Notes under the pieces: generated by a model
Seen by the model: the letters and a program-made list of their open reading frames with translations, nothing else
What the model was told of the DNA's origin: nothing
Database searches by the model: none
Translations under genes and position numbers: made by a program
Shown here: positions 1-64,000 of the stretch, one piece after another
Position numbering within the stretch: the stretch's first letter is position 1
How the letters are laid out: each line of letters starts with the position of its first letter
NCBI GenBank assembly: GCA_029972225.1
Contig: CP124756.1
Span: 1,098,001-1,162,000 of the forward strand
Length of the DNA stretch: 64,000 bases
From: Candidatus Thiothrix putei
Lineage (GTDB): Bacteria; Pseudomonadota; Gammaproteobacteria; Thiotrichales; Thiotrichaceae
Direction of reading: 5' to 3'

Positions 1-713
1 AGCGTTTCATCTATTTCGGTGGCTACCCCGGTGCGGCGGTGTTGAGTGAAGACGAATTCCGTTGGCGCAGTTATGTGCTGGACGCGATTATCGAACCGAC
101 GCTTTCCCGCGATGTGCTGCAATTGGCACGTATCGACAAACCCGCGCTATTGCGCCGTTTGTTTGTGCTGGGTTGCCAGTATTCCGGGCAAATTCTTTCC
201 TACCAGAAAATGATCGGGCAGTTGCAGGATGCATGCAACACCACCACCCTGGCGCATTACCTGACCCTGTTGAATGGCGCGTGGATGTTGGCAGGCTTGG
301 ACAAATTCGCGGGTGATCTGGCACGTAGCCGTGCCGCCAGCCCGAAACTGTTAGTGTTAAACACTGCCTTACTCACCGCCCAACACAGCTTCGATTTCCA
401 CAGCGCACGGCACGATGGCGAGCAATGGGGACGCTTGGTGGAATCCGCTGTCGGTGCTTACCTCTATAACACCCTACCACCCACTATGAGCCTGACTTAT
501 TGGCGGGAGCGCAATGCCGAGGTGGATTTTGTGATTCAACACGGTACGCGCTTGCTGGTGATTGAAGTCAAAAGCGGGCGCAATAAAGGCGTGTTAACCG
601 GGCTGGAAACTTTTGCCAAAACATTTCCCAATGTGACCCAATTGGTGGTTGGCACGGGCGGCATTCCGCTGGAGGTGTTTTTGAGTACGCCCGTACAGGT
701 GTGGTTGGCTTAA
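1..713 (+). CDS. AAA-type ATPase with DUF4143 domain, C-terminal part
   Basis: The gene enters from the left edge; the open frame already runs from base 3, so the N-terminal ATPase half lies outside the window. The visible 236 residues fit the C-terminal half of the AAA_14/DUF4143 family: a helical DUF4143 region, then a nuclease-like fold with the segment AEVDFVIQHG followed by LLVIEVKSG, which has the D...E-x-K spacing of PD-(D/E)XK enzymes. These proteins are common in accessory regions and their cellular role is poorly defined. The family call is fairly firm; the function is not known. Confidence 0.75.
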   Translation, partial: RFIYFGGYPGAAVLSEDEFRWRSYVLDAIIEPTLSRDVLQLARIDKPALLRRLFVLGCQYSGQILSYQKMIGQLQDACNTTTLAHYLTLLNGAWMLAGLDKFAGDLARSRAASPKLLVLNTALLTAQHSFDFHSARHDGEQWGRLVESAVGAYLYNTLPPTMSLTYWRERNAEVDFVIQHGTRLLVIEVKSGRNKGVLTGLETFAKTFPNVTQLVVGTGGIPLEVFLSTPVQVWLA

Positions 714-2257
714 ACCAAGACTTCGGTTTTCCACTCTTTCACCGTTTTGGTTTCACTGCTGAAATTGATTCCCACCAACACTTTCGAGCGCGGGTCGGCA
801 CGGTATTTTTCCGCGTACCCCTTGTCCTTAATCTGCTGCATCGCTTTATCCGCACTTTTGTCCAGCTTGAACTCGATCACGTAAATGTGCGTCGGGGTTT
901 TTACCAGGCAGTCCAGCCGCCCGTCATTGGTGTTGACTTCACTGTCGGTGTATTGCCCCAAATAGAAAAACACCAGATAAATCAGGCTATGGTAATAATG
1001 CTCTGCCTTGGCGATGAAAATGTGTGAAGGGATGGTTTTGAAAATGCTTTTCACCAGCTTAATGACCCGCTCCAAATCATTGGCAGCAAAGGCTTGGTGC
1101 AATTCCACCACCATCGGGCTACTCATCGGGGTATTCAAGCAACGTAAATCACTGATAATGTAATCCAAGAGGGATTCACGTACTTCGCTATTGGGATAAT
1201 CCAGCGTATATAGCCCAAATGACTGTTGGGCTTTAATCGTCAGGTAGCCAGTCTGGAACAGGATGGGCAGTGCCTGTAAATACTCAATATCGTAGCTGGC
1301 AAAAGTGCGCTCATGCACGGTGAGGTTATCCAGCTTATACAGATTTTGTTCGCGCAACAGTTTCAGCAAAAAGGTCGGCGTGCCGGTTTCAAACCAATAA
1401 TTGCGGAATTGCCCATCGCTGAAAAAGTTCAGGATGGAGAATGGGTTATACACACGGGTACGCCCATCCCAACTGTAGCCGTTATACCATTCGCGCAGTT
1501 TATCGAGCAATTCGGGGCGGGTCATGCCTTGGTAGTCTTCGGCTTCGGGCATGTAGGGGGTGAAATAGTGTTCCAATTCTGCTTGGGTGTAGCCTGTTAG
1601 CGCCGCAGCGTGCCGGTCAAACGTCAGGTCTTTGAGGTGATTCAAATCAGAGAAAATCGACACTTTGCTGAACTTTGACACGCCTGTGATCAGCAAAAAT
1701 TCAAGATAGGGGTCGCTATCCTTAATCACCGAGTAAAAGGTTTTCATCACCTGTTGATTGGCTTTTGCCAGTGGAATATCGTCGAGGTAATCAATCAGCG
1801 GCTTGTCGTATTCGTCGATTAATAACACGACTTTGCCATATTGGGTGGCGAGTTTTTCCAATAGTTCGGCAAACTGGCTTTTCGCGGTATTACTGAGAAG
1901 CGCTAATTGATAACGATTGGCATGGTATTGCAGCCCCTCTTGCAAGGCCACCTCCAAGCCTTTGCCTTGGTAATCCAGCTTGTTGATAGAAAGTTGCACG
2001 ACTGGATGCACGTTGTTCCAGTCCCATTGCTCTTCAATCCACAAGCCGCTAAACAACTCGCGCTTGCCCTCGTAAACAGCACCGATGGTGGAAAGTGTCA
2101 GTGATTTACCAAAGCGGCGTGGGCGCGACAGGAAGTAATACTTGCCGGTGCTGATCAAGCGGTGGATTTGCGGGGTTTTATCCACGTACAGCATGTTACG
2201 GGTGCGTAATTCGCTAAAACTTTGAAGGCCAATGGGTAATTCAGGGCGTTTGTTCAT
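710..2257 (-). CDS. AAA family ATPase / PD-(D/E)XK nuclease-like protein (copy 2)
   Basis: The 515-residue protein has an AAA-ATPase-like N-terminal domain (AAA-ATPase_like, DUF1703 group). The P-loop region RPRRFGKS is at residues 45-52 and a Walker B-like LLIDEYDKP at about 145-153. A C-terminal PD-(D/E)XK module shows DGRLDCLV and IYVIEFKLDKSAD. The ATG at 2257 was chosen because AGGAGA precedes it and because it overlaps the stop of the upstream paralog in an ATGA junction, which suggests translational coupling. It ends 4 bp inside the 3' end of the convergent DUF4143 gene. The biochemical role of this family is not established. Confidence 0.85.
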   Translation of the reverse strand: MNKRPELPIGLQSFSELRTRNMLYVDKTPQIHRLISTGKYYFLSRPRRFGKSLTLSTIGAVYEGKRELFSGLWIEEQWDWNNVHPVVQLSINKLDYQGKGLEVALQEGLQYHANRYQLALLSNTAKSQFAELLEKLATQYGKVVLLIDEYDKPLIDYLDDIPLAKANQQVMKTFYSVIKDSDPYLEFLLITGVSKFSKVSIFSDLNHLKDLTFDRHAAALTGYTQAELEHYFTPYMPEAEDYQGMTRPELLDKLREWYNGYSWDGRTRVYNPFSILNFFSDGQFRNYWFETGTPTFLLKLLREQNLYKLDNLTVHERTFASYDIEYLQALPILFQTGYLTIKAQQSFGLYTLDYPNSEVRESLLDYIISDLRCLNTPMSSPMVVELHQAFAANDLERVIKLVKSIFKTIPSHIFIAKAEHYYHSLIYLVFFYLGQYTDSEVNTNDGRLDCLVKTPTHIYVIEFKLDKSADKAMQQIKDKGYAEKYRADPRSKVLVGINFSSETKTVKEWKTEVLV

Positions 2258-3801
2258 GTAAAGTTCTCCTGCTGCCAATCGTCTACCGTTTTGGTTTCAC
2301 TGCTGAAATTAATGCCGACCAATACCTTCGGGCGCGAATCAGTACGGTATTTTTCTGCGTAACCCTTGTCTTTAATCTGCTGCATTGCCTCATCCGCACT
2401 TTTATTCAGCTTGAACTCAATCACGTAAATATGCGTCGGGGTTTTCACTACGCAATCCAGCCGCCCGTCATTGGTATTCACTTCGCTTTCGGTGTACAGC
2501 CCCAGATAATGGAACACCAAATGAATCAGGCTGTGGTAATAGCTTTCCGCTTCCTTGATGAAAATATGCGAGGGAATGGTTTTGAAAATGCTTTTCACCA
2601 GCTTAATGACCTGCTCCAGATCATTGGCGGCAAACGCACGGTGTAACGAAACCACCGTCGGGGTGCTGCTGATGGTGTCATCGTGGCGCATTTCCGCAAT
2701 CAAATACGCCAGCATCGCAGCACGAACTTCACGGTTAGGGTAGCCGAGGCGATACAGACCGTATTCCAGCTTGGCTTGTATCGTGAGATAACCTGTCTGG
2801 AATAACACTGGCAAAACTTGCAGCTTTTCGATGTCATAAACCGAAAAACCCATTTCGTCGAGTTCCACCTGATCCACGTCCAGCATGTTCTGGGCTTTCA
2901 TCAGTTTGGGGAGGAAGGTGGGTGTGCCGGTTTCAAACCAGAAATTACGGAAATCACCCGCACTGAAGAAATTGAGAATGGAAAACGGGTTATACACACG
3001 GGTACGCCCATCCCAACTGTAGCCGTTATACCATTCGCGCAGTTTGTCGAGCAGTTCGGGTTGCGTAATGCCTTGGTAGTCTTCAACTTCGGGCATATAC
3101 GGGGCGAAATAGTGTTCCAACTCAGCTTGGGTATAACCGGTCAACGCGGCGTAATGGCGGTCAAGCGTCAGGTCTTTGAGGTGATTCAGGTCAGAAAAAA
3201 TCGGCACTTTGCTGAATTTCGACACACCAGTGATCATCAAGAATTGCAGGTAAGGGTCGCTATCCTTGAGTACCGAGTAGAAGGTTTTCATCACCTGCTG
3301 GTTAGTTTTTGCCAGTGGAATATCGTCGAGGTAGTCGATCAATGGTTTGTCGTATTCGTCAATGAGTAACACCACTTTGCCATCACGTTGGGCGAGTTTG
3401 CGAATCAACTCATCAAATTGCCGGTCAATGGTTTTCGCTTGTAATGCAATCCCTAACGTTTCACTCATCACCTGTAGTTCTGCTGCAATCGCTGCTTCTA
3501 ACCCCAAGGTACGGTAGCCGATGCTGCTGAAAGACAGATGGATGACTGGATGTACCTTGTTCCAATCCCATTGGTCTTCAATCCACAAGCCGTTAAACAA
3601 CTCGCGCTTGCCCTCAAAAATGGCGCGGAGGGTGGAAAGTGTCAGCGATTTACCAAAGCGGCGCGGGCGCGACAGGAAGTAGTAACCTGCCTTGGATAAT
3701 AAGCCATGAATGGCTTGGGTTTTGTCCACGTACAGCAAGTTATCAGTACGCAACTTTTCAAAATCCTGGATGCCAATGGGTAATTCGGGGCGCTTGCTCA
3801 T
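2254..3801 (-). CDS. AAA family ATPase / PD-(D/E)XK nuclease-like protein (copy 1)
   Basis: This is a tandem paralog of the following gene, also 515 residues and very similar throughout, including RPRRFGKS, LLIDEYDKPLIDYLDD and the C-terminal IEFKLNKSAD nuclease motif. The two differ mostly in the central region and near the end of the ATPase domain. The start at 3801 is preceded by AAGGAA on the coding strand. The two genes overlap by 4 bp, so they form one transcription unit. Tandem copies of this family are frequent in filamentous sulfur bacteria and Bacteroidetes (known pattern). Function unknown. Confidence 0.85.
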   Translation of the reverse strand: MSKRPELPIGIQDFEKLRTDNLLYVDKTQAIHGLLSKAGYYFLSRPRRFGKSLTLSTLRAIFEGKRELFNGLWIEDQWDWNKVHPVIHLSFSSIGYRTLGLEAAIAAELQVMSETLGIALQAKTIDRQFDELIRKLAQRDGKVVLLIDEYDKPLIDYLDDIPLAKTNQQVMKTFYSVLKDSDPYLQFLMITGVSKFSKVPIFSDLNHLKDLTLDRHYAALTGYTQAELEHYFAPYMPEVEDYQGITQPELLDKLREWYNGYSWDGRTRVYNPFSILNFFSAGDFRNFWFETGTPTFLPKLMKAQNMLDVDQVELDEMGFSVYDIEKLQVLPVLFQTGYLTIQAKLEYGLYRLGYPNREVRAAMLAYLIAEMRHDDTISSTPTVVSLHRAFAANDLEQVIKLVKSIFKTIPSHIFIKEAESYYHSLIHLVFHYLGLYTESEVNTNDGRLDCVVKTPTHIYVIEFKLNKSADEAMQQIKDKGYAEKYRTDSRPKVLVGINFSSETKTVDDWQQENFT

Positions 3802-3914
3802 CTGACAACATTCCTTCGGGTTGATGCGCCTAGTATAGCACGACAAGCTTGCCAACCTCGCGCCACGCCTGCCTCTCCTTTACACTGCGGTTTTTGCCAA
3901 ACACAGGGGAAACC

Positions 3915-4205
3915 ATGACTACTTACTTCATCTCACGCCACCCCGGCGCGGTCGATTGGGCGGAATCGGAAGGCTTTCACGTCGATGAACGGCTGGCGCA
4001 TTTCGATGTGGCTATCGTGCAAGCGGGTGATCGAGTGCTAGGCACATTGCCGATCAATCTGGTGGCGGAAGTGAATGCACGGGGCGGCGAGTATTTCCAC
4101 CTGACGCTGGAACTGCCTGCGGATGCGCGGGGTAAGGAGCTGACGGCGGCGGATATGCGTACCTACGGGGCGCGGTTGGAAGGCTATGCGGCACAGAAAC
4201 ACTAA
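3915..4205 (+). CDS. csx16: CRISPR-associated protein Csx16
   Basis: The 96-residue protein opens with MTTYFISRHPGAVDWAESEG and matches the Csx16 family (also called VVA1548), a small accessory protein of type III CRISPR loci. Csx15/Csx16-type proteins are proposed to be ring nucleases that degrade cyclic oligoadenylate second messengers; this role comes from family knowledge and is not visible in the sequence. The ATG at 3915 has AGGGGA upstream. It starts the CRISPR cluster, divergent from the AAA/PD-(D/E)XK pair. The neighbouring SAVED-like membrane gene is the plausible effector whose signal it would switch off. Confidence 0.85.
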   Translation: MTTYFISRHPGAVDWAESEGFHVDERLAHFDVAIVQAGDRVLGTLPINLVAEVNARGGEYFHLTLELPADARGKELTAADMRTYGARLEGYAAQKH

Positions 4206-4218
4206 ACAGGGCAAAACC

Positions 4219-4278
4219 ATGTCACACATACTCATCACTATGCTCGGCAAAGCCGCCAGCAAACCCACCGCTAACTGA
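4219..4278 (+). pseudogene. vestigial N-terminus of a CARF-type CRISPR protein (candidate)
   Basis: A 19-codon open frame begins MSHILITMLGKAAS and stops just before a palindromic repeat. The beta-strand plus LGK pattern resembles the first strand of CARF-domain proteins of the Csx1/Csx2 group. Its leader (aacagggcaaaaccATG) is almost the same as those of csx16 and the SAVED-like gene, so it looks like a once-translated gene that lost all but its first codons. The family assignment from so few residues is tentative. Confidence 0.4.
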
Positions 4279-4330
4279 CAAGCTTGTCATTGCCGACTTC
4301 TTCCCCTGTTTGCGGCATGATTACCTGAAG

Positions 4331-4435
4331 AAAATCCTCCCCTAACCCCTCCTTTTGCAAAGGAGAGGAACAAGAAAGTGGCACTTTCCAGCCTCCCCCT
4401 TTGCAAAAGGGGGATTGAGGGGGATTTTCTTCAAC
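4331..4435. repeat. composite palindromic repeat (REP-like), copy A
   Basis: Two C-rich/G-rich hairpin units (cctccttttgcaaaggag and ccccctttgcaaaaggggg) are joined by a small central palindrome, GAAAGTGgCACTTTC. The whole block can fold as one large inverted repeat. The right half is nearly the reverse complement of the left half of the copy at 5281-5390. It lies between the vestigial ORF and the SAVED-like gene and ends just before that gene's start. Confidence 0.8.
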
Positions 4436-4453
4436 ATCAAACAGGGGGCTACC

Positions 4454-4999
4454 ATGCAAACACTACGCGACATCATCACGAACATTCTCGACCCGCTCGG
4501 TATCGTCATCGGGCTGATCCTCGCCATTCCGGTGTTCTGGACATGGTATCAGGTGGTGTGGGGCAATCGCCGCCGTTACCGTCAATACCTGCAAGCCATC
4601 CGCACAGCACCGGGCAACCGCCCTGCCATCCTCATTATCGACTTGTTGCCGGGGCGCAATATCCGCGCGGCGGTGGAAAACTATTGCCAGCAACATAACA
4701 GCTTGCGTGATATTCCGCGTGATCGGATTTTCTACCTGCAACGTGATGGGCTAGGTACGTATGAAATCGACCGTTTCAAGTCCGATGTGCGCCAGCAAGT
4801 CGGGGAAATGTACGCGCAAGGCGTTGACCGCATTCACTACTTCCACGCAGGCCCCGGCATGGCGGCGGCAATGGTGGGCGCGGAACTCGGCAACGGTTGC
4901 CCGGTATTGCTGTATCACCACGAGGGTGAGGGCTACCACAACGTCGGCTTGTTGAAGCTGCCGCCAGCACTGGCATACAGCGGGGTGGAACATGGCTGA
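4454..4999 (+). CDS. membrane-anchored SAVED-like CRISPR accessory effector
   Basis: The 181-residue protein has one hydrophobic helix at about residues 14-34, a basic stretch (NRRRYRQY), then a Rossmann-like domain from about residue 57 (RPAILIIDLLPG). The C-terminal motif RIHYFHAGPGMAAAMVGAEL, followed by a VLLYHHEG strand and GYHNVGLLKLP, fits the SAVED domain, which binds cyclic oligonucleotides. By context it is a type III signalling effector that would perturb the membrane when activated. Its layout resembles Cam1 (membrane helix plus CARF). It overlaps cas2 by 8 bp. The membrane and sensor reading is good; the activity is inferred. Confidence 0.7.
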   Translation: MQTLRDIITNILDPLGIVIGLILAIPVFWTWYQVVWGNRRRYRQYLQAIRTAPGNRPAILIIDLLPGRNIRAAVENYCQQHNSLRDIPRDRIFYLQRDGLGTYEIDRFKSDVRQQVGEMYAQGVDRIHYFHAGPGMAAAMVGAELGNGCPVLLYHHEGEGYHNVGLLKLPPALAYSGVEHG

Positions 5000-5282
5000 G
5001 CGTCAGCGGGTGTTGTACCTCGCGGCATATGACGTGAGTGATGCGGGGCGGCTGCGGGCGGCGTTGCATTGCGTGCGGGCGTATGCCACGGGTGGGCAGA
5101 AATCGGTGCATGAAGTGTGGTTGACGGATGCGGAAAAAGGCGAGTTGCTGGGCGATATGAGCTTTATTCTGCATGACGCTGAGGACAGTTTCCTGCTGAT
5201 TCGGCTGGATGCGCGGCAGACGGTGCAGACGCTGGGGCTGGGGGTCGTGCCGGTTGACCCGGACTGGTTTTATCTGGGGTGA
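4992..5282 (+). CDS. cas2: CRISPR-associated protein Cas2 (first copy)
   Basis: The 96-residue protein has the Cas2 ferredoxin-like pattern: strand one YLAAYDVSDAGR with the conserved Asp, a helix, then KSVHEVWLT and SFLLIRLDAR. It ends in a G-L-G-V-V segment. The start overlaps the SAVED-like gene by 8 bp, so the two are co-translated. Cas2 dimers bridge two Cas1 dimers in the spacer integration complex (family knowledge). This copy is divergent from the second cas2 at 7112 and the two could form a heterodimer. Confidence 0.8.
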   Translation: MAERQRVLYLAAYDVSDAGRLRAALHCVRAYATGGQKSVHEVWLTDAEKGELLGDMSFILHDAEDSFLLIRLDARQTVQTLGLGVVPVDPDWFYLG

Positions 5283-5390
5283 AGAAAATCCCCCTCAATC
5301 CCCCTTTTGCAAAGGGGGAAGCCAAGAATCGAGTATCACCTTCTTGTTCCCCCCTTTGAAAAAGGGGGGTTAGGGGGGATTTAACGGAGG
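5281..5390. repeat. composite palindromic repeat (REP-like), copy B
   Basis: Two hairpin units, cccccttttgcaaaggggg and ccccctttgaaaaagggggg, are separated by about 30 bp, and the outer arms (aaatccccc and gggggattt) are complementary. It fills the gap between the first cas2 and cas1 and ends about 5 bp before the cas1 start. Its left half is the inverted counterpart of the right half of copy A, so the SAVED-like and cas2 genes sit between oppositely oriented units. Confidence 0.8.
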
Positions 5391-5395
5391 TAACG

Positions 5396-6349
5396 ATGAC
5401 AACGTTATACATCGACCATAAGAATGCTGCGCTGGAAGTGGAAGGCGCAACGCTGGTGGCGCGGCTGGGTGAGGTGCGCCAGCGCCCCGTGCCGTTGGCG
5501 TTGCTGGAGCGGGTGGTGTGTCTGGCGAATGTGCAACTGGATACCAGCGTGTTGGCGACATTGGCGGAACACGGCATTGCGTTCAGTGTGGCGAGTCAGC
5601 GTAAACCGCAGCGGCGGGCGGTGTTGCTGGGGAGTGGGCATAACGATGCCAGCATTCGTTTGCTGCATTACCGGCTGGCGCAGGATTCGGCGTGGCGGCT
5701 GGCGTTTACGCGGCAGGTATTGGCGGCGAAGTTCGCGGCGCACTTGCGCTTGTTGGATGAGATGCTGGTGGAGCGGGCGGATCAGCGCAAGGCGATTACG
5801 GATGCGCAGCAGCAATTGCGGGCGCAATTGGCGAATCTGGACGGCGCGGCAAGTTTGGCGTCGTTGCTGGGGATGGAAGGCGCGGCGGCGCGGGCAATGT
5901 TTGGCGCGTTTGCGGCGGTGTTGCCTGCGGCGTTGGGGTTTGCGGGGCGTAAGCGGCGTCCGCCACCGGATCCGGTGAATGCTACCTTGTCGCTGGCGTA
6001 TACCTTGCTGCATAACCGCGCGGTGCAGATTATCCACACGCACGGGCTGGAGCCGTTGCTGGGGTTTTATCACGAAACCAGTTTCGGGCGGGAGTCGTTG
6101 GCATCGGATTTGATTGAGGTGTGGCGACCGCACATTGATGCGTGGGTGTGGGAATGTTTCCGTACTCAGACCTTGCGTGAGCACCATTTCAAGACGGATG
6201 TGAACGGTTGCTTTTTGGATAAGGCGGGGCGGCAGGTGTTTTTTGCGAGTTTGGAAACGCGCTTGCGTCCGTTGGGGAGGGCGATGCGCTGGCAGGTGCG
6301 GGGCTTGATCAAAGCCATGCGGGAATGGGAGGGGGAATCTTATGCGTAA
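5396..6349 (+). CDS. cas1: CRISPR-associated endonuclease Cas1 (catalytic copy)
   Basis: The 317-residue protein has an N-terminal beta domain (starts MTTLYIDHKN) and a C-terminal helical domain carrying the metal-binding triad: Glu161 in GMEGAAAR, His226 in GFYHETSFGRESL, and Glu241 in SDLIEVWRP. Length and motifs are normal for Cas1. It integrates new spacers with Cas2. The start has ggagg 8-12 bases upstream, placed just after repeat copy B. It overlaps the next gene by 8 bp, which argues for joint translation with the second Cas1-like protein. Confidence 0.95.
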   Translation: MTTLYIDHKNAALEVEGATLVARLGEVRQRPVPLALLERVVCLANVQLDTSVLATLAEHGIAFSVASQRKPQRRAVLLGSGHNDASIRLLHYRLAQDSAWRLAFTRQVLAAKFAAHLRLLDEMLVERADQRKAITDAQQQLRAQLANLDGAASLASLLGMEGAAARAMFGAFAAVLPAALGFAGRKRRPPPDPVNATLSLAYTLLHNRAVQIIHTHGLEPLLGFYHETSFGRESLASDLIEVWRPHIDAWVWECFRTQTLREHHFKTDVNGCFLDKAGRQVFFASLETRLRPLGRAMRWQVRGLIKAMREWEGESYA

Positions 6350-7112
6350 ACCGTTGTATTTGGATGTGGCGCAGGCGAATGCGGTGGGCTTGGACGCGGT
6401 GGCGTTGCGGGTGCAAGCGCATGAGCAGGCGGATAGCTTTTACCCGTTACGGCGCATTTCGCGGGTGGTGGTGACGGGCAAGGTGGAGTGGGAAACGGCG
6501 GCGTTGCTGGCGTGTTTGGAATACGGGATTCCGGTGGCGTTTCGCGGGCGTGATGGGGTGTTGGTGGGGCATTGTTTGAGTGACCGCAGCAGCCAAACCT
6601 CGTTGGAAGCGTTGTTGCACGCTTGCGCGGATGATGCGCTGGGCGATGCGTTGTATCAGCAGTGGCGGGTGCATGAGGAAAGTCGGTGGGTGCAGCGCAT
6701 GGCACGGGCTTGCCAATGTCCGTTAGTGGGGTCGGTGGCGCAGCAGGTGATGGCGCAGGTGGAACCGTTGGTGCAGGCGCAATTGCCGTGCCGGTTTGCG
6801 GTGTTTGTGGCGCAATTGCAAGCGCCGATTGCCAGCCATGTGAGTGAGGTGCTGGCGGTGTATGGGTTTAGTGACAATATCCAGTTGCCGTTGACGCGGC
6901 GGGTGCATCTGTCGCGGGATGTGGAAAAGCTGTTGCTGTTGGAGGCGTATTGGCTGGTGGTGCGTGGCGATGTGCCGCAGGTGTTTGCGGATAAGGGCTT
7001 GCGTTACAGCATGGTGCATTTTTACGAAACGCATCATGGGCATTTTGAGGAACGCGCACGGGTGGCGTTGAATCGCTTGTGGTGCTTGTTGAAACATCAG
7101 GAGGCGGACTAA
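6342..7112 (+). CDS. Cas1-like protein lacking catalytic residues
   Basis: The 256-residue protein has a recognisable Cas1 N-terminal beta domain: YPLRRISRVVVTGKVEWETA, then YGIPVAFRGRDGVLVG at residues 61-76. The C-terminal half is helical, but I find neither a GMEG-type Glu motif nor the G-x-x-H...R-x-SL...E segment, so the active-site triad appears absent. It is about 60 residues shorter than its neighbour. It is tightly coupled (8-bp overlap with cas1, stop/start overlap with cas2). The best inference is a structural, non-catalytic Cas1 subunit. It has no frameshift and does not look like a decaying gene. Confidence 0.75.
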   Translation: MRKPLYLDVAQANAVGLDAVALRVQAHEQADSFYPLRRISRVVVTGKVEWETAALLACLEYGIPVAFRGRDGVLVGHCLSDRSSQTSLEALLHACADDALGDALYQQWRVHEESRWVQRMARACQCPLVGSVAQQVMAQVEPLVQAQLPCRFAVFVAQLQAPIASHVSEVLAVYGFSDNIQLPLTRRVHLSRDVEKLLLLEAYWLVVRGDVPQVFADKGLRYSMVHFYETHHGHFEERARVALNRLWCLLKHQEAD

Positions 7113-7435
7113 TGGCGCATCGACGTTTGCCGCATATTATTGCGTATGATATTGCTAACCCGAAACGGTTGGGGCGGGTACACCGTTATTTGAAAAAGAT
7201 TGCGTTGCCGTTGCAATATTCGGTGTTTTTGATTGAGCTGGATGGGGAACGGCGCGAGAAGGTGTTGAAGCATTTGCGCACCTTGATCCACCCCAAGCAG
7301 GATGATATTCGGGTGTACCCCTTGCCGAATGAACCGGAATGGGTGATGTTGGGTAAGGCGTTGTGGGGCGATGGCTTGCTGGTGACGGGGGCGAAGTTGC
7401 CTGCGGAAGTGCGCTATAATCGGGATACATTGTAG
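7112..7435 (+). CDS. cas2: CRISPR-associated protein Cas2 (second copy)
   Basis: The 107-residue protein has the typical Cas2 start HIIAYDIANPKRL with the conserved Asp, then PLQYSVFLIELDG and a C-terminal strand around DIRVYPLPNEPEW. It extends about 15 residues beyond the usual core. The TAATG junction with the upstream Cas1-like gene indicates translational coupling. It is the more canonical of the two Cas2 proteins here and the last gene of the cas operon. Confidence 0.9.
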   Translation: MAHRRLPHIIAYDIANPKRLGRVHRYLKKIALPLQYSVFLIELDGERREKVLKHLRTLIHPKQDDIRVYPLPNEPEWVMLGKALWGDGLLVTGAKLPAEVRYNRDTL

Positions 7436-7452
7436 ATCGAGGCGTAATCATC

Positions 7453-8043
7453 ATGTTGGCAGTAAAAATGGCATTGGATAATGCGGCTTATATCACCGAG
7501 GCAGAATACTTGGAAGGTGAAAAACTTGCGGAAGAACGCCATGAGTATGTGGATGGCGTGGTGTACGCGATGGCGGGAACAAGTCGGCGACATAACAGTA
7601 TTGCGTTCAATATCGCTTTCAATTTACGTCTGGCTTCACGCGATAAACCTTGTGACATTCACTTATCTGATGTCAAAGCTAGGGCGCAACGCTCCAAAGC
7701 CTATTACTATCCAGATGTGATCGTGAGTTGCGAGCAAGATGAAGCGGATGAATATTATCTGGAAAAACCGTGTTTGATCGTGGAAGTTACCTCCAAATCC
7801 ACTGAGTGGAAGGATTACGCCGAAAAGCTGATTGCCTACCAAAAGCTGGCATCGTTGCAGGTTTATTTGATTGTAGCGCAAGATCAACCACTGGTAACGA
7901 TGTACTACAGCGATGCAGAAACGGGCTGGGAAGTGGCGCGGTTTGATGATCTGGAACAAGCGCTCACGTTGCCCTGCCCTGACTGCACGTTGACACTGGC
8001 GGAGATTTACGAAGGGATTGATTTTACCCAGCCTGCTGAATAA
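7453..8043 (+). CDS. Uma2 family PD-(D/E)XK nuclease-like protein
   Basis: The 196-residue protein has the Uma2 (DUF820) pattern: EYLEGEKLAEERHEYVDGVVYAMAG split across residues 18-43, then YYPDVIVSC, then CLIVEVTSKST, giving Asp...Glu-x-x with the restriction-endonuclease-like fold. It begins 17 bp after cas2, on the same strand and probably in the same transcript, and sits between the adaptation genes and the array leader. Uma2 genes are abundant in cyanobacteria and filamentous sulfur bacteria, and their role is unknown. A CRISPR function is not implied. Confidence 0.85.
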   Translation: MLAVKMALDNAAYITEAEYLEGEKLAEERHEYVDGVVYAMAGTSRRHNSIAFNIAFNLRLASRDKPCDIHLSDVKARAQRSKAYYYPDVIVSCEQDEADEYYLEKPCLIVEVTSKSTEWKDYAEKLIAYQKLASLQVYLIVAQDQPLVTMYYSDAETGWEVARFDDLEQALTLPCPDCTLTLAEIYEGIDFTQPAE

Positions 8044-8223
8044 TCCTTCCATTCGCCGCTAAATCATCGTAAAATCAACCCATTAACACGCGAAACCTGA
8101 GCGTGTCGCTTCTTTAAAAACTCACCTTGTTACATTTTCGCCCAAGACAACTTTTTATACAGTGAATTTCCTGCTAAGGGTCTCTGTAACCCACTGATTC
8201 AAAAGGCTGATTAGACACGAGCC
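8044..8223 (+). promoter_or_regulatory. CRISPR leader region
   Basis: This AT-rich 180-bp non-coding stretch lies between the Uma2 stop and the first repeat. It should contain the promoter for the array transcript; TATACA around 8156 is a possible -10 element, but I could not pair it convincingly with a -35. The array orientation (3' end of the repeat GATTAAGAC, like the usual 8-base crRNA handle) puts the leader on this side. The last 30 bases include a degenerate repeat-like sequence. Confidence 0.6.
8191..8216 (+). repeat. degenerate CRISPR-repeat-like sequence in the leader
   Basis: CTGATTcAAAAGG followed by GATTAGAC closely follows the 3' two thirds of the CRISPR repeat (CTGATTTAAAAGG...GATTAAGAC), with substitutions and small indels. 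It lies 7 bp before the first intact repeat, too close to be separated from it by a normal spacer. Confidence 0.55.
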
Positions 8224-9097
8224 TTCTGAAGACCGCCCTGATTTAAAAGGGATTAAGACGTTGCGATCATTGCCGTGATTAAAAATATTACTATTCTGAA
8301 GACCGCCCTGATTTAAAAGGGATTAAGACATTTAGGCATTACAAACTCCTAATCCTATTAATTTCTGAAGACCGCCCTGATTTAAAAGGGATTAAGACAC
8401 AGCGGCGTGACCAGCATACTCCTTGTTGGCGTTTTCTGAAGACCGCCCTGATTTAAAAGGGATTAAGACACGCCAATCTTAGCGCCTTTGCGCACTTTGG
8501 CCATTCTGAAGACCGCCCTGATTTAAAAGGGATTAAGACAGCATCTTCTTTACCGTTGCACTATGCAGCTTATTTCTGAAGACCGCCCTGATTTAAAAGG
8601 GATTAAGACCAGATCGTGGTGCTTATAGTTTGGATTTGAGCGTTCTGAAGACCGCCCTGATTTAAAAGGGATTAAGACAGATCGTGGTGCTTATAGTTTG
8701 GATTTGAGCGTTCTGAAGACCGCCCTGATTTAAAAGGGATTAAGACACCTTGCTCTGCACAATACTTACCAAGCTGATGATTCTGAAGACCGCCCTGATT
8801 TAAAAGGGATTAAGACGCGTGAGAAGTTCCATCTCATTGAGTTGTTCAATTTCTGAAGACCGCCCTGATTTAAAAGGGATTAAGACTTGCGCCAGAATTG
8901 GTATTGTCGTAATTTGCTTCTGAAGACCGCCCTGATTTAAAAGGGATTAAGACTTGCGCCAGAATTGGTATTGTCGTAATTTGCTTCTGAAGACCGCCCT
9001 GATTTAAAAGGGATTAAGACTTGCGCCAGAATTGGTATTGTCGTAATTTGCTTCTGAAGACCGCCCTGATTTAAAAGGGATTAAGACCCTAGCTTCT

Positions 9098-10479
9098 GAG
9101 CGACTTGCAAAATCCGACAAACTGAGTTGCTCAATTTTCAGCATTGACCGAACGCCGCATATTCAGCCGATTTTTTACTCAATTTGACCAACGAAACCTG
9201 AGCTTTTTCAGTTTTACCGTAACTTTTGCTAAATTTCACCCATACCGATGCGACTGCTCCTGTTTTTCAGTCAGTCTTCCCGTGTTTTTTCAAACCCAGT
9301 CGCTTTATAACAAGACACGCATCAGTTGATCAGCACTCAACACCAAAATCCCAAACATCAAGTGGCTGTAAACTTTTTGCGCACCTTGCACCCACACATT
9401 CCGACCACCAAATTCATCCTTCAGGCGGGCATTGGTTCGTTCTACGGTGCTGCGAATTTTGTAACGCTCGGCATCAGCAGGTTCAAACGCTTCTTTCTGT
9501 CCGCCGCGAGGATTGTGATCAATCAGAGGGACATGCCCCAGATGACGGCTGTATTCGTGCAAATCAGCACTGCAATAGGCCGCATCCATCAGGTCGTAGA
9601 GACTGGTGACACGTTGGGCACTGATTTGAGAGAGTGGGATGGCTGCCCCGCTGTCGTGAAAGGAGGCGGAAGACAGAATGGCTGCTATCGGGACACCACA
9701 ATCGGCGGTATCGATATGCAGTTTGTAGCCGTTCCAACTGTGCTTGTAGCCTTGGGCATTCTTCTTCGTCCCCCGGTTACACTGAACCGGTATCTCATCG
9801 AGTGCTTGCTGAAGTGACTGTTCCCGTTGGCGCTGAATCCGTGTTTGCCCTTGTTTTTTCTTTGGCTTTTCCTCGGCAACAGGCCGTTCACGTGCCTCAA
9901 TGGCTGTTGAATCCCGACACAGGTGGCCGATCAGCGCATCGCCCAAATACGTTTTCACCAACGTTTCATGCACACGTTCCGCTAAACGCTGTTCAGCAAA
10001 TTCAGCGAAGGCACGTGAAAAGGTGGATTCGGAAGGCAGTTTCTTGGTCAGGGGAAACCCGCAGATGCGTCGCAGGGAGCGATCGTTTTGCAGCCGGTCA
10101 ATGAGTGCTCGCGTATTGACAATATTGAGCACGCTTTTGGCGACAAAAGCATTGGCAAACCAAGATCGCTCCGTCGCTGGCCGTCCAGACCCATCACGAA
10201 AAGAGCGCACAAAATCTTCAATGCGCGTCAGCTCCAGTACGTGAATGAGCTTTTCAAGCTTGGGGGTCAATGTGCCAAAGGCATCATTGAAGCAAGGCAG
10301 TATTTCAATTTGCAGCAAACTCCAGCGTTGTGCAATCAGGGCGCGTTCGGTAGAATTCATAGCGTGGGCTTAATGGTTGTTTTGATGCTTCTATTATCGC
10401 CGAAAACGGCAGCCCACACTTCTTTTTTCCTTCAGATGAAGGAAGGTTCACGCTGAAAATGTAATTTTGCAAGTGGCTC
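9098..10479 (-). mobile_element. insertion sequence (IS5/IS1182-like) inside CRISPR spacer 13
   Basis: The element is 1382 bp. Its ends match as inverted repeats, GAGCgACTTGCAAAAT on the left and GAGCcACTTGCAAAAT read inward from the right, with a second matching block ATTTTCAGC further in. It is flanked by the direct repeat TTCT (9094-9097 and 10480-10483). Removing the element and one TTCT restores a 33-bp spacer, exactly the size of its neighbours. Family placement rests on the transposase type. Confidence 0.85.
9305..10360 (-). CDS. DDE transposase of the IS in spacer 13
   Basis: The 351-residue intact transposase has an N-terminal helical domain and a DDE core: Asp in CRDSTAIEA, Asp in DLMDAAYCSAD, and Glu in RSTVERTNARLKDEFGG. 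A basic linker (EEKPKKKQGQTRIQRQREQS) lies between the first two. The pattern suits the IS5/IS1182 side of the IS4/IS5 transposases. It is complete and flanked by good inverted repeats, so it could still be active. Confidence 0.85.
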   Translation of the reverse strand: MNSTERALIAQRWSLLQIEILPCFNDAFGTLTPKLEKLIHVLELTRIEDFVRSFRDGSGRPATERSWFANAFVAKSVLNIVNTRALIDRLQNDRSLRRICGFPLTKKLPSESTFSRAFAEFAEQRLAERVHETLVKTYLGDALIGHLCRDSTAIEARERPVAEEKPKKKQGQTRIQRQREQSLQQALDEIPVQCNRGTKKNAQGYKHSWNGYKLHIDTADCGVPIAAILSSASFHDSGAAIPLSQISAQRVTSLYDLMDAAYCSADLHEYSRHLGHVPLIDHNPRGGQKEAFEPADAERYKIRSTVERTNARLKDEFGGRNVWVQGAQKVYSHLMFGILVLSADQLMRVLL

Positions 10480-10882
10480 TTCTGAAACCGAAGGGAAATA
10501 TTTTGCTTCTGAAGACCGCCCTGATTTAAAAGGGATTAAGACGCAACCTGCTCGATGTAATCCATAGCAGATTTTTTCTGAAGACCGCCCTGATTTAAAA
10601 GGGATTAAGACCGCTAATTTTTTTCTTAGCGGCTTTTTTCTCCTTATTCTGAAGACCGCCCTGATTTAAAAGGGATTAAGACCCCGTTACGCTTATGTAA
10701 CCCTACGCGTAAGGTTTTCTGAAGACCGCCCTGATTTAAAAGGGATTAAGACTCATTTTACCAGCCTTTTGGTCTTTACTTTTTTTCTGAAGACCGCCCT
10801 GATTTAAAAGGGATTAAGACTTTGGCTATTGTTTTCTCTTTCTCGTTTTCAAGGGCTTCTGAAGACCGCCCTGATTTAAAAG

Positions 10883-12288
10883 CATCTCCTTATACACAAG
10901 TTCCCAAGCTGATGTAAGATAAGCAATTTTCACTCATGAACTGGTCATCTACCGAACTCACCGATCTTGATTTGGGAGACAAGCGTCTCGAAACACGAGC
11001 CGCCCATATCCTCAAAGCCATGCTGAAAGCCCCCCAGTCCAGCATCCCTAAGGCTTGCCAAAGTTGGTCAAGCACCTTGGCGACGTACCGTTTCTTCTGG
11101 AATGAAGCGGTGAGCCATGATGCTTTGATGGCATCCCACTTTGAAGCGACAGAGTGCCGAATTCGTCAACAAGATTCGCGGATTATCCTGTGTATTCAAG
11201 ATACGACCGAACTGGACTTCAATGGACAAGAAACCGAGGGTTTAGGGCGGTTATCCTACGACAAGCAACGCGGGATGTACCTGCATCCGACCTTGTGTAT
11301 TACCCCAGAACGTTTGCCGTTGGGCATCACCGATACGTGGATGTGGTCACGGGGATTGAGCAAAGCTGCCGACCAAGCCAACCCCAGCATCAAAGAAAGC
11401 CGCCGCTGGATTGAAGGGTATGAACGGGTAGCTGAACTGGCGGCACGCTGCCCTGAACACCGCCTCATCTATACTGGCGACCGTGAAAGCGACTTTTATG
11501 ACTTACTCAAACGGGCGCAAGCCTTGGATTACCCGGCTGACCTGCTGATACGGGCGCAACATAACCGGGCTTTGGGGGATGACCTCAAACTGTGGGATGC
11601 CATTGATCAACAAAAAGCGTTGACTCGTATCACTTTTACCAAACCGCGCAAGCAGGGTGAAAAGCCCCGTAAAGTGGTACAAGAAATCAAGGTGTTACGT
11701 TATACCTTGCGTCCCAAGAGTAAGCATCCGATGCTATTGACCTTGGTGCAAGCCAAAGAAATCAACCCACCCGCCGGAAAATCGCCCCTCATTTGGCGTT
11801 TAGTCACCAACCGTTGTGTAGAGACCGCCGATGCCGCCTGTGAACTCATCGACTGGTATCGGGCGCGTTGGGAAATCGAGATGTTTTTTGATGTTCTGAA
11901 AGTCGGTTGTCGCGTCGAAAAACTGCAACTGGACACCAAAGAGCGCATCGAAAAAGCCCTCGCGCTCTACATCATGGTGGCCTGGCGGATTATGTTTCTG
12001 ATGCGGTTGGGGCGTACCTGTCCAGAACTTCCTGCTGATCTGGTGTTTGACCCCTTGGAATGGAAAGTCTCCTTCCGACTCGGCAAAAAAGCACTACCCG
12101 ATGGCATACCTACCCTCAATCAAGTGATCCGCAATCTCGCAGAACTGGGGGGCTTTCTGGGCAGAAAATCCGACGGCGAACCGGGGGCTAAAAGTATCTG
12201 GTTAGGCTACTCACGCGTGCTGGACTGCATTTATGGCATTCAGATGGCTAGTGAGTTGGGAATGGACTGATTTGTGTATAAGGAGATG
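10883..12288 (+). mobile_element. IS4-family insertion sequence inside CRISPR repeat 19
   Basis: The element is 1406 bp with perfect 17-bp terminal inverted repeats (CATCTCCTTATACACAA and its complement). It is flanked by a 10-bp target duplication, GATTTAAAAG (10873-10882 and 12289-12298), which is itself part of the CRISPR repeat. Removing the element and one duplication restores repeat 19 at exactly 36 bp. The 10-bp duplication fits the IS4 family. Confidence 0.95.
10936..12270 (+). CDS. IS4 family transposase (IS50/Tn5-like)
   Basis: The 444-residue protein starts MNWSSTELTDLDLGDKRLE, as Tn5-type transposases do. The DDE residues are seen in CIQDTTELDF, YTGDRESDFYDL and the YREK signature YRARWEIEMFFDVLK, with exact Y-2-R-3-E-6-K spacing. 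It is intact and fills almost the whole element. Orientation is the same as the array, opposite to the other IS. Confidence 0.95.
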   Translation: MNWSSTELTDLDLGDKRLETRAAHILKAMLKAPQSSIPKACQSWSSTLATYRFFWNEAVSHDALMASHFEATECRIRQQDSRIILCIQDTTELDFNGQETEGLGRLSYDKQRGMYLHPTLCITPERLPLGITDTWMWSRGLSKAADQANPSIKESRRWIEGYERVAELAARCPEHRLIYTGDRESDFYDLLKRAQALDYPADLLIRAQHNRALGDDLKLWDAIDQQKALTRITFTKPRKQGEKPRKVVQEIKVLRYTLRPKSKHPMLLTLVQAKEINPPAGKSPLIWRLVTNRCVETADAACELIDWYRARWEIEMFFDVLKVGCRVEKLQLDTKERIEKALALYIMVAWRIMFLMRLGRTCPELPADLVFDPLEWKVSFRLGKKALPDGIPTLNQVIRNLAELGGFLGRKSDGEPGAKSIWLGYSRVLDCIYGIQMASELGMD

Positions 12289-12690
12289 GATTTAAAAGGG
12301 ATTAAGACAGACTCCCATTTCCCATTGCCAATCGCCTCGTTTCTGAAGACCGCCCTGATTTAAAAGGGATTAAGACTTCGCTTCGCGCTGCCCGTTTAGG
12401 AAAGAGCTGTTTCTGAAGACCGCCCTGATTTAAAAGGGATTAAGACTGGCTCGTTTGCGCTGGATGGCTTCGTAAAAATTCTGAAGACCGCCCTGATTTA
12501 AAAGGGATTAAGACTTTCAGGTACATGGCTTTGCCGCCAGTCAGTTGCACCATTTCTGAAGACCGCCCTGATTTAAAAGGGATTAAGACGCGATGAAATG
12601 ACGGGTTAATGCTTTAAGCCAACAGCTATTGGATAAGCTCTAATAGGCAAAGCAAAATTGCTCGCCTGATGCATCAATAACGTCAGTTGC

Positions 12691-13176
12691 TTATGGCACG
12701 CTTGCTTTCCAAGGTTTGCCATCAATCAACAGGTCGCGGATGGCGGCATTGCCTGCCTTATCCACCGACACCACCAACTCGCCGCGTTTGTTGCGGACTT
12801 TGGTTTCCAGAGCCTGTGCATACGCTTCGGGAATGTAAAACTGCTCAATACCCGCGTTGAATGCAGCACTGCTGTCACAATAGCCCCGGATGAATAAGTC
12901 ACAATCGGCAGGTAAGGCGTCAGCCAGGTATAGCTGACGTGTGGGGCGCAAACAGATCGCGGCTTCTACCCCGTGTGCGGTGCAGCCTGTACTCACCCCA
13001 TAATCCACTTGGTACATCAGGTAATGCCCGGAAAGCAAATCACGCGGGTCAAAACCGATGATGGGCAATACCACCGCTTCACCGCTGGCACGTTGCACAC
13101 TGTTCAGGTAAGCATTCAACGCCAACGCCAGAATAGGAACCAACAGCGCTATCATCAGCCCACTGCGCTTATGCAT
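12691..13176 (-). CDS. GDYXXLXY domain protein
   Basis: The 161-residue protein has an N-terminal membrane helix (residues 6-23, LMIALLVPILALALNAYL) and the segment DPRDLLSGHYLMYQVDY, which fits the GDYxxLxY family in which the name motif has here become GHYLMYQV. The rest is predicted to be periplasmic. It overlaps the upstream DUF2157 gene by 8 bp, the usual partner of this family, so the two form a conserved membrane pair. Function unknown. Confidence 0.75.
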   Translation of the reverse strand: MHKRSGLMIALLVPILALALNAYLNSVQRASGEAVVLPIIGFDPRDLLSGHYLMYQVDYGVSTGCTAHGVEAAICLRPTRQLYLADALPADCDLFIRGYCDSSAAFNAGIEQFYIPEAYAQALETKVRNKRGELVVSVDKAGNAAIRDLLIDGKPWKASVP

Positions 13177-14392
13177 GTTGCCCCCTTGTTACCCACTGCC
13201 GTAAGCGGTCGCGCCCTTTGTACCACGCCCAAGTCATGCCAATAATCAGGCTACCGGAGAGGATCAAGCCCACACCCGTCGCGGCTAACCCGCCCATGGC
13301 CTGAAAATATACAATCACAAAGCGCAGCCCGATCAAAAAGGTCACGGCGTTAAAGGTATGTTGATGCCCAAGATTGCCTGCATGAATGGCATACAAAAAC
13401 AAGATCAGCAGGGTCAGTAACGGCGCACGGATGTCGTCTGCTTGCCAAAAACTCACACCACTGCTGTCATGCGTGCCAAGCAAGGTATAGCGTTGTGCGC
13501 CGGTAAATAGCAAATCGGGGTGGAAGGCCAGCAACAACAGGGCGAGGCTTGCCAACAATAAGACTTTATTCAACCGTTGGTAATCGCGTTGCAGAATAAT
13601 GCTCAGTGCCAACAATGCCGCCGCCCAATAAGCGGGGTAATACCCTGCGACGGGATAATCCCTCAGTTCTCCCCCCGAACGCGCAATATCAGCGAATGCC
13701 AGCGCGAGCATGGCACTGAACTGAAACCAGAAAAACAGGCTGCCACTAAACCCGCGCAGTGGTTTGAGGTGCTGACTGAGGTAATACAGCAAGGCGCTCA
13801 GCAGGGGGGCAAACAGCAATACGGCGGGAAATGCCTGCAAATGAGAGGGCGTATGCCCGCCCATGGCAGCCACAATGCTCCAGGACAAGCCCAGCAAGAA
13901 CAGCGTTACCCAGAAAAAGCGCGAAAATAAATGACGTGCAAACAAACTGAGTAAAAACGTGATGGCAGCCCAAAACAGCAGGGCGTGATACCACTTGCCA
14001 CTGATATGGTAAATCTGCGCAATCAGGCCGATGCTGGCCAGGCACAACACCATGAAACTCACCAGTAACACCTCAAACCACACACCGTGTTGGCGGTTGG
14101 GGTATTGCCAGACAATCCCCGCTGCCAAGCCGCCCAATAGCGTAAAGTCTGCACCCAGCTTTAGTGCATCGGGAAGCGTTGCCCAATTCGCGGCGATCAG
14201 GGAAATAATGCCCAGCCCAATAATGACCGCACCCAGAATCATGAAGCTGTACAGCCAGCCGTTTGAATGCTGGCGGTGCTCGGCTTCAAAGCTGAGGATA
14301 TTGGCGTGTTGTGCGGGGGTGATAAGTCCCGCTTGTAGCCATTGGTTGAGTTTATGTAGGGTGCTCATGCTTTGCAGTGGTGAATCAATCAT
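13169..14392 (-). CDS. DUF2157 integral membrane protein
   Basis: The 407-residue protein has a cytoplasmic N-terminal helix-turn region (LNQWLQAGLITPAQHANIL) typical of DUF2157, followed by about ten or more hydrophobic segments. The start is uncertain: a later Met (MSTLHKL, residue 9) is equally plausible. It is translated just before the GDYxxLxY partner. Role unknown; the pair is a conserved bacterial membrane module of uncharacterised function. Confidence 0.75.
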   Translation of the reverse strand: MIDSPLQSMSTLHKLNQWLQAGLITPAQHANILSFEAEHRQHSNGWLYSFMILGAVIIGLGIISLIAANWATLPDALKLGADFTLLGGLAAGIVWQYPNRQHGVWFEVLLVSFMVLCLASIGLIAQIYHISGKWYHALLFWAAITFLLSLFARHLFSRFFWVTLFLLGLSWSIVAAMGGHTPSHLQAFPAVLLFAPLLSALLYYLSQHLKPLRGFSGSLFFWFQFSAMLALAFADIARSGGELRDYPVAGYYPAYWAAALLALSIILQRDYQRLNKVLLLASLALLLLAFHPDLLFTGAQRYTLLGTHDSSGVSFWQADDIRAPLLTLLILFLYAIHAGNLGHQHTFNAVTFLIGLRFVIVYFQAMGGLAATGVGLILSGSLIIGMTWAWYKGRDRLRQWVTRGQHA

Positions 14393-14467
14393 GAATGCAT
14401 GGTTGCAGGTTTGAGGTACGACTACAAGCGGTAGCTATCCATAGTGAGAAGCAGGCACAATAAGGTC

Positions 14468-15562
14468 ATGATCGAACTACGGCAACTTTCACAAAATGGC
14501 GAGCTTCACCTTTATTTGCAGGGTGAATGGGTGTTTGCGCAAATCGCAGCGATTAAAGCGGCCTTGCAACAGGTTCAGCCTGTGGTAGGTACGCCGTTGG
14601 TGGTGGATGCACAAGCAGTGGCACGGTTGGATGTGACAGCAGCATGGGTTGTGTATCAGCAGGCGCAATCTTGGATACGGCAGGGCTACGAAGTCCACTT
14701 TGACCATTTCCCCGCCGAATATCTGAGGTATTTCGCCGCCACAGAAGCCTCCGACTCTTCTCCCTCCCCTGACAAGGGGAGGCTAGGAGGGGTTTCTTTG
14801 TCCAACCTTTGGCAGGTATTGCGTTCTTTCATCACTTTCTTCGGTCACAGCATAGCCGCGTTATTCACCAGCCTGTTTTCCCCACACCTGTTCCGCTTTC
14901 GTGCTGTATTTCACCACGTATTCACCACGGGCATTAGTGCTGTGCCGATTGTGGCGTTGATTGCTTGCCTGATCAGCATTGTGATTACCTACCAAGGTGG
15001 CGGGCAATTGCGTGATTTGGGGGCGGAAATCTACACGGTGGATATGGTGACGATTTCGGTCTTGCGCGAACTTGGTGTGTTGCTGACCGCGATCATGGTG
15101 GCAGGGCGTTCGGGCAGTGCGTTTGCGGCGGAAATTGGGCTGATGAAAACCAATCAGGAAGTGGATGCTTTGCTGGTGATGGGCAAAGACCCGTTTCTGA
15201 TTTTGGTCGTGCCGCGTTTGGTGGCGTTGGTGATTGCTTTGCCGTTACTTACGGTATTAGCTGACATCGTGGCGTTGATGGCGGCTGCGCTGATTGCATC
15301 CACCATTCTGGATATTTCGTTTGTGCAATTCTTTACGCATGTCCAAACCAATATTGAGTTCCGCACGTTTGCGGCGGGTTTGATCAAAGCACCGTTTTTT
15401 GCGGTGGTGATTGCCTTGATTGGTTGTTGGCAGGGAATGCGCGTTTCCGGCTCTTCTGCCAGTTTGGGGGAACACACCACTAAAGCGGTGGTGGATTCGA
15501 TTTTTCTGGTACTGTTGCTGGATGCGTTGTTTTCCATCCTGTTCTACCGGCTGGGGTTTTAG
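14468..15562 (+). CDS. MlaE-family ABC permease with N-terminal STAS-like domain
   Basis: Residues 1 to about 92 form a STAS/MlaB-like domain (IELRQLSQNGELHLYLQGEW). A short linker follows, then the MlaE permease core with several membrane helices and the conserved VLRELGVLLTAIMVAGRSGS. It is the inner-membrane part of an MCE transporter that moves phospholipids between membranes (family knowledge). The ATG at 14468 was taken; a GTG 24 bp upstream is possible. The linker (SSPSPDKGRLGGVS) is encoded by a palindromic repeat. It is first of four coupled genes. Confidence 0.88.
   Translation: MIELRQLSQNGELHLYLQGEWVFAQIAAIKAALQQVQPVVGTPLVVDAQAVARLDVTAAWVVYQQAQSWIRQGYEVHFDHFPAEYLRYFAATEASDSSPSPDKGRLGGVSLSNLWQVLRSFITFFGHSIAALFTSLFSPHLFRFRAVFHHVFTTGISAVPIVALIACLISIVITYQGGGQLRDLGAEIYTVDMVTISVLRELGVLLTAIMVAGRSGSAFAAEIGLMKTNQEVDALLVMGKDPFLILVVPRLVALVIALPLLTVLADIVALMAAALIASTILDISFVQFFTHVQTNIEFRTFAAGLIKAPFFAVVIALIGCWQGMRVSGSSASLGEHTTKAVVDSIFLVLLLDALFSILFYRLGF
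14763..14782. repeat. palindromic repeat inside the permease gene
   Basis: CCTCCCCT and AGGGGAGG flank a 4-base loop, with further G-rich sequence (ctaggaggggtttc) downstream, so the insert probably covers about 14751-14803. It has the look of a dispersed C/G-rich hairpin repeat. It is read in frame as a Ser/Pro/Gly-rich linker between the STAS-like and permease domains. Confidence 0.7.
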
Positions 15563-15564
15563 TG

Positions 15565-16323
15565 ATGGAAACGCTGATTTCGATTCGTCAACTCGTTAAC
15601 CAGTTCGGCACACAACGGGTGCATGATGGTTTGAATCTTGAGATTTACCGTGGCGAGGTGTTGGGGATTGTGGGTGGGTCGGGTTCTGGCAAATCGGTGC
15701 TGTTGCGTACTGTGTTGGGTTTGCAGCCAGCGTTCAGCGGTGAGATTTATTTCGGTAGTACCGAATTAACGCAATTGCCCCCTGAGGATTTTACGCGCCT
15801 GAAGCAACATTGGGGAGTGATGTTCCAACGCGGTGCGCTGTTTTCATCATTATCGGTGGCGGATAATATCGAGTTTCCCTTGCGCGAGTTTTCCAATCTG
15901 AGCGCTCAGGAATGCCGTGAGTTGATGTATGTACGCTTGGAAATGGTGGGGTTGGAACGGGCGGTGGCGGATAAGTTTCCCGCACAACTGTCCGGCGGCA
16001 TGGTCAAACGGGTGGCTTTGGCGCGAGCCTTGGTGCTTGACCCGATCGTATTGTTTCTGGATGAGCCGACATCCGGGCTTGACCCGGTATCCGCTGAGGA
16101 ATTCGATCAGCTTATCGGTACTTTGCACCGCAATCTCAAGCTGACGGTTGTCATGGTGACGCATGACCTTGATAGTTTATTCTCAACCTGCGACCGTATT
16201 GCAATGCTGGTTGATAAACAGGTGGTGGTGGGGACGCTGCATGAATTGCTGGCAAACCCTCACTCGGAGATACAACATTATTTCAGTGGCGGGCGGGCGC
16301 GTGCGCTGCTCAGGGGGAATTGA
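15565..16323 (+). CDS. ABC transporter ATP-binding protein (MlaF-like)
   Basis: The 252-residue ATPase shows Walker A GGSGSGKSVLLR, signature LSGGMVKRVALARAL, Walker B IVLFLDEPTSGLDP and the H-loop VMVTHDLDSL. It energises the MCE transporter with the preceding permease. ATG at 15565 follows a GTG alternative at 15562 that overlaps the permease stop. The four genes of this operon are spaced by overlaps or almost no bases. Confidence 0.92.
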   Translation: METLISIRQLVNQFGTQRVHDGLNLEIYRGEVLGIVGGSGSGKSVLLRTVLGLQPAFSGEIYFGSTELTQLPPEDFTRLKQHWGVMFQRGALFSSLSVADNIEFPLREFSNLSAQECRELMYVRLEMVGLERAVADKFPAQLSGGMVKRVALARALVLDPIVLFLDEPTSGLDPVSAEEFDQLIGTLHRNLKLTVVMVTHDLDSLFSTCDRIAMLVDKQVVVGTLHELLANPHSEIQHYFSGGRARALLRGN

Positions 16324-17259
16324 TTGGAACGGGATGCCCACTATTTTTTGGTTGGCTTGTTTGTCATCGTGATAGCGGTAGCGGGTTTTTTCTTTGCCGG
16401 GTTGTTTTACGACAAACCATCGACGGCAACAGCGGTGTATGACATCCACTTCGATACACCCGTTGAAGGGCTGGAAAAAGGCAGTGAAGTGCGTTACATG
16501 GGCATTAAGATGGGCGAGGTGTCTGAGGTGTTTTTATTGCCAGATAGCCCAGTGCGCGTCGGGGTGAGAATTAAGCTGGAAGTCCGTACTCCGGTGAATG
16601 CTGCGACGGTGGCGACCTTGCGCCAACAGGGCTTGACGGGCGTGCCGTTTGTGAGTCTGGCTCAAGATTCTTCTCTCGAATCAGAGCCGCTGAGCGTTAG
16701 CGCAGGCAATGCATTTCCGGTGATTCGCACTAAGCTGACGGATATGGATGCGGTGATACAACAATTGCCAAATCTGGAGCAAAACTTGAGCAAATTGGTG
16801 GCAGCAGCCAATGAGGTGTTCAATACGGAGAACCGTGAGCACTTGGCAGGTTTGCTGAAAAATCTGCACGAAGCCTCTGCCGGATTGCCGCAATTAATCG
16901 CCAACCTCAACCAGATTAGCCGTGAACTCAAGGTATTGGTGGAGCATCTGGATGGAGCGGTTCAGCGTTCCGAACAGGGTTTGGCGGGTAATCTGCAAGC
17001 TTTGCAATCTACCTTGGCTTCCATCAAACAGACGTCGCAGCGGGTGGATAAATTAGTGCAAGACATCGACCGCGTGGTGGTGAACAGTGAAGGACGAGTC
17101 AATGAGTTGCTGGGGGAAGGGGGGGAAAACCTGAAGTCTGTGTTGGATGAATCACGCAAAGCCGCCGTGTCGGTGCGCCAGTTGAGTGAGCGTTTGGAGC
17201 AAAATCCTTCACAGATTATTTACCAGCCTGTGCCGCAGGGGACGGAGTTGCCGCGATGA
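16324..17259 (+). CDS. MCE family substrate-binding protein (MlaD-like)
   Basis: The 311-residue protein has an N-terminal membrane anchor (residues 7-28), an MCE domain (AVYDIHFDTPVEGLEKGSEV, then GIKMGEV, and the LTGVPFVSL motif), and a long helical, coiled-coil-rich tail. MCE proteins form hexameric rings that carry lipids in the periplasm. It starts with TTG immediately after the ATPase stop. Confidence 0.92.
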   Translation: MERDAHYFLVGLFVIVIAVAGFFFAGLFYDKPSTATAVYDIHFDTPVEGLEKGSEVRYMGIKMGEVSEVFLLPDSPVRVGVRIKLEVRTPVNAATVATLRQQGLTGVPFVSLAQDSSLESEPLSVSAGNAFPVIRTKLTDMDAVIQQLPNLEQNLSKLVAAANEVFNTENREHLAGLLKNLHEASAGLPQLIANLNQISRELKVLVEHLDGAVQRSEQGLAGNLQALQSTLASIKQTSQRVDKLVQDIDRVVVNSEGRVNELLGEGGENLKSVLDESRKAAVSVRQLSERLEQNPSQIIYQPVPQGTELPR

Positions 17260-17852
17260 ATTATTGGGTGTTTGCCTTGTTATTGGCGTTGTTGTCGGCG
17301 TGTTCTGTGCCGTTGAAAAGTGATTTGCCGGTCGAGCAGACTTACCGTTTAGCACCGTCGGTTGCTACGGCATCACAACGACTGAACGCGAATGTGTATG
17401 TGCCGAAAGTGACCGTCAGCCCTGCGTTGGATAGTGACCGGATTGTGTTGATCAAACCGCTTTTGCAGCAGGATTTTATTGCACATAGCCGCTGGCCTGA
17501 TGATTTATCGAGCTATTTGCACGCGGTGGTGCTGGATGCGTTAGCGCGGAGTGGCAGTTTTCAGTCGGTTTCCGCGCAGATGCTGGGTAAGGATGATAAT
17601 TACAAATTGCTGTTGCGGGTTGCCAGTTTTCAGGCGGAATACCCACCCGCTGGCAAAGGCAGTGCAGCCGTGGAAATCGTGATGGATGCTTCCCTCGTGC
17701 GGGTAAGGGATCAGCATTTGCTAGGGCAGCACCGTTATGCCGTGCGTAAGGAGCAGATTCCCGTCAGCACCAGTAAGATTGTGGCAGCCTTGAATCAGGC
17801 GTTGAGTGAAGTCATTGGCGCATTATTGACGGATTTACAGCGGGATTTGTAA
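17256..17852 (+). CDS. ABC-type transport auxiliary lipoprotein (PqiC-like)
   Basis: The 198-residue lipoprotein has a signal peptide with lipobox LLSAC (Cys16) and a PqiC/LetC-like domain (VYVPKVTVSPALDSDRIVL). It would be the outer-membrane component of the MCE system. The start overlaps the preceding gene by 4 bp. Its last 18 bp overlap the convergent gene at 17835. Confidence 0.85.
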   Translation: MNYWVFALLLALLSACSVPLKSDLPVEQTYRLAPSVATASQRLNANVYVPKVTVSPALDSDRIVLIKPLLQQDFIAHSRWPDDLSSYLHAVVLDALARSGSFQSVSAQMLGKDDNYKLLLRVASFQAEYPPAGKGSAAVEIVMDASLVRVRDQHLLGQHRYAVRKEQIPVSTSKIVAALNQALSEVIGALLTDLQRDL

Positions 17853-18215
17853 GGCTTCCTGCATCGCTTGCGGGCTGACGGGGTATTTCAGTACCGCGTG
17901 AATGGGGAATAATGCCAGCAACTTATCGACGTATTGCGCTTCATTGGGTGGCACGAAAACGATCACTTTGGTGTGTGGGGAAAAACGCTGCAATGCCCGC
18001 AAGGTCACATCCAGATTGCACACATTTGCTCCGGCGTAGTTGTTGCCAAAGCCGTAGATGAATTCGCCGACCAGAAAATCCGGTGCTTGTTGCTGCACCG
18101 CTTTGTGCAATTTGCGAGCGGCGGTGAAGCGTTGTTCCGCAATACCAAGCTGCTGATACAATGCACTGAAGTTGGGGTGGATGGGTGATTCGATCAAAGA
18201 AAAAAGTGTTTGCAT
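17835..18215 (-). CDS. conserved hypothetical protein, 126 residues
   Basis: I do not recognise this family. The protein is soluble-looking with an alternating strand/helix pattern (VIVFVPPNEAQYVDKLLALF, then AVLKYPVSPQAMQEAL) that could be a receiver- or flavodoxin-like fold. It is convergent with the MCE operon, overlapping it by 18 bp, and stands alone on its strand. Confidence 0.6.
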   Translation of the reverse strand: MQTLFSLIESPIHPNFSALYQQLGIAEQRFTAARKLHKAVQQQAPDFLVGEFIYGFGNNYAGANVCNLDVTLRALQRFSPHTKVIVFVPPNEAQYVDKLLALFPIHAVLKYPVSPQAMQEALQIPL

Positions 18216-18302
18216 AGTTCCGCCATAATAACCCTGTCACTGCCAATTATCGCACGATAGGGCATAATGCCCCAATCCAAGACAGCCGGGAATAACATAA
18301 AG

Positions 18303-18533
18303 ATGCAGTACAGGTTGAGCGATCATGCTAAGAAACGCTTTCAGCAGCGAGGGATCAAGCTGGAGTGGATTAGTGCCGCGCTGGCGTTTCCTGATCAGAC
18401 CGAAAATGACCCCGAAGACGGCACGCTTGCCCATGCCTTGAAAGAAATTCCAGAGAAAGGTTTCAAGCGGCTGCGGGTCATTTACAATGAATCCATTGAG
18501 CCTGTTACCATTGTGACAGCCTATTTTGAATAA
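18303..18533 (+). CDS. DUF4258 protein (putative toxin-like)
   Basis: The 76-residue protein (YRLSDHAKKRFQQRGI...) matches DUF4258, a small RelE/BrnT-like family often paired with a second small gene. ATG at 18303 is preferred over the upstream 18267 because the family starts at the SDHAxxRxxQRGI segment. The downstream DUF2283 gene follows after 11 bp. A toxin-antitoxin role is an inference from pairing. Confidence 0.7.
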   Translation: MQYRLSDHAKKRFQQRGIKLEWISAALAFPDQTENDPEDGTLAHALKEIPEKGFKRLRVIYNESIEPVTIVTAYFE

Positions 18534-18544
18534 AGGGTGACTCC

Positions 18545-18730
18545 ATGAAAATCGAATTTGACCCAATGGCGGACGCGATGTACATCCAACTTGCTGAAGG
18601 TGACGTGGCAAAAACCGAAGAAGTTAAACCCGGCATGATGTTTGATTACGATGCGGCGGGTAATGTGCTGGGTATCGAAGTCCTTTATGTCAGCAAGCGT
18701 GCTGAACTCCCTCTGAAACAGGCAGCATAA
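18545..18730 (+). CDS. DUF2283 protein
   Basis: The 61-residue protein ([20 protein letters not shown]) has the DUF2283 signature of two short beta strands with D-x-x-x-D-x-x-Y. The family commonly accompanies DUF4258 genes, as here. It lies 4 bp before ispG and may share its transcript. Confidence 0.8.
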
Positions 18731-18734
18731 CAAC

Positions 18735-19958
18735 ATGGCAAACAATCACCTTATTCCACGCCACCGCACTGTTCCTGTGAAGGTCGGCAATGTCACCGTC
18801 GGCGGCGAATTCCCCGTCGTCGTGCAATCCATGACCAACACCGACACTGCGGATGCAATCCGTACAGCCGCGCAATGTGCAGAACTGTTTCGCGCAGGCT
18901 CAGAGTTGGTACGCATCACCGTGAATTCGCTGGAAGCGGCGCAAGCAGTCCCCGAAGTGCGCGAACGCCTCGATAAAATGGGCTGCGATGTACCGCTGAT
19001 TGGCGATTTCCATTTCAACGGACACAAGTTGCTAACGGCTGTGCCCGAATGTGCGCAAGCCCTCGCCAAATACCGCATCAACCCCGGCAATGTCGGGCGT
19101 GGCAAAAAGCGTGATGAGCAATTCGCGCAAATGATCGAATTCGCCTGCCGTTACGATAAGCCGGTGCGCATTGGCGTGAATTGGGGGTCGCTCGATCAGG
19201 AATTGCTGGCACGCAATCTGGATGACAATTCCAAACTGGCGCAACCGCTGGAATTGTATGATGTGATGCACGCTGCGCTGATTGAATCTGCGCTCACCAG
19301 TGCCGCCAAAGCCGAAGAATACGGTCTGCCGCACGATCACATTATTTTGTCGTGTAAACTCAGTGAAGTGCAGGGTTTGGTGCGGGCTTATCGCGATTTG
19401 GCGAGCCGTTGCGATTACCCCTTGCACCTTGGTTTGACCGAAGCAGGCATGGGCAGTAAAGGGATTGTGTATTCCACCGCCGCGCTTTCGATCCTATTGC
19501 AGGAAGGCATTGGTGACACCATCCGCATTTCCCTCACCCCCGAACCGCACGCCAAACGTGAAAAAGAAGTGATCGTCGGGCAGGAGATTTTGCAGGCACT
19601 CGGTTTGCGTTCGTTCACGCCGCAAGTGGTGGCTTGCCCCGGTTGTGGGCGTACCTCCAGCGACTATTTCCAACACCTTGCCGAAGACATTCAAAACTGG
19701 CTACGCGAACAAATGCCGGTGTGGAAAGATCAATACGCTGGCGTGGAAAGCATGTTGGTCGCGGTCATGGGCTGTGTGGTTAATGGGCCGGGCGAAAGCA
19801 AACACGCTAATATCGGAATCAGTTTACCGGGCAGCGGCGAAGTGCCGGTTGCGCCGGTTTACGAAGATGGGCAAAAAACCGTTACGCTCAAAGGCGACAA
19901 TATTGCACAAGAGTTTCAGGCGTTGGTCGAGACTTACGTGCAAAAAACGTATGGATGA
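18735..19958 (+). CDS. ispG: 4-hydroxy-3-methylbut-2-enyl-diphosphate synthase (flavodoxin)
   Basis: IspG (GcpE) makes HMBPP from MEcPP in the non-mevalonate isoprenoid pathway, using a [4Fe-4S] cluster. The 407-residue protein starts with the typical [15 protein letters not shown]. The cluster ligands are Cys301 and Cys304 in CPGCGRT and Cys347 in [10 protein letters not shown], which also supplies the cluster-binding Glu. Length is normal for the bacterial two-domain form. Confidence 0.97.
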
Positions 19959-19977
19959 CCCCAAAGGAGAACGTTAC

Positions 19978-20757
19978 ATGAAAAAACTATCAATGCTGGC
20001 AATCGCTGGTTTATCCCTGCTGGCAAGCAACGTTATGGCAGCCGTCAAAAGTGAAGCCGTATCCTATGAACACGACGGCACAAAATTCGTCGGTCAGATG
20101 TATTACGACGATGCCGTAACGGAAAAACGCCCCGGCGTATTAGTCGTCCACGAATGGTGGGGTTTAAACGACCACGCGAAAAACCGTGCTGAAAAGCTGG
20201 CAGAAATGGGCTACGTAGCATTTGCGGCGGATATGTACGGCGAAGGCAAATCCACCGACAAGCCAGAGCAAGCTAAGGAATGGATGACGGAAGTGACCTC
20301 TGACGTTGAGGCATGGCGTGCCACCGCGAATGCAGGTCTGGAACAGCTCAAGAAAAGCGACAAAGTAGACGCGGAAAAACTCGCGGCGATTGGCTATTGC
20401 TTCGGCGGCGGCACGATGATGCAAATGGCTTACGGCGGCACAGACATTGACGGCGTGGTGAGCTTCCACGGTTCCTTGCCTTCAGCACCGGATGGCACCG
20501 AAATCAAAACCAAAATTCTCGCATTCCACGGCAATGCCGACGGCATGGTTCCACCGGCAACGGTGAGCAAGTTTACCGAGCAGATGGAAAAAACCGGCGC
20601 GGACTGGCAGTTTGTCGCCTATGGCGGCGATGTACGCCACGGTTTCACCAACCCGAATGCGGGCAAATACGGCATTGAAAACCTGAAGTACGATGAAAAA
20701 GCGGATCAGCGTTCATGGGCGGGCATGAAAGCGTTTTTCGACGAAATCTTCAAATAA
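19978..20757 (+). CDS. dienelactone hydrolase family protein, exported
   Basis: The 259-residue protein has an N-terminal signal peptide (KKLSMLAIAGLSLLASNVMA) and an alpha/beta-hydrolase fold of the DLH type: nucleophile Cys in GYCFGGGTM, Asp in NADGMVPP, His in VRHGFTNP. ATG at 19978 has AAAGGAG upstream. The location is probably periplasmic and the substrate is unknown. It is 19 bp downstream of ispG. Confidence 0.88.
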   Translation: MKKLSMLAIAGLSLLASNVMAAVKSEAVSYEHDGTKFVGQMYYDDAVTEKRPGVLVVHEWWGLNDHAKNRAEKLAEMGYVAFAADMYGEGKSTDKPEQAKEWMTEVTSDVEAWRATANAGLEQLKKSDKVDAEKLAAIGYCFGGGTMMQMAYGGTDIDGVVSFHGSLPSAPDGTEIKTKILAFHGNADGMVPPATVSKFTEQMEKTGADWQFVAYGGDVRHGFTNPNAGKYGIENLKYDEKADQRSWAGMKAFFDEIFK

Positions 20758-20760
20758 GCC

Positions 20761-21543
20761 TCAAAGCGAACGTGCTACGCGGAAGCCACGAAAAATCTGG
20801 CGACCGCTGGCATAATCCTTGACCCGATAGGCGGCGCGTAAATAGCGCGGTCTGTCGTTCCATGAACCGCCACGTAGCACCCGCTCGTGGTGGTTGCCAG
20901 CCTCTTCCCATGCTTGCGCATTCAGCGGTGCGCCTTGGTAGGAGTCGTGCCAGCAGTCTTGCACCCATTCCCAGACATTTCCGCATAAATCGTGTAAACC
21001 GAAGGCATTGGGTGGATAACTGCCTACCGGCGTGGTCATGCCGTGCTGCATGTGGTGATTGGCGTGGGCGCTGGTGATTTGCATTCCCCACGGGTAGGCG
21101 GTATGGCTGCCGCTGCGGGTGGCGTATTCCCATTCGGCTTCGGAGGGCAGGCGATAGGTCACGCCATTCATGCTGCTGAGCCAGTGACAATAGGCTTGCG
21201 CGTCGTCCCAACTCACGTTAATTACCGGACGTTTGCCGCGTCCCCAGCCGTTGTCGTCAGGTAGCGGAAAACCGCTGGCTTCGCAAAAGGTATCGTATTC
21301 GTCGAAGGTCACGGGGTATTTACCGAGTGCAAACACGGCAATGTAAACCTGGCGGGCGGGGCGTTCATGGGCAGTGCAACCGCCTTCCACGTCGTCGCGT
21401 CCCTCTATTCCGCCCATGAGGAAACGACCTGCCGGAAGGTTAACCATACGGGGCAAGGGCAGGGCGGTGCTGTAATCGGGTAGTGTTGCGTACATGCGTT
21501 TATCGTAAAGCAAGGCGGCGGCGCTTTCCTGTTTGGCTGACAA
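20761..21543 (-). CDS. formylglycine-generating-enzyme-like (SUMF1) protein
   Basis: The 260-residue protein has the FGE-sulfatase fold: PAGRFLMGG, then RLPSEAEWEYATRSG, then GLHDLCGNVWEWVQD, VLRGGSWND and the C-terminal GFRVARSL. The catalytic Cys pair of true formylglycine-generating enzymes is not obvious, so the activity is unclear. The start is uncertain; a Met at residue 17 is an alternative. It is convergent with the DLH gene, 3 bp apart. Confidence 0.85.
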   Translation of the reverse strand: MSAKQESAAALLYDKRMYATLPDYSTALPLPRMVNLPAGRFLMGGIEGRDDVEGGCTAHERPARQVYIAVFALGKYPVTFDEYDTFCEASGFPLPDDNGWGRGKRPVINVSWDDAQAYCHWLSSMNGVTYRLPSEAEWEYATRSGSHTAYPWGMQITSAHANHHMQHGMTTPVGSYPPNAFGLHDLCGNVWEWVQDCWHDSYQGAPLNAQAWEEAGNHHERVLRGGSWNDRPRYLRAAYRVKDYASGRQIFRGFRVARSL

Positions 21544-21590
21544 GCTGTCTGTGGTAACTTGACGGCTTTTATTGCTCAGGAATCACGGTT

Positions 21591-22229
21591 ATGCGCTGTC
21601 GGGTAAAAGTGTGCGGAATCACCTCAGTCATGGACGCGGCAATGGTCAGCGCGGCGGGGGCGGATGCGATTGGGTTGGTGTTTTACCCCAAAAGCAAGCG
21701 TAATCTGAGCATCGCGCAAGCGGCGGACATTTGCGCGGCGATGCCACCGTTTGTCACTACCGTGGGCTTGTTTTTGGATGCGGAGGCGGATGTTGTGCGT
21801 GAAGTGCTGGCAGCCGTGCCGTTGGATATTCTGCAATTTCATGGCTCGGAAACGCCGGAGTATTGCCGCCAATTTTCGCGCCCGTATTTGAAAGCGGTGG
21901 GGATGAAGGGCTTGGCGGAATCGGGTGGCTTTGCGGCGTATGCGGCGCGTTTCCCCGATGCGCAAGGCTTTTTGGTGGATAGCCACGCACCGGGCGCGGC
22001 GGGTGGCACGGGCGAAACCTTTGATTGGACGCAAGTGCCGCAGGATTACCCCAAGCCGATCATTTTGGCAGGCGGGTTGACGGCGGAAAATGTGGCGGAA
22101 GCGATTCGCATCAGCCGTGTGTACGCGGTGGATGTGAGCAGCGGGGTAGAATCCGCGCCCGGTGTGAAGGATGTGGCGAAGGTGCAGGCATTTATGGCGG
22201 GTGTGGCAAGTACGGTAGCAGGCAATTGA
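21591..22229 (+). CDS. trpF: phosphoribosylanthranilate isomerase
   Basis: The 212-residue TIM-barrel enzyme of tryptophan biosynthesis has the catalytic Cys in KVCGIT near the N-terminus, Asp in FLVDSHAPG and the phosphate-binding end VDVSSGVESAPGVKD. In related gammaproteobacteria trpF directly precedes trpBA; here about 4.4 kb of accessory genes intervene. Confidence 0.95.
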   Translation: MRCRVKVCGITSVMDAAMVSAAGADAIGLVFYPKSKRNLSIAQAADICAAMPPFVTTVGLFLDAEADVVREVLAAVPLDILQFHGSETPEYCRQFSRPYLKAVGMKGLAESGGFAAYAARFPDAQGFLVDSHAPGAAGGTGETFDWTQVPQDYPKPIILAGGLTAENVAEAIRISRVYAVDVSSGVESAPGVKDVAKVQAFMAGVASTVAGN

Positions 22230-22234
22230 TATTC

Positions 22235-22648
22235 TCAGCGTTGCAGTTGTTGCAGAAAATCGCTTTCCAGTTGGGCAGACAGGCGGAAATTCATCCGCTT
22301 GATTTGTGCCACCAAGTCCAATACTTCCGTGGTGGGAATATGCCCGCGTCGTTGGTTTAGGAGCAGTACGCCGAGCAGCCCGATGATTTTTAGCCTCATG
22401 TTCTTGGCAATGTCGCTATAGGATTTGTCCAGTGCGCGAGCCAGTTCCCCCAAGGATAAGCCGCCGCTGGCATAAGCGCGGGTCAATAGCCAGGTTTTCA
22501 AGCCTAAATCAAACAGCGGGTCATCCAGTGCGGTGGCGAGCGCAAAAGGTTTGCCGCGTTTGGAAATCAGCAGGTGTTCCTTGGCTTTCATTGCTTTGGT
22601 TAAGACGGCGGGGTTGGTTTTCAGCTCTTTGATGCCGATGGTTTGCAT
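22235..22648 (-). CDS. chimeric antitoxin-like / DUF3368-like protein
   Basis: The 137-residue protein starts as a Phd/UPF0175-type antitoxin (MQTIGIKELKTNPAVLTKAM, then LSLGELARALDKSYSD near residue 77). From about residue 86 it reads GLLGVLLLNQRRGHIP and ...NFRLSAQLESDFLQQL, which resembles the C-terminal segment of PIN-like DUF3368 toxins. It looks like an antitoxin gene fused to the tail of its neighbouring toxin by deletion. Whether it is functional is unknown. Confidence 0.55.
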   Translation of the reverse strand: MQTIGIKELKTNPAVLTKAMKAKEHLLISKRGKPFALATALDDPLFDLGLKTWLLTRAYASGGLSLGELARALDKSYSDIAKNMRLKIIGLLGVLLLNQRRGHIPTTEVLDLVAQIKRMNFRLSAQLESDFLQQLQR

Positions 22649-22783
22649 AGGGAAATCCTCAAGTGCTACGTTTAGGTAGAACTAAAGTAGGTTAATTGGG
22701 TATGTGTAAAATGGAAGTACTGACGGTGTTAGAATGCCGTGCTACACTGAACCCGTGTTACACGACTTCACGGGTATTGTTTT

Positions 22784-23014
22784 ATGACCAATTTTACCAT
22801 TACGCTTGATGATGAAGATCTCAAGCAAGCACGCATCGCAGCGGTTCAACAAGGTACGTCGTTGAATGCCATCATCCGCAATTTCATTAAGGAATTCATT
22901 AGTCGCAACCAGCGTTATCAGCAAACCACCGATCGTATTTTGAAAAAAGCGGAAGCATCAACCTTCAGTAGCGCAGGGCGTAAGTGGACACGGGAAGAGC
23001 TTTATGAGCGCTAA
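22784..23014 (+). CDS. ribbon-helix-helix-type antitoxin
   Basis: The 76-residue protein (FTITLDDEDLKQARIAAVQQ) has a short strand followed by two helices as in ribbon-helix-helix/DUF6364 antitoxins, and a charged C-terminus (SSAGRKWTREELYER) of the sort that binds a PIN toxin. It overlaps the PIN gene by 11 bp, a typical vapBC arrangement. It would neutralise the toxin and repress the operon. Confidence 0.75.
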   Translation: MTNFTITLDDEDLKQARIAAVQQGTSLNAIIRNFIKEFISRNQRYQQTTDRILKKAEASTFSSAGRKWTREELYER

Positions 23015-23423
23015 GGCATTCTTCGATACGAATGTGTTGGTGTGTGCGTTCGATAAAAATGAGCCAGAAAAACAAGCGATTGCTAAGCGTTTGATTGGTC
23101 AGTTTGGTAGTGATGGGCAATTGATCGTAAGTACCCAAGTGCTACAAGAGTTGTATGTCACACTGAGCAAAATGGGTAAGCAGGCACTTCCAGCGGAAGA
23201 GGTTGAAGAAATCGTTAATGATTTTGCGGAATATCCCTTGGTGCAAGTGGATAAGATGATTATCGCATCTGCCATGAAACGGCATCAGAGCAAAGCCTTT
23301 TCATTTTGGGATAGCCTGATTGTGGAGGCGGCGTTGCAGGCGAATTGCCAAATACTGTTTAGCGAAGACATGCAGGATGGGCGGGAGATTGGGCAACTTG
23401 TGATTAAAAATCCGTTTAAGTGA
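23004..23423 (+). CDS. PIN domain toxin (VapC-like)
   Basis: The 139-residue PIN-domain ribonuclease has acidic residues in FFDTNVLVCAFD, QELYVTLSK, FWDSLIVEAAL and FSEDMQDG, the full PIN set. It is coupled to the upstream antitoxin. PIN toxins cleave tRNA or rRNA (family knowledge); the target here is unknown. Confidence 0.85.
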   Translation: MSAKAFFDTNVLVCAFDKNEPEKQAIAKRLIGQFGSDGQLIVSTQVLQELYVTLSKMGKQALPAEEVEEIVNDFAEYPLVQVDKMIIASAMKRHQSKAFSFWDSLIVEAALQANCQILFSEDMQDGREIGQLVIKNPFK

Positions 23424-23460
23424 TCATTGCCCCCACCCCACACTTATCGGGTAAACAGGG
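23421..23460. repeat. direct repeat flanking the nuclease fragment and Uma2 gene, left copy
   Basis: About 38 bp (tgatcattgcccccacccc ... taaacagg) recur at 24413-24450 with a few differences. This copy is the leader of the truncated restriction-modification gene. Confidence 0.75.
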
Positions 23461-23466
23461 GCTTTT

Positions 23467-23793
23467 ATGATCACCACCGACGCACACGCAGATGCTTTCA
23501 TTCAACGCTGGCAGGGCAAAGACGGCTCGGAAAAAGCCAATCTCCAACTGTTCCTCGGTGAATTGTGCGAATTGCTTGGCGTGGAAAAGCCGCAACCTGC
23601 TCATGCGAATAATGAGATGAACGCTTACGTGTTTGAACGGCGCATTGATCTGTTGAAGGTTGATCACCGTTCCAATACGGGGTTTATCGACCTGTATTGC
23701 CGTGATTGTTTTGTGCTGGAAGGCAAATCGACGGGCAAAAAATCCGGTTCTACCGGATTGGATACCGCGATGATTCGCGCGTATCGTCAATGT
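23467..23793 (+). pseudogene. truncated MmeI-like (type IIG) restriction-modification protein, N-terminal fragment
   Basis: About 108 residues match the N-terminal part of MmeI-type single-chain restriction-modification enzymes: a helical start, FERRIDLLKVD, then GFIDLYCRDCFVLEGKSTGKK, which carries D...E-x-K nuclease residues. After IRAYRQ the frame runs into the antisense of the Uma2 gene, so helicase-spacer, methyltransferase and specificity parts are missing. Without the methyltransferase the fragment cannot be a working system. Confidence 0.7.
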
Positions 23794-24360
23794 TTAACTG
23801 AAAAACTCCGCCACCTTGCACTCAAACCCCGGCAGGATGGCTTCATCCCGCACCACCGCATCCCCTTGCAGGATGGTGAACTGGTTCAAGGCCGTATAAA
23901 TCCGCAAGGTCTGGCGGATGGGGTCGGCAATCCACACCCGGTCTACACCAATGGCAAAATACTCTTCCAGCTTTTGTTCCACATCCAGCCAGCGGTCACG
24001 CGGGGACAGTACTTCGACTACCAGTTCTGGTGCAACATCCAGATAGGAATCCGATTTGACCTGTTGCAGGCGGGCATGGGAAATGAACAGTACATCTGCC
24101 CCACGCACCGTATCCGGGTTGCGGCGAGTATAAATGCCCACCTCTCCGGTCATAGCTTTGCCAAGTTGCTGTTGTGTGACGAAGCGTTTCAGCACACTGC
24201 CGATACTAAGCTCGACATCACCGTGTAAAAATCCCGTTGGTGGCATGATTTTTATCTGTCCTTTTACCAGTTCCATGCGTTGCACACTGCCCAAATCGTA
24301 CAGGTCTTCGCCGGTCATCACGGGGGGTAATTCATATTCAATGCTGACGGTTGCACTCAT
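23794..24360 (-). CDS. Uma2 family PD-(D/E)XK nuclease-like protein
   Basis: The 188-residue Uma2 protein shows GSVQRMELVKGQIKIMPP, then GADVLFISHARL and LVVEVLSPRDRW with the D...E-x-x pattern. Unlike the copy near the CRISPR array it belongs to a different subgroup. It begins immediately after the point where the restriction-modification fragment stops, on the other strand. Confidence 0.85.
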   Translation of the reverse strand: MSATVSIEYELPPVMTGEDLYDLGSVQRMELVKGQIKIMPPTGFLHGDVELSIGSVLKRFVTQQQLGKAMTGEVGIYTRRNPDTVRGADVLFISHARLQQVKSDSYLDVAPELVVEVLSPRDRWLDVEQKLEEYFAIGVDRVWIADPIRQTLRIYTALNQFTILQGDAVVRDEAILPGFECKVAEFFS

Positions 24361-24412
24361 TATCGTTCCTCACAAAAGGTGATCCGCAGATAGCCCGATT
24401 GTAGCATGGAAG

Positions 24413-24450
24413 TGATGATTGCCCCCACTCCACACTTAGGTTAAACAGGG
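24413..24450. repeat. direct repeat, right copy
   Basis: This is the second copy of the 23421-23460 sequence (tgatgattgcccccactcc ... taaacagg), here with no gene directly downstream. The two copies bracket about 950 bp holding the nuclease fragment and the Uma2 gene. Confidence 0.75.
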
Positions 24451-24521
24451 CGACCGCATATAAATTTGCATTGAAACAATGCAGTTAGCGACACTACCGG
24501 TTTTAGCCGTTACGGAAAACC

Positions 24522-24587
24522 ATGATGAGTGCCAGCCTGATAGATCATTTTTCGCCATTGGAAGATCCCCGGATAGAGCGTAACTGA
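24522..24587 (+). pseudogene. remnant of an ISAs1-family transposase N-terminus
   Basis: Twenty-one codons read SLIDHFSPLEDPRIERN after the start, the characteristic opening of ISAs1 (H-repeat) transposases, then stop. The rest of the element is missing; the next sequence belongs to a PIN fragment. Confidence 0.7.
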
Positions 24588-24815
24588 CCACTATCCTAAA
24601 ATCAAAGCGATGCTGGATAGTTTGCCAGAATATCAACTGGCAGTGTCTCCACTGTTACGCATGGAAGTATTAGTCAAGCCTTTACGAGATGGGAATACCT
24701 TGTTGATGCAGCAATACGAGGATTTTTTGGCGCAACAAATCTGGTTGCCTATCCCCGACATTGTTTACGAACGCGCCTTACAGTTACGCGCAATTCATCG
24801 CCTGAAAACCTGTTT
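24588..24815 (+). pseudogene. PIN-domain fragment, both ends lost
   Basis: An open stretch (KIKAMLDSLPEYQLAVSPLL, then RMEVLVKPLRDG, then IPDIVYERALQLRAIHRLK) matches the middle of a PIN-domain protein. The N-terminal Asp motif and the C-terminal D-x-x-x-A region are absent. It joins ISAs1 debris on the left and unrelated sequence (about 24816-24908) on the right. Confidence 0.6.
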
Positions 24816-24908
24816 CAAACCCTGTTGGTTTGCTTCGACAAGTAGGTTGCATTCACCTTCTCCTTGCCCTAGCATAGGCTCATATATATGCCTGATCTGG
24901 AGGTCAAC

Positions 24909-25145
24909 ATGTTAGCCGAACGCCACGTCCGCCTGTTCCGCAACGGGCGCAACCAAGCCATCCGCATCCCCCGCGAATTTGAATTAGCTGGGAATGAGGC
25001 GATTATTCGCCGCGAAGGTAATCGTTTGATCATCGAAGCCCTGCAACGCCCCTCATTGCTTGCTTTTTTAGCCACCTGCAAACCATCAGATATAGATTTT
25101 CCCGACATAGACAATCTGCCACCGCTGGACGATGTGGTGTTTTGA
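24909..25145 (+). CDS. vapB: VapB-type antitoxin (AbrB/SpoVT fold)
   Basis: The 78-residue protein has the swapped-hairpin AbrB pattern: HVRLFRNGRNQAIRIPREFE, then AIIRREGNRLIIEAL. The C-terminal tail (FPDIDNLPPLDDVVF) is the toxin-binding segment. ATG at 24909 was chosen for the GGAGGT 5 bp upstream. It forms an operon with the next gene. Confidence 0.88.
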   Translation: MLAERHVRLFRNGRNQAIRIPREFELAGNEAIIRREGNRLIIEALQRPSLLAFLATCKPSDIDFPDIDNLPPLDDVVF

Positions 25146-25147
25146 GC

Positions 25148-25558
25148 ATGACCAACTACCGCTACCTGCTTGATACCAATATCATTTCTAACTTGTTCCG
25201 CGAACCTCAAGGCAATGTCTACCAACACTTGCAGCGCGTCGGCGAAGGTGCAGTTTGCACGAGTATCATCGTCGCTGCTGAATTGCGTTTCGGCGCAAAA
25301 AAACGCAATTCCCCAGCATTGACTGCGTGGGTGGAACAAATACTTTCCATGATCGACGTGCTACCGTTTGATGCTCCAGCAGACCATGCCTATGCGGAAG
25401 TTCGTGCCTATCTTGAAGCTGCTGGGCAGATTATCGACCCGAATGATTTGCTGATCGCCTCCCACGCTTTGCATCTGGGTTTAGTCGCTGTAACCGATAA
25501 CACCGATGAGTTTAAGCGTGTACCGAGTTTGATCGTGGAAAACTGGTTATTGCCCTAA
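25148..25558 (+). CDS. vapC: VapC family PIN-domain toxin
   Basis: The 136-residue protein has YLLDTNIISNLFRE, VAAELRFGA, IDPNDLLIASHAL and VTDNTDEFKRV: the four acidic PIN positions are intact, so it should be an active ribonuclease. ATG at 25148 lies 2 bp after the vapB stop. The 3' end overlaps the convergent GIY-YIG gene by 4 bp. Confidence 0.92.
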   Translation: MTNYRYLLDTNIISNLFREPQGNVYQHLQRVGEGAVCTSIIVAAELRFGAKKRNSPALTAWVEQILSMIDVLPFDAPADHAYAEVRAYLEAAGQIIDPNDLLIASHALHLGLVAVTDNTDEFKRVPSLIVENWLLP

Positions 25559-26493
25559 TCAATTGCCCAGCCATCCTTAAGTAGTTCATCCACATGATTG
25601 AACAAGCGTTCTTGTCCCGTTTGTTTATTGGTTATGACTATCTTTCCATCTAATAGATTTTGCAGGGTAATGTAGCCAGACTGCTGGTTAAGGTGTTTGA
25701 AGTGCAATTTTCCATCAAGAGCGATTTGCATGTTATAAATCATGTCTCTTGTTTGCTGCTTCAGTGCTTTTGTCCAGTCTTTGTTTTGACAGTTGATGTA
25801 ACGAACCGGAAATGATGCGCCTTTCGGAAATAAGTGGGCAATGGATTTGTGGCGATATTTGAGTCGTCTTTCTTCATCGGCTAGTTCGCCGTTGAATGCC
25901 CATCGGCTGTCTTCAACCTGATACCATTCACTGATTCTGTAAACTTCCCGTGTCAAGCCGCGATAAGTTGCAACCGCATACTTGGCTACTTTCCTTCTAT
26001 TACCACCAATCTTCCACGAGGCACGGGTTGCTTCGTAAATTTGGTCAGTACTCATGTCCCGCTTAAACAGCTTGTTTATATTGATCAGCAATAGTGGTTC
26101 GGCAGTTTTTTCGTCGAAGGGGTCTGCTTCGTACATAGCTTTGATTGCATCTGTACTCATGAGTCCGAAATCATTGGAATAATGACCGTTTTGGTCGTTT
26201 CTCAGATTTTTTAGGCCGATGAAATCAATCATGGCGGCTTCCAGTTCAAAAGCGGTTTCTTCGGTCAAGCCGTGCCGTAGGATGAGGTGTTCGACAGCGT
26301 TTCCGGCTTTGTGGATTGCTTGAATGTGCTGAATTTTGTCTGATTCGCTCCCTTGATCCTTTAGCGCATTGGCAACATGGGCGAACACTCTATTTTCTAC
26401 ACCCTTCCCGACATAGAAAACTGTTTGATCGCGGGGATCACGCAGGAAGTAGACATAATAAGCGAGTTTTTTCTGGACTTCATCAGAGAACAT
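25555..26493 (-). CDS. GIY-YIG (LEM-3-like) nuclease-domain protein
   Basis: The 312-residue protein has a GIY-YIG module at the N-terminus (YYVYFLRDPRDQTVFYVGKG) of the LEM-3-like type, with HLILRHGLTEETAFELEAAM and a basic C-terminal region. ATG at 26493 has AGGTGA upstream; an upstream extension to 26601 has no good ribosome site. It is often in accessory regions and its role is not known. Confidence 0.8.
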   Translation of the reverse strand: MFSDEVQKKLAYYVYFLRDPRDQTVFYVGKGVENRVFAHVANALKDQGSESDKIQHIQAIHKAGNAVEHLILRHGLTEETAFELEAAMIDFIGLKNLRNDQNGHYSNDFGLMSTDAIKAMYEADPFDEKTAEPLLLININKLFKRDMSTDQIYEATRASWKIGGNRRKVAKYAVATYRGLTREVYRISEWYQVEDSRWAFNGELADEERRLKYRHKSIAHLFPKGASFPVRYINCQNKDWTKALKQQTRDMIYNMQIALDGKLHFKHLNQQSGYITLQNLLDGKIVITNKQTGQERLFNHVDELLKDGWAID

Positions 26494-26668
26494 TGATTGA
26501 TCACCTGCTGGGTTGTTGCATGTGTAGGATATGACACTCGTATTCGGATGCCAATGTCTTTGCAATGCGTGTCTGCTGTTCATATAACCCAACCGCAACA
26601 TAGCTAGGTTTTACCACTTATGCTAACTTACCCCGTTTTTACGATCTTCTACGTAGGAGCGCGGTAAC

Positions 26669-27883
26669 GTGAAATTCAGCGAATTCAACTGGAATGCCAT
26701 GCCGGACAAAGCCGGGCATTTTGGCGCATACGGCGGGCGTTTCGTCGCAGAAACGTTGATGGAACCCATCTACGAACTCGAACAAGCCTACGAAAAGCTC
26801 AAAAATGACCCCGCCTTTCAAGCCGAATTCGACCGCGACCTCAAATACTATGTCGGTCGCCCCAGCCCTTTGTATCTGGCGGAACGCTGGACACGCGAAC
26901 TCGGCGGCGCAAAAATCTACCTCAAGCGCGAAGACCTGAACCATACCGGCGCACACAAGATCAACAACACCATCGGTCAAGCCTTGCTCGCCAAACACAT
27001 GGGCAAGAAGCGCATTATCGCTGAAACCGGCGCAGGTCAGCACGGTGTTGCCTCTGCCACCATCGCCGCCCGCCTTGGTTTGGAATGCATCGTCTACATG
27101 GGCGCGGAAGACGTGCAACGCCAAGCCCCCAACGTGTTCCGCATGAAATTGCTGGGTGCTACCGTCGTTCCCGTCACCTCCGGCTCCAAAACCCTGAAAG
27201 ACGCACTCAACGAAGCGATGCGTGACTGGGTAACGAATGTCGATGACACCTTTTATATTATCGGCACGGTCGCAGGCCCCCACCCATACCCCGCGATGGT
27301 GCGCGATTTCCAATCCGTGATCGGGCGTGAAGCGCGTGAGCAAATTCTGGAACAGGAAGGACGTTTGCCGGATGCGCTGGTCGCTTGCGTTGGCGGCGGC
27401 TCGAACGCTATTGGCTTGTTCCACCCCTTCCTCGCGGATGAATCCGTCGCTATTTATGGCGTGGAAGCTGGCGGCGACGGCATTGCAACCGGCAAACACG
27501 CTGCGCCGTTGTGCGCAGGCAAACCGGGCGTATTGCACGGCAACCGCACCTATTTAATGGAAGACACCAACGGGCAAATCATTGAAACGCATTCGATTTC
27601 TGCTGGTTTGGACTACCCCGGTGTCGGCCCCGAACACGCTTGGTTAAAAGACATCGGTCGCGCCAACTACGTAGCGGTGACGGATGCGGAAGCCATGCAA
27701 GGTTTCCACGCCTTGACCCGCATCGAGGGCATTATTCCCGCGTTGGAAAGCAGCCACGCGCTGGCTTACGCGATGAAACTTGCGCCTACCATGTCCAAAG
27801 ACCAAAGCATTATCGTCAACCTCTCCGGGCGTGGCGATAAAGACATCAACACCATTGCACGGCTGGAGGGCATTACGCTATGA
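26669..27883 (+). CDS. trpB: tryptophan synthase beta subunit
   Basis: The 404-residue PLP enzyme condenses indole with serine. Lys97 in [10 protein letters not shown] is the PLP Schiff-base lysine, and GGGSNAIG binds the phosphate. Stop and trpA start overlap by 4 bp, as usual. It is first gene of a long operon running to purF. Confidence 0.97.
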
Positions 27884-28683
27884 GTCGCATCGCCGCTTGT
27901 TTCGCCGCCCTTAAAGCACAGGGCAAAACTGCATTGATTCCTTACGTGACGGCGGGCGATCCGCACCCCTCGATCACCGTGCCGCTGATGCACCGCATGG
28001 TGGCTGCTGGTGCAAACATTATCGAACTGGGTGTGCCGTTTTCCGACCCGATGGCGGATGGCCCGACGATCCAGCAAGCGCACGAACGCGCTTTGCTGCA
28101 TAACACCAGCTTGCTCGACATCCTCGGCATGGTGGCAGAATTTCGCCAAACCGACACGACTACGCCCGTGGTGCTGATGGGTTATTTGAACCCGATTGAA
28201 ATCATGGGTTACGCCGAATTTGCCAAAGCAGCAGAAGCGGCAGGTGTGGACGGTGCGCTGACGGTGGATTTACCGCCGGAAGAGGGCATGGGCGTATTGC
28301 CGTTGTTCCGCGCACACGGCATTGATCCGATTTTTCTATTGTCACCGACCACGCCGGAACGCCGCATAGCGACCGTGGCAGAAGCAGGCGGCGGCTTCAT
28401 TTACTACGTGTCGCTGAAAGGTGTGACGGGCGCAAGCACGCTGGATGTTGGGCAAGTCGCCGAACATATCGCCAAAATCCGCCAACATACTGACCTGCCA
28501 TTAGGCGTAGGTTTCGGCATTAAAGACGCGGCAACGGCGGCGGCAGTCGCAAAAACAGCGGATGCGGTGGTGGTGGGCAGCGCGGTGATCAAACAGATCG
28601 AAGCGACACCGAATGACCATGCTGCTATTATGGATAGTATCAGTGACTTGCTGGCTTCCATGCGTACCGCGTTGGATGCTTGA
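27880..28683 (+). CDS. trpA: tryptophan synthase alpha subunit
   Basis: The 267-residue TIM-barrel protein cleaves indole-3-glycerol phosphate. Catalytic Glu is in [16 protein letters not shown] and Asp in [14 protein letters not shown]; the phosphate site is GVGFGIKD. It is coupled to trpB by a 4-bp overlap and forms the channelled alpha2-beta2 complex. Confidence 0.97.
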
Positions 28684-28704
28684 ACCTAGGGGTAAACAGA
28701 ATAC

Positions 28705-29601
28705 ATGAGCTGGTTTGAAAAACTGCGTCTACCATCACGCATCCGCACCGACGTAACGAACACCGAAAAGAAATCCATTCCAGAAGGGCTGTGGCATCAG
28801 TGCCCTGCCTGTCAAGCGGTGCTGTACCGGGCGGAATTGGAACGCAATCTGGACGTTTGCCCCAAGTGCAATCACCACATGCGCCTCTCAGGGCGGCGAC
28901 GTTTGGAGGTGTTTCTCGACCCGCAAGGGCGTGAAGAAATCGGGGCGAATGTTGCGCCGACCGACATGCTGAAGTTTCGTGATACCAAGAAATACAAAGA
29001 TCGCTTGGTCGCCGCGCAAAAAGAAACCGGTGAGAAAGACGCGCTGATCGTGATGAAAGGCACGGTCTTGGGTGTGCCATTGGTGGCGGCGGCGTTCGAT
29101 TTCCGTTTCATGGGCGGCTCGATGGGTTCGGTGGTCGGTGAGCGTTTTGTGCGTGGCGCAGAAGCAGCGATGGCGAACAAGATTCCCTACATCTGCTTTG
29201 CGGCGAGTGGCGGAGCGCGGATGCAGGAAGCGTTGTTTTCCTTGATGCAAATGTCCAAAACCAGTGCGGTGTTGACGCGCTTGAGCGACAAAGGTGTGCC
29301 GTTCATTTCGGTATTGACTGACCCGACGATGGGCGGGGTGTCGGCAAGTTTTGCAATGTTGGGCGATATTCACATTGGTGAGCCGAAAGCCTTGATCGGG
29401 TTTGCGGGGCCGCGTGTGATTGAGCAGACGGTGCGTGAAAAACTGCCGGAAGGTTTCCAACGCAGTGAATTCCTGCAAGAAAAAGGCGCGATTGACATGA
29501 TCGTGCACCGCCGGGATATGCGCGAAACGGTTGCGGATTTGGTAGCCATTATGCAGCACAAACCTTGCCCGATTAACACCACGGTATTGGATGCTGCTTG
29601 A
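28705..29601 (+). CDS. accD: acetyl-CoA carboxylase carboxyltransferase beta subunit
   Basis: The 298-residue protein has an N-terminal zinc ribbon with Cys33, Cys36, Cys52 and Cys55, followed by the crotonase-like carboxyltransferase domain ([20 protein letters not shown] and GGARMQE). It works with AccA in fatty acid synthesis. The trpA-accD-folC order is typical of gammaproteobacteria. Confidence 0.97.
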
Positions 29602-30830
29602 AGACGCTCGATGATTGGTTGCGTTGGCAGGAAACGCAATTCCTGACCGAAATCAAGCTGGGGCTGGATCGGATTCGTTGCGTCGCTGAGCGCATGGGCT
29701 TGCTGTCTGTACCCGTGCCACTGCTGACGGTGGGCGGGACGAACGGCAAAGGTTCCACCTGCGCCATGTTAACGCGGATTTTGCTGCTGCAAGGTTACAA
29801 GGTCGGTACGTATACTTCCCCGCACTTACTGCGCTACAACGAACGCATTGCGCTGAATGGCGTACCGGTAAGGAATGCGGACATTTGTGCCGCTTTCGCC
29901 GCGATTGATAAGGCTCGCGATGACATTGATTTGACCTACTTTGAATTCGGCACACTGGCGGCGGTGTGGTGTTTTTTGCAGGCCAAGGTTGATGTGATTG
30001 TGTTGGAAGTCGGGCTGGGCGGGCGTTTGGATGCGTGTAATCTGTGGGATGCGGATGTCGCGATTATCACCAGCATTGGCATTGATCACGTGGAATGGCT
30101 GGGCAGTACCCGCGAAGCCATTGGCTACGAAAAATCCGGCATTATGCGGGCAGGTAAGCCGGTGGTTTGCGGCGACCCGCAGCCACCCGCCAGCATTGCG
30201 CGTGAAGCAGCGCGTATCGGGGCGAATTTGTGGCAATTCGGGCAGGATTTCAGTGCAGAGCATGTGCCACAGCCCGCATTGGTGGGCGATGTGCAACGCC
30301 AAAACGCGGCGGTTGTGGTGACAGCTTTGCAACAATTGGCGGATAAATTGCCCGTTTCCCCAGATACAATTGCTGAAGGCTTAGCCAGTGTGAGCCTGAT
30401 GGGGCGGATGCAGCGGATTCTGGCAGAACCGGAAGTCATCCTTGATGTGGCGCACAATCCCCATGCAGCGACTGAATTAGCGGCATGGTTGAAAAAAAAT
30501 CCAGTAAACGGCAAAACATTTGCAATTTTTTCTATACTTGCAGATAAGGATGTTGCCGGAGTGCTGAAAATCATGGCGTCGGCGGTGGATGAATGGTACG
30601 TAGTGGCATTGTCCAGCAAGCGGGCGCTCAGTCAGGATGATCTGTTAGCACTCATGCGTTCCAATGGCATAAGCCAACCGATTCATGCCTATCCTGATTT
30701 CCAGAGTGCATGGAACGTTATGGTTTTAAGCGCAGAAAAACAGGACAGAGTAGTTGCATTCGGTTCTTTTCTGGTAGTATCCGCTATGCTGGAAATAGAC
30801 GTTTCTCCCCATGGCGCTGGTTCTGCCTGA
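29598..30830 (+). CDS. folC: bifunctional folylpolyglutamate/dihydrofolate synthase
   Basis: The 410-residue Mur-ligase-family enzyme has the P-loop [14 protein letters not shown], the [12 protein letters not shown] segment, [12 protein letters not shown] and DVAHNPHA. It starts with TTG overlapping the accD stop by 4 bp. It adds glutamates to folates and makes dihydrofolate from dihydropteroate. Confidence 0.95.
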
Positions 30831-30891
30831 ACAGCTAACAGCACCAACCAACCGTTTTTGAGTGTCAGATTACAAAGGAGCAGTGAATTAA

Positions 30892-31971
30892 ATGGATAAT
30901 AAGGCTACAACCAAACGAATGATTGGCGCGGTCGTGCTGGTACTTGTTGCCGCATTGCTGTTGGCATGGTTGCTGAAAGGCAAAAACCGTGACGGTCAGC
31001 AAGACATGGCAATGAACCAATCGGCTGAAACCAAGCCAATTTTGGGGTTTCCGGGCGTGGGTGGCGATGAGCAAAAACCTACAATTGTTGGCGATGACCC
31101 TAATGCGGCTACCCAGCAAACCGGCGCTGGCATTGATGTTGCGCAACAAAATCAAAACGCGGCAGGCACTGCTCAGCAAGCCGGTGGCGCTAACCTGATT
31201 CCGGGCATTGATGTTAAATTACCGGAGACTGTTCCTAATACCACGGGTTTTGAAGTACGTCCCGGTATTGGTGGCGAAGTCCGTGATTTAGTCGATACCG
31301 ACGGTAAAGTGAAAGATGGCATGGGCAGTATGGGAACGGGTAATGCCAAAGCCAACACGCCTGAGACGGGTTCTAAGGCTCCTGTTGCGGCACAACCGAC
31401 TGCACCAGCCGAAACCAAAACCAGCCAAGTAACTACGCCTTCTGCTTCTCAGAAAGACAAGCCAGCGACCAATACGCCTGCGCCTGAAGAGAAAAAAGCC
31501 AGCTCTAAAGTGGTTTTGGTTAACGAGAAACCTGTGCCTAGAGCCGTTTCAGAAGCGGGCGTTGCACAAGCGGCTGCTAAAAAAGCAGCGGAAGAAAAAG
31601 CGGCTGCGGCTAAAGAGGCTGCCGAGAAAGCGGCTAAGTTAGCGGCTGAAAAAGCAGCGGCTGCCAAATCGGTTGCATTAGCCAGTGCTGGTGCAGCAGC
31701 AGGCAATGCGGCGGGCGGTGCTGGCAGTTTCACTATTCAAGTCTTAGCCAGTGCCGATAAAGCAAAAGCAGACGCTGCCGCAGGCCCACTGAAGGCTGAT
31801 GGTTACAATGTTGCGGTTTCGACGGCTAATGTTGGTGGCAAGACAGTTTACCGTGTCAATGTGACCGGCTTTGCTGACCGTGCGGCGGCTGAAGCAGCGC
31901 AGGCTAAGATGAAGTCTCGTTACAAGCAAAATTCAGCCATTCAAGGCAGTTTTGTGACTAGCAGCAAGTAA
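30892..31971 (+). CDS. SPOR-domain cell-division-type protein
   Basis: The 359-residue protein has a single membrane helix near the N-terminus (residues 11-25), a long Pro/Ala/Lys/Gln-rich periplasmic linker with an Ala/Lys coiled region (about 215-255), and a C-terminal SPOR domain (FTIQVLASADKAKADAAAGP) that binds denuded peptidoglycan at the septum. It corresponds to the DedD position in the folC-dedD-cvpA-purF order, but is longer. Confidence 0.85.
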   Translation: MDNKATTKRMIGAVVLVLVAALLLAWLLKGKNRDGQQDMAMNQSAETKPILGFPGVGGDEQKPTIVGDDPNAATQQTGAGIDVAQQNQNAAGTAQQAGGANLIPGIDVKLPETVPNTTGFEVRPGIGGEVRDLVDTDGKVKDGMGSMGTGNAKANTPETGSKAPVAAQPTAPAETKTSQVTTPSASQKDKPATNTPAPEEKKASSKVVLVNEKPVPRAVSEAGVAQAAAKKAAEEKAAAAKEAAEKAAKLAAEKAAAAKSVALASAGAAAGNAAGGAGSFTIQVLASADKAKADAAAGPLKADGYNVAVSTANVGGKTVYRVNVTGFADRAAAEAAQAKMKSRYKQNSAIQGSFVTSSK

Positions 31972-31978
31972 CCAATCC

Positions 31979-32494
31979 ATGACAGCAGATATTCTGGATA
32001 TAAGCATTATTGTCTTGATTGTCCTATCGGCTATTATTGGTTTGATTAGGGGGTTTGTCAGGGAGGCTTTCTCCCTGATAACTTGGGTGGCTGCTGCCGC
32101 ATTTGCCTTTTTTTACTATGAAAAATTGGCGGTGCATGTGCCTTTTGAAGGGCAGGGTAAGCTCGGACAAGTCGTTGTCGCTTTTGTTATCATTTTCCTC
32201 AGTGTGTTGATAGTCGGTTCTATTATTAACCACTTACTCAGCGCGGCGGTTTCTTCCGTCGGTTTGGGGGGGATTGACTATCTGTTGGGTGGTGCTTTCG
32301 GTATTGTACGGGGTGGTTTGATTGTTACCTTGTTAGTACTGTTGTTTAGTGCAGTGGGGCATTATTCCAAAGAAGCTTGGTGGGCAGATTCACGGTTGAT
32401 GCCGTGGTTTGAGGATAGCGCCAAGGCTTTGAAGGAAATGATCCCTAATAAGCTCCCGGAAGAACTGCCTGGTATTTTTCCGAGTAAGCCGTAG
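31979..32494 (+). CDS. cvpA: CvpA family membrane protein
   Basis: The 171-residue protein has four hydrophobic segments, beginning ADILDISIIVLIVLSAIIG, and the G-x-x-R-G-F-V-R-E loop typical of CvpA (colicin V production protein). It lies 7 bp after the SPOR gene and is conserved upstream of purF. Confidence 0.92.
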   Translation: MTADILDISIIVLIVLSAIIGLIRGFVREAFSLITWVAAAAFAFFYYEKLAVHVPFEGQGKLGQVVVAFVIIFLSVLIVGSIINHLLSAAVSSVGLGGIDYLLGGAFGIVRGGLIVTLLVLLFSAVGHYSKEAWWADSRLMPWFEDSAKALKEMIPNKLPEELPGIFPSKP

Positions 32495-32526
32495 AGGGTT
32501 GTCTGAAAAATAGCGGGTGAATCATG

Positions 32527-32563
32527 CAGCCATGCACTTAATCGTGCATGGCTGTTTTGTTTT
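32527..32563 (+). terminator. rho-independent terminator between cvpA and purF
   Basis: A perfect 11-bp stem, CAGCCATGCAC/GTGCATGGCTG, with a 6-base loop, is followed by TTTTGTTTT. It would end the trpB-to-cvpA transcript, so purF probably has its own promoter in the 45 bp that follow. Confidence 0.88.
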
Positions 32564-32608
32564 GACGGGGTTAGAATATGACGTTTTCGTTTCACCGGAA
32601 GGCTTGTT

Positions 32609-34114
32609 ATGTGCGGAATTATCGGGATTATCGGCCATGAACCTGTTAATCAGGCAATTTATGATGGCCTGACGGTTTTACAACACCGTGGACAGGATGC
32701 AGCAGGAATTGTGACCAGTGATGGCAGAAAATTGTATTTGCGTCGTGATAACGGTTTGGTGAAAGACGTTTTCAATGAACGTCATATGGCGATGTTACAA
32801 GGTAATATGGGGATAGGGCATGTGCGTTACCCAACGGCGGGGTCATCGTCTTCTGCTGAAGCTCAGCCGTTTTACGTGAATAGCCCTTACGGTATTTCTT
32901 TGGCGCACAATGGCAATCTCACCAATGCACATGTGCTGAAAAAAGAGTTATACCGGCAGGATCGCCGTCAAATTAATACGGAATCCGATTCTGAAATTCT
33001 GTTGAATGTCTTTGCGCAGGAGTTGCTGCGTCAAGATGCGTTGCATGTACGCCCTGAAGATATTTTTTCAGCAGTCGAAGGTGTGCATCGCCGTTGCAAG
33101 GGCGCGTATGCGGTTGTTGCCATGTTGACTCGTGATGGTTTGGTGGGTTTCCGTGATCCGCATGGGATTCGTCCGTTGGTGTACGGGGTACGTGAAACAC
33201 CGCATGGTAAAGAATTCATGTTAGCCTCCGAAAGTGTTGCTTTGGATGTGCAAGGCTACCGTTTAGTGCGCGATATTGAGCCGGGTGAGGCGATTTTCAT
33301 CCGCCCTGATGGTCAGGTATTTACGCGCCAATGTGCCAAGAACCCGCGTTATAGCACCTGTATCTTTGAGTACGTGTATTTTGCCCGTCCGGATTCGATT
33401 ATCGACAATGTATTTGTGCATAAAGCACGGATGCGCATGGGGCGCAAAATGGCGGAAATGGTGATGCGTGACTGGTCGGATAATGACATTGATGTGGTAA
33501 TCCCCATTCCTGACACCAGCCGTACCTCCGCACTGGAAATGGCGTATACCTTGGGAGTGCCGTATCGGGAAGGTTTCATCAAGAACCGCTACATTGGGCG
33601 CACCTTTATTATGCCGGGGCAAGCCAAGCGCAAAAAATCGGTACGCCAGAAACTCAACCCCTTAGCCTTGGAATTCAAAGGCAAAAACGTGATGTTGGTG
33701 GATGATTCGATTGTGCGCGGTACAACTTCCGGCGAGATTGTGCAAATGGCACGCGATGCGGGGGCGCGAAAAGTGTATTTTGCTTCCGTGTCGCCGCCGA
33801 TCAAGTTTCCCAATATTTATGGGATTGATATGCCCGCTGCCAAGGAACTTATTGCGCACGGGCGTACCGAAGAAGAGGTAGGGCAGGCGATTGGGGTTGA
33901 TCGTTTGGTGTACTTACCGCTGGAGGACTTGATTGCCGCTGTGAGTAAAGGCAACCCACGCTTGAAAGATTTTGACTGTTCCGTTTTCACTGGGCATTAC
34001 GCCACGGGTGAAAACGGTGACTATTTTGCTGAATTAGAGGCTTTACGAAATGACGAACAACAAACAAACCGTGAAAAAAATATGGTTGCCATTGATATTT
34101 GCAACAGCGATTAG
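32609..34114 (+). CDS. purF: amidophosphoribosyltransferase
   Basis: The 501-residue enzyme is the first step of de novo purine synthesis. Cys2 (MCGIIGIIG) is the glutaminase nucleophile; the N-terminal Ntn-hydrolase domain shows HNGNLTN and the C-terminal domain the PRPP loop [14 protein letters not shown]. There is a short tail beyond the catalytic domain that overlaps the next gene by 65 bp. Confidence 0.97.
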
Positions 34115-34763
34115 CAGTGGGGCATTGATGGCTGAATCAGAAGTGACGCCTTTAAGTTTGCCGCCACCACTGCCTGCGCCCACAGCAGAGGTGGCAACAC
34201 CCGCTGGTGACGAGCGTTTCACCGCACTGCTTGCGACGTTGGCACGGGATTTCCCCAGCTATTCCACTGCACGGGTATTGGTGGTGGATGCCACCGCGCA
34301 AACGCTGATCTTGGTGGAAAACGGGCAGGCGGTGAATGAGTGGGTGATTTCCACTGCCACTAACGGTTTGGGAAGCGTTAAAGGTAGCCAGCAAACCCCT
34401 TTAGGTGTACACCGCGTGGCACAAAAGTTGGGTGATGGTGCGCCGTTGGGGGCAATCTTCAAAGCACGGCAAAATACTGGGCGTGTTGCACAAATTCTGA
34501 CGGGTGCGGATGAGCGCAGCACCGCTGATAATGTCACTACCCGCATTCTGTGGTTGGATGGTTTAGAGCTGGGTGTCAATAAAGGCGGCAACGTGGATTC
34601 GTATGAGCGTTACATTTATATTCACGGCACGGATGAAGAAGGCAGGCTGGGTAATCCCGCTTCGCACGGCTGCATTCGGATGCGCAATGCCGATGTAATC
34701 GACTTGTTCAACCGCGTGGATGAAGATACCTTGGTGGTGATTACGCGAAAACGTGAGGGATAA
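34050..34763 (+). CDS. L,D-transpeptidase (YkuD) family protein
   Basis: The 237-residue protein has a signal peptide ([20 protein letters not shown]) and a YkuD catalytic domain with [10 protein letters not shown] and the Cys motif [12 protein letters not shown]. It forms or edits peptidoglycan crosslinks, or attaches lipoproteins, in the periplasm. The start within purF is supported by the complete signal peptide; a later Met would remove it. Confidence 0.88.
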
Positions 34764-34766
34764 ATT

Positions 34767-35948
34767 TTGAACCATACTGAGTGGGAATTTGAAACACTGG
34801 CGGTACGTGCCGGGCATGTACGCACCAATGAAGGCGAGCATTCGGAAGCGATTTTCCCCACCTCCAGCTTTGTGTTCAGCAGTGCGGCGCAAGCGGCAGC
34901 GCGGTTTGGTGGAACTGAACTGGGTAATATCTATGCGCGTTTCACTAACCCGACGGTACGCTATTTTCAGGAACGTCTTGCAGCGTTAGAAGGTGGTGAA
35001 AGCTGTGTGGCAACCGCGTCAGGTATGTCGGCGATTTTGGCGGTGATGTTGGGGTTGCTGAAAGCCGGGGATCACGTGGTGTGTTCCCGCGCAGTGTTTG
35101 GTACGACCACGCTGTTGTTGCAAAACATTATCGGCAAATTCGGCGTGACGTTTAGCTTTGTCGAGTTGACGGATTTGGGTGCTTGGGAGGCGGCGTTGCA
35201 GCCGAATACGCGCTTATTATTCGTGGAAACGCCCGCGAATCCATTAACCGACATTGTGGATATTCGTGAATTAGCTGATTTGGCGCACCGTCACGGTAGC
35301 CTGTTGGTGGTCGATAACTGTTTCTGTACCCCCGTTTTGCAACGCCCGTTGGCATTAGGGGCGGACATTGTGGTGCATTCTGCCACCAAGTATTTGGATG
35401 GGCAGGGGCGGGCGCTGGGCGGTGCGGTGGTCGGCGATAAGGAGCGTGTCGGCAAGGATGTCTACGGTATTTTGCGCAATGGTGGCATGACCATGAGTCC
35501 GTTTAATGCGTGGATATTCCTCAAGGGCTTGGAAACGCTTTCCCTGCGGATGAAGGCGCACTGTGAGAATGCCATGCAGCTTGCCCAATGGTTAGAAGCG
35601 CACCCGGCGATTGAGCGGGTACATTATCCGGGGCTGGTGTCGCACCCGCAACACGCACTGGCGCAACAGCAGCAAAGCGGTTTTGGGGGGATGGTTTCCT
35701 TTATTGTGAAAGGCGGGCAGGAAGCGGCTTGGCGAGTGGTGGATGCGACCCAAATGCTCTCCATTACCGCGAATCTGGGGGATGCGAAAACCACGATTAC
35801 GCACCCTGCCACCACCACGCACGGGCGTTTAACCCCGGAGCAAAAACAGCAAGCAGGCATCGCCGCCGGTTTATTGCGGGTGTCGGTGGGCTTGGAAAGT
35901 GTGCGTGATATTCAACGTGATCTGGCTCGCGGCTTGGATGCGCTTTAA
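34767..35948 (+). CDS. metZ: O-succinylhomoserine sulfhydrylase
   Basis: The 393-residue PLP enzyme of the Cys/Met metabolism family makes homocysteine from O-succinylhomoserine and sulfide. The PLP lysine is in VVHSATKYLDGQGR; other motifs are ATASGMSAIL and ETPANPLTD. It starts with TTG 3 bp after the transpeptidase. Its stop overlaps the 3' end of the IS30-split gene on the other strand. Confidence 0.93.
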   Translation: MNHTEWEFETLAVRAGHVRTNEGEHSEAIFPTSSFVFSSAAQAAARFGGTELGNIYARFTNPTVRYFQERLAALEGGESCVATASGMSAILAVMLGLLKAGDHVVCSRAVFGTTTLLLQNIIGKFGVTFSFVELTDLGAWEAALQPNTRLLFVETPANPLTDIVDIRELADLAHRHGSLLVVDNCFCTPVLQRPLALGADIVVHSATKYLDGQGRALGGAVVGDKERVGKDVYGILRNGGMTMSPFNAWIFLKGLETLSLRMKAHCENAMQLAQWLEAHPAIERVHYPGLVSHPQHALAQQQQSGFGGMVSFIVKGGQEAAWRVVDATQMLSITANLGDAKTTITHPATTTHGRLTPEQKQQAGIAAGLLRVSVGLESVRDIQRDLARGLDAL

Positions 35949-36017
35949 GGCAGGCGGAAGGTGGGAAGTTTAAATTCCCGCCTGGCTTCGTTCAGTTCTA
36001 AAAACGTTGGCGAATTC

Positions 36018-37121
36018 GTATCATAAGTGCATAGCCCGTTAATCGAGGCGGGATGCGATTTTCCTCATCAGGTCAGCGGCAAGATGTGGTAAAAAGCATC
36101 CCGAAAAACCACTGACAGGAGAGCTTCATGGCTTACACACACCTTACCTCTGAGGAGAGGCATTATATCGAAACCCGGCACAAGATGAAGGAATCGACGG
36201 CAACAATCGCGTTAACCTTGGGGCGCAGTCAATCGACGATCAGTCGTGAACTGACCCGCAACCGAGGGCAACGCGGCTATCGGCACAAGCAAGCGCACGC
36301 CAAAGCGCAACAACGCCATGCGGACAAGCCCAAAGCGGTCAAGTTGACCCCGGAACTGGCGGTCAGCATTGATACGCTGCTGGAACAGCAATGGAGTCCT
36401 GAGCAGATCAGCGGTCGACTGAAAGCGGAAGGCAAAACGACTATTTGCCATGAAGCCATCTACCAGCATGTACTCAGGGACAAGCGTGCGGGCGGCAAGC
36501 TGTACCTGAACCTGCGCCGCCATACGAAGAAATACCGCCAGCGTTACGGCAGTAAAACGGGCAGCGTCAAAGGCATCCCCAACCGAGTGGACATTGACGA
36601 ACGCCCAGCGGTAGCCAACCAGCGTGAACGGCTCGGTGACTGGGAAGCCGACACCATGATCGGCAAGGGACACCAAGGCGCACTGGTGACACTGGATGAA
36701 CGCAAATCCAAGCTACGCCTAGCTTTTCCAGTGGCAAACAAGACCGCAGAAGCCGTAACCAGCAGCATTATCACCTTGCTGGACAGCTTCAAGGATTGGG
36801 TGCACACGCTCACCTTCGACAACGGCAAAGAGTTTGCCAAACATGAGCAAGTTGCCCAAGCCCTTGGGTGCGAAACGTATTTCGCCAAGCCCTACCATTC
36901 GTGGGAGCGTGGGCAAAATGAGAACGCCAATGGGCTGTTACGCCAATACTTCCCCAAGGCAATGGGGCTATTGGACGTGACCACCCGACAGGTACTGGAG
37001 GCTGTACATAAACTCAACAACAGACCAAGGAAGTGTCTGGGATTCAAGACACCTTACGAGGTGTTCCGAGAACTATCCGGCATAGAGGCCGAAAAGTTGG
37101 TGGGTTATGCACTTATTACTT
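36018..37121 (+). mobile_element. IS30-family insertion sequence
   Basis: The element is about 1104 bp, with matching inverted ends sharing ATAAGTGCATA (36022-36032; complement at 37107-37117) plus CCC further in. It is flanked by the direct repeat GAATTC (36012-36017 and 37122-37127). Because GAATTC is a palindrome it could also be read as part of the ends, but one copy restores an open frame in the host gene. Confidence 0.8.
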
Positions 37122-37123
37122 GA
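36128..37123 (+). CDS. IS30 family transposase
   Basis: The 331-residue transposase has an N-terminal helix-turn-helix (YTHLTSEERHYIETRHKM, then LGRSQSTISRELTRN) and a DDE core: Asp in RLGDWEADTMIGKG, Asp in LTFDNGKEF, Glu in ERGQNENANGLLRQYFPK. It is complete. The stop reaches into the right end of the element. Confidence 0.95.
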   Translation: MAYTHLTSEERHYIETRHKMKESTATIALTLGRSQSTISRELTRNRGQRGYRHKQAHAKAQQRHADKPKAVKLTPELAVSIDTLLEQQWSPEQISGRLKAEGKTTICHEAIYQHVLRDKRAGGKLYLNLRRHTKKYRQRYGSKTGSVKGIPNRVDIDERPAVANQRERLGDWEADTMIGKGHQGALVTLDERKSKLRLAFPVANKTAEAVTSSIITLLDSFKDWVHTLTFDNGKEFAKHEQVAQALGCETYFAKPYHSWERGQNENANGLLRQYFPKAMGLLDVTTRQVLEAVHKLNNRPRKCLGFKTPYEVFRELSGIEAEKLVGYALIT

Positions 37124-37311
37124 ATTCACTGTTTCTAATTCTTCAGGAACCAAGCGGAAGCGATAGCCGTTATCACCGGGGTATGGCTCGGTATGGTCGC
37201 ATTTGCCATCCATGATGGCGCTTGGTATTTCCACAAAGGCTTGGCACTCTCGGTCAGGGTCATCTTCCAAGAAGTGCTGACAAAATACGCAGACGGGAGG
37301 GAGTACACAGC

Positions 37312-37695
37312 TCATGGTTCTGCCTCTTCTTCAGCCGGATCGTCTGGCTGTGTGTTGGGGATACGGTATTTTTCTAACAAAGCGTCGTGTTCCTTCTCTG
37401 CCAATTGACGATTAATAACTACCTGATAACTGGTTTCATTTTCCAATACAATGGTTTTTTGTGAGCCATCTTTGACTAAAGATTGAAAATATGTCCAGCT
37501 ACTGAAGGTTTCACCATTGATGGTACTAAGGGTCATGGGGGCGACATCATGAAAACCAATATTACTCGCCGCAGGAAGCACTTGCACGATTTGTACGGTG
37601 TCGGCTTCGATAGGTGGTGCGCCGGTTTCTTCTTCGGTGGCGGGTACACATTCGGGCAGTTTGCGGCTGGCTAGGAAGACAAAACCACTATTCAA
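37312..37695 (-). CDS. hypothetical protein, possibly 5'-truncated
   Basis: The 127-residue frame starts with TTG. I do not recognise it; the body has several beta-type segments (ADTVQIVQVLPAASNIGFHD, TIVLENETSYQVVINRQ) and an acidic C-terminus. Its first dozen codons are antisense to a transposase-like remnant, so the original N-terminus may have been lost. It overlaps the next gene by 4 bp. Confidence 0.45.
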   Translation of the reverse strand: MNSGFVFLASRKLPECVPATEEETGAPPIEADTVQIVQVLPAASNIGFHDVAPMTLSTINGETFSSWTYFQSLVKDGSQKTIVLENETSYQVVINRQLAEKEHDALLEKYRIPNTQPDDPAEEEAEP

Positions 37696-37896
37696 GCGCT
37701 CAAGGAATGGCAGAAAAAGAAGCCAGATTTGTTCAAAAAGAAAGTCTATGATCTATCGGGACTTGACAAGATGGCAGATACCTTGGACATTGCCGAATCC
37801 ACCGTCAAGATTCACGTATCCAAACTAATTGCGGCACTAGCGGTTCACAATCGGTTGGCGTGTGTGATGGAAGCGCAGCGTTTAGGCATTCTGTAA
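37676..37896 (+). pseudogene. remnant: transposase-like tail joined to LuxR-type HTH tail
   Basis: Starting just after an in-frame TAG, the frame reads DKTTIQALKEWQKKKPDLF ... YDLSGLDK, resembling the C-terminus of a transposase/integrase. It continues into ADTLDIAESTVKIHVSKLIA ... EAQRLGIL and stop, which is the DNA-binding helix-turn-helix end of a NarL-type response regulator. No receiver domain is present. The second half is clear; the first is tentative. Confidence 0.5.
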
Positions 37897-37897
37897 T

Positions 37898-38968
37898 TCA
37901 GGCAGCGGTGTGGTATTGCTTGCCCAATTCATGCACGGCATCTACCAGCACGCCGACATTTTCGGGGTTAATATGCTGGTGAATCCCGTGCCCAAGATTA
38001 AACACATGCCCGGAACCTTGCCCGTAACTCGCGAGAATATCAGCGACTTGCTGACGAATCACCTCCGGTGACGCATACAGCACACAAGGATCCATATTGC
38101 CTTGCAGCGCAACTCTGTCACCCACACGGGCGCGAGCATCGGCAATATTAATCGTCCAATCCAGCCCTAAGCCATCGCAACCGGTATCCGCCATCGGTTC
38201 GAGCCATTGCGCCCCGCCTTTGGTGAACAGAATGACAGGAACTTTGCGCCCGTCGTTTTCACGGGTCACGCCATCGACGATTTTCTGCATGTAACGCAGG
38301 GAGAATTCACGGTAAGTCGTGGGTGTCAACGAACCGCCCCACGTATCAAAGATCATGGCGGCTTGCGCCCCGGCTGCAATCTGCGCATTCAGATAGAGGA
38401 TAATGCTGTCTGCCAGCTTGTCTAGCAACAAGTGCAGGGCTTTGGGGTCGTCATACAACATGCCCTTCACCTTGGCGAATTCCTTGCTGGAACTGCCTTC
38501 CACCATGTATGTCGCCAGTGTCCACGGGCTGCCGGTGAAACCGATCAAGGGAACACGCCCGTCGAGTTCGCGGCGGATGGTGCGTACCGCATTCATTACG
38601 TACTGCAATTCGCCTTCGGGGTCGGGAATGCCGATCTTTTCAATATCCGCCATGCTTTGCACGGGGTTGGTGAAACGCGGGCCTTCGCCTTCCGAGAAGT
38701 ACAAGCCTAAGCCCATGGCATCAGGAACGGTGAGGATGTCAGAAAACAGGATGGCCGCATCCAGCGCGTAACGCTCCAGCGGTTGCAGGGTGACTTCGCA
38801 GGCAAGATCGGCATTTTTGCACAAATCCATGAAACTACCGGCGCGGGCGCGGGTAGCACGGTATTCAGGCAAATAACGCCCAGCTTGACGCATAATCCAT
38901 ATGGGCGTGGTATCGACTGGCTGTTTCAGGAGTGCGCGTAAGAAACGGTCGTTTTTGAGTTCGGTCAT
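37898..38968 (-). CDS. hemE: uroporphyrinogen decarboxylase
   Basis: The 356-residue enzyme converts uroporphyrinogen III to coproporphyrinogen III in haem synthesis. Typical motifs: [50 protein letters not shown]. Length is normal. It is convergent with the HTH remnant, only 1 bp apart. Confidence 0.97.
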
Positions 38969-39004
38969 ATCGACACCCCTGAATGCGTAAAAGATTGGCT
39001 GGTG

Positions 39005-39451
39005 TTAGCCGCCGAGACGGGTTTTGATGAGTCCGCTCACTTGCCCCATATCCGTGCGACCTTGTGCTTTGGGTTTTAGCCACGTCATGACTTTGCCCAT
39101 ATCACGCACGGATGTCGCGCCGGTTTCAGTAATCGCTTGTTGAATGAGGTCATCCAATTCGGCGACGCTGAGGGGTTGCGGAAGGTAGGTCTGGATAATA
39201 CCCAGTTCATATTCTTCCTGCGCGACCAAATCGGTGCGACCTGCGTCACCGTATTGGCGGATGGATTCGCGACGCTGTTTACACATTTTGTCCAACACCA
39301 CCAAGACGGCGGTATCGTCCATTTCGGCACGCGTATCCACTTCCTGCTGCTTAATCGCAGCGAGAATCAGACGGATAACACCAAGCTGCGCCTTTTCATG
39401 CGCACGCATGGCAGTTTTCATGTCTTCGGTGATTTGTGCCTTGAGGCTCAT
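39005..39451 (-). CDS. GatB/YqeY domain protein
   Basis: The 148-residue protein (MSLKAQITEDMKTAMRAHEK) matches the YqeY family, related to the tail of the GatB amidotransferase subunit and thought to touch tRNA. It lies 1 bp after rpsU, the normal rpsU-yqeY order in proteobacteria. Confidence 0.93.
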   Translation of the reverse strand: MSLKAQITEDMKTAMRAHEKAQLGVIRLILAAIKQQEVDTRAEMDDTAVLVVLDKMCKQRRESIRQYGDAGRTDLVAQEEYELGIIQTYLPQPLSVAELDDLIQQAITETGATSVRDMGKVMTWLKPKAQGRTDMGQVSGLIKTRLGG

Positions 39452-39452
39452 A

Positions 39453-39668
39453 TCAGAACAGACGCACGCGACGGTTCAGGTCACGGGAAATGCGCTTCAG
39501 GTTGCGCTTAACAGCCGCAGCACGCATACGCTTGCGCACCGAGGTAGGCTTTTCATAGAATTCACGGGCGCGGACATCAGCTACAACGCCAGCTTTTTCA
39601 CAGGTGCGCTTGAAACGGCGCAGAGCAACTTCAAAAGGTTCGGTATCACGTACTTTTACACTAGGCAT
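39453..39668 (-). CDS. rpsU: 30S ribosomal protein S21
   Basis: The 71-residue basic protein starts [20 protein letters not shown], the standard S21 start, which fixes ATG at 39668. It contains [11 protein letters not shown] and a basic C-terminus. It helps mRNA pairing during initiation. Confidence 0.97.
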
Positions 39669-39762
39669 ACAAATCTGTCTCAAATCCACAATTGAGTAAA
39701 GCGCGAGATTATACCCGCCTGCCAGCTAAATGCAAAACAATAAGTAGACGACGGGTAAAAGT

Positions 39763-39786
39763 AGTGGGGGCAACCTTGCCCCCACT
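39763..39786 (-). terminator. probable terminator downstream of the gene at 39811
   Basis: An 11-bp perfect stem AGTGGGGGCAA/TTGCCCCCACT with a 2-base loop is followed on the minus strand by acttttac, only weakly T-rich. It separates the unknown-function operon from rpsU. Confidence 0.65.
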
Positions 39787-39810
39787 GTATCGCCTTGTTA
39801 ATGCTGCTGG

Positions 39811-40647
39811 TTAGCCAAACAAGTGTCTGGTTTCCTCGCAAGACTTGGCGGAAAGTGCCTGAAGTTGTTTCAAGCCTTCAGCCGTCCCTTCCAGCAGGTG
39901 TTTTTCCAAGCGCTCTGGCTTCATTTCCAGCATGAGTTTTAGCCCAGCTTCTAAGCCACCGCCATTGGCGAACAGGGCGGCTGACGTCGCCCGGATAGCA
40001 CCGCCCAATATTACAGCTTCGAACAGTTCCGGTGGCGGGCAACTCAGGCAAGGGTCAGGGCGGGGCGGAATCGGGCGGTTAGGCATGGGCAGCAACAGGT
40101 AGCGCTCAATCAAGCGTTCCCGCAACTTCAGGTCTAACAGACCCAGCCAGTCGAACACGAATTGTGTGACCCAGCACGGGCCATACAATCCGATTAAGCG
40201 TTTGCGGAATACCAGCCCGGCATCCAACAGATTGACTTTGGGGTGGAATTCTTCAATGCCGGGGTAAGAATACAGGCTTTCCAGCGTATGGAAGAAGAAG
40301 CAATGGCGCGGAATTTCCGGTGGGGCTAACCAGACCGCCAGATTCAGGTAATAGCGTTTGATCTTTTCCCAGTTAGCGCCGCCAGCCGCTTCGATTTGGG
40401 TGATATTGATATTCATCCAGTGATGCCAGGTGGAATCGGTCGCTACCCGCCCGACATTGGCACGATGACCGTCATACACATTGATCATGGCAAACCGCTT
40501 GGCAGGTGAATCCCCTTTTTCATGCTGCAAGGGTGGGTCAGCTAAGGTTGTCCCGTGCGCAATGACCATCGGCAGGGGTTGTACCCCGCCTGCTGTGGGG
40601 TATTCTGCTCCCGTAACCCCCGCCCCGAAATTGTAGTTATTGCCCAA
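39811..40647 (-). CDS. hypothetical protein of unknown family
   Basis: The 278-residue protein starts with TTG (LGNNYNFGAGVTGAEYPTAG). I do not recognise a domain. It has aromatic-rich segments (HCFFFHTLESLYSYPGIEEF), Pro-rich stretch LPMPNRPIPPRPDP and a helical end. The reconstructed upstream gene would have ended in TAA overlapping this TTG, so the two were an overlapping gene pair before the TnpB element inserted between them. Confidence 0.65.
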   Translation of the reverse strand: MGNNYNFGAGVTGAEYPTAGGVQPLPMVIAHGTTLADPPLQHEKGDSPAKRFAMINVYDGHRANVGRVATDSTWHHWMNINITQIEAAGGANWEKIKRYYLNLAVWLAPPEIPRHCFFFHTLESLYSYPGIEEFHPKVNLLDAGLVFRKRLIGLYGPCWVTQFVFDWLGLLDLKLRERLIERYLLLPMPNRPIPPRPDPCLSCPPPELFEAVILGGAIRATSAALFANGGGLEAGLKLMLEMKPERLEKHLLEGTAEGLKQLQALSAKSCEETRHLFG

Positions 40648-40669
40648 GGTGATAGCCGCTAACCGTTAT

Positions 40670-42052
40670 TTCAAACCTACCCAAATCTACCTATAGCTAA
40701 CTAAAAGTAGTCATGGTGTTGAATTCCTGCTTCACGGGGGCTGGTTTCGTCTTCGGCTTGCGCCCAAGACCAGAGCCTTCCCCTCCACAGGCAGACACCG
40801 TGTAACTCACGGCGTATTCTTCTAAATTCTTGGCGGCATTTACGTCACGGTCATGGACTGCACCGCAAACGGGGCAAGTCCATTCACGTACCGACAGTGG
40901 CAGCTTCTCCACTTTATGCCCACAGCCAGAAGCAGAACAGGTTTTGCTGGAGGCAAAAAACCGATCAGCCACCACGACCACCGCACCGCGCATTCCCGCC
41001 TTGTATTCCAGTTGCCGCCGGAACTCGAAAAACCCCATATCACTGATGGCACGGGATAAATGACGGTTTTTCACCATGCCCGACACGTTCAAATCTTCAA
41101 TGCCGATGGTGTGAAAACGGCGGGTTAAATCCGTAGTGAGTTGGTGCAAACTGTCTTGGCGAATGTTGGCAATACGTGCGTGAAGTGTTGCCAGTTTTTG
41201 TTTTGCCTTGTGGCGGTTGGCACTGCTTTTGACCTTGCGGGACAGGCTGCGCGAGAGCCGTTTTAGGCGGGAAAGCAAGGCTTTATGCGGCTTCGCCCCA
41301 ACCACTTTTTCCCCCGTTGATAGGGTTGCCAGTGCAGATACGCCCAAATCCACCCCTACCGTGCCTTGGTTTTTGGCAGGCGGGAGGTGGTTTGAGGTGG
41401 TGTCCACGGTGATGCTGGCGAACCACTGATCAGCGGTGCGGGAAATCGTGGCAGAGAGAATTTTACCGGAAAAGCGTAACGTTTCCCGCATCCGTACTAA
41501 CCCAAGGTTGGGAATGCGGATGCGGCAACCGTCAAGGCTGAACTGGTCGTTAGTGAGGGTGAAACTGTCGCGGCTTTTACCTTTCTTTTTGAATTGCGGG
41601 TACTTGGCTCGTCCCGCAAAGAAGTTTTTGAAGGCTACGCCGAGTTGGATAATTGCCATTTGCGGGGCGTTTTTGGTGACTTCCAGCATCCAGGGGAATT
41701 GTTCGCGTTTGATGGCGTTCAATTGGCGGCGCAAGCCCATTTGGTTGGGTTTTGGCTGGGTGTTATCGTCTTTCCATGCGGCGTATTGGGTTTGCCATTC
41801 TGCCAACGCCCAGTTGTAGGCGAACCGTGCTGTGCCTGCGGCTTTCGCCAAGTACGTCGCTTGCTTATGGTTGGGGTCAAGGCGGATTTTGTGGCTGATG
41901 ATCATGGCAAACAGAATGCAGCACGGTGTGATAGTTGTCTAGTCATCCGTGCTTTTGCTGCTATCGTTTACGGATAAACGGCACTACGCTTTTATAAACC
42001 TAACCAAAATGATAAAGTTTGAATAGATTTATATAGATTTTATGGTAACTGT
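40670..42052 (-). mobile_element. stand-alone TnpB element (IS1341/IS605 group)
   Basis: About 1383 bp contain only tnpB. No Y1 tnpA gene is visible. TTTCAAACC occurs at both borders (40669-40677 and 42052-42060). In the tnpB direction the left border is preceded by TTGAA and the right border ends with TTGAA, which fits the paired cleavage sites of IS200/IS605 elements. Exact ends are inferred from reconstruction of the host gene. Confidence 0.7.
40697..41905 (-). CDS. tnpB: RNA-guided nuclease TnpB
   Basis: The 402-residue protein has RuvC residues Asp in GVDLGVSAL, Glu in IGIEDLNVSGM and Asp in HDRDVNAAKN, with a zinc finger CSASGCG...CPVCG. Its N-terminus (HKIRLDPNHKQATYLAKAAG) is standard. 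TnpB is the programmable nuclease ancestor of Cas12 (family knowledge). All catalytic residues are present. The omega RNA would overlap the 3' end of the gene. Confidence 0.95.
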   Translation of the reverse strand: MIISHKIRLDPNHKQATYLAKAAGTARFAYNWALAEWQTQYAAWKDDNTQPKPNQMGLRRQLNAIKREQFPWMLEVTKNAPQMAIIQLGVAFKNFFAGRAKYPQFKKKGKSRDSFTLTNDQFSLDGCRIRIPNLGLVRMRETLRFSGKILSATISRTADQWFASITVDTTSNHLPPAKNQGTVGVDLGVSALATLSTGEKVVGAKPHKALLSRLKRLSRSLSRKVKSSANRHKAKQKLATLHARIANIRQDSLHQLTTDLTRRFHTIGIEDLNVSGMVKNRHLSRAISDMGFFEFRRQLEYKAGMRGAVVVVADRFFASSKTCSASGCGHKVEKLPLSVREWTCPVCGAVHDRDVNAAKNLEEYAVSYTVSACGGEGSGLGRKPKTKPAPVKQEFNTMTTFS

Positions 42053-42895
42053 TTCAAACCCCACATCGGGTTGTGGCACATGATCAAACACCACCCCTTC
42101 ATGAGGATGGTCGGGCATCACATCAATCGGGCCTAAAGTGGGGTGGCACAATACCGGATGCGGGCGTTTGCGGATATGCAAAGGGGAAGAGGAGAAGGAT
42201 AACCACGCCTTCCATTGAATAGGTTGTGGTACTGCATCGCTTTGACGGTCGAATTCAATGGTTTCTGTACCTGCCATTTCTGCGGCATTGGCAGGGCGAT
42301 TGGTATCAATCCGCAACGCTGTACCAATCGGTGGTACGCCCTGCGCATTTGTCCAGGCTCGCATAGTGCCGACACGCGGAATGCGGTGACACATGGAAGC
42401 CCCTAAGTAATCATGGTCGCCAGTGGCAAATACTCCGCCTTTACGGTTATTCATCCAGGTGGTCAGCACGGCTAATTCGGCGTTGCTGGCAGGTAACGCG
42501 CCCGGTGCGGTGATATTTGCATCAGAACCGCCGAAATTGTCCGGTTTGAAGCCAAAGCACCACACCTCATCATACGCATCAATCACCCGCCCACCGGCAG
42601 GCAGCGTGCTGTCAAAGCGAAACCCCAGGTATTTAGCCGCCGTGCCAACGGGACTGGCAACGACGCTAAAGGGTACATTGGAACGTACCCCAACATCGAC
42701 CTGGAAGTGCATACAACCAACGGATGTGTCACGCAGCAAACGGATCACGCGCTCAATCCCGAAGGCATTTGCCCCCGGTGACAGGCTGATTTCGTTATCC
42801 ACAACGATTAAAATATTTACCCGGCTACGCAGGTATTTCAGCAAATAATCAGACAATGCCGGGCGGGCAATGTCTATCACATGATGTAAGTCCAT
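42029..42895 (-). CDS. hypothetical protein, 3' end replaced by TnpB element
   Basis: The 288-residue protein is of a family I cannot name. It shows VNILIVVDNEISLSPGANAF, then DEVWCFGFKPDNFGG and LTTWMNNRKGGVFATGDHDY, a Rossmann-like layout recalling ThuA/amidotransferase-like folds. The last residues (TVTIKSI) are encoded by the element; joining the flanks suggests a native end FEITVSGYHLGQ. It was probably an operon with the gene at 39811. Confidence 0.6.
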   Translation of the reverse strand: MDLHHVIDIARPALSDYLLKYLRSRVNILIVVDNEISLSPGANAFGIERVIRLLRDTSVGCMHFQVDVGVRSNVPFSVVASPVGTAAKYLGFRFDSTLPAGGRVIDAYDEVWCFGFKPDNFGGSDANITAPGALPASNAELAVLTTWMNNRKGGVFATGDHDYLGASMCHRIPRVGTMRAWTNAQGVPPIGTALRIDTNRPANAAEMAGTETIEFDRQSDAVPQPIQWKAWLSFSSSPLHIRKRPHPVLCHPTLGPIDVMPDHPHEGVVFDHVPQPDVGFETVTIKSI

Positions 42896-43048
42896 TCGGA
42901 AAGCCCTCGCATTAGTGGTGAGAAAGGTGCAGGTTGACCTGCCCTTGCATTATCGGTTGCTTTAGCGAGGTAAAAAATGACGCAAACACGGGATTTTTCA
43001 GGCGGCTTATCCCTAGGTTAAGGGAGGTGTTTGCTACGGCTGTCCCAT

Positions 43049-43082
43049 AAAAAAACCGCCACACAGTTACCCATGTGGCGGT
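43049..43082 (-). terminator. hairpin with T-run on the minus strand
   Basis: CCGCCACA/TGTGGCGG, an 8-bp stem with a 10-base loop, is followed on the minus strand by seven T residues. There is no gene upstream on that strand within the 230 bp before the divergent response regulator gene. It could end a small RNA or act in the leader of the gene at 42895. The rest of 42896-43282 shows no recognisable gene. Confidence 0.7.
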
Positions 43083-43282
43083 CAAGGTGCAGATTGTTGT
43101 ATTCCCCAATACACGCTGTTCGTATGGATAACAATAGCATTCGTTTGGTGGAGAGCGAATCCCCCATCCTAGTGAAATGCGCGTCGAGAAAAATACCTAG
43201 TATGCGTGATAACCAACCGGGCTGCTGAATGCTTAAACTCAGCTAGACTTAAATGATCAGCCACTACCCAAGCCGCATTACT

Positions 43283-43912
43283 ATGAGCAAGCCCATTAGC
43301 ATCATTGTTGTGGAAGACGATCCGTTAGTCCTCAACCGTTTCATGACCATGTTTACGACTGACCCTGCGTTTCGTCTGATTGCGGCGTGTAGCAATGCCA
43401 CCAGCGCCCGCAGTGTCATTCACAGTGAACAGGCTGATGTGTTACTCACCGATCTTGGGTTGCCGGACGGTAATGGCTTGGATTTGATTCGTTTAAGCAG
43501 CCAGTTATACCCGGATACCCACGTTATGGTGATCAGCGTATTTGGTGATGAAAAACACGTTATTACCGCGATTGAAGCCGGTGCAACGGGTTATATCCTC
43601 AAAGATGATGATTCGATGGAAGTGGTGCAAGCTATCCAGCAAATGTGCGCAGGCGGTGCGCCCATCAGCCCGGCGGTTGCCAGCCACCTGCTCAAGCGTC
43701 TTCGTCCCGAAGCGGATGAGGTCAAACTGACAAAATCGGAAATAGACATTCTCCGTTTCATTGCCAAAGGTTATACCGCACAGGAAGCCGCCGACCTCAA
43801 ACACATTTCCTACCACACCGTCACGTCGCATATTAAAAGTATCTACCGCAAGTTACACATTACTACCCGTGCTGAAGCGGTTCACGAAGCAGTGAAAAGG
43901 CATTTGCTGTGA
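43283..43912 (+). CDS. NarL/LuxR-type response regulator
   Basis: The 209-residue protein has a receiver domain (IIVVEDDPLVLNRFM, phospho-acceptor Asp in LLTDLGLPDGNG, then Lys in YILKDDD) and a LuxR-type helix-turn-helix (LTKSEIDILRFIAKGYTAQE). ATG at 43283 was chosen over 43253 because the receiver starts right after it. It overlaps its histidine kinase by 4 bp. Confidence 0.93.
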   Translation: MSKPISIIVVEDDPLVLNRFMTMFTTDPAFRLIAACSNATSARSVIHSEQADVLLTDLGLPDGNGLDLIRLSSQLYPDTHVMVISVFGDEKHVITAIEAGATGYILKDDDSMEVVQAIQQMCAGGAPISPAVASHLLKRLRPEADEVKLTKSEIDILRFIAKGYTAQEAADLKHISYHTVTSHIKSIYRKLHITTRAEAVHEAVKRHLL

Positions 43913-45690
43913 ATAGCGTGGTGCGGTTACGGATTTTCTGGTGGTTGCCGCTTTACCTGTTGCTGTTGTATTGGCTCAGCCTGCAATTGGATCATCTGAC
44001 GTTTGCACCTGATCCACGTTGGCAAGCCGCTGTTCGTGTGGATGAGCAGGGAGTAGCGCGTACCCATGGAACTATCCGTATTCCGGATACTATTCTCAGG
44101 CTTGATGAGCCGATGTTACTGATCCTCAATGTGAGTCAGAATCTGGTGGTGCGTTACCCGGATGGTGATATTGTCGGTACAGGCGGCAGCATGGAAACCC
44201 CCATTGCCCGCAATAAACACCGCCCACTCTTGTTCCGTCTGCACCAGCGAGCCATGCTTCCCGGTGATAATTTGCACTTTGAACTGGCAGCACCACGCGG
44301 CGCTGCTAGGGTCGCTAATGCCTACATCGGCCCCGCCGCCGCCTTAGAAACCGCTTGGCAATACAATAACCTGATGCGTCAGGGGGTCGTCAAAACGGTC
44401 GCTATTGTGTTGCTGATTACCGCCTTGTTGATTAGTAGCATCTGGCTGTTTTATCCGCATCGGAAGGAATACCTGTGGTATGCGCTTGGCTCGGCGCTGT
44501 GGGCAATACACAGTACCAATCACCTCATTCGTGACATTCCGGTCAGTGATCGCTTATGGGCAGCCTTGATTCCTTTCACCATTGGCTTGAGCATTCTGTC
44601 GATCATGACCATGATCTATTACTACATGCCGTTGGGGGCAAAAGGGGAACGTCCGTATAGCAGCTCACTGCGTTACTTATGGGCAGCATCATTGTTACTG
44701 GCGTTGCCGTTGTTTTTATTGCCTTATGAATCTGGCGCACAAGCACGCTACCATAGCGTTTGGTACGGTCTATTGGTCATCTTGTTCGCTTTGGTGTTGG
44801 CGTATGTGGTGCAATTGTATTGGGAGCAGCAAACTACCAAGCGTTTGTTGTTTGTGCTTTGCGGCTTTGCGATGTTGGTCTTTGGTATTCATGATATTTG
44901 GGTGTTTGATAATGCAGAACTGACACGTCCGTACTTGCTGCATATTGCGGCTTTGTTCACACTGCTGAGCCAGTATTTTTTGTTGGTGCGGCGTTTTGTG
45001 CTGAGTTTGCGTGAAACCCAGTATTACGCTCACCATCTGGAGGAGTTGGTGGATGAACGTGAGCAAGCCTTAGCGGCCAATTACCAGAAAATGCGGATGC
45101 TGGAGCAGGAAAAAGCGGTGGTGGACGAGCGCGAGCGTATTATGCGTGACATCCATGACGGTTTTGGTGGGCATCTGGTTTCCACCTTGGCGATGTTAGA
45201 ACAGCCCAATGCGGCATTACCTGCGGTTAAGGAAAACATTCAGGATGCGCTTAACGATTTGCGCTTGGTCATTGATTCACTGGATTTCGATTCACAAGAC
45301 ATTACCACGGCATTAGGAATGTTCCGCAGTCGCAATCGGCGCAAGATCAAGCAGGCAGGGTTTGAATTGCACTGGGTGATAGATGACATTGACACCCCAA
45401 CGGGGTTCGGTGCGGAAAAAACCTTGCAATTGTTGCGTATTGTGCAAGAGGCGATTACCAACAGCATCAAACACAGCGGCGGGGATCGGATCACGGTGAG
45501 TACCGGGATGGAAGCTGACGGCAGTAGTTTCGTGCAAATTGCTGACAATGGTCGCGGTATTGCCGACACTGACCAACCCGGTAAAGGGTTGGCGAGTATG
45601 CGTAAACGCGCAGAGCGTATTGGTGCACAGATTGTTATCAGTCCTAATCTGACAGTTTCTGGGACCCGCGTTCGTATTAGCCTGAGGTAG
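43909..45690 (+). CDS. NarX/DegS-type sensor histidine kinase
   Basis: The 593-residue protein starts with GTG. An N-terminal helix is followed by an extracytoplasmic beta-rich domain (about 35-150), then seven or so membrane segments (about 160-370, like 7TM-DISM sensors), a coiled coil, the HisKA_3 phosphorylation site RIMRDIHDGFGGHLV and a HATPase (LLRIVQEAITNSIKHSGG, then IADNGRGIAD). The ligand is unknown. It is the partner of the preceding regulator. Confidence 0.9.
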   Translation: MNSVVRLRIFWWLPLYLLLLYWLSLQLDHLTFAPDPRWQAAVRVDEQGVARTHGTIRIPDTILRLDEPMLLILNVSQNLVVRYPDGDIVGTGGSMETPIARNKHRPLLFRLHQRAMLPGDNLHFELAAPRGAARVANAYIGPAAALETAWQYNNLMRQGVVKTVAIVLLITALLISSIWLFYPHRKEYLWYALGSALWAIHSTNHLIRDIPVSDRLWAALIPFTIGLSILSIMTMIYYYMPLGAKGERPYSSSLRYLWAASLLLALPLFLLPYESGAQARYHSVWYGLLVILFALVLAYVVQLYWEQQTTKRLLFVLCGFAMLVFGIHDIWVFDNAELTRPYLLHIAALFTLLSQYFLLVRRFVLSLRETQYYAHHLEELVDEREQALAANYQKMRMLEQEKAVVDERERIMRDIHDGFGGHLVSTLAMLEQPNAALPAVKENIQDALNDLRLVIDSLDFDSQDITTALGMFRSRNRRKIKQAGFELHWVIDDIDTPTGFGAEKTLQLLRIVQEAITNSIKHSGGDRITVSTGMEADGSSFVQIADNGRGIADTDQPGKGLASMRKRAERIGAQIVISPNLTVSGTRVRISLR

Positions 45691-45693
45691 GCG

Positions 45694-46110
45694 CTATGCC
45701 TGATTCTCCTCTTCTGAAAATTCACCGTAAATAATCAAGGAATGGTCTTTGATGCGGAAGTTATGCAGCTTGGCGATTTCACGTTGGCGTTGTTCGATAA
45801 TTTCATCATAGAACTCGACGACTTTGCCGGTTTTCATGCAGACCATATGATCGTGATGTTCTTCTGTGGCGAGTTCAAATACGGCTTGCCCGCCTTCAAA
45901 ATGGTGGCGATTAACTAAGCCAGCCGCCTCAAACTGGGTCAGTACCCGATAAACGGTAGCCAGCCCGATTTCTTCGCCATTACCCAGCAACGACTTATAA
46001 ATGTCTTCAGCACTGAGGTGATGTTCGTGTGCACTGCTCAATAGATCAAGAATTTTCACTCTCGGTTGAGTAATCTTTAATCCAGCACGTTTAATATCCT
46101 TTTCTTCCAC
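45694..46110 (-). CDS. fur: ferric uptake regulator Fur
   Basis: The 138-residue protein has winged-helix ITQPRVKILDLL and ATVYRVLTQFEAAGLV. The metal-binding His cluster is HFEGGQAVFELATEEHHDHM. It represses iron uptake genes when bound to Fe(II). It is divergent from bamE, the conserved fur-bamE layout of gammaproteobacteria. Confidence 0.96.
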   Translation of the reverse strand: MEEKDIKRAGLKITQPRVKILDLLSSAHEHHLSAEDIYKSLLGNGEEIGLATVYRVLTQFEAAGLVNRHHFEGGQAVFELATEEHHDHMVCMKTGKVVEFYDEIIEQRQREIAKLHNFRIKDHSLIIYGEFSEEENQA

Positions 46111-46177
46111 CCTGCACTCTCCATCGTGAATAGTCTATTATGATGCCCATGTTTACTTTGGACAATGCAAGACTAAC

Positions 46178-46507
46178 ATGATAAAGCCTATCATTTCACT
46201 TACCCTTAGCAGCGTTTTGTTGTTAGGCGGCTGTAGTTCGTACAAAATGGAAATTCAGCAGGGTAATTATATTACCCGTGAGGAGCTGGCGCTGGTGCAG
46301 CCGGGTATGAGTGCTGCGCAAGTACAGGATACACTGGGGACGCCATTACTGGTGGATGATTTCCATAAAGACCGTTGGGACTATGTGTTTTACCTAAAAT
46401 CACCCGATGGAACTGTACAGCGTAGTAGCTTAACAGTGTTTTTCCAAAATGGTGTGGTGCGTGACATTCGTAATGAGGTGGTACCTGTTCAGGTAAAACC
46501 TAAATAA
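46178..46507 (+). CDS. bamE: outer membrane assembly lipoprotein BamE
   Basis: The 109-residue lipoprotein has the signal peptide ending LLLGGC (Cys19) and the BamE fold: QGNYITREELALVQPGMSAA, then VQDTLGTPLLVDDFHKDRWD and YVFYLK. It is part of the BAM complex that inserts outer membrane proteins. Confidence 0.95.
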   Translation: MIKPIISLTLSSVLLLGGCSSYKMEIQQGNYITREELALVQPGMSAAQVQDTLGTPLLVDDFHKDRWDYVFYLKSPDGTVQRSSLTVFFQNGVVRDIRNEVVPVQVKPK

Positions 46508-46516
46508 ACGCTGGTG

Positions 46517-46765
46517 TTATAGCCACTGCCGCAAGTAAAAAATGTATTGTCCTTCAGAAGATTTAGAGGGACCTTGCACCATGGCGGCAAAACGTTTGTC
46601 ATCATGACGGGCTGCGTCAACGGCTTCCTGCGCGGTTGCATACAATGTAATGCAACTGGCCGGAAATCGGTTGCGGCTGGCTTTGAATTTGGGCATGTAA
46701 ACCGTGGCGTAGGCCGTTTGTGAAACGCCTTCACCCGATGGATCAGGGGGAACCATGCCGTGCAT
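46517..46765 (-). CDS. hypothetical protein, 82 residues
   Basis: I do not recognise this small protein. It has a soluble pattern (SCITLYATAQEAVDAARHDD, then KRFAAMVQGPSKSSEGQYIF). Its start shares 1 bp with the rnfH stop and it follows in the same ratA-rnfH transcript; it ends 9 bp from bamE. Confidence 0.6.
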   Translation of the reverse strand: MHGMVPPDPSGEGVSQTAYATVYMPKFKASRNRFPASCITLYATAQEAVDAARHDDKRFAAMVQGPSKSSEGQYIFYLRQWL

Positions 46766-47076
46766 TAGCTTTCACCTTTTTTCATGGTTTTGCCCTCGGC
46801 GGCACGCTGTTTGCGCACTGCTTTGGGGTCAGCAATCAAGGGGCGGTAAATTTCGATGCGATCACGTTCGCGTAAGGGGGTATCCAATTTGGCGAGTTTG
46901 CCGAAAATACCCGCTTCCAGTGTTTCAAGATTGAGCTCTGGGTAATGCTGCAAAATACCGGAGGCTTGAATACCCTCACGGATACTGCTGCCTTCTGGCA
47001 CTTGTGCTTTCATGAGTAATTGCTCATGAGGCAGGGGGTAAACCACTTCAATATGAAGAGTATTAAGCGTTTCCAT
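46765..47076 (-). CDS. rnfH: RnfH family ubiquitin-like protein
   Basis: The 103-residue beta-grasp protein (METLNTLHIEVVYPLPHEQL, then GIFGKLAKLDTPLRERDRIE and IYRPLIADPKAVRKQRA) matches RnfH. ATG at 47076 overlaps the ratA stop region by 14 bp. The ratA-rnfH pair is conserved near bamE. The biochemical role is unclear. Confidence 0.93.
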   Translation of the reverse strand: METLNTLHIEVVYPLPHEQLLMKAQVPEGSSIREGIQASGILQHYPELNLETLEAGIFGKLAKLDTPLRERDRIEIYRPLIADPKAVRKQRAAEGKTMKKGES

Positions 47077-47500
47077 AAACTTTCTTCGCTCTTTCGACAA
47101 AAGAATCGACCAATGTGTTGGCGACTTGGTTGAATATCGGGCCAACGACAAGGCTAATAATCTTGTTGGAAAACTCAAAGTCGAGATCCAGTGAAACTTT
47201 ACACGCGCCTGCTTTCAACTCATCAAAACGCCAGAAACCGTGTAAGTGTTGAAAAGGTCCGTCAACCAGACGCATTTCAATGGTTTTGTTTTTTTGCAGG
47301 CGATTGAGGGTGGTGAACTGCTTGTTCACTGCTCCCTTGGCAATTTCAATACTGGCTTTTACTTGATCGGCATCGCGTTGGTGTTCAACCGCTGTCCTGC
47401 ACCATGGCAGGAACTGCGGGTAAAGCTTAATGCCATCAACCAGTTGGTACATTTGCGCCGCGCTATACGGTACTAATGCACTACGACTAATGTGTGCCAT
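47063..47500 (-). CDS. ratA: RatA / SRPBCC (START-like) protein
   Basis: The 145-residue protein starts MAHISRSALVPYSAAQMYQL and contains VDGIKLYPQFLPWCRTAVEH, the COQ10/RatA START-domain pattern. RatA has been described as a ribosome anti-association toxin, but its homologues (Coq10) bind ubiquinone, so both roles are possible. Confidence 0.93.
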   Translation of the reverse strand: MAHISRSALVPYSAAQMYQLVDGIKLYPQFLPWCRTAVEHQRDADQVKASIEIAKGAVNKQFTTLNRLQKNKTIEMRLVDGPFQHLHGFWRFDELKAGACKVSLDLDFEFSNKIISLVVGPIFNQVANTLVDSFVERAKKVYGNA

Positions 47501-47508
47501 GTGTAGAC

Positions 47509-48375
47509 TTATTGTGCTGTGGTTGCCGGAGCTGGTGCAGGGGCAGTTGTCGGTGTTGGTGCAGCCGCTGCTGGTGGCGGTGGAGCATCAGCAGGTTCAA
47601 AGATGCTGAAACCAGTGGGGACGCTGAAATCAGCATCTACCAGTGCTTCTTTGGATAAATTGCTAAGTTCACTACGCGGCCCTTCGGGAAGTGCCTGAAT
47701 CCGTAAAGCTAGACCTTCACGGTGTAGGCTGGCAGAACCTTCGGAGGGTGGGGTCATGCCTTGTGCTTTAGCAGATTCAACCGCAATGCCATCCATGTAT
47801 TCAAACATGGTGACGAGCATTTTGTGATCGGCAGGATCCATGCTGCCAGCGCCTGCAATACAGACATCACGTACTGGTTTATCATCCATTTTGACAGTAG
47901 AAATAGTGCATTCCATGCCCTGAATGGTTTCTTTGCGCTCGGTTTTTTCTAACTTAATCGCAGGAGCAGGGGCTTTCATGGCTGCTTCGCTTTGCTGGAT
48001 GCGTTCTTCTAAGGCTTTGCGCTGATCTTCTGGCATAGAAGCCATTTGCTTTTTCATTTCTTCTTTGAACTGATTTTGCATTTCGACCACTTTGGTCATG
48101 CGTTCGCGGATTTTGTCGGGCGTGGTTTCAATGAATTGTTTGGTTTTGGTGTTGACGGTGTACAGGGTTTTTTTGCTGTCGTCATACAAAGAATAAATGT
48201 CGTTGCCCACTTCCCCCATACGGACTTTATCGCCGTGAATCTGGATGACCGTTTGGCGTTCTTGGGGGGCAAACCCTGTATCGGTATAGGTTAATTTGGT
48301 ATCGGCGTGAGCGGTGCCGATGAGGCTAATGAAAAGGGCTGTCATCAGGCAAACTGACAAAGGATTAAGGTGCAT
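47509..48375 (-). CDS. exported DUF4412-like protein
   Basis: The 288-residue protein has a signal peptide (PLSVCLMTALFISLIGTAHA), a beta-rich body (TVIQIHGDKVRMGEVGNDIY, then LYTVNTKTKQFIE), a helical middle and a Pro/Ala/Thr-rich tail. ATG at 48375 was taken for GGAG 7 bp upstream. It probably resides in the periplasm. Family call is tentative; role unknown. Confidence 0.7.
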   Translation of the reverse strand: MHLNPLSVCLMTALFISLIGTAHADTKLTYTDTGFAPQERQTVIQIHGDKVRMGEVGNDIYSLYDDSKKTLYTVNTKTKQFIETTPDKIRERMTKVVEMQNQFKEEMKKQMASMPEDQRKALEERIQQSEAAMKAPAPAIKLEKTERKETIQGMECTISTVKMDDKPVRDVCIAGAGSMDPADHKMLVTMFEYMDGIAVESAKAQGMTPPSEGSASLHREGLALRIQALPEGPRSELSNLSKEALVDADFSVPTGFSIFEPADAPPPPAAAAPTPTTAPAPAPATTAQ

Positions 48376-49966
48376 TTTCAACTCCATGTTTTTCTGAGCA
48401 ATCAAGCAGCGCTTGAATCCTCGCTAACGGTAAACTTTCATTGAAACGAACTGTTACATAAGGTTCATTATCCTGCAATGGTTTGTAATGAGTTAATTGC
48501 TGCTGCAACACAGCAATATCGGCATCGGAGGCATCATTGCCTGCTTGTTGGCGGCGCGTAATGTTTGCTGCCAGTTGGGCGGGTGTGCCACTAAAATGCA
48601 GAATCAGAAACGCCACGTGTTGTTGTGCGGCTAATGTCCGAAAGCGCTGACGTTGCTCGATAGACAGAAAAGTGGCATCAATGACCACTGAGTAGCCGCT
48701 TTGCAGGGCAAGCGTTGCCAGTTCCGCTAGGTGTTCATAGGTGCGGATGCTCATGTCATCGCTGTAAAGATCTTGGTTCAACCCTGCGCTAGAATTCTCG
48801 GTGGCTTGCATGGCAGCGAGGCGTTTGCGCTCCACATCCGAACGTAATTGGATGTAGCCCAGTTGTTCCACCAAGGGACGGCAGCCCCACGATTTGCCAG
48901 AACCGCTTAAGCCATGTGTAATCAACAACGCGGGATGACTTGCTTGAGTATAGGATGCAGCCAAATTCAGGTAGTTAACACAATGGTGTAAGCAATCGGC
49001 ACGTGCAGCGGCATCTTCAACTTGAGTGAGGCGCAACGCATGGACTTTGGCACGTACCATGGCGCGATAGACTTTGTAAAAACGCAGAATGGATAAAGCT
49101 GCATAATCCCCGGTTTCCGTCAGCCAGATATTAAGCAAACGGTTTGCCCATGCGGGCTTACCCTTGTCTTCTAAATCCATCAACAAGAATGCGCAGTCAC
49201 TGGCGGTATCGATCCAGCGTAACGCCTCGCTAAATTCAATACCGTCGAAAAAAGTGATTTCACCGTCAATCAGGGCTATATTCCCCAGATGTAAATCACC
49301 GTGACAGGCGCGGATATGGCCTTTTTGTTGACGCTGGGATAAGTGAGCATGGCAACGGGAATATTCCTGTTGTGTCCAATCTTCCAGTAGACTCAGGCGC
49401 CTTAGAAGTGCGGTGTCAGATAATTGCTGACGCAACAGCGTGAAGTTTTGTTGCATGGGTGTGAGAATATTAGCGGGTTTCCCCCACGGACTTTCTGTTG
49501 GTGCAACCTCTGCTTGCTGATGAAATTGGGCGAGTCGGGTGGCGATGTTGTCCACTTGTTCTACAGCCAACAAACCAGCGGATAGCAAGCGATCCAGTTG
49601 TTGAGTGGGATCAAACTGCCGCATTTTGACAGCATATTCGACCACAGTGCTACCGGCATTCAGTGTTGCTGGATCCAGTTGGAAAGTATTACCTATCTGT
49701 ACAATGGGGACAACTTCTAGGTAAAGTTGTGGTGCAAGACGGCGGTTAAGGCGTATTTCTTCTTCACAAAAATGTTGCCTGGCTGCCAGTTGCGTAAAGT
49801 CTAGAAAACCGAAGTTGACTGGCTTTTTTATCTTGTAAGCGAACTCGCCGGTCAGGAAAATGGTCGATATGTGGGTGTGAATTACTTGTATATTGTGTGT
49901 TGTATGGGGGTAGAATGCGGGGTTACGCATCGCCGCCCACAGAGTGTCGGATGTAGGTGAGGACAT
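48365..49966 (-). CDS. bifunctional phosphotransferase-like / AAA ATPase protein
   Basis: The 533-residue protein combines an aminoglycoside-phosphotransferase-like domain (GEFAYKIKKPVNFGFLDF, then the catalytic loop ACHGDLHLGNIALID and FFDGIEFSE) with a C-terminal zeta-toxin-like ATPase (LLITHGLSGSGKSWGCR Walker A at about 353). This fused family is widespread, substrates unknown. It overlaps the DUF4412 gene by 11 bp. Confidence 0.88.
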   Translation of the reverse strand: MSSPTSDTLWAAMRNPAFYPHTTHNIQVIHTHISTIFLTGEFAYKIKKPVNFGFLDFTQLAARQHFCEEEIRLNRRLAPQLYLEVVPIVQIGNTFQLDPATLNAGSTVVEYAVKMRQFDPTQQLDRLLSAGLLAVEQVDNIATRLAQFHQQAEVAPTESPWGKPANILTPMQQNFTLLRQQLSDTALLRRLSLLEDWTQQEYSRCHAHLSQRQQKGHIRACHGDLHLGNIALIDGEITFFDGIEFSEALRWIDTASDCAFLLMDLEDKGKPAWANRLLNIWLTETGDYAALSILRFYKVYRAMVRAKVHALRLTQVEDAAARADCLHHCVNYLNLAASYTQASHPALLITHGLSGSGKSWGCRPLVEQLGYIQLRSDVERKRLAAMQATENSSAGLNQDLYSDDMSIRTYEHLAELATLALQSGYSVVIDATFLSIEQRQRFRTLAAQQHVAFLILHFSGTPAQLAANITRRQQAGNDASDADIAVLQQQLTHYKPLQDNEPYVTVRFNESLPLARIQALLDCSEKHGVENAP

Positions 49967-50016
49967 GCCTTGTCTCTATATATGACCCGAAAATATAAGC
50001 ATAGCAGGAAAATAGT

Positions 50017-52437
50017 TTGAGTCAGGAAGTAAAACAGGAATCGGCATTGCGGCGTTTCTTCAGTGGGTTATGGTTTGCTATGACACTGTTTGGGCGGGTG
50101 TTTCGTATCCTGCTATTGGTCGCCTTGGTACTCGGTTTGTTATTGGGGATTGTCTACGCCTTGGAGCTGGACGAAAAAGTTCGAGAGCAGTTTGAAGGAC
50201 GGCGTTGGGAGTTACCGGCGCGGGTGTTTGCGCGGCCTTTAGATCTTTATGAGGGGCAGCAATTATTTGCCGATCACTTAGAGCAAGAATTGAAGCTACT
50301 TAATTACCGTTCCGTTGATAAACCTGTTGAAACCGGGCAATACCAGCGGCAAGGCAGCAAGTTTGTGATCAATACCCGTGGTTTCCAGTTTGCGGATGAC
50401 AAGGAGCCTGCGCGTAGCATCAATGTGAGTGTTGCTGACGGCAAGATTTCAACGCTCGCTTATGCTGATGGTAAAAACCCGCTGGATCTTATGCGCTTGG
50501 AGCCGGTATTGATCGGCAATTTCTACCCGCGTCAAAATGAAGACCGGGTATTGGTGCGCCAACAAGATGTTCCGCCGCTGTTGCTGAGTGGTTTGGTGGC
50601 TGTTGAAGACAAAAAGTTTTACGAGCATCAAGGTGTTAATCCGATGGCGATTGCCCGTGCCTTGGTTGCTAACCTCAAGGCAGGCCATACCGTGCAGGGG
50701 GGCAGTACCCTGACACAGCAGTTGGTAAAAAACTTTTATCTGACCAACGAACGTAGCTGGCATCGCAAGCTCAAGGAGGCCACCATGGCTTTCCTGCTGG
50801 AAATGCGCTACACCAAGCAAGATATTATGGAAGCCTACCTGAACGAAATTCATTTGGGGCAAGATGGCGACCGTGCGATTCACGGTTTCGGTTTGGCAGC
50901 ACAGTTTTACTTCAATCGCCCGGTTTGGGAATTGAAACCTGACCAAATTGCCTTGTTGATTGGTTTGGCGAAGGGAGCGGGCTACTACGACCCCCGTTTG
51001 CACCCTGATCGGGCATTGGCGCGGCGTAATCTGGTATTGCAGGTCATGCTTAATGAAAAAGTGTTGACCCCTGCTGTGTATCAGGAAGCTCTGGCTCAAC
51101 CGTTGGGTGTCAATGAGAAAAAACCTTCTGGCAATAGCCCATTCCCGGCTTATTTGGATTTGGTGCGTCAACAGTTGCAGCGTGATTACAAGGAAGAGGA
51201 TGTCCGTAGCCAAGGCTTGATGATTTTTACTGCAATGGAGCCTATTGTGCAGTTAACGGCTGAAACTATCTTGCAAAATCGGGTGCAGCGTTTGGAACGT
51301 GCTGAGCGTATTCCGAAGGGTAAACTCAATGGGGCGCTGATCATTAGCAGTGTCCAGGGCGGTGAAGTGATGGCCTTGGTGGGCAGCAGGGATGTCCGTT
51401 ATGCGGGGTATAATCGTGCTTTAACGGCACAACGTCAGATTGGTTCCTTGGTCAAGCCCGCCATTTACTTAGCAGCATTGCAGAACGCCAAAAAATACAA
51501 CCTTGCGACACGTATCAGCGATGGGCCTGTGACGGTGAAACTGGGTTCCAAGAAATTCTGGCAACCGCAAAACTACGACCGTTCCAACATGGGAGCCGTC
51601 ACCTTGCTGAAAGCCATTACACTGTCACGTAATACCCCGGCAGTACGGGTTGGCGTGGGAGTTGGGTTGGATACTATTGTGCAAACGCTGCATGATTTGG
51701 GGATTGCGAAGGAAATACCGGCTTATCCTTCCATTTTGCTCGGAGCATTGGAAATGGCACCGATTGATGTGCAGCAAATGTACCAAACCTTGGCGTCGGG
51801 TGGTTCCTATTCCCCACTGAAAGCGATTCGCAGTGTGATGAATCCGCGTGGTCAGGTGCTAACCCGTTACCCGTTGACTGTCAAGCAAGTCGCCAGCCCG
51901 GAAGCCGCCGATTTATTGGCTTATGCCTTACACCGTGTGACCGTTGAAGGAACAGCGAAAGAACTGGCTTCGACGTTGCCTGCTTGGAAAAAAGTGGCAG
52001 GTAAAACGGGCACAACCAACGACAAAAAAGATAGCTGGTTTGCAGGCTTTTCGGGTCAGCATGTCGTTACCGTATGGGTGGGACGTGACGATAACAAGCC
52101 TACTAATATGACTGGCGGTACAGGGGCGTTGAAAGTCTGGTCAGACTTATTCAAAGTTTTGCCGACTAAGCCGCTGCAAGTCGCCAGTTCCTCACGTCTG
52201 GTCTGGGTTGATGTTGATCAGGCTACCGGATTACGGTTTAATCCCGCGTGCGGTAAGTCGGTGCGAACCCCCTTTATCAAAGGGACACAGCCCCAAGAAA
52301 CCAATTATTGTGCACCGCCGCGACCTGTGGAGCCGGTTGTGCCTAGTACGCCAGCGTCGCCTGCTGCTGCGCCAGTGCCTGCACCACCTACAGGACGGCC
52401 TGACCCCTCCGGTTGGATCGATAATTTGATGCGATGA
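50017..52437 (+). CDS. mrcB: penicillin-binding protein 1B
   Basis: The 806-residue bifunctional peptidoglycan synthase has a membrane helix (about 21-46), the UB2H region, a glycosyltransferase domain with catalytic Glu in VAVEDKKFYEHQGVNP, and a transpeptidase domain with SLVK (active Ser), SRN and KTGTTND. The tail is Pro/Ala-rich. The start is TTG. Confidence 0.95.
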   Translation: MSQEVKQESALRRFFSGLWFAMTLFGRVFRILLLVALVLGLLLGIVYALELDEKVREQFEGRRWELPARVFARPLDLYEGQQLFADHLEQELKLLNYRSVDKPVETGQYQRQGSKFVINTRGFQFADDKEPARSINVSVADGKISTLAYADGKNPLDLMRLEPVLIGNFYPRQNEDRVLVRQQDVPPLLLSGLVAVEDKKFYEHQGVNPMAIARALVANLKAGHTVQGGSTLTQQLVKNFYLTNERSWHRKLKEATMAFLLEMRYTKQDIMEAYLNEIHLGQDGDRAIHGFGLAAQFYFNRPVWELKPDQIALLIGLAKGAGYYDPRLHPDRALARRNLVLQVMLNEKVLTPAVYQEALAQPLGVNEKKPSGNSPFPAYLDLVRQQLQRDYKEEDVRSQGLMIFTAMEPIVQLTAETILQNRVQRLERAERIPKGKLNGALIISSVQGGEVMALVGSRDVRYAGYNRALTAQRQIGSLVKPAIYLAALQNAKKYNLATRISDGPVTVKLGSKKFWQPQNYDRSNMGAVTLLKAITLSRNTPAVRVGVGVGLDTIVQTLHDLGIAKEIPAYPSILLGALEMAPIDVQQMYQTLASGGSYSPLKAIRSVMNPRGQVLTRYPLTVKQVASPEAADLLAYALHRVTVEGTAKELASTLPAWKKVAGKTGTTNDKKDSWFAGFSGQHVVTVWVGRDDNKPTNMTGGTGALKVWSDLFKVLPTKPLQVASSSRLVWVDVDQATGLRFNPACGKSVRTPFIKGTQPQETNYCAPPRPVEPVVPSTPASPAAAPVPAPPTGRPDPSGWIDNLMR

Positions 52438-52445
52438 GAGTAAAT

Positions 52446-53000
52446 ATGACCCTGAACCCCCGTTGTTCCGTAGCATTCACGGCTTTGTTAGCCATGCTGT
52501 TGTCTGCTTGTTCACCTAACCCGACTGTGCTGCAAGATCGCGTTTATGGTAGCCGCTCAGTGGTGATTCCGCCTAAGGTGGTGAAGCAGGCTCCTGTTAA
52601 CGTTCCTGTACCCGCTAAACCTAAGCCTTCTGCATCACCGGTGATTACGCAATCTGCACCGGTGAGCAAACCCGTGATAAGCCATCCACCAACGCCGCCA
52701 GCGCCTGTCGTTAAGCCTGAGGATACAAGTGCTGCTGCACCTGAGGTTGTGGAGGTATTAACCCCTAAGGTTTACCCGTCTTCACCTGCGGTCAAAGCCT
52801 TGATGAGAACGGCTGATTCTGAGATGGCTAAGGGTAATCTCGACAAAGCAGCGGATACCCTTGAGCGAGCCTTGCGCATTGAAGCTGACAATCCAGATTT
52901 ATGGATGAAATTGGCAACAATCAATGAACGCCAAGGCAACCATGATCAAGCCGTCAATATGCTCAGTAAAGCAAAAGCCTACCAGGAGCAGCTCAATTAG
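52446..53000 (+). CDS. TPR lipoprotein
   Basis: The 184-residue protein has a lipoprotein signal ending LLSAC, a Pro/Val/Lys-rich middle (about 25-110) and one or two TPR motifs (GNLDKAADTLERALRIEADN, then GNHDQAVNMLSKAKAYQEQL). ATG at 52446 is within the upstream alternative at 52434. It overlaps mrcB or sits 8 bp beyond, so it may be an outer-membrane activator of PBP1B, as LpoB is in other bacteria (inference). Confidence 0.75.
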   Translation: MTLNPRCSVAFTALLAMLLSACSPNPTVLQDRVYGSRSVVIPPKVVKQAPVNVPVPAKPKPSASPVITQSAPVSKPVISHPPTPPAPVVKPEDTSAAAPEVVEVLTPKVYPSSPAVKALMRTADSEMAKGNLDKAADTLERALRIEADNPDLWMKLATINERQGNHDQAVNMLSKAKAYQEQLN

Positions 53001-54951
53001 TTCGTCAGACACGCTGTCAACGGGACTGGATTTGCCGGATTTATTGGGTGAATCCGGGCCGTTTGCACAACTGATTGATGGTTTTCAAGCCAGACCACAA
53101 CAGCAGGCGATGCTGCAAGCGGTGCAAACCGTGATGCAAACGCAAGGCACTGCGGTGATTGAAGCCGGTACTGGGGTTGGAAAAACGTTTGCTTACCTTG
53201 CGCCTGCGTTGTTGTGTGATGAGCGCGTGATCATTTCCACTGGCAGTAAAACCCTGCAAGATCAGCTTTACCACAAAGATTTGCCCTTGGTACGCAAGGC
53301 GTTGAAAAGTGCGGTCAAGACGGCTTTGCTGAAAGGACGTGCAAACTACCTGTGCTTGCATCGTCTGCAAGCTACTTTGGATGAAGGGCGTTTGCCTGAC
53401 CGTAAAAGTGTCACTTGGTTGCACCGGATTCGTGATTGGTCGGAATTGACCGGCAAGGGTGATATTGCTGAATTGTCCGCAGTTCCACACGATGCTGAAA
53501 TCTGGGGGCGGGTTACGTCTACCACTGAGAATTGCTTGGGCGCAGAGTGCAACGAGTATCAGGATTGTTACGTGGTAAAAGCCCGGCGAGCCGCACAGGA
53601 AGCCGATGTGGTGGTGGTCAATCATCATCTGTTTTTTGCGGATATGGCGCTTAAGGAAGAGGGTTTCGGGGAGTTATTGCCGCTTGCCAATGTCGTGGTA
53701 TTGGATGAGGCACACCAATTGCCGGAAATCGCTTCAACATTTTTCAGTGATACGTTTAGCAGCCGCCAGTTGCATGACTGGAAGCGTGATACCTTGGTAG
53801 AGGTATTGGCAGATGCTTCGGATATGCCGCAAATCCGCGATCATTTGGATCGTTTGGAAAAGGCAGTGCTGGATTTGCGGCTGGCAATGGATATACCGGG
53901 GCAGCGTGCACCGTGGGTACGCATCAGCCAAAAGCCTGCTATTGTCCAGCACATGCAAGCGCTTCAGGATTGCTTGGTTGATTTGGCGGCGTTGCTGGAA
54001 CATGCGGCAGAACGGAGCAAAGGCTTGCAGTCGTGTTACGAGCGTTTGCTGGAACAACGGGCACGGCTGGGGCGCTTGCATAACCCGCCGCCCGATACCG
54101 TGCAGTGGTTTGAAACCTTTACCCGTGGCTTTGCGATTACCACGACCCCGTTGGATGTGGCTGTGCCGTTCAAAAAGTGCATGGATGAATTGCCGTGTAG
54201 CTGGGTGATGACCTCGGCAACGTTGGCGGTGGGGTCATCGTTTGAGCATTTCAACCAGCGTATGGGGTTGGATACGGCGACGACCTTGCAACTGGATAGC
54301 CCGTTTGATTATTGGCATAACTCGTTGCTGTATTTACCGGCAGGCTTGCCTGAACCGCAGGATGCGGGGTTTGTTTCCGCGTTGGTGGAAGCGGCGATTC
54401 CAGTAATCAAAGCCTGCGGAGGGCGCACGTTTATGCTGTTCACCAGCTATCGTGCGTTGAATGAAGCGGCGGAATTGTTGCAAGACCGTTTTGAATATCC
54501 GTTGCTGATTCAAGGGGAATCGCCGCAACGCGATATGATTGAGCGCTTTCGCGAGTTGGGCAATGCGGTCTTGTTAGGTACGGCGAGTTTCTGGGAAGGC
54601 GTGGATGTGCGCGGTGAAGCGTTGAGTTGCGTGATTATCGACAAGCTACCGTTTGCTGCCCCCAACGATCCGGTGATGGAGGCGCGGCTGGACAGTATTC
54701 GCAAACGCGGCGGTAATCCGTTCGGTGAATACCAGATTCCGCAGGCGGTGATTACCTTGAAGCAGGGCGTGGGGCGGCTGATTCGTGACCAGCAGGATCG
54801 CGGGGTGCTGATGATTTGCGACATCCGTTTGCGGACGCGCAGTTATGGTAAGACTTTTTTGGACAGTTTGCCGCGTATGCCGCGTACCCAGAAGTTAGAC
54901 ATCGTGGAACGTTTTTTTGCTGGAAATTTGAATGAAACTACTAGTCCTTGA
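52942..54951 (+). CDS. ATP-dependent DNA helicase (YoaA/DinG-like)
   Basis: The roughly 669-residue XPD-like helicase has Walker A VIEAGTGVGKTFAYLAPALL, an iron-sulfur Cys cluster (CLHR ... NCLGAECNEYQDCY), DEAH box VVLDEAHQLPE, and motifs V-VI (LLGTASFWEGVDVRGE, then QGVGRLIRD). The start is not certain: 52942 (with AAGG upstream) or 52924, both inside the preceding gene. Confidence 0.92.
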   Translation: MIKPSICSVKQKPTRSSSISSSDTLSTGLDLPDLLGESGPFAQLIDGFQARPQQQAMLQAVQTVMQTQGTAVIEAGTGVGKTFAYLAPALLCDERVIISTGSKTLQDQLYHKDLPLVRKALKSAVKTALLKGRANYLCLHRLQATLDEGRLPDRKSVTWLHRIRDWSELTGKGDIAELSAVPHDAEIWGRVTSTTENCLGAECNEYQDCYVVKARRAAQEADVVVVNHHLFFADMALKEEGFGELLPLANVVVLDEAHQLPEIASTFFSDTFSSRQLHDWKRDTLVEVLADASDMPQIRDHLDRLEKAVLDLRLAMDIPGQRAPWVRISQKPAIVQHMQALQDCLVDLAALLEHAAERSKGLQSCYERLLEQRARLGRLHNPPPDTVQWFETFTRGFAITTTPLDVAVPFKKCMDELPCSWVMTSATLAVGSSFEHFNQRMGLDTATTLQLDSPFDYWHNSLLYLPAGLPEPQDAGFVSALVEAAIPVIKACGGRTFMLFTSYRALNEAAELLQDRFEYPLLIQGESPQRDMIERFRELGNAVLLGTASFWEGVDVRGEALSCVIIDKLPFAAPNDPVMEARLDSIRKRGGNPFGEYQIPQAVITLKQGVGRLIRDQQDRGVLMICDIRLRTRSYGKTFLDSLPRMPRTQKLDIVERFFAGNLNETTSP

Positions 54952-55630
54952 TACTTCAACCGAAGCTTGTTCTGCTGCTGTGTATGCGGATGGTGCGACC
55001 TTTTGCGAATTTGAACTGACCCCACGAGCGCATACCCAACTGATTTTGCCGATGGTGGAGAAAGTGCTGGCGGCGGCGGGGCTGCGGTTGGCGGAGGTCG
55101 ATGCGCTTGCCGTCGGGTGTGGCCCCGGTGCGTTTACCGGCATTCGTATTGGCGTAGGCGTGGCGCAAGGCTTGGCGATGGCGGCGGATAAGCTGGTGAT
55201 TGCGTTGTCTACGCTGGCGGCATTGGCGCAGCAAGCGTATATGCAACACGGTGCAACGCAGGTGTTGGCGGCGCTGGATGCTCGCATGGGTGAGGTATAT
55301 TGGGGGCAATATGCGTTGCAAGATGGTTTGATGCAGTTACAGGGTGTGGAGCAAGTGTGCGCTCCGGCGGATGCGCCATTGCCTGCAACGACGGAATGGT
55401 TTGCGATTGGACACGGTTGGTCAGCGTATGCAGATGCTTTGCAATCGCGGTTTGGCGATAAATTCAGTGGGGTGGATACGGAGTCGCTACCTGCTGCTGA
55501 ATTTATGTTGCCATTAGCTGTTGCTGCGTGGCAAGCGGGCAGGGCAGCCGCACCGGAAGAGGCGCAGCCGGTTTACTTACGGAATAAGATTGCGCTGACC
55601 ACGCAAGAACGCTTGGCTGGTCAACACTGA
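54932..55630 (+). CDS. tsaB: tRNA threonylcarbamoyladenosine biosynthesis protein TsaB
   Basis: The 232-residue protein of the ASKHA fold starts MKLLVLDTSTEACSAAVYAD and has VGCGPGAFTGIRIGVGVAQG. It helps TsaD form t6A37 in tRNAs. It overlaps the helicase gene by 20 bp. Confidence 0.95.
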   Translation: MKLLVLDTSTEACSAAVYADGATFCEFELTPRAHTQLILPMVEKVLAAAGLRLAEVDALAVGCGPGAFTGIRIGVGVAQGLAMAADKLVIALSTLAALAQQAYMQHGATQVLAALDARMGEVYWGQYALQDGLMQLQGVEQVCAPADAPLPATTEWFAIGHGWSAYADALQSRFGDKFSGVDTESLPAAEFMLPLAVAAWQAGRAAAPEEAQPVYLRNKIALTTQERLAGQH

Positions 55631-55680
55631 CAGTTGATGGCATGGTTAAGTCATCAGATCACAGTGCTACAGGGGGGGTG

Positions 55681-56181
55681 ATGATTGAAATCAGGTGTGG
55701 CAGTATTTTTGACATAAACGCAATGGCAATGGTTAACCCTGCCAATATCAGCTTGTTACAAGGCAGCGGGTTATGTGGGCTGATACACAAGCGGGCTGGC
55801 AGGGAGTTGGAAAACCACTGCAAAACATTGGGCAAGCGCCATGTCGGTGATGTGGTGATTACGCCATCTTTCCAACTGGAGGGGGTCGATTGGATTATTC
55901 ACGCTTGTGGGCCGCGCTGGATGGGGGGCAACAAGGGTGAGGCTGATATGCTTCGACAAGTGTACCGGAACCTTTTTAACGCTTGTGTCGAAGCGGGTAT
56001 AACCAGTGTTGCCATACCCGCCATTGCGACGGGAATCTACCATTTCCCGCTGCAAGAGGCGACCGAAATTGCTTTGCAGCAGGCAATCAAATATCGGGAC
56101 AATCCAGAACTGAGGATTGTTTTTGTCAACGCTGACCCAGAAAAACATGAAATCTATACAAAAATGTACGCCATGATGTAA
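55681..56181 (+). CDS. macro domain protein
   Basis: The 166-residue protein shows the macro fold: MIEIRCGSIFDINAMAMVNP (with the ADP-ribose-binding NPAN-type start), GSGLCGLIHKRAGRELE, then AIPAIATGIYHFP. Such proteins bind or hydrolyse ADP-ribose derivatives. ATG at 55681 is used (CAGGGGGGT upstream) rather than the 39-bp longer frame. Confidence 0.88.
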   Translation: MIEIRCGSIFDINAMAMVNPANISLLQGSGLCGLIHKRAGRELENHCKTLGKRHVGDVVITPSFQLEGVDWIIHACGPRWMGGNKGEADMLRQVYRNLFNACVEAGITSVAIPAIATGIYHFPLQEATEIALQQAIKYRDNPELRIVFVNADPEKHEIYTKMYAMM

Positions 56182-56293
56182 ATGGTGTCACGAATCAATG
56201 AGTGGCTTACTATCCGTGCCTTTTGTCGGCTTACCTTTTCTTGGGTTTGTAAGGTGCGATACTCTTAATGCCAGTAAAAAAATCGCCAAAATA

Positions 56294-56941
56294 ATGGATA
56301 ACAATATGAAAAATTTAACATTTCATCCCTGGGTGGGAAAAGTCTACCATAATGGCGGAATCTTTCATGGGCGGAAAATTCTGATTTTAGGTGAATCTCA
56401 CTATGGTGCAGATGATGACGAAGAAACCGTAGAATACACCCAAAATGTTGTGGACTGGTATGGAATACAGAATGGTGATGGTGCAGGCAAGGCATTCTTT
56501 TTAAAAATTGCTGTATCAATGCTGATGAAGAATGCTTCTTGGGATGTATCAGATAAGGAAAGGATTGATTTCTGGAATTCCGTGGCATTCTATAACTACA
56601 TTCAAGGATTCGTTGGTGACAAGCCAAGGATGAGACCCACTAGCCCGCAGTGGGAAGAGGCAAAGCAGCTATTCATTAATGTTTTAGATGAGTTGAAACC
56701 CGATTTTTGTATTGCTTTTGGGTTTTCTTTATGCGGGGCATTGCCTGATTTAAATCGCTCAGTACAGGATATTAATGATTATGAAACCTTCATTTATAAG
56801 CGTAATGATGGTGGCTCGACTTATGTAGGATGTGTCAAGCATCCTGCTGGTGGATTAAATTATAAAGATACGCAACACCGTATTCGAGCTTTGTTTGATT
56901 GCCAAGCCCTAACGGATCAAATGCTTGAACCCGCATTATGA
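56294..56941 (+). CDS. hypothetical protein, uracil-DNA-glycosylase-like pattern
   Basis: About 215 residues. It has GRKILILGESHYGAD, FWNSVAFYNYIQGFVGDK, then LDELKPDFCIAFGFSLCGAL and VGCVKHPAGG. The strand-loop pattern recalls the uracil-DNA glycosylase superfamily, but the identity is unsure. Its sequence is somewhat more AT-rich than the flanks. The start could also be 56306. Confidence 0.6.
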   Translation: MDNNMKNLTFHPWVGKVYHNGGIFHGRKILILGESHYGADDDEETVEYTQNVVDWYGIQNGDGAGKAFFLKIAVSMLMKNASWDVSDKERIDFWNSVAFYNYIQGFVGDKPRMRPTSPQWEEAKQLFINVLDELKPDFCIAFGFSLCGALPDLNRSVQDINDYETFIYKRNDGGSTYVGCVKHPAGGLNYKDTQHRIRALFDCQALTDQMLEPAL

Positions 56942-56948
56942 TGGGGGC

Positions 56949-56987
56949 TGCCGCATTCTGTGTGGTATAGCCACAAGGGATGCGGCA
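56949..56987. terminator. hairpin between convergent genes
   Basis: TGCCGCAT/ATGCGGCA form an outer stem and TGTGG/CCACA an inner one. It lies between the end of the gene at 56941 and the cysZ stop at 57008. No clear T-run follows, so a terminator role is only likely. Confidence 0.5.
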
Positions 56988-57007
56988 TCAGGCTTACTCT
57001 CTATGCT

Positions 57008-57739
57008 TTATTGTCGGTTCTGAGATAGCCTATTCACCCACAACGCTGTGCCACCCGCAACCCCAACGGGCATGGCAAAGAAATTCAGCACTGGAATCGC
57101 CGTCATCAGCGATAACAACCACCCAAATCCTAACGCTTCGCCGCGATTTTTCTTCAACGCCACCAGCTCATCCTTGAAAAATAAGTTGTGGTTGCCCATC
57201 GGGTAGTCGGCGTATTCAATCGCCAGCATCCATGCGCCAAACAGCGTCCACGCCACGGGTGCGATGATATTGACTACCGGAATCACGGTGATAATCAGCA
57301 GCAGGATGAACCACTTACCCATGTACCACAGCTTGCCGAGTTCGCTGCGGAAGGTGCGCACGATCAGTGCGGGCAGGCTTTTGTAGCCTTCAAATTCGGG
57401 GACGGGTTGCCCGTTAAGACGCGCTTCTACCCGCTCTGCTAGTACCGAGTTGAAGGGGGCGGCGAGAATATTCGCGACGATGGAAAACACGTAAAATACC
57501 ACGAAGAAAATCAGCACGGCGAACACAGGCCACAGCAACCATTCCAGCCATGTCAACCAGTTGGGCAGCAGACGTGTCATCCAGTAGTCGAGTTGCGATT
57601 TTGCTAGCCAAATACCGCCAGAAAACAACACGATATTGATTAGCAGCGGCACGACCACAAACGGGCGGATGCCTTTTTGTGTGATGAGTGATAGCCCGCT
57701 AAACACGTAGCCGAAGCCTTTGAACAATCCCGTTATCAT
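57008..57739 (-). CDS. cysZ: CysZ-family sulfate transport protein
   Basis: The 243-residue EI24-domain membrane protein has about four long hydrophobic segments (for example RPFVVVPLLINIVLFSGGIW), and the loop YADYPMGNHNLFF is conserved in CysZ. It moves sulfate, or a related ion, inward for cysteine synthesis (family knowledge). Confidence 0.88.
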   Translation of the reverse strand: MITGLFKGFGYVFSGLSLITQKGIRPFVVVPLLINIVLFSGGIWLAKSQLDYWMTRLLPNWLTWLEWLLWPVFAVLIFFVVFYVFSIVANILAAPFNSVLAERVEARLNGQPVPEFEGYKSLPALIVRTFRSELGKLWYMGKWFILLLIITVIPVVNIIAPVAWTLFGAWMLAIEYADYPMGNHNLFFKDELVALKKNRGEALGFGWLLSLMTAIPVLNFFAMPVGVAGGTALWVNRLSQNRQ

Positions 57740-57817
57740 TATCCTATTTCCTTGTATGACGCTGTGGCTATACTGTAGCGCATTTAGCGAACCGTTTTAA
57801 GTTAAGGAGTTTTAACC

Positions 57818-58441
57818 ATGCAGCCATTCCTGCAAGCGATGATGTTCCGCCATGCCTGTAAAAAGTTCGACCCGAATCGCCAGATTCCGGCGGATGAGTT
57901 CCAACAGATTCTGGAGTTCGGGCGTTTGTCGCCGTCATCTTTCGGGATGGAACACTGGCATTTTGTGGTAGTACAAACGCCGGAATTGCGTGAAAAATTG
58001 CGCGAAGCTTGCTGGAATCAGCCGCAAATTACCGAAAGCAGCCATGTGGTGGTGATTCTGGCGAAAACTGCTGCGGTCGAGCCGTACAGTGAGTATGTGC
58101 AACGTTTGTTTGGGCGGCGCGGTTTGCCCGCCGATGCCGAGCAGGCGTATTTGGCACGTTATGCGGCGCACAATGACAGCGAAATAAAGCCGTATTTGAA
58201 CACCTTCGCTTGGAGTTCCAAACAGTGTTATATCGCGCTGGCGAACATGATGACGGGGGCGGCAAGTTTGGGGATTGATTCTTGCCCGATTGAAGGCTTC
58301 TCGAAAGTGGGAGTGGAAACGTTGTTGGGTGTTGATACGAGTCAGTACGGTGTGGCAGTGGTGGTGGCGTTTGGTTATCGTGCGGGTGAACAGCCGCCGA
58401 AGTTGCGGCAGACTTTAGAGGATTTGGTGGAATACCGTTGA
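57818..58441 (+). CDS. nitroreductase family NAD(P)H-dependent oxidoreductase
   Basis: The 207-residue FMN protein shows MMFRHACKKFDPNRQIPADE, the RLSPSSFGMEHWHFVVV flavin loop, and SLGIDSCPIEGF. It probably reduces quinones or nitroaromatics. It has a single-gene transcript by appearance. Confidence 0.9.
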   Translation: MQPFLQAMMFRHACKKFDPNRQIPADEFQQILEFGRLSPSSFGMEHWHFVVVQTPELREKLREACWNQPQITESSHVVVILAKTAAVEPYSEYVQRLFGRRGLPADAEQAYLARYAAHNDSEIKPYLNTFAWSSKQCYIALANMMTGAASLGIDSCPIEGFSKVGVETLLGVDTSQYGVAVVVAFGYRAGEQPPKLRQTLEDLVEYR

Positions 58442-58625
58442 TTTTATTACTCGCCGCGAATTCACTACTTTTTTCTGTCTGATTTCTATGCTAAATGGGA
58501 ATTAAATCACTAATTTGCAGGTCAATAGCATCTATAAGCATGGAATTGTAGTATATGTCAATAACAGCGTATTCCAGCAGGCACTTCTTCTAGCCTGTGC
58601 CTGCGGAACACCGTAGGAGTGAGCT

Positions 58626-59600
58626 ATGCGTTTCACCGACTGGTTATGGAATAGAGGTATTGAGTGGCTCAATACCATCCCCCGCGAAGAAGACTTCAGC
58701 GCCCTGTGTAATTTTGAGTTCCTCGAACGTGAAATCCGTCCGGCTGACGTTATTCTGTTTGCGGGGCAATCGCGTGTCAGCAAAGTTATCCAAACCGTGG
58801 TGCTGTCGCCCTGGACTCATGCCGCTTTATACGTCGGGCGGCTGAATGACATCCGTGATCCCAAAGCGCGTTCTCGCCTTGCTGCTTATTATGACGGTGA
58901 TTTGAGTGAGCCATTGGTAATCGAATCCCTGCTTGGCAAAGGTACGGTGGTGACGCCGTTACGTCATTATCGCAAAGAGCATTTACGCATTTGCCGCCCT
59001 GCGAGTTTGACATGGCAAGATGCAGATAAGGTGGTGAATTTCGGGATCGAACACCTTGGTATGGGTTATGACGTGCGCCAATTATTGGATTTGGCGCGGT
59101 TTATTTTCCCCTATGCGATTTTGCCGCGTTGCTGGCGGTCGAGTTTATTTCAACACAATGCGGGGCAACCGACGCACATTGTGTGTTCCAGCATGATTGC
59201 GCGGTGTTTCCAGCAAGTGCATTACCCCATTCTGCCGATTGTGCATAACGCGCAACAAGATGAAGTACGCTTTTATGAGCGCAATTTCCGCCTGATTACG
59301 CCCAGCGATTTTGACTACTCACCCTACTTTACGGTCATCAAATACCCGGCATGGAATACAGGTCACGAACCGGCGTACCGTACTTTGCCTTGGCATCAAG
59401 ATAAGGAGGATTCCCATGAGTTGGCTAACAAAATACCGACAGCAGTATCTCAGTCGCCCCGTTATGCGCCTGATGAAACAGCAATTGCCGCCAATCTCGC
59501 AGACGGAACAGGACGCACTGGACAGCGGCAACGTCTGGTGGGACTCCGAACTCTTTTCCGGCAAGCCGGATTGGTGTCGTTTGCACGATCTCTCTATTAG
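58626..59600 (+). CDS. YiiX/YebB-like NlpC/P60 cysteine hydrolase, 3' end overlaps next gene
   Basis: The 324-residue frame has RPADVILFAGQSRVSKVIQT, VLSPWTHAALYVGRLND (His of the permuted NlpC/P60 fold) and HIVCSSMIARCFQQ (Cys nucleophile). Such proteins act on lipids or amides at the envelope. The last 61 codons run out of frame through the acyl-CoA dehydrogenase start, with no family likeness, which suggests a lost stop. Confidence 0.75.
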   Translation: MRFTDWLWNRGIEWLNTIPREEDFSALCNFEFLEREIRPADVILFAGQSRVSKVIQTVVLSPWTHAALYVGRLNDIRDPKARSRLAAYYDGDLSEPLVIESLLGKGTVVTPLRHYRKEHLRICRPASLTWQDADKVVNFGIEHLGMGYDVRQLLDLARFIFPYAILPRCWRSSLFQHNAGQPTHIVCSSMIARCFQQVHYPILPIVHNAQQDEVRFYERNFRLITPSDFDYSPYFTVIKYPAWNTGHEPAYRTLPWHQDKEDSHELANKIPTAVSQSPRYAPDETAIAANLADGTGRTGQRQRLVGLRTLFRQAGLVSFARSLY

Positions 59601-61740
59601 CAAATTAACGGTTGAGGAACAGGCTTTTCTGGATGGGCCGGTGGAAGAACTGTGCCGCCGTTTGGATGACTGGCAAATCACGCACGAACTGTACGACCTG
59701 CCGCCAGATATTTGGGATTTCATCAAGCAACAACGTTTTCTGGGCATGATTATTCCCAAGGAGTACGGCGGTTTGGGCTTTTCCGCACTCGCTCATTCGC
59801 AAGTCGTCATGAAAATTTCCAGCCGTAGTGTGACGGCTGCCGTCACCGTGATGGTTCCCAATTCGCTTGGCTCCGCTGAATTGTTGCTGAAATACGGGAC
59901 ACAGGCGCAAAAGGATTATTACCTGCCACGTTTGGCAGATGGGCGTGAATTGCCATGTTTCGGGCTAACGGGGCCGGAAGCAGGGAGTGATGCCAGTTCG
60001 ATTCCTGATAGCGGGATCGTCTGCCGCCAGGATTTCAATGACGAAACAGCGGTGTTGGGCATTCGTTTGAATTGGGAGAAACGTTACATCACTCTGGGGC
60101 CAGTGGCGACGTTGCTGGGGTTGGCTTTCCAATTGTATGACCCTGAGCATTTGCTGGGCGATAAGGAAACGCTGGGGATTAGCGTGGCGTTGATTCCCAC
60201 CAATCACCTCGGTGTGGTGATTGGCACGCGCCACTACCCCTTGGATATTCCGTTCCAAAATGGCCCCAATTACGGGCGCGATGTCTTTATTCCCATGGAT
60301 TGGTTGATCGGTGGGCAAGCACAGGCTGGCAAAGGCTGGCGCATGTTGGTGGAATGCTTGGGTGAAGGGCGTGGTATTTCCTTGCCTGCACTGTCAACGG
60401 GGGCTGCGAAAGTGGCAGCGCGTTATACCGGCGCTTATGCACGGGTTCGTCAGCAATTTGGAATGCCGATTGGGCATTTTGAAGGGGTGGAAGAGCCACT
60501 GGCGCGTATTCTCGGTAACACGTATTTGATGGATGCGGGGCGTATTCTCACCGCCACCGCGATTGACCAAGGGCAACGCCCCGCCGTCATCACCGCTTTA
60601 TTGAAATACCAGTTGACCGAGCGGATGCGGCGGCTGATCAATGATGCGATGGATATTTCCGGCGGGGCGGGCATTTGCATGGGGCCTTCTAACTACTTGG
60701 CGCGGGCTTACCAGTCGATTCCCATTGGGATTACGGTGGAAGGCGCGAATATCCTCACCCGTTCGCTGATTGTGTTCGGGCAGGGAGCCATGCGTTGCCA
60801 CCCTTGGTTGCTGAAGGAAATTCAGGCTGCCAAGGCGGATGATGTGGCGGCATTCGATACGGCATTCATGGGGCATGTCAAACACCTTGCCAGTAATCTG
60901 GGGCGTAGTGTGTGGTATGGGTTGAGCAATGCGCGTTTTGTGGTATCGGGTTCGCCACTGACACGCCATTATTACCGTCACTTAAGCCGTCTGAGCAGCC
61001 AGTTTGCCTTACTCGCCGATTATGCCGCACTGTCTTTAGGGGGGAATTTGAAACGGCGCGAACGTTTGTCGGGGCGCATGGCGGATATTCTTGCCAATCT
61101 CTACCTGTGTTCGGCGGTGCTCAAGCATTTTGAGGAGGAGGGCGAGCCGGAAGCCGATGTGCCATTGATGGAATACGCTTGCAAACTGACGATTCACCGG
61201 GCGCAACAGGCGATGTTAGCGGCCTTTCATAATTTACCGCATCCTTGGCTGGCGAAAACGTTGCGTACCTTGATGTTCCCGTATGGCAAGCCGTTTAGCC
61301 CACCGAATGATACCTTGATTCACCAAGTGGCGCGGTTAGCGCTGGAGCCTTCTGCCACCCGCGACCGTTTGACGGCGGGGATTTACATTACCAACGACCC
61401 GGCGGATCGGATGGGGCGGATTGAGGATGCTTTGCATAAAACACTGGCAGCAGCAACGCTGGAAAAGCAGTTACGCAAGCTGATGAAAGAAGGCAAATTG
61501 GTGGCGCATACGGTCGCAGCGGCGATTGTGGAGGCAGGGGAGAAAGGTCTGCTGGATAAGTTTAGCGTGGAAAAATTGCTGGCGGCACGGCGGGCAACGG
61601 CGAATGCGGTGCGGGTGGATGATTTTCCAGCGGAGTATTTTCGGAAAAGAGAATATTCAGGGCTGAATACACTCACGGATGATCTGCCTTTACCGGTGCG
61701 TTCTCTCCCGCGTGCTGCGCCTGATTTTGCCGGTGATTAG
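59416..61740 (+). CDS. acyl-CoA dehydrogenase (FadE-like)
   Basis: The 774-residue protein has AcylCoA-DH N-terminal, middle and C-terminal domains (PKEYGGLGFSALAHSQVVMK, CFGLTGPEAGSDASSIPD, then GGAGICMGPSNYLARAYQ) and a long C-terminal DUF1974 helical part, the layout of gammaproteobacterial FadE. ATG at 59416 has a perfect AGGAGG 6 bp upstream, which decides the start inside the preceding frame. Confidence 0.93.
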   Translation: MSWLTKYRQQYLSRPVMRLMKQQLPPISQTEQDALDSGNVWWDSELFSGKPDWCRLHDLSISKLTVEEQAFLDGPVEELCRRLDDWQITHELYDLPPDIWDFIKQQRFLGMIIPKEYGGLGFSALAHSQVVMKISSRSVTAAVTVMVPNSLGSAELLLKYGTQAQKDYYLPRLADGRELPCFGLTGPEAGSDASSIPDSGIVCRQDFNDETAVLGIRLNWEKRYITLGPVATLLGLAFQLYDPEHLLGDKETLGISVALIPTNHLGVVIGTRHYPLDIPFQNGPNYGRDVFIPMDWLIGGQAQAGKGWRMLVECLGEGRGISLPALSTGAAKVAARYTGAYARVRQQFGMPIGHFEGVEEPLARILGNTYLMDAGRILTATAIDQGQRPAVITALLKYQLTERMRRLINDAMDISGGAGICMGPSNYLARAYQSIPIGITVEGANILTRSLIVFGQGAMRCHPWLLKEIQAAKADDVAAFDTAFMGHVKHLASNLGRSVWYGLSNARFVVSGSPLTRHYYRHLSRLSSQFALLADYAALSLGGNLKRRERLSGRMADILANLYLCSAVLKHFEEEGEPEADVPLMEYACKLTIHRAQQAMLAAFHNLPHPWLAKTLRTLMFPYGKPFSPPNDTLIHQVARLALEPSATRDRLTAGIYITNDPADRMGRIEDALHKTLAAATLEKQLRKLMKEGKLVAHTVAAAIVEAGEKGLLDKFSVEKLLAARRATANAVRVDDFPAEYFRKREYSGLNTLTDDLPLPVRSLPRAAPDFAGD

Positions 61741-61808
61741 GCATGGGAGTGTTGCGAATATGCTGATAGTATCCAGCGGTAGGGACAAAACCTGATGCTG
61801 GATTCTAC

Positions 61809-64000
61809 ATGACCAAACCTCGTTATATTTTTCTAAGCCACAATAGCACCGACAAGCCGGAATTAATGCGTTTTGCTGAGGCATTGGTAAAGCGTCCATT
61901 AGCTCAAGCTCATAACCTGCAAGTGTGGTTGGACAAAACTAACCTTGAGCATGGTGTTCAGTATGTCAATCAGTTTGCGGCGAATATCAATCACCCGGAT
62001 ACCTGCGCGTTTTTGCTGTTCATGCCGCGTGAGCCAATTCGGGCTTATGTGGCGTATGAAATCGGTATTGCTCTTGACCGTCATCTAAATGACCAAAATC
62101 TTGGTAAGCGTTTCCCCATTTTGCCGGTATATCCGGGGGCGCATTCCGGGCGAGTTGAATTGCCACAAGCCATTTGTACCTTCAATTACCGTGAATATGT
62201 TTATGATGATGTGCAACAGATGGATGCCATCATCATGGATGCCCTCGGTAATATTTCCCCCGTAGGAGCCAGCCCCGCTGGCGATTCTTCTGATTTTATT
62301 GAAACAGGGAAAGAATCGCCTGCGGGGCAGGCTCCTACAAGGGAGCAGCGTGAGGGGTATGATGTTTGGTTGTCGTGGGTGCTGACGAGGCGGGGTAATG
62401 AGCTACAAGCAGAGGATGATGGGCGCAATATCAGCACTTTGTTTTGTGCTGGGCTGCCGGGTATCGACGCTACGCCGGAACAGTTGCTACCACTGGCGAT
62501 TTGGTTATTGGGTGAGCAAGCAATAGACGGTATCAAAGGTCGGGTGCGCATCCTGACCGATGACCCTGAGCTTGCCCTGTTGCCGTGGCATCGTTTGCCG
62601 CATCCGCAAACTGGAGTTCCACTATTAGAAATAGGCTGGATAGTGGAGATAGGTGCAGTCCGCAGTTATTCCCCAAAGTTTTTCAGTCTTACGCTAAATA
62701 CACCGTTGTTGGTTATTCCGTCTCACCAGCGACATGAAATTGCAGGTGACCGACATTATGCACTGGTTCAACGCTTTTTTGAGGCATATTTAAATATTCA
62801 TGTAATACCACGTGTTACTAGTCCGTTCGCATTGAAGCGTGAATTGCAGCTTCATAAACCTGATTTGATTTATGTGTTCTCAAGATTTAATGGCGTATTT
62901 CTAGAGTTGGATTATGGTATAGACAGAGAGAACTCTATTTCTTTGGAGTATTTTGGTTTGTTAATAGAGGGTTTAGAAAAGCCTCCAGTTGTAGTAATGT
63001 TTTTAATCGGTGATTGTCTAAGTCATTATCCTTCTTTATTAATAAAGTCTTCTCGAATAGTGTGGATTCAAACCACATCTAGACCTAATAAAAAATCAGG
63101 AGATTTTGATGGGGATTTTGAAAAAGTATTAAATAAAATTTCATCTAAAAATGGAGATTTTATTGATTCGATATTAAAAGAAACCAATAAGGATAATCTT
63201 GGTGTGCATAACTTTGTGTGGGTTACTGGAAGAAGCCCTTGGGTTCAAGTAGTTGATCATAAAAACAAATACGCACTTATATTAAAAGCTGCATTATTGA
63301 AGGTTATATTAGGACGTGAATCATTAAAACATCATGTGGCTAGTGTGGTTTCTACACACTTATCTCAGCGTATTTCACTAAGTGCTTATCTTGTGACGGG
63401 GGATGTAAATGCTTGTCCGCATGACGTACCAGCACAAGTTCAATATCGACTTCAGTGGGGAGATAGAGAAAATAGTATTCCTACTATACAATTTTATTTT
63501 AATTTAGATATTGATGGCTCCGGTAAATATGTTAACTCATTAGATCAATATGTTTACAATATGCTAGATGATGCTATTGTTCAGGGGATATTATTTCGTT
63601 TTCCAAATGCTGAAGAAGTAATTAAACATGAATTGAAAAAACGAGGTTTGAATGAACAAAAATGTTGTGTATTTTTAAATTGGTTCTTATTGATTAATAA
63701 GAGCCAAGAATCCTCAGTGTCTGAGTGGATAAAGGTTTTGGGAAGAGTTATAAATGAATACTTCTCTCATGTTAGCTTGGATGAAGTGGTTTTGTTAAAT
63801 GCTATTTGTATACAGGTACAGGATGAGAAAAGTGTACAGGATGTACAGTCATTGGGAAACAATGCTTTAAGACATCTTCGTAATCTAAAAGGCTCTTCTA
63901 TTGAGCCTATTATTATCAAAGAGGGACTTGGCAGGCTAGATGCTGGTGATATTAGTGATTTTCTTGATGCTAATCAAGGTTATTGGCGGGGTGAATTAAG
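61809..64000 (+). CDS. large TIR-domain protein with CHAT-like middle region, C-terminus outside window
   Basis: The open frame covers the last 2192 bases, 730 codons so far, with no stop. Residues 1 to about 95 form a TIR domain (RYIFLSHNSTDKPELMRFAE, then QVWLDKTNLEHG, and Glu84 in YEIGIAL as candidate catalytic Glu). Residues about 180-290 have TDDPELALLPWHRLPHP, a CHAT-like trait. The remaining 440 residues are unassigned. It could be an NAD-consuming defence effector (inference). Between the TIR and CHAT-like parts lies an in-frame palindromic repeat. Confidence 0.7.
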   Translation, partial: MTKPRYIFLSHNSTDKPELMRFAEALVKRPLAQAHNLQVWLDKTNLEHGVQYVNQFAANINHPDTCAFLLFMPREPIRAYVAYEIGIALDRHLNDQNLGKRFPILPVYPGAHSGRVELPQAICTFNYREYVYDDVQQMDAIIMDALGNISPVGASPAGDSSDFIETGKESPAGQAPTREQREGYDVWLSWVLTRRGNELQAEDDGRNISTLFCAGLPGIDATPEQLLPLAIWLLGEQAIDGIKGRVRILTDDPELALLPWHRLPHPQTGVPLLEIGWIVEIGAVRSYSPKFFSLTLNTPLLVIPSHQRHEIAGDRHYALVQRFFEAYLNIHVIPRVTSPFALKRELQLHKPDLIYVFSRFNGVFLELDYGIDRENSISLEYFGLLIEGLEKPPVVVMFLIGDCLSHYPSLLIKSSRIVWIQTTSRPNKKSGDFDGDFEKVLNKISSKNGDFIDSILKETNKDNLGVHNFVWVTGRSPWVQVVDHKNKYALILKAALLKVILGRESLKHHVASVVSTHLSQRISLSAYLVTGDVNACPHDVPAQVQYRLQWGDRENSIPTIQFYFNLDIDGSGKYVNSLDQYVYNMLDDAIVQGILFRFPNAEEVIKHELKKRGLNEQKCCVFLNWFLLINKSQESSVSEWIKVLGRVINEYFSHVSLDEVVLLNAICIQVQDEKSVQDVQSLGNNALRHLRNLKGSSIEPIIIKEGLGRLDAGDISDFLDANQGYWRGEL
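62262..62338. repeat. palindromic repeat inside the TIR-protein gene
   Basis: Arms of about 28 bp (GTAGGAGCCaGCCCCGCtGG and GATTCTT; complement at 62311-62338) are near-perfect, separated by 21 bp. It is read in frame as SPVGASPAGDSSDFI... a Ser/Gly/Pro-rich linker. It is a dispersed repeat type known in many gammaproteobacteria (GTAGGAGCCTGCCCC kind). Confidence 0.85.

What the first reader, a model, noticed from the sequence alone, without database searches (positions are those of the whole stretch)
40660..42065. Stand-alone TnpB element with readable target motif and guide
In the tnpB direction both borders carry TTGAA, the form of motif used as cleavage site and TAM by IS605-type elements such as ISDra2 (TTGAT). 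The guide of its omega RNA would then start at base 40669 going left (ATAACGGTTAGCGG...), that is, the restored junction of the two host genes. The nuclease appears active, so it could cut the empty allele.
Basis: partly seen in the sequence, partly recalled or inferred. Interest (0 to 1): 0.6.

Follow-up and report, generated by a model that had tools for sequence, protein, structure and literature searches.

The report
TnpB-only IS607-type element in Thiothrix

Summary
The element is real: a 1,398-bp unit (40663-42060, minus strand) with an intact 402-aa TnpB, interrupting one host gene. The same genome holds 17 other full-length copies, fragments, and two copies that also carry tnpA. TTGAA lies inside both ends in every own-genome copy, and only 6 of 55 relatives keep it at the right end. 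The outer border is GG at both ends, in a target reading (A/G)GGG: 18/18 own-genome insertions and 30/30 in relatives. Ungapped empty sites in sister genomes confirm it. The tnpA beside tnpB in two copies is an IS607-family serine recombinase. So this is a tnpA-less IS607 element, presumably moved in trans, not an IS605/ISDra2 type. The scaffold covaries strongly (27 of 34 pairs with double changes). All 18 TnpBs keep the catalytic triad, dN/dS about 0.13. Cutting the empty allele is plausible but untested. Known kind; the extras are the excess of tnpA-less copies and three RNA-only miniatures.

The parts
40663..42060 (-). Whole TnpB-only IS607-type element, from left GG to right GG (1,398 bp)
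   Evidence: Borders from alignment of 18 same-genome copies with different flanks and from ungapped empty sites in sister genomes
42059..42062 (-). Predicted TAM GGGG (consensus RGGG); 42059-42060 is the GG exchange dinucleotide at the left junction
   Evidence: RGGG in 18/18 own-genome insertions and 30/30 in relatives (chance)
41906..42060 (-). Left end and leader of the tnpA-less form (GGTTTGAAACAGTTACC...), conserved at 155 nt across Thiothrix
   Evidence: 91-98% identical in several Thiothrix stand-alone copies, more diverged in others
40697..41905 (-). tnpB, 402 aa, RuvC D-E-D triad and zinc-finger cysteines present
   Evidence: PF01385, PF07282, PF12323; NF040570 above cut-off; phmmer to ISDra2 TnpB E 3e-63; triad in 18/18 copies
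40663..40799 (-). omega/right-end RNA scaffold, overlapping the 3' end of tnpB and ending ...ATAACGG
   Evidence: 34-pair consensus with 27 doubly changed pairs, covariation score 0.555 against 0.224 in shuffles
40724..40791 (-). Part of the scaffold resembling Rfam RAGATH-18, below the family threshold
   Evidence: RF03064 22.9 bits, gathering score 44.9, E 0.46
40663..40664 (-). GG exchange dinucleotide at the right junction, last scaffold bases
40643..40662 (-). Predicted 20-nt guide TTAGCGGCTATCACCTTGGG
   Evidence: First variable base after the conserved AACGG in all 28 right ends of this genome; matches the empty allele of G002 20/20 beside AGGG
42061..42895 (-). 5' part of the interrupted host gene (no Pfam family found)
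   Evidence: Joined flanks restore a 580-codon frame, intact in three sister genomes
39811..40662 (-). 3' part of the interrupted host gene

Best explanation
The element is a tnpA-less member of the IS607 family. It carries only tnpB and the guide RNA at its right end. IS607 serine recombinase encoded by an autonomous copy elsewhere in the genome probably moves it in trans, exchanging strands over a GG dinucleotide within an (A/G)GGG target (inferred). Shown by sequence: the ends, the GG core, the target, the empty allele, the tnpA gene directly upstream of near-identical tnpB in two copies, the intact TnpB and the covarying guide-RNA scaffold. Inferred: TnpB processes the 3' part of its transcript into the guide RNA, which reads the right flank from 40662 onward, and cuts the empty allele next to RGGG. 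Repair from an occupied copy would then restore or spread the element. The occupied site is spared because its right junction reads AACGG, with C instead of G at position -3.
For: 18 full-length copies share exactly GG|TTTGAAAC...AAC|GG (one left end with a single base change) with unrelated flanks. G precedes the GG in 18/18 own insertions (P(G before GG)=0.23 in the same flanks). Joined flanks with GGG occur ungapped in sister genomes for this site; of eight other sites tested, four were read base by base at the junction and the others appear as contiguous hits over the joined sequence, one with a 1-nt gap. IS607 TnpA (NF033518, 207.8 bits, cut-off 110; MerR plus resolvase domains) abuts tnpB in two copies, whose left ends also read GGG|TTTGAACAGTT. 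The Y1_Tnp search found only two proteins; the one examined looks REP-associated. [quoted passage not shown] Scaffold covariation reached in 0/500 shuffles. Purifying selection: mean dN 0.016, dS 0.130 among 17 copies. The window's target, tested as an 18-nt GGG-guide pattern, occurs elsewhere only with 2 mismatches; a BLAST of all guides shows no second perfect 20-nt place.
Against: No transposition, small-RNA or cleavage data. RGGG could be purely a preference of TnpA, not a TAM read by TnpB. TnpB protein scores slightly better to the IS200/IS605 TnpB model (337.9) than to the IS607 TnpB model (300.7), reaching neither cut-off. The left end of the two autonomous copies differs from that of the tnpA-less copies beyond roughly the first 16 bases, so cross-mobilisation is plausible but not shown.
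Confidence: 0.9

Rival explanations
1. IS605/ISDra2-type stand-alone element: Y1 transposase cleaves at TTGAA, which is also the TAM.
For: TTGAA occurs near both ends; the closest named TnpB with a solved structure is ISDra2's (E 3e-63).
Against: TTGAA is internal in every own-genome copy; host DNA begins after GG; the empty site has no TTGAA next to the guide; right-end TTGAA kept in 6/55 relatives; no IS200-type Y1 transposase turned up in the genome.
Confidence: 0.02
2. Immobile relic: tnpA-less copies are dead decay products and TnpB is not used.
For: No tnpA in the element; truncated copies and copies interrupted by other DNA exist.
Against: 18 full-length copies with uniform ends, intact frames, intact triad and dN/dS about 0.13; two nearly identical copies at different sites (L035 and L009, 99%).
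Confidence: 0.06
3. TnpB has been repurposed for another role (RNA-guided regulation or defence) rather than element maintenance.
For: Each copy carries a different guide; truncated copies and miniatures keep complete guide-RNA scaffolds.
Against: Triad intact in all 18 copies; no second perfect guide match in the own genome; guides read the insertion site as in ordinary transposons.
Confidence: 0.05

Closest known systems
IS607 family (IS607, IS1535, ISXfa1)
   Same: GG at both ends and in the target, (G)GG preference, no target duplication, serine recombinase of MerR-resolvase order in the autonomous relatives, guide-RNA scaffold extending to the fixed right-flanking bases
   Different: This copy lacks tnpA; the tnpB protein lies between the IS607 and IS200/IS605 TnpB models
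IS607 TnpB with RAGATH-18 guide RNA (ISFba1; PMC11061315)
   Same: tnpB followed by a structured guide RNA; G-rich TAM (published AGGAG or GAGGG; here predicted RGGG); shared CCTGTGGAG...TGAAGCAGGAA core
   Different: RAGATH-18 match below threshold (22.9 against 44.9 bits); scaffold partly inside tnpB
IS1341 group (TnpB-only elements; PMC9956272)
   Same: Only tnpB between two ends
   Different: IS1341 is defined by organisation with origin unclear; here the ends are IS607-type and tnpA-bearing relatives live in the same genome
ISDra2 TnpB (IS200/IS605)
   Same: Homologous nuclease, E 3e-63, aligned triad
   Different: ISDra2 moves by Y1 TnpA and uses TTGAT (established knowledge); neither applies here

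Membership tests
IS607 family | GG dinucleotide at both element ends and at the target, no target duplication | tested here: met
   18 copies and empty sites in sister genomes
IS607 family | Own serine recombinase TnpA with N-terminal MerR-type domain | tested here: not met
   Absent from this copy; present in two autonomous relatives in the genome. Hence 'tnpA-less IS607 element', not a full IS607
IS607 family | Transposition by TnpA in cis or trans | not testable with these tools
   Needs an experiment
IS200/IS605 (ISDra2 type) | Insertion 3' of a fixed flanking motif such as TTGAT, outside the element | tested here: not met
   Outside motif is RGGG; TTGAA is internal
IS200/IS605 (ISDra2 type) | Y1 HUH TnpA available | tested here: not met
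   Y1_Tnp search finds two proteins; the one scanned scores 72.9 to the REP-associated model (cut-off 80) and 19.5 to IS200 (cut-off 55); the other was not scanned
RNA-guided TnpB nuclease | RuvC D-E-D triad and zinc finger | tested here: met
RNA-guided TnpB nuclease | Structured omega RNA at the right end with guide from the flank | tested here: met
   Covariation over 55 sequences; scaffold end conserved at CGG in 52/55. Expression not tested
RAGATH-18 RNA (RF03064) | Score at or above the gathering threshold | tested here: not met
   22.9 bits against 44.9; none of 20 relatives reaches it
IS1341 group | tnpB as only gene, no tnpA remnant | tested here: inconclusive
   tnpB only; no tnpA match by tblastn in the stand-alone relatives, but the ends are IS607-type, so the group label says little

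The most novel reading that the evidence does not exclude
One genome may hold a three-tier IS607 family sharing GG-type ends and a guide-RNA scaffold: autonomous tnpA+tnpB copies (2), tnpB-only copies (18 full length) and RNA-only miniatures (3). The two lower tiers would be moved by TnpA in trans, and the miniatures would supply guides to TnpB in trans. That tnpB stays under purifying selection in copies lacking tnpA would show that the nuclease itself keeps the element in the population.
Probability: 0.45. Interest if true: 0.55.

Novelty: new member of a known kind. Interest (0 to 1): 0.35.

Why it matters
Whether TnpB-only elements are mobile, independent or decay products has been called unclear (PMC9956272). 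Here 18 full-length copies with mapped IS607 ends, empty alleles in sister species, tnpA in the same genome and a conserved, selected tnpB make that question directly testable in one organism. It also corrects a motif and a guide that would have made any cleavage test fail.

Tried and rejected
TTGAA as border or TAM: rejected by copy alignment and empty sites. Y1 transposase as mobiliser: of the two Y1 proteins found, the one scanned is REP-associated-like. First family scan of tnpA used a wrong frame and failed; repeated. RAGATH-18 membership: below threshold in the window and in 20 relatives. Folding the single scaffold gave only z -1.5; the comparative test was decisive instead. Second target sites of the guides in the own genome: no second perfect match. 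A literature search for 'stand-alone' IS607 TnpB returned nothing; the search for non-autonomous IS607 TnpB gave 4 papers, not all read. No structure prediction was run, since sequence homology already settles the fold.

Full report
What was checked. The finding claims a stand-alone TnpB element at 40660-42065 whose borders carry TTGAA, used as cleavage site and TAM as in ISDra2, with a guide starting at 40669 going left.

The element and its true ends. A search of the window's own genome (4.28 Mb, one contig) with the element returns 34 matches: 18 full-length copies (94-100% identity) and many fragments. With flanks taken for every copy, the 18 full copies share the same ends with unrelated flanks: GG|TTTGAAAC... 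on the left (one copy with a single base change) and ...GGTTTGAAATAAC|GG on the right, 1,399 bp from GGG to CGG (one copy 1,423). In the window this puts the element at 40663-42060 on the minus strand. TTGAA (42057-42053 and 40674-40670) is inside both ends. Across 55 sequences including divergent relatives only 6 keep TTGAA in the last 15 nt of the right end, whereas 52 end in CGG.

The target. The base before the left GG is G in 18/18 own insertions, the base before that A or G in 18/18, and the base after the right GG is T in 16/18. In the same flanks P(G before GG) is 0.23 and P(T after GGG) 0.30. In relatives, counting rows with a readable left end and leaving out two matches that are not ends (L170, L176) and one at a contig edge (L086), all 30 read (A/G)GGG. 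These rows include autonomous and tnpA-less elements and are not all phylogenetically independent.

The empty site. Joining the window flanks as ...GATGTG-GGG-TTAGCGG... restores one open frame of 580 codons, while one or two G's break it. That junction exists ungapped in three sister genomes (G002 96%, G013 95%, G012 93%), each with an uninterrupted 580-codon frame. So the 'two host genes' are one gene, without a Pfam family in either half. Eight further sites were searched together. Four were read base by base at the junction in a close sister genome: L010, L012, L017 and L019; at L014 and L015 the matches that could be read are more diverged. L011 and L016 were not read at the junction and appear only as a contiguous 98% hit and a 98% hit with a one-base gap.

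Mobilisation. Two copies carry an upstream gene of 207-211 aa ending on the tnpB start. Its product is an IS607-family transposase: NF033518 207.8 bits against a cut-off of 110, with MerR and resolvase domains. Their left ends also start GGG|TTTGAACAGTT. One of the two is interrupted in tnpB. A Y1_Tnp search finds only two proteins; the one scanned scores 72.9 bits to the REP-associated model (cut-off 80) and 19.5 to IS200 (cut-off 55). IS607 is known to insert at GG with (G)GG preferred and without duplication (PMC6188088). Trans-mobilisation is therefore likely but inferred.

The guide RNA. The region 40663-40799 (minus) was aligned with 54 relatives. A 34-pair consensus gives 94.8% paired cells, 27 pairs changed on both sides, and a covariation score of 0.555 against 0.224 in shuffles and at most 0.13 in slid controls. 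This rests on an alignment whose consensus also yielded the structure, but the size of the effect is far beyond the slid controls. The scaffold ends at AACGG. PMC10711439 showed for ISXfa1 that the right-flanking nucleotide fixed by IS607 transposition belongs to the scaffold, not the guide. The guide here should start at 40662: TTAGCGGCTATCACCTTGGG. It matches the empty allele of G002 20/20 next to AGGG. Rfam RAGATH-18 matches the same stretch below threshold (22.9 bits, E 0.46) and reaches it in none of 20 relatives, so it is a resemblance, not a membership. Published IS607 TnpB TAMs are AGGAG and GAGGG (PMC11061315), also G-rich.

The protein. TnpB matches PF01385, PF07282 and PF12323 and aligns with ISDra2 TnpB at E 3e-63. 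The NCBIfam scores are 337.9 to IS200_TnpB (cut-off 425) and 300.7 to IS607_TnpB (cut-off 350), so the protein lies between the named models. All 18 copies keep the three catalytic motifs; among 17 of equal length mean dN is 0.016 and mean dS 0.130. Activity itself was not tested.

Self-sparing. In the occupied locus the guide sequence is preceded by AACGG, in the empty allele by RGGG. All 28 right ends in the genome read TAACGG. A TAM that reads position -3 would separate the two; this is inference. The window's target was searched as an 18-nt pattern, GGG plus the first 15 guide bases, with up to 2 mismatches: it gives only the copy itself (1 mismatch, CGG) and one place with 2 mismatches. 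A BLAST of all 28 guides shows each at its own site and no second perfect 20-nt match.

History. The tnpA-less form with a 155-nt left end occurs in several Thiothrix species. In a tnpB tree the labels with and without tnpA need 5 changes, at least 3 forced by well-supported branches, so the forms have interchanged more than once, by tnpA loss or by recombination. Outside the genus tnpA-less relatives have other leader lengths (L093, L099, L137), suggesting separate losses.

RNA-only miniatures. A model of the scaffold finds three extra sites in this genome without tnpB. Two are complete 377-bp units GG|TTAATAACAG...TTCAGAATAAC|GG; joining their flanks with exactly GG restores the longest frames, 487 and 337 codons. 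One target reads TGAGG, with A at -3, so RGGG is not obligatory for insertion of the miniatures. The third has a different left part. Similar-scoring sites occur in G004 and G014. Whether their RNA works with TnpB is untested.

Verdict. The copy-number excess of the tnpA-less form, its selected tnpB and the miniatures make it a useful test system.

Noticed in passing
G000 C1:1012982-1013164 (L238), 2952258-2952440 (L239), 93930-94112 (L240): Three tnpB-less miniature elements about 99% identical over 312-378 bp that carry the guide-RNA scaffold and end in AATAACGG; two complete 377-bp units restore host frames when removed with one GG kept.
   Followed up: partly
G000 C1:70711-70847 (L032), 552457-552593 (L033): Truncated copies that keep a complete right-end scaffold and a private guide but lack most of tnpB; possible trans guides.
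   Followed up: no
L027/L066 (3009128 -) and L030/L067 (601941 +): Two autonomous IS607 copies with tnpA directly upstream of tnpB; the second is interrupted within tnpB by another transposase-like gene.
   Followed up: partly
window 36128-37123 +: IS30-type transposase-like gene (HTH_38 and rve), a second mobile element near the finding.
   Followed up: no
L036 (555196 +), L037 (4028118 +): The two Y1 proteins of the genome; the first resembles REP-associated tyrosine transposases, the second was not scanned.
   Followed up: partly
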